A stretch of 21,208 nt of DNA. Origin: a virus. Each line of letters begins with the position of its first letter. Position 1 is the first letter of the stretch. A model generated the notes under the pieces. That model was not told the DNA's origin and searched no databases. It worked only from the letters and a program-made list of their open reading frames with translations. The stretch spans positions 1-21,208 of IMG/VR virus record IMGVR_UViG_3300027704_000199; one strand, given 5' to 3'. The position numbers were made by a program, and so were the translations under genes. Shown here piece after piece: positions 1 to 21,208 of the stretch.

Positions 1-1
1 A

Positions 2-1789
2 GTTGATGCCCAACAAAAAACACAAGACGATTCTATAGTAGAAAACAATGATGATATTGCAAGACAACAAATTGAGATAAGCAACCAACAAACAAGTATA
101 GATAAGAACACAAGTGACATTGATACAGACAGTTCAAGAATTACAACAAACGCAACTAACATTACAACAAACACATCTAACATAGCTAAGAATACTGCTG
201 ATATACTTACTAACGATGGAAATATTGCATCAAATACAACTAAAACAGAAAATAACGATCTTGCTATTGGTGCAGTATCAGAAGAGGTAGCAACAAACAC
301 AAGTAATATATCTACTAACTCAAGCAACATATCTAGCAACACAACCGCTATTGGTACGCTATCAGGACAAGTAGGACAAAACACAGAAAATATAGCAGAG
401 CTACAAGATAGCATATTCTTTAGCTCAGCATACTCTGCTGATTATCCATCAGCTCCAAACAGAGATCCTGAAGATGGTAATATGTACTTGCAGAACTTAG
501 CTTTATTTACATACAGTTATGCAGAAGCAACACAAATATTTGCATCTAAGACAGACGAAGCGGGAAATATTCGACAATTCACTGCAATTAAAGCTGGTGA
601 TTCTATTGTACTAAATGAGGTAGAGTCTCCAAACTATGGTAGATATGAGCTTGTTAGCGTTGAAGATGTATCAGATAGTTATGTTGTAATGAATGTTATA
701 CCACAACTAGGACAAGGCACAGTAATTACAGGGGCTAAAGTAGCTTTCCAAGCATTTCCTAAACCTGGCAGTGATAGCATATGGACAGAGTCAGGTAATG
801 ATGTTTACGTTACTAATAATAGTAATGGGTTATATATCAACACAGCTGGTACTAACTCAGTTAATTTGATTGGATATAATGGTACAAAGTTTGATGACAT
901 ATGGCTAAGAGGTGGGAATACTCCTGACACAGGTCTTGGGGTTATGGCTGATGGTAGCATAATTGCTTCACAAGACATGACAGTCAATGGTGTTAATGTT
1001 GGTAAAGGTAGTGGAACAGGCGAGAACACATCACTTGGTAAGTTGTCTTTAAGTTCAAATAGCACAGGTAATTACAATGTTGGAGTGGGTTACGTAGCAT
1101 TGGGAGCTAACGAAACAGGAGCAGGTAACACGGGACTTGGTTTTCAAGCCTTATCTACTAATGTTGGAGGAAATGACAACACGGGTGTAGGGGTTAATTC
1201 TGGCTCAACATTAACATCTGGTTCTAACAATACACTGATTGGAAATAACGCTCAACCTTCAGCAAGTGGTGTAAGTAACGAAGTTACTATCGGTAATGAT
1301 GCTGTAACAGTTACTAGGTTGAAAGGTAATGTAATAGTTGGAGGTGGACTAGGTGTTGGTGTAAATCCTGGAGACTATAGTTTATATGATTCAGTCTTTA
1401 AAGTGCCAAATGGGTCTGGTATTGGTATCACAAAAGACAACCTTACTGATAATGCTTACCTTTACTTTGGTAGTGGTACAGCTAGTGCTGACGCACAACA
1501 ATCAGCTATTGCAAGTATTGGCAGTAATTTAGTTATTAAAGGTGGTGGTAATGAAGCTATTACTATAGGTAATGGTGGAAATACCACTATTAATAAAGCC
1601 TTAACATTTTCTAGTATAGGCTCATCTTCAGCTCCAGGTAACCTTGTGATTGATGGCAATGGAACAGTTCTTAAGTCTACTACAACAGCTTATTCAAAAC
1701 AAGAAGTAGAAGGATTGGTAAATGCAAAAGATGAAATCATTAATAAATTAACAGAAAGATTAGATGCATTAGAAAAGAGAGTTAAGTAA
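2..1789 (+). CDS. Tail fibre protein, 5'-partial
   Basis: The reading frame is open from base 2, with no stop before the later in-frame ATG at 482, so this is the C-terminal 595 residues of a longer gene that starts left of the window. Residues of about 30-130 are Asn/Thr/Ser-rich with repeated TNTSNI-type units spaced like a trimeric coiled coil. Residues of about 335-420 carry repeats of the NTGLGxxAL kind, seen in trimeric phage fibres and adhesin heads. The last 30 residues are a charged amphipathic helix, probably a C-terminal trimerisation or chaperone segment. The stop overlaps the next ATG (TAATG). Host attachment is inferred from composition and position; no receptor specificity can be read. 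Confidence 0.8.
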   Translation, partial: VDAQQKTQDDSIVENNDDIARQQIEISNQQTSIDKNTSDIDTDSSRITTNATNITTNTSNIAKNTADILTNDGNIASNTTKTENNDLAIGAVSEEVATNTSNISTNSSNISSNTTAIGTLSGQVGQNTENIAELQDSIFFSSAYSADYPSAPNRDPEDGNMYLQNLALFTYSYAEATQIFASKTDEAGNIRQFTAIKAGDSIVLNEVESPNYGRYELVSVEDVSDSYVVMNVIPQLGQGTVITGAKVAFQAFPKPGSDSIWTESGNDVYVTNNSNGLYINTAGTNSVNLIGYNGTKFDDIWLRGGNTPDTGLGVMADGSIIASQDMTVNGVNVGKGSGTGENTSLGKLSLSSNSTGNYNVGVGYVALGANETGAGNTGLGFQALSTNVGGNDNTGVGVNSGSTLTSGSNNTLIGNNAQPSASGVSNEVTIGNDAVTVTRLKGNVIVGGGLGVGVNPGDYSLYDSVFKVPNGSGIGITKDNLTDNAYLYFGSGTASADAQQSAIASIGSNLVIKGGGNEAITIGNGGNTTINKALTFSSIGSSSAPGNLVIDGNGTVLKSTTTAYSKQEVEGLVNAKDEIINKLTERLDALEKRVK

Positions 1790-2049
1790 TGTTTGGATTT
1801 ACAACCTTTGCTGGTGCACCTTTTGCTTCAGTTGGTAAAGGAGCAGTGCTGACCAGTGATGTATTTATACTAGGCGAAGCTATCTATAACGTTAATGCTA
1901 ATGTAATATGGAAAGGTGATGTATTTATACTAGGCGAAGCAGCCGTAACTGTAATGGGAACTATAAATGGGTCAGGATGGGTAAGACAGAATCCAGACAC
2001 ACCAGAGTGGGATGTAGCTAAGTCAAAAGATTGGAATAGAACTTTATAA
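1789..2049 (+). CDS. Small tail-associated protein with a 20-residue internal repeat
   Basis: This 86-residue protein starts on the ATG that overlaps the tail-fibre stop, so translation is probably coupled. It holds two copies of a DVFILGEA unit 20 residues apart, encoded by a perfect 25-bp direct repeat. The C-terminus has several tryptophans (SGW, PEW, KDW). I do not recognise the family. Its place between a tail fibre and other tail genes suggests a fibre accessory or tip protein, but that is inference from context only. Confidence 0.7.
   Translation: MFGFTTFAGAPFASVGKGAVLTSDVFILGEAIYNVNANVIWKGDVFILGEAAVTVMGTINGSGWVRQNPDTPEWDVAKSKDWNRTL
1856..1940 (+). repeat. 25-bp tandem-type direct repeat inside a CDS
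   Basis: The 25 bases at 1856-1880 recur exactly at 1916-1940, with a 60-base period. The period is a multiple of three, so the repeat duplicates a protein unit in frame. Identity at the DNA level, synonymous positions included, suggests recent duplication or gene conversion. Confidence 0.9.
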
Positions 2050-2065
2050 CTAAAAAGGAATAATT

Positions 2066-2254
2066 ATGAATGTATTAATAGTGGTCGCTTTATTGGGAGC
2101 AGTAGGCTTAGGATTTGAGAATGATTGGAAGGTAGTAAAAGGATATAAGACACTGCAAGAGTGTCAAGAAGCTCATCCTCATACCCCCAATACCATGACA
2201 TCTTGGTCATATAATGAATGTAATTTTTTAGCATACAAACTTCAAAATAAATAA
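2066..2254 (+). CDS. Small protein with hydrophobic N-terminus
   Basis: The start follows an AAAAAGGAA ribosome binding site. The 62-residue product begins with a short hydrophobic stretch (about residues 3-16), which could be a signal peptide or membrane anchor, followed by a polar part with two cysteines (QECQE and NECNF). A secreted or periplasmic form with a disulfide is possible. It lies between tail-fibre genes. I do not recognise it; a late-expressed envelope or lysis-related role would be a guess. Confidence 0.6.
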   Translation: MNVLIVVALLGAVGLGFENDWKVVKGYKTLQECQEAHPHTPNTMTSWSYNECNFLAYKLQNK

Positions 2255-2263
2255 GGTAAAACA

Positions 2264-2755
2264 ATGTCAAAAGAAAAGATAAGTCAGTGGGACACTAACC
2301 CAGCTTCAAATACCGATGTAGGTGGAATATCCATTGCAGAAAATTGCCCTCCAGGTAATATTAACAATGCAATTAGAGAGGTGATGGCACAAGTTAAGAA
2401 CTTTCAAGATGGCTCATCTGGTGATAGTTTAACCCTTAATGGTACATTACAAGGCAATACCAATGCTAACTTTCCTGGAAGCTCAACAGCTAAAACTATG
2501 CCAGCTGGCGATAATGGAACTAAAATTGCAACAACTGCCTATGTTGATAGAGAGACTGGCTCGTTAGGAACAATAGCTAAACAAGATGCTAATGCAGTTG
2601 CTATCATTGGTGGCACTATTGGTGGTGCAACAAAAACTGGTCAAGATAACAGTATCTTTATGCAAGAAATTGGTACAAATGCTACTGGTAAAAAGACAGT
2701 GTCTAGCTTATCACCTAGTGGTGGTGTTAATGGTGACGTGTGGTACAAAGTATAA
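2264..2755 (+). CDS. Tail fibre-type structural protein
   Basis: The 163-residue product has the phage fibre N-terminal pattern WDTNPASNTDVGG...INNAIREVMAQVKNF at about residues 9-46 and, near residue 90, the TKIATTAYVD motif that recurs in many tail fibres. The C-terminus ends with GDVWYKV, typical of repeated fibre domains. Its stop is directly followed by the ATG of the glycine-rich adhesin, so the two are probably made together as parts of one fibre or its attachment domain. The fibre assignment is firm as a class; the exact place in the tail is not known. Confidence 0.75.
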   Translation: MSKEKISQWDTNPASNTDVGGISIAENCPPGNINNAIREVMAQVKNFQDGSSGDSLTLNGTLQGNTNANFPGSSTAKTMPAGDNGTKIATTAYVDRETGSLGTIAKQDANAVAIIGGTIGGATKTGQDNSIFMQEIGTNATGKKTVSSLSPSGGVNGDVWYKV

Positions 2756-3628
2756 ATGGCTGGAATATATGTAAAAGACAATGGAACTTGGAAGCTTCCT
2801 AAGTCTGTCTGGGTAAACTCAGGTGGCTGGAAGGTGTGCCAAAATGTCTATGTAAATAGAAATGGTGCTTGGAAAGAGATGATTAAGTCTGTTACGTTAT
2901 CATCTAGTCAAAGCAATTTTAATCTACATAGCTATGTAGGTAGCCCAACATCACCTTTATCATTGATATTTAATATAGAGTCTAACGTTGAGATATCATC
3001 TTATGATGTGTTGCCACCATATTATAATGGTGTAGCAAGATTTAACATAGCACCTAGAACAAACGCATTTACTGTAGGCAACTTTCCAGCTGGCTCAACT
3101 GTAATTATAAACAATAATGGTTATATTTCAGGTGGTGGTGGATTTGGTGGCTCAGGTTCAAATAAAATATCTAACAGCTATAATTATCCAAATCTACCTG
3201 GTGCTAAAGGTGGTGATGGTAGCTATGGAATCACTAAAGGTAGTAATAATAGCTTTGATTGCACAGTAGTAAACACAGGCACTATTGCTGGAGGTGGAGG
3301 TGGCGGTGGTGGTTCAGGTGGTTCAACTTCGTACGACGGAGCTTTTAACTTGGTTGGAAATGGTTACTGGGATGGTGGTGATGGTGCTGGTATTACAGCT
3401 CCTTCAGCGACAGTAGGGCAATCTATTGCTCCAACAACTGGGGCAGGTCTTCAAGGTGGAAATGGTAGAGGTGGAGATTGTGGTCAAAATGGACAACCAG
3501 GATACTCTTTAGGCAACACTGGAAGCCCCACATACTCTGGTGGAGCTGGTGGATTAGGTAAATTTGCTGTTAACGCAAACGGAATAGAGGTAGCAGTTTC
3601 TGGAACAATTTTAGGTGGGGTAGGTTAA
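2756..3628 (+). CDS. Glycine-rich tail-tip adhesin
   Basis: This 290-residue protein starts with about three short repeats of the NGxWK...VxV type (residues 8-42), followed by a beta-rich region and then, from about residue 120, a long glycine/asparagine-rich region with runs such as GGGGGGGGSGGS. Polyglycine segments separated by variable loops are the hallmark of receptor-binding adhesins like gp38 of some T4-like phages, where the loops set host range. Homology to gp38 itself is not claimed. Start and stop both touch neighbouring genes (TAAATG before, TTAATG after), so it belongs to the tail cassette. Confidence 0.7.
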   Translation: MAGIYVKDNGTWKLPKSVWVNSGGWKVCQNVYVNRNGAWKEMIKSVTLSSSQSNFNLHSYVGSPTSPLSLIFNIESNVEISSYDVLPPYYNGVARFNIAPRTNAFTVGNFPAGSTVIINNNGYISGGGGFGGSGSNKISNSYNYPNLPGAKGGDGSYGITKGSNNSFDCTVVNTGTIAGGGGGGGGSGGSTSYDGAFNLVGNGYWDGGDGAGITAPSATVGQSIAPTTGAGLQGGNGRGGDCGQNGQPGYSLGNTGSPTYSGGAGGLGKFAVNANGIEVAVSGTILGGVG

Positions 3629-5109
3629 TGACAGTTAAAAGAATAGCAATGGGTGAATGGGCGCCAGATCTTCCTAGCTCAACAGGCACAGAAAATAACA
3701 ACTTAGCTGATGCTAAAAATGTGTTCCCTAACAACGTTGGCTATAGTCCTTTTCCTTCAGCTGAAATAGTTTCCCCAGCAGCAGATGAAGATTTAACATC
3801 TGTCTATGCCGGTAAAGAAGGTGACTTAGTACAAATATTTACAGGTGGTGAACAAAAGTTATATATTGTTTATAGTGATAACTCACCATTGACTAGAAGA
3901 GCTTTAAGCTTTGATGGTCCTGTTGTTATTACAGACGCTGGCAGAACATCATCAGCATATGCGCCTTCTGAAGAGCCGTGGCACTTTGAGCAATTTGGAC
4001 GCAAGGCATTGGCTTGCAAAAATAACAATGTATTACAACAATGGACAATAGGTATCTCTGTAAACTTTACAGATATACCAACTGCACCAACAGCTAAATG
4101 CATGACTATTGTAGGTGATCAAGTGGTAGCTGGTAATATTGGTGCTGGTGATGACCCTAATCTTGTTATGTGGAGTGATTTAAACAATGAAGAGAACTGG
4201 GTGCCAGGACCAGCATCACAAGCTGACTCTCAGTTTATTGCTGATGGTGGTGCAATTCAAAATATAACTGGTGGTGAAATTGGAATAATCTTCATGGACG
4301 AAGCGATTTATCGTATGTCCTACGTAGGTAGCCCTCTTTTCTTCCAGTTTGAGAAAATATCTACCATAGGTTGTTTTGAAGGTGCATCCGTTATTGAAGA
4401 TAATGGCACATCTTATTACTTAGCTAAAGACGGTTTTTACATGACCGATGGAAATGCTGTAACTCCTATTGGGACAAACAAGTGTGATGAGTGGTTCTTT
4501 GCTAACGCTAAAGTTAAAGATTTAATAACGATGTCAGTTACAGTTAACCCTATTCATAAGTTAATTGTATGGAACTTTGAAGATAACTTTGGTAAAAGAC
4601 AAAACTTAATTTACCACACAGAATCAGGTAGATGGTCAAGGTGTGAGACAGACGCAACAAGCGTTGGTGCTTTAGCTACATTAGGCACAACATTAGAAAA
4701 ATTAAGTGTTTTATATCCTAATTTAGACAAGGACGTACCAGCACCGCTAGATGATCGTGTCTATATTGGGGGTAGGTATATATTTGCCGGAACTACAGGT
4801 AAGCATTTAGTTTCATTTACAGGCCCATGTATTAACCCTAGGTTGGAAACATTAGACATTGAAGATGGTTACCAATCTGTTGTTACTATGGCAAGACCAA
4901 TTATTGATAATGGTTCTGCAAACATCTCTGTAGCATCAAGACAGGCATTAGATGACACAATAGAATTTGGTGTAGTTGCTGAGCCTTATGAGAATAGAAA
5001 CAATTTAAGGTCTGGTGGTAGATACCATAGAGTTAGAGTTGAGCCTGTAGGTAACTGGACAACAGCAGTAGCAACTGACTTAACAATTACACCAAGTGGG
5101 CAACGATAA
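3628..5109 (+). CDS. Putative tail accessory/hub protein (P22 gp10-like)
   Basis: The 493-residue product begins with a GEWAPDLP motif followed by a region rich in short beta-strands with recurring YVGSPLFFQFEKI and EDNGTSYYLAKDGFYMTDG segments. This layout suits a beta-propeller or beta-helical tail protein. The N-terminal and central pattern resembles the P22 gp10 'packaged DNA stabilisation' family, and the length is close to gp10. The gene overlaps the adhesin stop and is followed at once by another small gene. The structural role is likely; the gp10 assignment is from memory of the family pattern and needs a profile search. Confidence 0.5.
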   Translation: MTVKRIAMGEWAPDLPSSTGTENNNLADAKNVFPNNVGYSPFPSAEIVSPAADEDLTSVYAGKEGDLVQIFTGGEQKLYIVYSDNSPLTRRALSFDGPVVITDAGRTSSAYAPSEEPWHFEQFGRKALACKNNNVLQQWTIGISVNFTDIPTAPTAKCMTIVGDQVVAGNIGAGDDPNLVMWSDLNNEENWVPGPASQADSQFIADGGAIQNITGGEIGIIFMDEAIYRMSYVGSPLFFQFEKISTIGCFEGASVIEDNGTSYYLAKDGFYMTDGNAVTPIGTNKCDEWFFANAKVKDLITMSVTVNPIHKLIVWNFEDNFGKRQNLIYHTESGRWSRCETDATSVGALATLGTTLEKLSVLYPNLDKDVPAPLDDRVYIGGRYIFAGTTGKHLVSFTGPCINPRLETLDIEDGYQSVVTMARPIIDNGSANISVASRQALDDTIEFGVVAEPYENRNNLRSGGRYHRVRVEPVGNWTTAVATDLTITPSGQR

Positions 5110-5391
5110 ATGTATAAAAAACTACAAAACAAAGCTACACCAAGGGAAGTTGCTGAGGTTGTTAATGGTGTTTTAAATGGTAAACTTAACTCAACAGGTA
5201 CAATAGCATTAAACAATGGTGACACTAAAATAACAGATGAGCGTATTGGTTATGACAGTGTAATATTGTTTAGCCCAAGAATAGCAGAGCCTTCTGGTAG
5301 TCCTTTCGTAAAAATTAAAGCCAAGGGTGAAGCAATTATTGCATTTAACGGTGTTGCTGGAACTAACTATGATTATGTAATTTTAGGTTAA
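5110..5391 (+). CDS. Small hypothetical virion protein
   Basis: This 93-residue protein starts one base after the previous stop. The N-terminal third is helical and polar (PREVAEVVNGVLNGKLN); the remainder is predicted beta, with a hydrophobic C-terminus (NYDYVILG). Small proteins of this type sit next to tail genes in many podoviruses and can cap fibres. I do not recognise a named family. Confidence 0.65.
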   Translation: MYKKLQNKATPREVAEVVNGVLNGKLNSTGTIALNNGDTKITDERIGYDSVILFSPRIAEPSGSPFVKIKAKGEAIIAFNGVAGTNYDYVILG

Positions 5392-5412
5392 CAATAATAA
5401 GGAGCAAGGAGT

Positions 5413-5844
5413 ATGTTAAAATTATTTGCAGTACCGACACATTTAATTCAAAACTGGTGGGATATAGCAGAGCCACAGATTTCTAAAGCTTTTGAAAAGG
5501 GTGACGACGAAGTAAGGCCTGATGAATTAAGAATGCAAGTAGCACAAGGTCAACAACAGCTATTAATGGGTATGAACCCTAAAACAAACGAATGCCACTG
5601 TGCATGGACTGTACAAAGTATAATGTATTGTAGAGAAAAGGTTGCTTATATAACTTATATTGGGGGCAGAGATACAAGGCATGTATGGCCACAATTTATA
5701 GAGTGGTGTAAGTTAACAGGACACACAAAAGTACAAGGAAGTTGCAGAGACGAATCAATAATGAAACTATGGGACAAGCTATATAATATGAAAAAGAAAT
5801 ACACAACAGTAGAGTATTCAATCAACCAAAAGGAACAAGTATGA
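5413..5844 (+). CDS. GNAT-like internal virion protein (putative)
   Basis: The gene follows a double AAGGAG/AAGGAG site. The 143-residue product has a core pattern CHCAWTVQS...VAYITYIGGRD...WPQFIEWCKLTGHTKVQ, which resembles the compact acyltransferase-like small proteins that podoviruses encode near their internal virion proteins (T7 gp13 is an example in the same relative position). No clear acetyl-CoA loop (Q/RxxGxG/A) is visible, so an assembly role is more likely than catalysis. Its last codons overlap the next start (ATGA). Confidence 0.5.
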   Translation: MLKLFAVPTHLIQNWWDIAEPQISKAFEKGDDEVRPDELRMQVAQGQQQLLMGMNPKTNECHCAWTVQSIMYCREKVAYITYIGGRDTRHVWPQFIEWCKLTGHTKVQGSCRDESIMKLWDKLYNMKKKYTTVEYSINQKEQV

Positions 5845-6755
5845 TATTGCAATTTAAAGTGTGGCTACTTAAAAAGCTATTAAATGATGTAGCTAAAAAA
5901 GGCATTGAGGGTGATACCAAACTTGCTCACATAAACAAATTTGAAGATAGACTACTCAAGCAAATGGGCGGTGAGGGAAGCATAAACCCCAACACTGGAC
6001 TAACACAGTATAAAGGCGGTGGAGGTGGGGGCGGAAGTCAACAAACTTCTAACGAGATTGATCCTATGCTAAAACCTTATATTTCCTATGGTTTAGATGA
6101 AGCTAAAAATTTATACACTGGTGGCGCACCTGAGTATTACGGCGGACAAACCTACCTTGGACCCAACGGCAACCAAACTAGTGCAATGAATCAAATGCAA
6201 GCAAACGCTAACGTCAATAGTGGTATGCTCCAGAATTCAACTGATTTAAACAACCAAACAATACAGGGTGACTTCTTACAGAATAACCCAAACTTTGACC
6301 GTGTAATGCAAACCGCTGGAGATGCTGCTACAAAACAGTATAACAATGCAATGCAAGGTACTAACTCAATGGCTTCACAATCAGGACGCTATGGCAGTGA
6401 TGCACATATGAGAATGGCAAGTGATAACTCAAGTAACTTAGCTAACTCCCTTGCAAATACTGCTGGACAGCTATCCTATGATAATTACGCAAATGAGCGT
6501 GGCAACCAAATTAATGCTATGAACAATGCTGCGCAAATTTCTCAAAATCAAAACGTTGGAGCTAACAACCTTATGCAAGCCGGAGGATACCAAGCAAACT
6601 TTGATCAGGCAGCACTTGATGCAGATATATCTCGACACGACTATGGGCAAAATGCACAACAAATGCACTTAAACAACTATCTAACCGCTTCTTACGGGGC
6701 TCCAGGTGGTTCTAATTCGACAACAACTTCATCATCAAGCGGAGGTGGTAAATAA
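5841..6755 (+). CDS. Gln/Asn-rich virion or DNA-ejection protein
   Basis: The 304-residue product starts with a basic helix (LLKKLLNDVAKKG), has a glycine run near residues 59-65, then a long Asn/Gln/Met/Ala-rich region with predicted amphipathic helices, and ends in a Ser/Thr/Gly tail. This composition is common in proteins ejected with podovirus DNA. It starts at an ATGA overlap and its stop overlaps the next start, placing it in the internal-protein operon. No enzymatic motif is seen. Confidence 0.55.
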   Translation: MILQFKVWLLKKLLNDVAKKGIEGDTKLAHINKFEDRLLKQMGGEGSINPNTGLTQYKGGGGGGGSQQTSNEIDPMLKPYISYGLDEAKNLYTGGAPEYYGGQTYLGPNGNQTSAMNQMQANANVNSGMLQNSTDLNNQTIQGDFLQNNPNFDRVMQTAGDAATKQYNNAMQGTNSMASQSGRYGSDAHMRMASDNSSNLANSLANTAGQLSYDNYANERGNQINAMNNAAQISQNQNVGANNLMQAGGYQANFDQAALDADISRHDYGQNAQQMHLNNYLTASYGAPGGSNSTTTSSSSGGGK

Positions 6756-7222
6756 TGGCTTCAGGAATGTTAATGGGCGCTGGAATCGGCGCAGCAACAA
6801 GTTTAGCAACGGGAAATGACCCACTTCAGGGCGCTGCACTAGGTGGTGCTAGCGGTGGCTTGGGGGGAACAGCAATGAGTTCAGCACCAACTTTTACAGG
6901 GGCAACATCAATGATGCAAGCACCAACAATTATGAACGCTGGGGCTGGTGGTGCGATGGGTGGTCTAGGTGGTGGTATAGGTGATATGGCATCAAATGCA
7001 ATGGGTGGCTTCACAGATATGACTGGTATGACAGGTCAAGACTTAGGCGCTATGGCTTTTAACAAAGGTGTAAATGCTTTAGCTCAACCACAACAACAAC
7101 AACAACCGCAGTTAAATGTACCACAAGCAAGCATATCAAGACCTCAATTCCAACCAGGAATGCAAGGTGGTGGTATGCTATCTTCCAATCCTATGCAAAG
7201 AAAAAGACAAGGACTCTTATAA
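6755..7222 (+). CDS. Gly/Ala/Met-rich small virion protein
   Basis: A TAATGG overlap couples this gene to the previous one. The 155-residue product has about 100 residues of glycine zipper-like Gly/Ala/Met sequence (GAGIGAATS, GGASGGLGG), then a run of glutamines near residue 113-118 and a basic C-terminus (MQRKRQGLL). Glycine-zipper segments can insert into membranes, which suits a protein that helps form the DNA translocation channel at infection. That function is inference. Confidence 0.55.
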   Translation: MASGMLMGAGIGAATSLATGNDPLQGAALGGASGGLGGTAMSSAPTFTGATSMMQAPTIMNAGAGGAMGGLGGGIGDMASNAMGGFTDMTGMTGQDLGAMAFNKGVNALAQPQQQQQPQLNVPQASISRPQFQPGMQGGGMLSSNPMQRKRQGLL

Positions 7223-7223
7223 T

Positions 7224-8471
7224 ATGAAATTCTTAAATGATATTGCTGGCTCTGGACTAAATGTCTTTGGTGCTGGTGGTAATGGAACAACAAAACAACT
7301 TGAAGAGTTAGGATTACTTGCTCCTGGTGCAAAAGAAAAGGCGCAAAGTCAATCATTAATGAGGGGTTTATTAGGCTCAGTAGTAGCTTATGCAGCTCAA
7401 CCTAAGAATCAAGGATATGGTTCTGGACTACCTTATATAGCTAAAGGACTTCAACAAGGAATGATAGAAGCACAAAAGCCATTTGATAATCTTAACGTAA
7501 CAGCTACGCAAAACCAAAAGATTAAAGCATACAAAGACGAACAAACAGATAAAGATAACTATGCTGAATTTGGTAAAGGCTTAGGTGCGCAAGCACATAA
7601 TGACACTATGCAATTTAGAGTCCCAGGTAATAAATTAAACCCTAATATGTATGATTCAGAAGGCAATCAAGCTGGACCTAGTATGTTAGATAGTAATTAC
7701 AGACCTGAAGATACAATGGAAGAGCAAGGTTTCTTTAATAAGCAAAAGTATCTTAACGAAAAACTAGCTGATGGCACAATTAACATAGATCAATATAATG
7801 CTAACTTACCAGGTGACGATGAATATGTTGCAGTAGGAAGTCGTTTATACAACAAAACTAAAAAAGAGTATGTTGATGCCGGTGAAGGTGGTCAAATTGA
7901 TTGGGCTAACATGAGTCCAGCTGCAAAAGAAATTGATAAACAATTTGGAACAATTATCTCTGAGTTTAGTATTAATGCTGGAGATCAAGAAAAACAAATA
8001 CAAGAGCTTACTATGGCTACAGATATGTTATTAAATGCTCCAGAGGGTGAAATTACAGGAAAACTTGCTGGTGCAGCCCTTGATTCTGGTCTTTATAAAT
8101 CAGGAATGTATACAGAAGCCAAAGCCGTTCAAGATAAGGTATTAGGTGTTGTACAAAGAAGCTTAAGAGAAACTTTGGGTGCGCAGTTTACAGAAATTGA
8201 AGGTAAAATGTTGATGGAAAGAGCATATAACCCTTACTTAACACAAAAAGAAAATGCTGGACGTGTAAAAAGGTTATTAACATCTGTTCAAAAAGCCTAT
8301 CAAGCTAAAAAACAAATGGTTGAATACTACAACAAGAATAAAACATTATACGGATATGAAGGCCAATCTTTAGCTTCTATTGAAAATGACGTAAGAACCT
8401 CATTAGATGATACAGTATCTACAAGTGGGGCGACAATTAACCCTGATGAATATGAATTAATAGAGGATTAA
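7224..8471 (+). CDS. Putative internal virion/ejection protein
   Basis: I place the start at the ATG at 7224, one base after the previous stop, because the upstream extension runs antisense to sense composition and overlaps the previous gene by over 100 bases. The 415-residue product starts MKFLNDIAGSG, has a short glycine-rich part, then a long helical, charged region with low-complexity character. A central section (about 230-330) is rich in Leu/Ala heptads. It lies between two other probable ejection proteins. No named family recognised. Confidence 0.6.
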   Translation: MKFLNDIAGSGLNVFGAGGNGTTKQLEELGLLAPGAKEKAQSQSLMRGLLGSVVAYAAQPKNQGYGSGLPYIAKGLQQGMIEAQKPFDNLNVTATQNQKIKAYKDEQTDKDNYAEFGKGLGAQAHNDTMQFRVPGNKLNPNMYDSEGNQAGPSMLDSNYRPEDTMEEQGFFNKQKYLNEKLADGTINIDQYNANLPGDDEYVAVGSRLYNKTKKEYVDAGEGGQIDWANMSPAAKEIDKQFGTIISEFSINAGDQEKQIQELTMATDMLLNAPEGEITGKLAGAALDSGLYKSGMYTEAKAVQDKVLGVVQRSLRETLGAQFTEIEGKMLMERAYNPYLTQKENAGRVKRLLTSVQKAYQAKKQMVEYYNKNKTLYGYEGQSLASIENDVRTSLDDTVSTSGATINPDEYELIED

Positions 8472-8473
8472 CA

Positions 8474-10222
8474 TTGAAAGAATATAAACTCAAAACGCCT
8501 GATGGTCGAATTGTTAAGATAAAAGGACCAGAGGGTGCAACTAAAGAGCAAATTATACAGATATACACTCAAATCTCTGATAGACCTGAAATCAACAAGT
8601 TTGCAGAAAGTGCAAGAAAGATTGCGTCTGGTGCAACTTTTCAGTTTGCTGATGAGGGTGAAGCTTATCTAAGGTCTCGTAGTGGTAATGAAAGACTTAC
8701 TACTACAGATGAATACAAGGCAGCTTATGAAGAATATAAGTCTCTTCCAACTTACGCAAAAAGAAATGAGCAACAAAAAGCAAGAGCTTATGAGTTGACT
8801 AAGATATTAAAAGCACAAAAAGAAAGAAAAACATCTGAAGTTGACGCAAAAGAAAACACTGAGTATAGGCAGATTAGAGATCAGCTTAGAGGTCAGTCAA
8901 AGGAATTTGAACGTCAAAATCCAAAAACTGCTCTAGCATTAGAAATAGCCGGTGGTATTGCTACTCCAGCACTTGGTATGGGTGCTTTAAAAGGTGCATC
9001 TACACTAGCTAAAGTAGGCACAGGAGCCTTACAAGGTGGTCTATTTGGTGGTTTATATGGCGCTGGTGCTGCTGAAGAGAAAGAAGATATGTTTGGTGAT
9101 GCTGCAAAGAACGCTGCAATCGGTGGAGTAATGGGTGGACTATTCTCTGGAATAGGGTCTGCTCTTGCACCTAAGATACAGAAAGGTGCATCTCAACTAA
9201 CGAAAAAAGGTATACCAATAACTCCTGGTCAAGCCTTTGGTGGCTCATTAGACAATGTAGAACAAAGAGCTGGTTCATTTATGCCTGGTATAAATAGCTC
9301 AAGAACTAAAGCTATTAAGAAATGGAACTCTACCCTTATTGACGATGTTCTTAAACCTTTAGGATATAAATCTGGTAGCGTGGTTGATGATGAAATTACT
9401 GAGTTAGTATTAAAAGGCCAAGAGCTATTGTCCAAGTCTTATGATGATGTTTTACCTATGATATCTGTAAAGTCTGATGACGTATTGGAATCTAACCTTA
9501 AAAAGATATTTAACAAGCAAATGCTAGTAGGTGACGTAAAAAGAAAAGCTGCTAATGAGATGAAAAAGATTAAAGGGTATTTTAAAGGCAGTAAAATATC
9601 TGGACAATCTATTAAGAAGGTGCAAGAGCATTTAGGCGACAGAATACAGGCATACGCGGGCGTAACGAATGCAGATGATAAGGCTGTTGGTGAAATGCTA
9701 AAAGATACTTTAGATGCCTTTATGGACACAGTTGAGAGACAAAATCCTAAGTACGCCGGTAAACTAAAAGAGATTAACAGAGCTTATGCTAAGTTTGTAA
9801 GGGTAGAAGGTGCGTCTGCTAAACTTAATGGAGCTAAACAATTTACTCCAAAGCAGTTTGGACAAGCAGTAAGACAAGCAGACAGATCTACTAGAAAGAG
9901 AGCCGTTTCAGCTGGTAAGGCATTAATGCAAAGTGCTGGCGAAGACGCTGGAATACTTGGTGCTAAAATACCAGACTCAGGAACTGCTGGTAACTTAATC
10001 ACTAACAATATATTAATGGGTTCAATTGGTGGTGCTGGTTTAGGACTTGTGTCTCCATGGATGATTGCAATACCTGGATTCTCTAGGATGTTATATTCTG
10101 AAACGGGTATGAAATTGTTTAACAAGTGGATTAACTCTGGTCAATCAAGACAAGCGTTAAGAGAAATGGCTAAGAAATACTCTGGAACTGCAGCTTCTGG
10201 TCTTTTAACACTTCAAGACTAA
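8474..10222 (+). CDS. Large DNA-ejection/internal virion protein
   Basis: The start is a TTG three bases after the preceding stop; it gives MKEYKLKTPDGRIVKIKGPEGATKEQI, an N-terminal motif seen in large phage virion proteins. The 582-residue product has a charged helical region (to about 150), a glycine/alanine hydrophobic section with several possible membrane-inserting helices (about 155-240), a helical middle region and a second hydrophobic Gly-rich patch near 510-545. This arrangement fits a protein ejected into the envelope to guide DNA entry. The lysozyme or transglycosylase signature found in some homologues is not evident. Confidence 0.6.
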   Translation: MKEYKLKTPDGRIVKIKGPEGATKEQIIQIYTQISDRPEINKFAESARKIASGATFQFADEGEAYLRSRSGNERLTTTDEYKAAYEEYKSLPTYAKRNEQQKARAYELTKILKAQKERKTSEVDAKENTEYRQIRDQLRGQSKEFERQNPKTALALEIAGGIATPALGMGALKGASTLAKVGTGALQGGLFGGLYGAGAAEEKEDMFGDAAKNAAIGGVMGGLFSGIGSALAPKIQKGASQLTKKGIPITPGQAFGGSLDNVEQRAGSFMPGINSSRTKAIKKWNSTLIDDVLKPLGYKSGSVVDDEITELVLKGQELLSKSYDDVLPMISVKSDDVLESNLKKIFNKQMLVGDVKRKAANEMKKIKGYFKGSKISGQSIKKVQEHLGDRIQAYAGVTNADDKAVGEMLKDTLDAFMDTVERQNPKYAGKLKEINRAYAKFVRVEGASAKLNGAKQFTPKQFGQAVRQADRSTRKRAVSAGKALMQSAGEDAGILGAKIPDSGTAGNLITNNILMGSIGGAGLGLVSPWMIAIPGFSRMLYSETGMKLFNKWINSGQSRQALREMAKKYSGTAASGLLTLQD

Positions 10223-10485
10223 TGGAGCCAATTACATTAATATTCTTATCAGGCCTAGTCTCTGGAATTGTGGTGGGAGATGCTCTCGATCCAATAGGCT
10301 TATCTGATGGCGACAATCACAATGTTGTTAAAGAATGCACAACTAAAACTACTAGATCTAAGGTATATGATAAGGAATTAAAGGAATATATCTCTAACGA
10401 ATATGTAGAAGAAATATGTGTAGGGCGATATGTACCCCCTGATAGACCTATCCTTAACGCAGTAAAGAACAAAATAGCCCATTAA
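10222..10485 (+). CDS. Small membrane-anchored late protein
   Basis: The start overlaps the previous stop (TAATGG). The 87-residue product has one hydrophobic segment (about residues 4-20, with GLVSGIVVG) followed by a polar domain with two cysteines (KECTTKT and EEICVGR). It is the last gene of the late block, and its stop codon lies in the loop of the terminator. Such small N-anchored proteins can be lysis accessory or tail proteins; I do not recognise it. Confidence 0.65.
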   Translation: MEPITLIFLSGLVSGIVVGDALDPIGLSDGDNHNVVKECTTKTTRSKVYDKELKEYISNEYVEEICVGRYVPPDRPILNAVKNKIAH

Positions 10486-10500
10486 TAGTGGGCTTTTTTT
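10476..10500 (+). terminator. Rho-independent terminator of the late block
   Basis: A 6-bp stem AGCCCA/TGGGCT with loop TTAATAG is followed by seven thymines. It sits directly at the end of the last structural gene and just before the promoter cluster, so it insulates late from early transcription. Confidence 0.9.
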
Positions 10501-10512
10501 GGTTTAAAACAC

Positions 10513-10540
10513 TTGACATATGTTTTATATGTGCTATAGT
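10513..10540 (+). promoter_or_regulatory. Early promoter P1 with inverted repeat in the spacer
   Basis: A TTGACA box is followed after 16 bases by TATAGT. The spacer contains a perfect inverted repeat, ACATAT (10516-10521) and ATATGT (10527-10532), overlapping the -35 box. A dimeric repressor could bind there and block RNA polymerase, but no repressor gene is visible. Confidence 0.75.
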
Positions 10541-10558
10541 GTGTATATTAGATGGAAA

Positions 10559-10580
10559 TATTAATTGAACCTAATTAATA
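10559..10580. repeat. AT-rich 8-bp inverted repeat downstream of P1
   Basis: TATTAATT (10559-10566) and AATTAATA (10573-10580) form perfect 8-bp arms around GAACCT. It lies about 15-30 bases after the predicted P1 start site, so it could be an operator or a small RNA hairpin. Confidence 0.5.
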
Positions 10581-10598
10581 AATAAAGTCTAAAAAGAG

Positions 10599-10627
10599 TT
10601 GACAAGTAACAAGAAGTATGTAATAAT
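10599..10627 (+). promoter_or_regulatory. Early promoter P2
   Basis: TTGACA and AATAAT are separated by 17 bases and preceded by an A-rich stretch that could act as an UP element. The downstream start region (GGTTTTGTTAGATAGGAA) resembles those of P3 and P4. Confidence 0.75.
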
Positions 10628-10629
10628 GG

Positions 10630-10692
10630 TTTTGTTAGATAGGAAAAGGAGTGGCATAGGGGCAAAGCCCCAAAACCCAGTCTCTAACAAAA
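10630..10692 (+). other. Long-range stem enclosing a GC hairpin between P2 and P3
   Basis: TTTTGTTAGA (10630-10639) pairs perfectly with TCTAACAAAA (10683-10692). Within it, GGGGC/GCCCC (10659-10663 and 10667-10671) makes a tight hairpin with an AAA loop. The outer strand begins near the predicted P2 start site, so a P2 transcript would begin with this fold. No open reading frame is seen in it. Confidence 0.55.
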
Positions 10693-10705
10693 AGTAAGAA
10701 AAGGC

Positions 10706-10734
10706 TTGACAGAAGTAAAAAAACCTGATACAAT
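10706..10734 (+). promoter_or_regulatory. Early promoter P3, extended -10
   Basis: TTGACA and TACAAT are separated by 17 bases, with TG one base before the -10 box (extended -10). An A-rich stretch precedes it. Confidence 0.8.
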
Positions 10735-10784
10735 GGGTTTGTAGGATAAAGAAACAAGCAGTAGAAAGAAAAGTAATAAAAAGC

Positions 10785-10812
10785 TTGACAATGTAGCAAA
10801 GTATGATATAAT
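10785..10812 (+). promoter_or_regulatory. Early promoter P4, near-consensus
   Basis: A perfect TTGACA is followed after 16 bases by a perfect TATAAT with an extended TG. It is the last of the four tandem promoters and lies about 155 bases before the first hammerhead cleavage site. It probably drives the RNA-punctuated small-gene operon. Confidence 0.85.
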
Positions 10813-10818
10813 GTTTAC

Positions 10819-10962
10819 ATTGAGTAGGAAGAGCAAAGTGCAATCGGCTCTATAAAATACCCGGTCAAAACGGGAAACTTCTGAAAGGAAGATTGGGACC
10901 AGAACCTAGGCGCAGAACATCGCAGCTACACAAGATCGAAACCACATAGTTTCAACGTGGTC
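10819..10962 (+). ncRNA. Structured leader RNA released by hammerhead cleavage (putative)
   Basis: From the predicted P4 start site to the hammerhead cut lie about 144 nt with no open reading frame. Visible helices are GAGC/GCTC (10831-10834, 10847-10850), CCC/GGG (10860-10862, 10872-10874) and CTTC/GAAG (10878-10881, 10888-10891). GGTC (10863-10866), in the loop of the second helix, can pair with GACC (10897-10900) to give a pseudoknot. Cleavage would leave this RNA with a 3' hairpin (stem III of the ribozyme) and a 2',3'-cyclic phosphate. I do not recognise it as a known riboswitch or ncRNA class. Confidence 0.4.
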
Positions 10963-10990
10963 AGTGTCTTTTTGGCACTCTGATGAGATC
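10934..10990 (+). ncRNA. Type II hammerhead ribozyme 1
   Basis: All invariant core bases are present. Stem II is the open stem: GATC (10934-10937) pairs with GATC (10987-10990). GAAA follows at 10938-10941. Stem III is CCAC/GTGG (10942-10945, 10957-10960) with an 11-nt loop. The A10941-U10961 pair and C10962 form the cleavage site, so the cut falls between 10962 and 10963. Stem I is AGTGTC/GGCACT (10963-10968, 10974-10979) with a TTTTT loop. The core CTGATGA is at 10980-10986. The opening on stem II defines the type II permutation, known from bacterial, phage and marine metagenomic sequences. It lies in the leader of the 94-residue gene. Confidence 0.93.
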
Positions 10991-11001
10991 ATCAGCAATA
11001 C

Positions 11002-11019
11002 AATTATCAGGAGATAATT
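11002..11019 (+). promoter_or_regulatory. Hairpin displaying the ribosome binding site
   Basis: AATTATC (11002-11008) and GATAATT (11013-11019) are perfect 7-bp arms. The Shine-Dalgarno AGGAG (11009-11013) lies in the 4-nt loop plus the first pair, and the ATG follows directly at 11020. Such a fold can limit or tune initiation, for example by temperature or by ribosome standby. Confidence 0.65.
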
Positions 11020-11304
11020 ATGAAAGTAAAAGTAAATGGAACTAAATTCAAAGTATCTATTATAGGTACAATGTCTAATGAGATGAATGACGCTTTTGCT
11101 ACTGAGTTACGAGTATTCTATGCTAAATTTGGAAAATTTGTAAAATCAGTAGAAATCGATGCTTCAGGAAAATCGCACTATGTAATGACAGTTGTTGCTA
11201 CAAATGGCACTTCAGAGAGAGTTACTTTCTCTACAACAAATGGTGGCACTGTAGGTGTGTATATCAAATATGCTAACGCTTTTATGAAAACTGTAATGGC
11301 TTAG
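11020..11304 (+). CDS. Small protein bracketed by hammerhead ribozymes
   Basis: The 94-residue product is predicted alpha/beta and mildly basic (MKVKVNGTKFKVSI, then YVMTVVATNGTSERVTFST). I do not recognise it. The leader holds ribozyme 1 and the ribosome binding hairpin; ribozyme 2 starts eight bases after the stop codon. Cleavage at both sites would give a monocistronic mRNA of 373 nt (10963-11335) with a hairpin at each end, a 5'-hydroxyl and a 2',3'-cyclic phosphate. Translation ends in three in-frame stop codons (TAG TAG TAA, 11302-11310), which would keep ribosomes out of the ribozyme. First gene of the early operon, so probably expressed strongly at once after infection. Confidence 0.8.
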   Translation: MKVKVNGTKFKVSIIGTMSNEMNDAFATELRVFYAKFGKFVKSVEIDASGKSHYVMTVVATNGTSERVTFSTTNGGTVGVYIKYANAFMKTVMA

Positions 11305-11311
11305 TAGTAAA

Positions 11312-11363
11312 GATCGAAACCCTCTTTGGAGGGTCTGCAATTTAATATTGCACTGAAGAGATC
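11312..11363 (+). ncRNA. Type II hammerhead ribozyme 2
   Basis: Same permutation as ribozyme 1. Stem II is GATC (11312-11315) with GATC (11360-11363). GAAA is at 11316-11319. Stem III is CCCTC/GAGGG (11320-11324, 11329-11333) with a TTTG loop. U11334 and C11335 precede the cut between 11335 and 11336. Stem I is TGCAAT/ATTGCA (11336-11341, 11347-11352) with a TTAAT loop. The core is CTGAAGA (11353-11359), which keeps CUGANGA because position 7 is free. Stems I and III differ in sequence from ribozyme 1 yet pair fully, so the two copies show covariation. It lies between the 94-residue and 48-residue genes. Confidence 0.92.
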
Positions 11364-11385
11364 AGAAATTTTAAGGAGTATTATT

Positions 11386-11532
11386 ATGAACTACAAAAAA
11401 GCAGTTGCAAGAAGAAACAGAGTAAAAGGTCCTTGGGCTTTTGCTAAAGGTAACTCTAATGCTAAATATGTAAGAACAGTAAGAGAGTTAAAAAACAACG
11501 CTAACGCATCAGAATTACTAAAATTAGCGTAA
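11386..11532 (+). CDS. Small basic protein
   Basis: I choose the ATG at 11386 because AAGGAG (11373-11378) sits seven bases upstream and because a longer reading frame would start inside ribozyme 2. The 48-residue product is strongly basic (KKAVARRNRVKGPW, then YVRTVRELKN), consistent with nucleic acid binding. No family recognised. Its leader after ribozyme cleavage would start with the stem I hairpin at 11336. As an early, small basic protein it could target host RNA polymerase, ribosome or nucleoid, but the sequence does not show which. Confidence 0.75.
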   Translation: MNYKKAVARRNRVKGPWAFAKGNSNAKYVRTVRELKNNANASELLKLA

Positions 11533-11605
11533 TTATGGTCAAACCTAACCCTTGTCGTAGCAAGGGATTTTGGCATAAAACCTTTAAGTATGAAGGGGAA
11601 ATAAA
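11533..11605 (+). ncRNA. Unrecognised structured RNA element, copy 1
   Basis: TTATG/CATAA (11533-11537, 11574-11578), CAAA/TTTG (11540-11543, 11569-11572) and CCCTTG/CAAGGG (11549-11554, 11561-11566) form one rod-like hairpin with loop TCGTAG. The 29 bases at 11577-11605 are identical to those of copy 2 and contain a possible mini-ORF ATGAAGGGGAAATAA (MKGK). The element lies between a stop codon and the ribosome binding site of the next gene. It could be a processing signal, translational regulator or promoter. It does not match the hammerhead core. Confidence 0.55.
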
Positions 11606-11626
11606 TTAATTAAAAGGAGTATTAAA

Positions 11627-11773
11627 ATGGTAACTATTTATTTATCAGATGAAGGAAGGGTTGTAAATTATGATGGTGATGAAGTAACAAATATTTCAGC
11701 AGACTCAATCTATTGGATGGATGATTTAAAGGCCAATGGATCATTAGAAGTTGAATCATGTGACGAGGTGTAA
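11627..11773 (+). CDS. Small acidic protein
   Basis: An AAAAGGAGT site precedes the ATG at 11627. The 48-residue product begins MVTIYLSDEGRVVNYDG and is acidic, with about twelve Asp/Glu against three Lys/Arg. It has one cysteine near the C-terminus. Structured RNA element copy 1 lies directly upstream and the next gene starts one base after its stop, so the pair is probably co-translated. No family recognised. Confidence 0.7.
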   Translation: MVTIYLSDEGRVVNYDGDEVTNISADSIYWMDDLKANGSLEVESCDEV

Positions 11774-11774
11774 T

Positions 11775-11978
11775 ATGGCAATTGTAAATGTATTAAAGAA
11801 GTGTTCTGTTTGTAAGAAGGCTAAGGCCATTTTTATGAATAATGGCTTTGGTTATTGTGGTAGGTCAAGCATGTTAGGAACTATGAATATGCTTGGCTAC
11901 TGCAAGGCTAAGAAGGTAGAATCGCCAGAATTGAAGAAGTATGTATCAAGGATGGCTAAGTTAGGAATGGACTATTAG
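11775..11978 (+). CDS. Small cysteine-rich, possibly zinc-binding protein
   Basis: I take the ATG at 11775, which has GAGGTG upstream and sits one base after the preceding stop, rather than an earlier in-frame start that would overlap that gene. The 67-residue product has CSVCKK (residues 9-14), then GYC and a further GYC about 15 and 32 residues later, which could bind one zinc ion as CxxC...C...C. The rest is basic. Zinc binding is inferred from cysteine spacing only. A nucleic acid binding or host takeover role would be typical, but is not shown. Confidence 0.65.
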   Translation: MAIVNVLKKCSVCKKAKAIFMNNGFGYCGRSSMLGTMNMLGYCKAKKVESPELKKYVSRMAKLGMDY

Positions 11979-11983
11979 TGTGA

Positions 11984-12036
11984 TTTTTGGGTGATTTATA
12001 AGTCATTGATTTTAAAGACTTTTATTTTGCCCAAAA
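11984..12036 (+). other. Two-tier inverted repeat after the cysteine-rich gene
   Basis: TTTTGGG (11985-11991) pairs with CCCAAAA (12030-12036), and within it AAGTC (12000-12004) pairs with GACTT (12017-12021). No thymine run follows, so it is a weak terminator candidate or a structured 3' end. The rest of the gap 11979-12104 shows no gene. Confidence 0.4.
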
Positions 12037-12104
12037 TGACCTCTAAAGCGATTTAAGCGCCTGTGTTGATTTGAATGTATGGTTGTATAAAAAACATTAT
12101 TTAT

Positions 12105-12134
12105 TTCACCACGAGCCTTAAAATGCGTTATACT
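12105..12134 (+). promoter_or_regulatory. Promoter of the tmRNA-like RNA
   Basis: TTCACC (12105-12110, four of six) and TATACT (12129-12134, five of six) are 18 bases apart. Six bases after the -10 box lies G12141, the first base of the acceptor stem. Transcription could therefore start exactly at the mature 5' end, without RNase P. Confidence 0.5.
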
Positions 12135-12140
12135 GAATAC

Positions 12141-12218
12141 GGGGGTGCTATGGTTTCGACAGTATGTAAAATTCATTTAGCATATTGGACGCGAGTTCAA
12201 TTCTCGCCACCTCCACCA
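12141..12218 (+). ncRNA. Minimal tmRNA-like RNA lacking the mRNA-like domain
   Basis: The 78-nt RNA has all parts of a tmRNA tRNA-like domain. The acceptor stem GGGGGTG/CACCTCC (12141-12147, 12208-12214) contains a G3-U70 pair (12143-12212), the alanine identity element, followed by A73 and an encoded CCA (12215-12218). The D-loop analogue holds the tmRNA signature GGTTTCGACAG (12152-12162). The T arm is GCGAG/CTCGC with loop TTCAATT (12191-12207). In place of pseudoknots and tag-coding region there is one hairpin: AGTATG/CATATT (12161-12166, 12181-12186) extended by TAAA/TTTA (12167-12170, 12176-12179) with loop ATTCA. The order is not permuted. It resembles, by convergence, mitochondrial tmRNAs that lost the coding part. 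It should accept alanine but cannot encode a tag. It ends nine bases before the ribosome binding site of the next gene. Confidence 0.8.
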
Positions 12219-12237
12219 ATTTAATTAGGAGAAAGTT

Positions 12238-12495
12238 ATGAGAAAAACGCCAGTAAATAAATACTCTAAAGTAGAATATAGAGTAATGGGTTGGAGATTC
12301 GATGGTAACGGAGATAAAGTAATAAAAAAAACAAGCTCTTTATCTACAGCAGATGATTGGGCAAACTCAAATTCAGAATACTGGATTGAAAAGTATAAAG
12401 ATGGCGAGTATGTAGATGATGTTGCTTGTGATAACAATTACGAGTATGATGAATATGAAGATGTTGGCTATAGTGCTGATGTTGGAACTTATTAA
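12238..12495 (+). CDS. Small acidic protein downstream of the tmRNA-like RNA
   Basis: The ATG follows AGGAG with a 14-base start region (AGGAGAAAGTTATG) that recurs exactly at the gene beginning at 12597. The 85-residue product has a basic, aromatic N-terminal half (MRKTPVNKYSKVEYRVMG) and a strongly acidic, tyrosine-rich C-terminus (YEYDEYEDVGYSADVG). The acidic tail could mimic nucleic acid. No family recognised. If the RNA upstream is matured at its 3' end, this mRNA would lose its 5' leader and start within 20 bases of the ATG. Confidence 0.75.
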   Translation: MRKTPVNKYSKVEYRVMGWRFDGNGDKVIKKTSSLSTADDWANSNSEYWIEKYKDGEYVDDVACDNNYEYDEYEDVGYSADVGTY

Positions 12496-12513
12496 GGCTT
12501 ATTTTAGGCAAAT

Positions 12514-12584
12514 ATGGGGAAACCAAAGTCGTTGATATGACTGCGGTTTCATTAAAAAACCTTTAAGTATGAAGGGGAAATAAA
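12514..12584 (+). ncRNA. Unrecognised structured RNA element, copy 2
   Basis: The fold parallels copy 1: GAAACC/GGTTTC (12519-12524, 12545-12550), then AGTC/GACT (12527-12530, 12539-12542) with loop GTTGATAT. The stem sequences differ from copy 1 but pairing is kept. The segment 12556-12584 is identical to 11577-11605, and the upstream TATGG...AAACC is shared too. It also lies between a stop codon and a ribosome binding site. Confidence 0.55.
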
Positions 12585-12596
12585 AAGGAGAAAGTT

Positions 12597-13016
12597 ATGG
12601 GAATTAAGGCAAAGAATAGGTTTTCAAGTTTGATTTACAAGTGTAAGAATTTATCTTATGCTTCAGTAAGGAACAAGTCGCCTGAAACTAGGTTAAGGTT
12701 AATTATGGACAACATTGAGAAGATCAACGCTATTGATTTAACCTTAGGTTATAGGGTAGACAAGAATAAGGCAGCAGTAACTGAAGGATTAAGGGAAGAA
12801 GCAATCACAAAGTGTTGGGAGTATTACAACATGGTATTATCAAGGGTTGATTCTACAAAGGACGAATCGTGGAATGGGGCCAAGTGGAACTCAGCAAAGG
12901 GTGTAATGGAGTATGACAACGTTTACTTCTATGGCACCTCTAACGAGTTAGACGAGTATGTTGGAGCTGAATTATCAGGCGAAAACTCAGTTACAAAGGT
13001 TGTAAGGTACGAATAA
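12597..13016 (+). CDS. KDESW-motif protein, paralogue 1
   Basis: The 139-residue product has a basic N-terminal part and a C-terminal region (about 68-130) with IxKxWEYY, KDESWNGAK (residues 88-96) and VGAELSGE. The same pattern is found in the gene at 14235, so the two are paralogues within one early operon. I know no named family for this motif. Structured element copy 2 is in the leader. Probably an early accessory protein; function unknown. Confidence 0.8.
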   Translation: MGIKAKNRFSSLIYKCKNLSYASVRNKSPETRLRLIMDNIEKINAIDLTLGYRVDKNKAAVTEGLREEAITKCWEYYNMVLSRVDSTKDESWNGAKWNSAKGVMEYDNVYFYGTSNELDEYVGAELSGENSVTKVVRYE

Positions 13017-13035
13017 CAATAAAAGGAGCAATATT

Positions 13036-13188
13036 ATGGAAAAGTATGTATATGAAGAAAGTGATGTATGGGTAGAAGATGACGTAGAGTTTGTATCTTA
13101 TGACTCTACTAACGATGAAGGTTCTAACGATGGTTGGGATTCTAGTGGGTATGATGTTAATTATGACGACAAGGATGACTGGTCGTGA
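13036..13188 (+). CDS. Very acidic 50-residue miniprotein
   Basis: AAAAGGAGC precedes the ATG at 13036. Of 50 residues, 18 are Asp or Glu and only two are Lys; the net charge is about -16. Aromatic residues are spread between acidic ones (VWVEDDVEF, GWDSSGYDVNYDD). This composition is typical of DNA-mimic inhibitors such as anti-restriction proteins, but also of disordered acidic peptides, so the role is only a candidate. The stop overlaps a GTG start of a basic protein (GTGA). Confidence 0.7.
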   Translation: MEKYVYEESDVWVEDDVEFVSYDSTNDEGSNDGWDSSGYDVNYDDKDDWS

Positions 13189-13319
13189 AATATACACCAT
13201 ACGGATTACCCATATTAAATGGTAAAAAGTTAGTAAAAGAAATTAAGGTTTGGACTTGGAAGAAAACAGGAAAGTATGGTTTAACAAGAGTCCAAACAAC
13301 TAGAAGAATTTATAATTAG
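13185..13319 (+). CDS. Basic 44-residue miniprotein
   Basis: The GTG at 13185 overlaps the preceding stop, so translation is coupled. The product (VKYTPYGLP..., then KKTGKYGLTRVQTTRRIYN) carries about 12 Lys/Arg and one Glu. Its charge is opposite to that of its partner upstream, which raises the chance that the two bind each other. No family recognised. An AGGAG site for the next gene lies just after its stop. Confidence 0.6.
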   Translation: MKYTPYGLPILNGKKLVKEIKVWTWKKTGKYGLTRVQTTRRIYN

Positions 13320-13328
13320 GAGAATAAA

Positions 13329-13577
13329 ATGGATACTAAAATACACGCATTAGATATACTAAAAATGAAAAACGTATGTTTGTCTGCAACTGACAAGAGA
13401 TTGTTGATTGGTGATTTAAATTTGGACGAAAAAAGGTACTACGGAAATTGGTTATTGGCCGAGGAAAGCAAGATTGAAGCTGATGATGTAGATGAGTTAG
13501 ATGTTGAGAAAGATGTAAAGTTTGGGAACAAGACTTATGAAGATGGGTTGGAAAAATTTGTTAACAATAGAGATTAG
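13329..13577 (+). CDS. Small acidic hypothetical protein
   Basis: TTAGGAG sits before the ATG. The 82-residue product is helical and acidic, with a stretch ESKIEADDVDELDVEKDV in the centre. It lies ten bases ahead of the next gene, also with its own AGGAG site. No motif recognised. Confidence 0.7.
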   Translation: MDTKIHALDILKMKNVCLSATDKRLLIGDLNLDEKRYYGNWLLAEESKIEADDVDELDVEKDVKFGNKTYEDGLEKFVNNRD

Positions 13578-13586
13578 GAGAAAGAT

Positions 13587-14120
13587 ATGTTTAAAAGCAA
13601 GATATTTAAAGATGCAGCAGAGATGGAAGATGTCATAGGAGATACAGAGTCGCCAGGGTTTGTTGTTAACGAAGGAGATAGTTTAGTTGACAAGTTTAAC
13701 GCTGGTGATGACTCTGTTATGGCTAGGATGGGTGGCGCATTAAAAACAGACGTTAACATTGATGGTAAGTTTGCAAGTGCCGTTTTTGAGAGGGACTTCA
13801 TCTTAGACGTTAAGACAGAAGCTGGAACTGGCATACAAGAGTTGTTAGTAGACGCTTGGACAGGAAGGTTGTATGGCTTGGTAGTAGTGGGTGATGTTTC
13901 AGAGTTATACGCAATCTTAGACTGGAGAATGGTAATAGAAACATTTGAAACAAAAAATGAAGCTGAAGAAGTAGTAATGACTTTTAATTTGCCGGTTTAT
14001 GAGGAATTGAAAGACGGTAAGTGGGTGCCAGATACGAATACGTCTGCATCTGTAATGGAAATGGGCTTTATGAAATACGCGAAGGATAACGTTAATTTTA
14101 AGGAGAGCTTTAATGAATAA
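13587..14120 (+). CDS. Acidic hypothetical early protein
   Basis: The 177-residue product shows alternating beta-strand pattern in the centre (ELLVDAWTGRLYGLVVVG, ILDWRMVIETF) and a C-terminal LKDGKWVPDT segment. It is acidic overall. The last eight bases overlap the following membrane-peptide gene. I know no family for it; it is one of the larger proteins in this accessory block. Confidence 0.75.
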   Translation: MFKSKIFKDAAEMEDVIGDTESPGFVVNEGDSLVDKFNAGDDSVMARMGGALKTDVNIDGKFASAVFERDFILDVKTEAGTGIQELLVDAWTGRLYGLVVVGDVSELYAILDWRMVIETFETKNEAEEVVMTFNLPVYEELKDGKWVPDTNTSASVMEMGFMKYAKDNVNFKESFNE

Positions 14121-14238
14121 AGAAGATAGAACAGAATGGAAAGCAATTGCAGTAGTGGCTGGTATTTGGATCACTACATTAACATTAGCAATTGTGCCGT
14201 GGGATAACTGGGGTATACTTAGTGGGGGTATTGTATGA
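14113..14238 (+). CDS. Single-pass membrane peptide
   Basis: AAGGAGAG precedes the ATG at 14113. The 41-residue product has a charged N-terminus (MNKEDRTEW) and one hydrophobic helix of about 20 residues (AIAVVAGIWITTLTLAIV). It starts inside the last codons of the previous gene, and its stop overlaps the next ATG (ATGA). Small inner-membrane proteins in early regions can exclude superinfecting phages; this is a possibility only. Confidence 0.65.
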   Translation: MNKEDRTEWKAIAVVAGIWITTLTLAIVPWDNWGILSGGIV

Positions 14239-14822
14239 AAACAAAACACAGAAAAGCACCAAATGCAAGAGGTGTATTAGATAATTTAGTTATCACAGCA
14301 GAGCATTTAGCTTCTTTTTTAACTAGAAGAGATAAACCACCTCAAGTAACATTGGAGAGAATTGCTAATTTAGCTGAAAAAGCTATTAATTATAAGCATA
14401 CACATAAAACAGATATTTCTAGTAATTTAGATAATCTAACTAAAGATGAAAAAAGAAAGTTAGAGCGTGTTGCTTACTGGAAAGAAAAGGAAGGTGTTGA
14501 TGTAAAAGAAAGTTTTATTGTAAAAGATGGGGTAAAAGTGTATTTTGATAACAGGCCTAGCGCAGAACTGCAGCAAGAAAAACAAAGGGCAGATTGTATA
14601 GCTAAAATTTGGGAGTGTTACAGAGTTGTACAGGAAAATGAAATTATGCACCCAGCTGAGAGCGGTAAGGACGAAAGCTGGGGAGGAGCAAAAGAAATAG
14701 ATGGTAAATGGACACCTGAGCCTATTACATATTATGGAGATGCATTAGAGGATGTATTAGCTAGTGAGCTACATGGTGAAAAAGCACAGGGAATTATAAA
14801 TACTAAAAATGAGGAGGAATAA
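14235..14822 (+). CDS. KDESW-motif protein, paralogue 2
   Basis: The 195-residue product has a longer N-terminal helical region than paralogue 1 and a matching C-terminal region with IAKIWECYRV, KDESWGGAK (residues 145-153), then YYG and ASELHGEKA. The spacing between motifs is nearly the same in both proteins. The N-terminal parts do not align clearly, so the domain was probably duplicated and joined to a different N-terminus, or diverged fast. Function unknown. Confidence 0.8.
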   Translation: MKTKHRKAPNARGVLDNLVITAEHLASFLTRRDKPPQVTLERIANLAEKAINYKHTHKTDISSNLDNLTKDEKRKLERVAYWKEKEGVDVKESFIVKDGVKVYFDNRPSAELQQEKQRADCIAKIWECYRVVQENEIMHPAESGKDESWGGAKEIDGKWTPEPITYYGDALEDVLASELHGEKAQGIINTKNEEE

Positions 14823-14956
14823 TGAATATAGAAACATTAACAAAGAAGTTGGGTATACATGAAAAAACATTAAAGATACCTACAAGGTATATGCCAGAAG
14901 TATTAAATATTTTGACATACATGAAAAACGAAACTAAAAAGAGGGCTAAAAAATGA
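14822..14956 (+). CDS. Small basic protein
   Basis: GAGGAGG lies just before the ATG at 14822, which overlaps the previous stop. The 44-residue product is helical and basic, with a lysine/arginine-rich C-terminus (NETKKRAKK). Its TGA overlaps the next ATG. The start looks like a helix-turn-helix fragment (LTKKLGIHEKTLKIP), but the protein is too short to claim a DNA-binding fold with confidence. Confidence 0.6.
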   Translation: MNIETLTKKLGIHEKTLKIPTRYMPEVLNILTYMKNETKKRAKK

Positions 14957-15282
14957 AAAAAACGCCAATACACGCATTAACAATGACAGTAGTAATATTA
15001 GTATTTGCTTGGTTGTTTATAGAGAGGGCAAATGCGGATGATTTATTTGGAGGTGAGAGTTTCTTTGCCTCTACGCCAACAAAGTCAGACACAACAACTA
15101 TTTGGAAAGGTGATGGATCGTTAGTAATTATACAAGGGGCTGAAAAAGCTGGGTATGTAATTAAAGGTGATTCAGATGGTTCTGACATTGAGTATTTTGT
15201 TGTGCCAAAAGATGATGGTTCAAGCACTTTTATCTATGATGATGGATTGACTATTTGTAACTCTTCAATGGGTTGTTATTAG
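14953..15282 (+). CDS. Exported protein with signal peptide
   Basis: The N-terminus has two lysines, a hydrophobic core (about residues 10-23, TMTVVILVFAWLF) and a probable signal peptidase site after NA in ERANADD, near residue 28. The mature part is about 80 residues, beta-rich, with two cysteines at the end (TICNSSMGCY) that could form a disulfide in the periplasm. An exported protein in an early phage operon could alter the cell surface or block DNA entry by other phages. No family recognised. The start overlaps the previous stop. Confidence 0.75.
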   Translation: MKKTPIHALTMTVVILVFAWLFIERANADDLFGGESFFASTPTKSDTTTIWKGDGSLVIIQGAEKAGYVIKGDSDGSDIEYFVVPKDDGSSTFIYDDGLTICNSSMGCY

Positions 15283-15296
15283 TAAAAAGTGAATCT

Positions 15297-15341
15297 AAAA
15301 AACACGTTGTTTTTTCCTTTGCAATCATAGTGTTGCAGAGG
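15297..15341 (+). other. Two adjacent hairpins in the intergenic gap
   Basis: AAAAAACA/TGTTTTTT (15297-15304, 15308-15315) is followed directly by CCTTTGCAA/TTGCAGAGG (15316-15324, 15333-15341), with one G-U pair. The first has a thymine run on its 3' side and could be a weak terminator; the second could be an RNA end or a processing site. Confidence 0.5.
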
Positions 15342-15382
15342 AAATTATAAATTCGATATTAGGGTTGTAGGGGGTAATAAAT

Positions 15383-15604
15383 ATGTCAGATGAACGAGAA
15401 GTAATTTTTGAAGATGATAACGCAGCAATAGAAATACCGGATGATGACATCCAATGGTCTCATGAGGTACTCAATCAATTTGAGTTACTTATAGACACGT
15501 TAGGGATTGAAACAGTGATGTTTTTAATGTCTCAGGAACATGAGGAAGTTGTCTCAAACTGGATCTCAAACAAGGTTGACATTCAGCACAGAACCAAGCA
15601 GTAG
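15383..15604 (+). CDS. Small acidic hypothetical protein
   Basis: AGGGGGT lies in front of the ATG. The 73-residue product is acidic in its first half (EREVIFEDDNAAIEIPDDD) and helical in the second (HEVLNQFELLIDTLGIETVMFLMSQ). It lies alone between two structured gaps, before the replication block. No family recognised. Confidence 0.65.
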   Translation: MSDEREVIFEDDNAAIEIPDDDIQWSHEVLNQFELLIDTLGIETVMFLMSQEHEEVVSNWISNKVDIQHRTKQ

Positions 15605-15626
15605 TAAGGGAAGTTTAGTTTTAAAC

Positions 15627-15660
15627 AGAAAAAGAAAAAGAAATAGAAAAAGAAAAAGAA
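15627..15660 (+). repeat. GAAAAA-type polypurine tract
   Basis: A 34-base run of A and G broken by one T at 15644 is built from repeated AGAAAAAGAAAAAGAA units. It lies between the 73-residue gene and the first replication gene. Such tracts are slippage-prone and bend DNA, and could mark a regulatory or origin-related site; nothing else in this gap proves an origin. Confidence 0.6.
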
Positions 15661-15705
15661 TACATAGCACAGAAGTAAACTTAATATTAATTAAACGGAG
15701 GAACT

Positions 15706-16407
15706 ATGAAGAAAAGAATTAATGAAAAACCATTTTACTATAACCATGTAATTAATGAATTTATAGTAGATACATTGCATTTGGATATACTAGATAGATA
15801 CGCATTTCTAACGCTTATATGGGAAGCACATAGACAAAGAGGTATACTTACTAACGAATCGTTAGGTAAGGTATACAAAGCAAATAAAGAAATTCCTATA
15901 GAAACATATAGAAGTGTCTTATTTGAGTTTTTTGATGTTGATGAAGATGAAAGCTATACAAATAAAAGAGTAACTGCTGATTTAGAAAATACCAATCAGC
16001 ATAAAGAAATTTCTAGTAAAGGTGGTAAAACATCTAGCTTACAAAAGATGATTAATTCAGATAAACGAATAGATGAGTACAATCAGATACATGATGCTTA
16101 TCCATCTAAAAGAAGAGTTGCTAGAAGGGAAGGATTAGCTCTATATTGTAAGCAATTACAAGACGATAAAAGAATGACGTTTAAAAGAATAATGGAAGTA
16201 GTTAAGGGATTTGATTGTCAACCACAATATTATCCTCAACTTGATACTTTACTTAGAGACACACAAGGCAAGTATTGGAAGGTTGAGAAAGAAGAAGCAA
16301 AGGTTGATAGAACTGTTATTGCTAACGAGTTAGCGAAAGAAAACAGTAATTTTTGGGGATTAACTAAGGAGGAACAAAATGAAAGAATTAATAGCTATTC
16401 AAAGTGA
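15706..16407 (+). CDS. DUF1376-like replication protein
   Basis: CGGAGGA precedes the ATG. The N-terminus of the 233-residue product (FYYNHVINEFIVDTLHLDILDRYAFLTLIWEAHRQRGILT, residues of about 10-50) matches the YdaU/DUF1376 pattern, where a short winged-helix-like domain precedes a variable C-terminus in phage replication proteins. The C-terminal part is basic and helical, ending with NFWGLTKEEQNERI. It heads the replication and recombination operon, overlapping ERF by 29 bases. The initiator or helicase-loader role is by family analogy. Confidence 0.65.
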   Translation: MKKRINEKPFYYNHVINEFIVDTLHLDILDRYAFLTLIWEAHRQRGILTNESLGKVYKANKEIPIETYRSVLFEFFDVDEDESYTNKRVTADLENTNQHKEISSKGGKTSSLQKMINSDKRIDEYNQIHDAYPSKRRVARREGLALYCKQLQDDKRMTFKRIMEVVKGFDCQPQYYPQLDTLLRDTQGKYWKVEKEEAKVDRTVIANELAKENSNFWGLTKEEQNERINSYSK

Positions 16408-16795
16408 AATAAATGTACCAAAGAATCAACGTAACAACTTTGGCAACTATAACTATAGAAGTTGTGAAGATATACTAGAAGCAGTTAAGCCTTTATTAAA
16501 GAAACATAATGCATCAATAGTAATTACTGATGAAGTAAAGGAAGCTGCTGGAATACCTTATGTAGAAGCTACTGCAGTCTTTAAGGCTGGCGATACAAAA
16601 GCATTAAGCGTGCGCGCACAAGCTGGGATCAATCCTAACCGCAAGGGTATGGACATAGCTCAAAGCTTTGGCTCAAGTAGCTCATATGCTAGAAAGTACG
16701 CATTAGCTGGCTTACTGTTACTAGATGACACTAAAGACTCTGATACACAGGATAATTCTAAGGCTTCAGATGAAGAAATGGTGTTTGACCTGTGA
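16379..16795 (+). CDS. erf: ERF-family single-strand annealing protein
   Basis: The 138-residue product shows the ERF pattern: an N-terminal helix, the NFGNYNYRSCEDILEAVKPLL segment (about 20-40), a beta core, and the AQSFGSSSSYARKYALAGLLLL segment (about 95-116) that is the most conserved part of ERF proteins. ERF anneals complementary single strands in phage recombination and genome circularisation or repair. An AAGGAGGA site inside the previous gene sets the start at 16379. The stop overlaps the GTG of the exonuclease (GTGA), a partner pairing typical of phage recombination modules. Confidence 0.85.
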   Translation: MKELIAIQSEINVPKNQRNNFGNYNYRSCEDILEAVKPLLKKHNASIVITDEVKEAAGIPYVEATAVFKAGDTKALSVRAQAGINPNRKGMDIAQSFGSSSSYARKYALAGLLLLDDTKDSDTQDNSKASDEEMVFDL

Positions 16796-17424
16796 ATAAC
16801 GAAGCATTGATACAAGGTAGTGATGAATGGCACGCAGCTAGAATTGGAAAGATAACAGCATCTAGGTTAGGTGATATAATGAGAACCACAAAGTGGGGGG
16901 AGTCTACTTACAAAGCAAAGGTTAGATTAGAACTTGCTATAGAGCGTATTACAGGCAAGTCAGCATCATCTGTTGTAATGAATGAAGCCATGAGAAATGG
17001 GGTAATTCGTGAGCCTGATGCAAGAAAGTTATTTGAAGCTATTACAGGTAAGGAAGTTGCAGAGGTAGGATCGTTTGATCACCCTACTATAGTTAATACG
17101 GCAGCAAGTCCTGATGGATTGATTAGAGGTGAGAATGCTTGTTTGGAACTTAAGTGTCCTACACATGTAACACACGCTAAAAACTTAATGTCTGACAAGA
17201 TGCCAAAAAACTATATATACCAGGTGCAACATCAGATCCAATGTACGGAAAGTGAATTTGCATATTTTGCAAGTTACCACCCAGACTTTCCAAAAGATTT
17301 ACGACTTAAAATCGTAAAAGTCGCCAGAGACGATGAAGTAATAAATTCTCTAAACACAGCAATTCGTAAATTTGATATTGAAATTGAAGAATTGATAACT
17401 AAAATTAAAAAAGGAGCAAGTTAA
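16792..17424 (+). CDS. YqaJ/lambda Exo-type recombination exonuclease
   Basis: The 210-residue product starts with GSDEWHAARIGKITASRLGD, the YqaJ N-terminal motif. Catalytic residues visible are D108 in ASPDGL, E119 and K121 in LELKCP, and Q144/Q148 in YQVQHQIQ. It should resect double-stranded ends 5' to 3' and hand single strands to ERF, whose gene overlaps it. Start is the GTG in the GTGA overlap. Function and partner are well supported by family knowledge; activity is not tested. Confidence 0.9.
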   Translation: MNNEALIQGSDEWHAARIGKITASRLGDIMRTTKWGESTYKAKVRLELAIERITGKSASSVVMNEAMRNGVIREPDARKLFEAITGKEVAEVGSFDHPTIVNTAASPDGLIRGENACLELKCPTHVTHAKNLMSDKMPKNYIYQVQHQIQCTESEFAYFASYHPDFPKDLRLKIVKVARDDEVINSLNTAIRKFDIEIEELITKIKKGAS

Positions 17425-17425
17425 T

Positions 17426-17671
17426 ATGGCTGAAGAATATTCAAATGAAAACTCATTCGCACTATTTAAGAATGACAAAGGCGACAACGACGCAAGACCT
17501 GATTACACAGGAAATGTAACTCTACCTGACGGGACAGAAATGCGTATGGCGGCATGGATAAAGGAGTCTAAATCAGGGCTTAAGTTTTTAAGTGGTCGCT
17601 TATCTGAACCACAACCTAAGGCTAATGTAGCAAATGCAGCAGTTGAAGGCGAGGATGCAGTACCATTCTAA
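17426..17671 (+). CDS. Small SSB-like protein with acidic tip
   Basis: AAGGAG precedes the ATG at 17426. The 81-residue product has a compact beta-rich region (DYTGNVTLPDGTEMRMAAW, then SGLKFLSGRL) and ends with EDAVPF. That ending resembles the acidic PF tip with which bacterial single-strand binding proteins recruit partners. The body is short for an OB fold and resembles DUF736-type proteins. Position between exonuclease and primase domain supports a single-strand DNA role. The primase-domain frame opens inside its last 25 bases. Confidence 0.55.
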   Translation: MAEEYSNENSFALFKNDKGDNDARPDYTGNVTLPDGTEMRMAAWIKESKSGLKFLSGRLSEPQPKANVANAAVEGEDAVPF

Positions 17672-18072
17672 TAGAGGAGGTCTTAACTAGATTTGATGGT
17701 GTAAGGGAAACGGGCAAGGGTCAACACTCTTGCCAGTGTCCAGCACACGAAGATAAGAGTGCATCACTAGGAATTAAGGAAGGCGATGGAGGACGTATAT
17801 TACTAAATTGCTTTGCTGGTTGTGATGTTAAATCAATCTTAGACTCAGCTGGTTTAGACTGGAAAGACATACTGCCTGATAATAAGTTATATCAAGTAGA
17901 AAAACATAGCTTTAATCCTTTTGCAGTATTGAAGATGATTAGAGATGAAGTATTAATAATAGGTTTAGCAAGTGCAGATATACGCAAAGGCAAACCACTT
18001 AACGATACAGATCACGCTAGGCTGTTAAAGGCTGTAGGCAACGTAAGGGATTGTTATAGTAAAACAAAATAG
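17665..18072 (+). CDS. Stand-alone primase zinc-binding protein, non-canonical start
   Basis: The frame from 17647 to 18072 encodes a primase zinc-ribbon: CQCPAHEDKSASLGI, then LLNCFAGCD (C23, C25, H28, C49, C53 if started at 17665), and ends with a helical DxxHxRLLKAVGNVRDC region found in small phage primase-type proteins. There is no ATG, GTG or TTG before the motif. ATT at 17665 or ATA at 17671 are the candidates; GAGG at 17651-17654 is spaced for ATT. A frameshift out of the preceding gene is another possibility. There is no TOPRIM domain, so it cannot make primers alone; it may help the helicase or bind DNA. Confidence 0.75.
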   Translation: MLIEEVLTRFDGVRETGKGQHSCQCPAHEDKSASLGIKEGDGGRILLNCFAGCDVKSILDSAGLDWKDILPDNKLYQVEKHSFNPFAVLKMIRDEVLIIGLASADIRKGKPLNDTDHARLLKAVGNVRDCYSKTK

Positions 18073-18080
18073 GAGAGAAT

Positions 18081-18248
18081 ATGAATACAGTATATAAGTT
18101 GTCAGGTGGTGTTAAGGACTACTTAGTTACACCATGGGCAAAAGGAGCATTTAAAGCTAGATCTTATTTAAGGGCTAGAGGAATTGATGCTATTGTAACA
18201 AGGTATAAAGAAGTAGCTAACAAGTGGGTTAAAGGGGGTGTAAGGTGA
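18081..18248 (+). CDS. Small basic protein before the helicase
   Basis: AGGAGAG precedes the ATG at 18081. The 55-residue product is basic (KARSYLRARGIDAIVTRYKEV, abbreviated here to its key Arg/Lys-rich helix) with a predicted strand-helix-strand. It overlaps the GTG start of the helicase (GTGA), so the two are probably made together. A loader or accessory of the helicase is possible; no family recognised. Confidence 0.65.
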   Translation: MNTVYKLSGGVKDYLVTPWAKGAFKARSYLRARGIDAIVTRYKEVANKWVKGGVR

Positions 18249-19147
18249 CAGCACAATCGTTAGAAGATATATTAGTAACCGATAAAGAAATATCAGGTTA
18301 CATGAACAAGAGGGATAATCAGGAACATCTAAAGATTAAGAACCCTTCTGAATATGTAGAGGATGTAAAAGAATACTTTAATGAGGACTTAACTGGTGGA
18401 CTAGGTTTACCATTTCACAAGACTCATACAGATTTTAGAATAAGAGAAGGTGAGGTATCATTAGTCACTGGTTACTCAGGTCATGGCAAGTCAGCATGGC
18501 TAAACTATGTAATGTTACATCTGTTGCAACAACAGAAAACAATGATTGCATCTTTCGAGATGTTACCTAAACAGACACTAGGTAGAATGTGTCAACAAAC
18601 AGGCGAAGCTATGCCGAATGATGAATATATTAAAGACTTTGTTAATAAGCTAGAGAAAAGACTTTGGATGTATGATCCACAAGGTGAAACATCAGCTAAA
18701 AAAGTGCTTGAGGTTATTTACTACTGCGCTGAAAAGCTTGGTGTTAAACTTATGGTTATTGATTCACTTATGAAGTGTGGAGTAGCTTCAGAAGACTATG
18801 CTAGACAGAAAGAGTTTATTAATAGCTTGTGTGTTGCTGCTAGAGACCTAGGAATACATATATTCTTGGTTGCTCATAGTAGAAAGACAGCATCAGAAGA
18901 TGATGGCAGTAGCAAGTTTGATGTATCAGGAAGTTCAGATATAACTAACTTAGTAGACAATGTATTATCTGTTCACAGAAACAAGAAACGTGAGAGAGAG
19001 ATGGCTGAAGGTGGTATTGATGATAAGGTTATGCAACAGTCGCCATGCTCAGTATTTTTACTTAAACAGCGTCATGGACAAGGAACTGAAACTAAGTGGG
19101 GATTCGGATACAAACCTAAAACGTTTGAATATACCGAAACTTGGTAA
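18245..19147 (+). CDS. DnaB/twinkle-type replicative helicase
   Basis: The 300-residue protein has Walker A GYSGHGKS (76-83), the helicase glutamate in SFEML (103-107), Walker B LMVIDSL (169-175), the H3 segment HIFLVAHSRK (205-214) and the H4 region ending VLSVHRNKK (about 240-248). These define a RecA-fold hexameric helicase. Length matches the C-terminal helicase domain of T7 gp4 and lacks the N-terminal domain of bacterial DnaB. With the primase zinc protein 170 bases upstream, it looks like a primase-helicase split into parts without the TOPRIM module. Start is the GTG. Confidence 0.9.
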   Translation: MTAQSLEDILVTDKEISGYMNKRDNQEHLKIKNPSEYVEDVKEYFNEDLTGGLGLPFHKTHTDFRIREGEVSLVTGYSGHGKSAWLNYVMLHLLQQQKTMIASFEMLPKQTLGRMCQQTGEAMPNDEYIKDFVNKLEKRLWMYDPQGETSAKKVLEVIYYCAEKLGVKLMVIDSLMKCGVASEDYARQKEFINSLCVAARDLGIHIFLVAHSRKTASEDDGSSKFDVSGSSDITNLVDNVLSVHRNKKREREMAEGGIDDKVMQQSPCSVFLLKQRHGQGTETKWGFGYKPKTFEYTETW

Positions 19148-19311
19148 TGATGATTAAAGACTTCATTAAAAGCATTAAGAAGACATTTGGAGAGGGGGTT
19201 GAGTTTAAGGCTACCTCTAAAGAAGGTAAAATTTTTAGGAGCAAAGGCTATGACAAGTTACAAAGTGACATCAAACGAGGAGTTGGAGAACGTAAGACAG
19301 CAGATTGGTGA
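19147..19311 (+). CDS. Small basic protein overlapping the NinB-like gene
   Basis: The ATG overlaps the helicase stop (TAATG). The 54-residue reading frame encodes a basic product (IKDFIKSIKKTFGEG, then FRSKGYDKLQSDIKRG) with an amphipathic start. It overlaps the next gene by 62 bases in another frame, unusual for this compact but mostly short-overlap operon. It may be a real coupled gene or a leader. Moderate to low confidence. Confidence 0.45.
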   Translation: MMIKDFIKSIKKTFGEGVEFKATSKEGKIFRSKGYDKLQSDIKRGVGERKTADW

Positions 19312-19624
19312 GCTAGACTTAACCAAAGCCTGGGAAATAGAAGTAAAGCCGTTTGCTTTTAACAGAAGCACTCAGCAGAACAAGAAATATTGGAAGCTGA
19401 TAAAAGAGCTTGCTAACTACTTAGGCTATAGTGAGCATGAAATGCACGAGCTTATGAAATATAAGTTTCTTAGCTACAAACAAGAGCTTTTAGGTGATGA
19501 AATGGTAGTTATACCATCAAGCTCTAAGCTGACGATTAAGGAATTTGTAGAATTTTTATCTAAGGTAGAAAGGTTTGCAGTAGATTTAGGGTTTAAATTA
19601 GATGTATCACAATATGGTTACTAA
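19250..19624 (+). CDS. NinB-like recombination protein
   Basis: I choose the ATG at 19250, which has TTAGGAG upstream, over an earlier in-frame start. The 124-residue product has the NinB (lambda Orf) pattern: NRSTQQNKKYWKLIKELA, then HEMHELMKYKFL, and a C-terminal helix with FVEFLSKVERFA. Lambda Orf helps load annealing proteins onto SSB-coated DNA, which fits the ERF/exonuclease set 2.5 kb upstream. Assignment is from the motif pattern. Confidence 0.75.
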   Translation: MTSYKVTSNEELENVRQQIGELDLTKAWEIEVKPFAFNRSTQQNKKYWKLIKELANYLGYSEHEMHELMKYKFLSYKQELLGDEMVVIPSSSKLTIKEFVEFLSKVERFAVDLGFKLDVSQYGY

Positions 19625-19637
19625 AAGGAGAAGCAAG

Positions 19638-20345
19638 ATGACACAGTACAGTAAAGTAATGGTAATTGGGGATTTACATATACCCTATCACCACAAAGAC
19701 TCTTTTGCGTTTCTTAGAGCGTTAAAGAAGAAGTATAAAGGTTTTGATCTTGTTGTTGGAATCGGAGATGAAATTGATTGTCATGCAATCAGTATGCACG
19801 ACTCTGACCCGGACCTACCTAGCGCTGGAGATGAGTTAGTTTTAGCTAAAAAATATGTTAAGGATTTAGAAAAGATATTTCCTGATGTTACACTAGTTGA
19901 TTCTAATCATAGTAGCTTAGTATATAGAAGAGCATTGAAGTATGGTTTACCTAAGGCCTATCTAAAATCTTACAACGAATTTTTGGACGTAGGAAAAGGT
20001 TGGAAATGGGTACAGGACCTAACTGTTACTCTTAACGATGGATCTAGGTGTTTCTTTACACATGGTATGTCAGCTAATGTGTTAAGCATAGCTCAAAAGT
20101 ATGGTATGCACACAGTACAAGGACACTACCATAGTAAGGCTAGTATTCAATACTTTAGTAACCCTGATAAATTAGTATGGGGCGCACAAACAGGTTGTTT
20201 AACTAACCAAGACTCATTAGCATTTGGTTATGCTAAAAACTTTAAGGATAGATTCATTATGTCATCAATAGTTATTGTAGACGGACAACCTAGATTGCAC
20301 CCTATGGTTATTAAGGATGGTAAATGGATAGGGAAAATTGTGTAA
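19638..20345 (+). CDS. Calcineurin-like metallophosphoesterase
   Basis: The start at 19638 has AAAGGAG upstream. The 235-residue product carries all five metal-binding motifs: D12/H14 (GDLH), D44/D47 (GDEID), N90/H91 (SNHS), H142 (THG) and H163/H165 (GHYH). This is a full active site of a two-metal phosphodiesterase or phosphatase. Phage members of this family may act on DNA ends, nucleotides or cyclic phosphates; the substrate is unknown. Interest is raised by the hammerhead cleavage upstream, which leaves 2',3'-cyclic phosphates, but no link is shown. The stop overlaps the next ATG. Confidence 0.85.
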   Translation: MTQYSKVMVIGDLHIPYHHKDSFAFLRALKKKYKGFDLVVGIGDEIDCHAISMHDSDPDLPSAGDELVLAKKYVKDLEKIFPDVTLVDSNHSSLVYRRALKYGLPKAYLKSYNEFLDVGKGWKWVQDLTVTLNDGSRCFFTHGMSANVLSIAQKYGMHTVQGHYHSKASIQYFSNPDKLVWGAQTGCLTNQDSLAFGYAKNFKDRFIMSSIVIVDGQPRLHPMVIKDGKWIGKIV

Positions 20346-20620
20346 TGGCTACCAAAGCAGAAAAAGCTTACCTAAATAAACTTTCTATGTTTGGCTGCTG
20401 TGTGTGTCGTTGGTATTGTGAGGAATCAGACCCTCCACCAGCAAACATACATCACATCAGAGATAAGACTGGTATGGGTATGAAAGATGCAGACATGATA
20501 CCATTATGCCATACACATCATCAAGGAAAGATGGGTATACATCAGATAGGAAAGAAAACATGGGAAGATAGATATGGGACACAGCGTGAATTACATAAAC
20601 GATTACAGGAGGAATTATGA
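20345..20620 (+). CDS. HNH-type nuclease (Ref/DUF968-like)
   Basis: The 91-residue product has CCVC (18-21), IHHIRDKTGMGMKD (35-48) and PLCHTHHQG (53-61), followed by the W/G-rich end GIHQIGKKTWEDRYG. This is the pattern of small phage HNH proteins similar to the recombination-enhancing nuclease Ref of phage P1. It sits with recombination genes and starts on the overlapping TAATG. It may act with host RecA or as a Holliday-junction or packaging-related nuclease; which one is not clear. Confidence 0.75.
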   Translation: MATKAEKAYLNKLSMFGCCVCRWYCEESDPPPANIHHIRDKTGMGMKDADMIPLCHTHHQGKMGIHQIGKKTWEDRYGTQRELHKRLQEEL

Positions 20621-20862
20621 ATATAGTAAACGAAGTAGATTATCAATATGATGAGGGCAATGCAATGACAAAACAAGTAGGTGGAAATCATTACTCTAAA
20701 CTAGCTATTCAGCCAGTAGAGTATATAAATGCAAATAAACTTACTTATTTACAAGGTAACGTTATTAAGTATGTAACAAGATACAAAGATAAGAACGGGC
20801 TTGAAGACTTACAAAAGGCAAAGCATTACATTGAATTATTAATAGAACTAGAGGAAAAATAA
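20617..20862 (+). CDS. DUF3310 family protein
   Basis: The 81-residue product contains GGNHYSKLAIQPVEYI, then LTYLQGNVIKYVTRYKDKNG and a terminal helix LQKAKHYIELLI, the standard DUF3310 pattern found in many phages and often labelled a nucleotide kinase without direct proof. GGAGGA precedes the start, and the TAATG overlap couples it to iscU. Confidence 0.85.
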   Translation: MNIVNEVDYQYDEGNAMTKQVGGNHYSKLAIQPVEYINANKLTYLQGNVIKYVTRYKDKNGLEDLQKAKHYIELLIELEEK

Positions 20863-21208
20863 TGGCTTATAGCAAACAGGTGTTAGATCATTACGAGAAC
20901 CCAAGAAACGTAGGAAGCTTAGATAAAGCTGACCCTAACGTTGGAACTGGTATGGTTGGTGCACCAGCTTGTGGTGATGTTATGAAGTTACAGATTAAAA
21001 TTTCTAACGATGTTATTGTAGATGCTAAGTTTAAGACTTATGGGTGTGGCAGTGCTATTGCATCCTCATCATTAGTAACAGAGATGTTAAAGGGCAAAAC
21101 ATTAGACGAAGCCCAAAACATTAAGAATACAACTATTGTTGAAGAGTTAGCATTGCCACCAGTTAAGATTCATTGTTCTGTATTGGCTGAAGATGCTATC
21201 AAGGGAGC
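20862..21208 (+). CDS. iscU: IscU-type iron-sulfur cluster scaffold, 3'-partial
   Basis: The first 115 residues are visible and the frame runs off the right edge. The start matches bacterial IscU closely (MAYSKQVLDHYENPRNVG). The three cluster-binding cysteines are present: C37 in GAPACGDV, C63 in YGCGSAIASSS and C106 in KIHCSVLAEDA, with the D39 that modulates cluster transfer. The LPPVK motif that binds the HscA chaperone is intact. So it should build [2Fe-2S] clusters with host IscS and HscA. In the phage operon it is an auxiliary metabolic gene; iscU-type genes are known in marine viral metagenomes. Start is the overlapping TAATG. Confidence 0.95.
   Translation, partial: MAYSKQVLDHYENPRNVGSLDKADPNVGTGMVGAPACGDVMKLQIKISNDVIVDAKFKTYGCGSAIASSSLVTEMLKGKTLDEAQNIKNTTIVEELALPPVKIHCSVLAEDAIKG

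Follow-up and report, generated by a model that had tools for sequence, protein, structure and literature searches.

Almost all bacteria have a tmRNA; the phage locus described here carries a version of 78 nt. The window, by which we mean the whole stretch of 21,208 nt analysed here, holds on its plus strand at 12141-12218 a match to the Rfam tmRNA family RF00023 that scores 81.1 bits in cmscan against a gathering threshold of 47 (E 2.2e-30). A covariance search of the 21.2-kb record alone recovers the same site (E 5.1e-34) and no second tmRNA elsewhere in this record, which is itself a linear fragment. The alignment spans model positions 1-374, with 302 of the 374 columns deleted, namely those of the coding domain and the pseudoknots. 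The RNA begins with the 5' strand of the acceptor stem, GGGGGTG (12141-12147), which contributes G3 of the G3-U70 pair and has its partner at 12208-12214, as read from the sequence and from pairing in the family. The tmRNA D-loop signature GGTTTCGAC follows at 12152-12160 (sequence and Rfam alignment). A short P2 hairpin at 12161-12186 takes the place of the coding domain and pseudoknots, supported by covariation among 95 family members and four close relatives. The stretch 12187-12207 comprises the GGAC junction (12187-12190) and a perfect T arm, GCGAG-TTCAATT-CTCGC, both visible in the sequence and the Rfam alignment and backed by covariation. The 3' strand of the acceptor stem, CACCTCC with U70, closes the RNA together with A73 and an encoded CCA (12208-12218; sequence and Rfam alignment). 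GAC and GGAC are only 26 nt apart and the intervening bases fold as a single hairpin; the 10 bp ascribed to it by the first-pass annotation are about right, the minimum-energy fold (-24.4 kcal/mol; z -3.0 versus shuffles) having 8+3 pairs with a bulge.

Compared with a canonical one-piece tmRNA (ssrA, RF00023), the window RNA shares the parts of the tRNA-like domain (TLD), that is, the G3-U70 acceptor, the GGNTTCGAC loop, the GGAC junction, the T arm and CCA. In contrast, the mRNA-like domain with its resume codon, tag reading frame and pseudoknots is missing, and P2 is one short hairpin. In length and layout (unpermuted, without a coding domain, about 65-85 nt) it agrees with the TLD-only, CDS-less form recorded for mycobacteriophage DS6A. 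Two other assignments were rejected. A permuted two-piece tmRNA would not have the order 5' then 3' seen here, and the corresponding model RF04321 gives only 23 bits, below its gathering threshold of 47. A tRNA-Ala does not fit because one arm is missing, the D stem is absent and ARAGORN makes no tRNA call; it reports neither a tmRNA nor a tRNA at 12141-12218. Sequence and predicted fold identify the window RNA as a tmRNA of which only the TLD is left. The first-pass annotation had read it in the same way, and the parts that it named (acceptor stem with G3-U70, A73, CCA, D-loop signature, perfect T arm) are each visible in the sequence. It had also set two observations against its own reading, a lack of homologues with the same fold and a full tmRNA elsewhere in the genome; many same-fold homologues occur in viral contigs, and there is no such full tmRNA as far as the 21.2-kb fragment shows.

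The first-pass annotation's claim to know of no phage RNA of this form has to be withdrawn, since DS6A was entered as 'TLD only' as early as 2014 (Hudson, Lau and Williams, PMC4131195; tmID 11587 of the tmRNA Website). DS6A is a different phage with a different host, and we compare it by description only: a phage RNA with little beyond the tRNA-like domain. It is the sole phage of such form named in PMC4131195 and PMC11915505, so that the form was previously known essentially from one case, which has been likened to the CDS-less form of about 65 bp of two plastid genes (PMC11915505). The 2025 tmRNA database holds nine 'standard, no CDS' sequences among 97,179, and 79 phage tmRNAs (PMC11915505); phages beyond DS6A may be among those nine, for example BRock with its RefSeq record. 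CDS-less tmRNAs of organelles (mitochondria, RF02544; Mallomonadaceae plastids) likewise consist of the tRNA-like part without a tag frame. However, their SmpB is nucleus-encoded in known cases and the mitochondrial genes are usually permuted, whereas the phage TLD-only RNAs are unpermuted and occur in phages without smpB. Full-length and permuted tmRNAs are also phage-borne (Pelagibacter phage Mosig, Stenotrophomonas and Streptomyces phages), but these retain their coding domain and are able to tag, unlike the window RNA. Hence, the TLD-only phage form is already known and the window RNA adds to a barely populated kind. The novelty lies in how broad the family is and in how strictly its charging signal is kept; within the open-licence literature we found no report of family size, of spread over unrelated phages or of strict charging-signal conservation.

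The breadth emerged from pattern scans of viral contigs. Scan 1 asked for TTCGAC, 8-38 free bases and a GGAC-T-arm motif, with acceptor stem and hairpin unconstrained, and matched 63 viral contigs, where about 0.3 would be expected from base counts by our own estimate. A looser scan 2 forced U70 and A73, and two further scans covered longer gaps. At least 199 matches were left after a structure filter (at least 6/7 acceptor pairs, at least 4/5 T-stem pairs), and at least 125 unique RNAs, 64-85 nt long, have 7/7 acceptor pairs and 12-36 bases from GAC to GGAC. At least 100 of the TLD-only RNAs differ at less than 85% identity and serve as the representative set. When the RNA is masked, the 100 representative loci can be sorted into 73 groups between which there is no 200-bp stretch of DNA similarity, and locus GC ranges from 36 to 70%. 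Such RNAs are thus spread over many unrelated phages. Among 84,980 bacterial and archaeal genomes, a scan of this type made 72 matches, of which a single one is a true TLD-only RNA, in a Mycobacterium genome bin (L118); nearly all others represent the 3' end of a full tmRNA that happens to have a TTCGAC before it, and a few are chance matches. Given so few expected matches, and a cellular scan nearly empty of true cases, a chance origin is rejected. Several phage matches were discarded, those from Alcaligenes, Achromobacter, Pseudomonas, Xanthomonas, Acinetobacter and Tunturiibacter phages turning out to be permuted full tmRNAs, and those from Lactococcus and Mycobacterium one-piece full tmRNAs.

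Selection on the fold can be judged best from the P2 hairpin, which was absent from every search pattern and therefore provides an independent covariation test; in the acceptor and T stems the result is biased towards pairing by the filter. The first six P2 positions form on average 5.34 of 6 pairs, compared with 2.61 (sd 0.12) after the 5' half of one sequence is joined to the 3' half of another. Among 95 members, double changes lie far beyond 500 shuffles at all six P2 pairs, at acceptor pairs 4-6 and at T-stem pairs 1-4. The window RNA and its three close relatives keep 21 of 21 pairs in all four; nine of these pairs have both sides changed among the four RNAs, and 0-1 do so when the partner is slid. 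We therefore regard the TLD-only RNAs as a family that, on this comparative evidence, is under selection as RNA and is no relic. The charging signal is stricter still. G3-U70 is an established identity element for alanyl-tRNA synthetase, and in all 100 representatives pair 3-70 is G-U and base 73 is A, while pairs 4-6 occur as four or five types each. The acceptor filter kept paired stems only, and A-U or G-C at 3-70 would have passed. Scan 1 forced neither base and is thus a fair test; its 36 unique sequences all carry G3-U70 and A73. In a MAFFT alignment some 5' ends are misplaced, giving A-U and C-U at 3-70, and the anchored alignment has G-U in all. CCA is encoded in 38 of the 100 representatives, and in the remaining ones the host would have to add it. 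The strictness of G3-U70 next to variable pairs 4-6 suggests that alanine charging of TLD-only RNAs is selected for. This lends indirect support to the earlier proposal that the window RNA could be charged with alanine. Charging would appear to matter, because a mere SmpB sponge should not need G3-U70.

The surroundings of the RNA fit expression early in infection. Four near-consensus sigma-70-like promoters on the plus strand at 10513-10812 (promoter scan), the last of them TTGACA-16-TATAAT, are read as marking where the early region begins; they are preceded by a terminator at 10476-10494, and the RNA lies 1.3 kb downstream of them. The small ORFs around it belong to no known families. One of these (12238-12495, +; from the ORF list) starts 20 nt past the CCA behind the ribosome-binding site AGGAG and has no family above cut-off. 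Promoters, terminator and small ORFs together make the locus look like a phage early region. A candidate own promoter, TTCACC-18-TATACT (12105-12134, +), ends 7 nt 5' of the RNA; it is weak, with 9 of 12 consensus bases, and similar sites are no commoner than in shuffled sequence. In one relative (L180) the TLD-only RNA also lies within the early region, and in four others (L024, L035, L045, L061) it is flanked by homologues of the genes that the window has at 17426 and 18081. Relatives thus retain the RNA but not its position. Two proteins, with 46% and 38% identity, point to Methylophilales phage Venkman as the closest isolate; it gives no tmRNA match, so that the window RNA appears to be accessory. 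In 50 related phage records, many of them fragments, we found no SmpB, a full tmRNA in one and a tyrosine integrase in six; a TLD-only RNA that uses SmpB at all would therefore require that of the host.

The window contains other elements. Two hammerhead ribozyme candidates, at 10934-10990 and 11312-11363, each lie just 5' of a ribosome-binding site that belongs to a small early ORF and have the layout GATC-GAAA-stem III-TC-stem I-CTGANGA-GATC; Rfam recovers one of them, below cut-off. L180 has two candidates as well (6928-6995 and 7082-7158, minus strand), with GTTC/GAAC stems, and no further ones turned up when 2.66 Mb of collected loci were scanned with a descriptor. An exact 29-nt repeat, AAAACCTTTAAGTATGAAGGGGAAATAAA, without an Rfam match, occurs at 11577-11605 and 12556-12584, each copy with a possible hairpin before it and a ribosome-binding site and small ORF after it. 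A gene for a NifU/IscU-like iron-sulphur scaffold (phrog_8429, E 4e-39) is located at 20862-21206 of the window.

TLD-only RNAs are also present in four cultured Streptomyces phages, pSt2308, LuckySocke, GiJojo and BRock (57-64 bits), where they sit inside tRNA arrays. The four records carry no tmRNA annotation for them, and that of GiJojo shows a hypothetical protein across the site. Other reduced or combined forms were seen besides. Streptomyces phage Riptide (L340, about 770-850) has a diverged TLD-like RNA, without an Rfam match at E 1e-4, in which the acceptor and the CCGCACGCGG hairpin can still be recognised but neither GGTTTCGAC nor GGAC is left. Reduced tmRNA-like RNAs of phages also come in a second size class of 120-140 nt, with 70-89 nt from GAC to GGAC (L289, L290, L291, L294, L295, L300, L301, L305, L306, L308, L313, L314, L318); it has conserved-looking internal elements such as CACAGCAAATACGG, and some members permit a short GCA-start frame, ANTAGLTE*, a candidate mini-tag. 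A record of 136 kb (G043; L343, L344) holds two TLD-only RNAs, at 42520-42602 and 109671-109753. Another of 123.6 kb (G032) holds a 392-nt full-length tmRNA (L341, 289-680), whose ARAGORN tag SPEYRIRLLTNTKW is atypical and uncertain, plus a separate TLD-only RNA (L342).

How might such an RNA act? In the scheme that we propose, transcription in the apparent early region would be followed by trimming to 78 nt, and host AlaRS would charge the RNA with alanine via G3-U70, A73 and CCA. Having bound host SmpB and EF-Tu, the alanyl-TLD would either sequester SmpB or occupy stalled ribosomes to which it brings no resume codon, so that fewer nascent chains would be tagged by host tmRNA in the infected cell. 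Expression, maturation, charging, binding of SmpB and EF-Tu, inhibition and a benefit to the phage are the steps that we infer. That the alanine-accepting TLD acts as a decoy of host trans-translation is the best supported of the readings, though to us an evenly balanced proposition; the first-pass annotation had suggested a decoy or inhibitor too, which is plausible. In its favour we count the TLD-only architecture, the covariation, the kept G3-U70, the lack of a phage SmpB, the single cellular case and a precedent for inhibition: as PMC4131195 and PMC11915505 relate it, citing Mao et al. 2009, a DS6A-like TLD molecule, chargeable or not, strongly inhibits E. coli tmRNA, perhaps via SmpB titration. 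Against it we count that Venkman has no tmRNA match and the RNA seems accessory, and that G032 combines a full tmRNA with a TLD-only RNA, which would mean that tagging is not always unwanted by a phage. Moreover, the inhibition as quoted in PMC4131195 is independent of charging, and a pure SmpB sponge would thus leave the strict G3-U70 unexplained.

A charged RNA that enters ribosomes accounts better for this strictness, and it may serve rescue without a tag: the alanyl-TLD with host SmpB would enter the stalled ribosome and take the nascent chain, followed by release through ArfA/RF2 or ArfB or by addition of untemplated alanines, with no degradation tag. The CDS-less tmRNAs that mitochondria have kept together with SmpB are believed to assist where mRNAs are incomplete (PMC11915505). 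We found no biochemical precedent, however, for a chain being released once it has been transferred to a lone TLD, and peptidyl-tRNA hydrolase occurs in 0 of 44 records. Small GGQ-motif RF-1 domain proteins of 120 and 122 aa were noticed (L345, 2353-2715; L346, 1075-1443), one of them about 0.4 kb from a TLD-only RNA. As dedicated release-factor helpers they were rejected, being present in 2 of 44 records and 1 of 40 controls, with no enrichment. We consider tag-free rescue unlikely, if well worth keeping in mind; it shares with the decoy the need for a charged, SmpB-binding TLD, and the sequence evidence fits both. In 26 of the 100 representatives the TLD-only RNA has a tRNA gene no more than 1 kb away, and in the Streptomyces phages it sits inside tRNA arrays, where anti-nuclease roles are known for tRNAs. 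The RNA might be aimed outside trans-translation, as a decoy or substitute tRNA-like RNA directed at a host nuclease that targets tRNA or tmRNA or as an alanine donor off the ribosome. We hold this to be improbable: the tmRNA-specific D-loop signature and GGAC are kept, though the search pattern partly required them, and a plain tRNA-Ala would do equally well. Prophages often integrate in ssrA and carry its 3' end, and several scan matches are such 3' fragments (L004, L025, L036, L059). An attachment site, or a functionless decayed remnant of a full tmRNA gene, is nevertheless already refuted for the family and barely conceivable. An attachment site would present the 3' end alone beside an integrase, whereas both ends are present and paired, covariation is strong, an integrase is found in only 6 of 50 records and the RNA is kept in relatives despite a different genome position.

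At least 125 such RNAs over many unrelated phages, in which the charging pair is never lost, point to a common phage action on ribosome rescue. From the comparative data, TLD-only RNAs probably interfere with, or redirect, the host rescue of stalled ribosomes. It is possible, although we would lean against it for now, that charged TLD-only RNAs constitute a widespread viral counter to trans-translation, entering stalled ribosomes and blocking tagging or freeing ribosomes untagged, possibly with the addition of untemplated alanine. Such a counter, if true, would have been overlooked because gene finders skip TLD-only RNAs. Since host strains are available for growing the Streptomyces phages LuckySocke and GiJojo, a shut-off or redirection of trans-translation by phages is directly testable.
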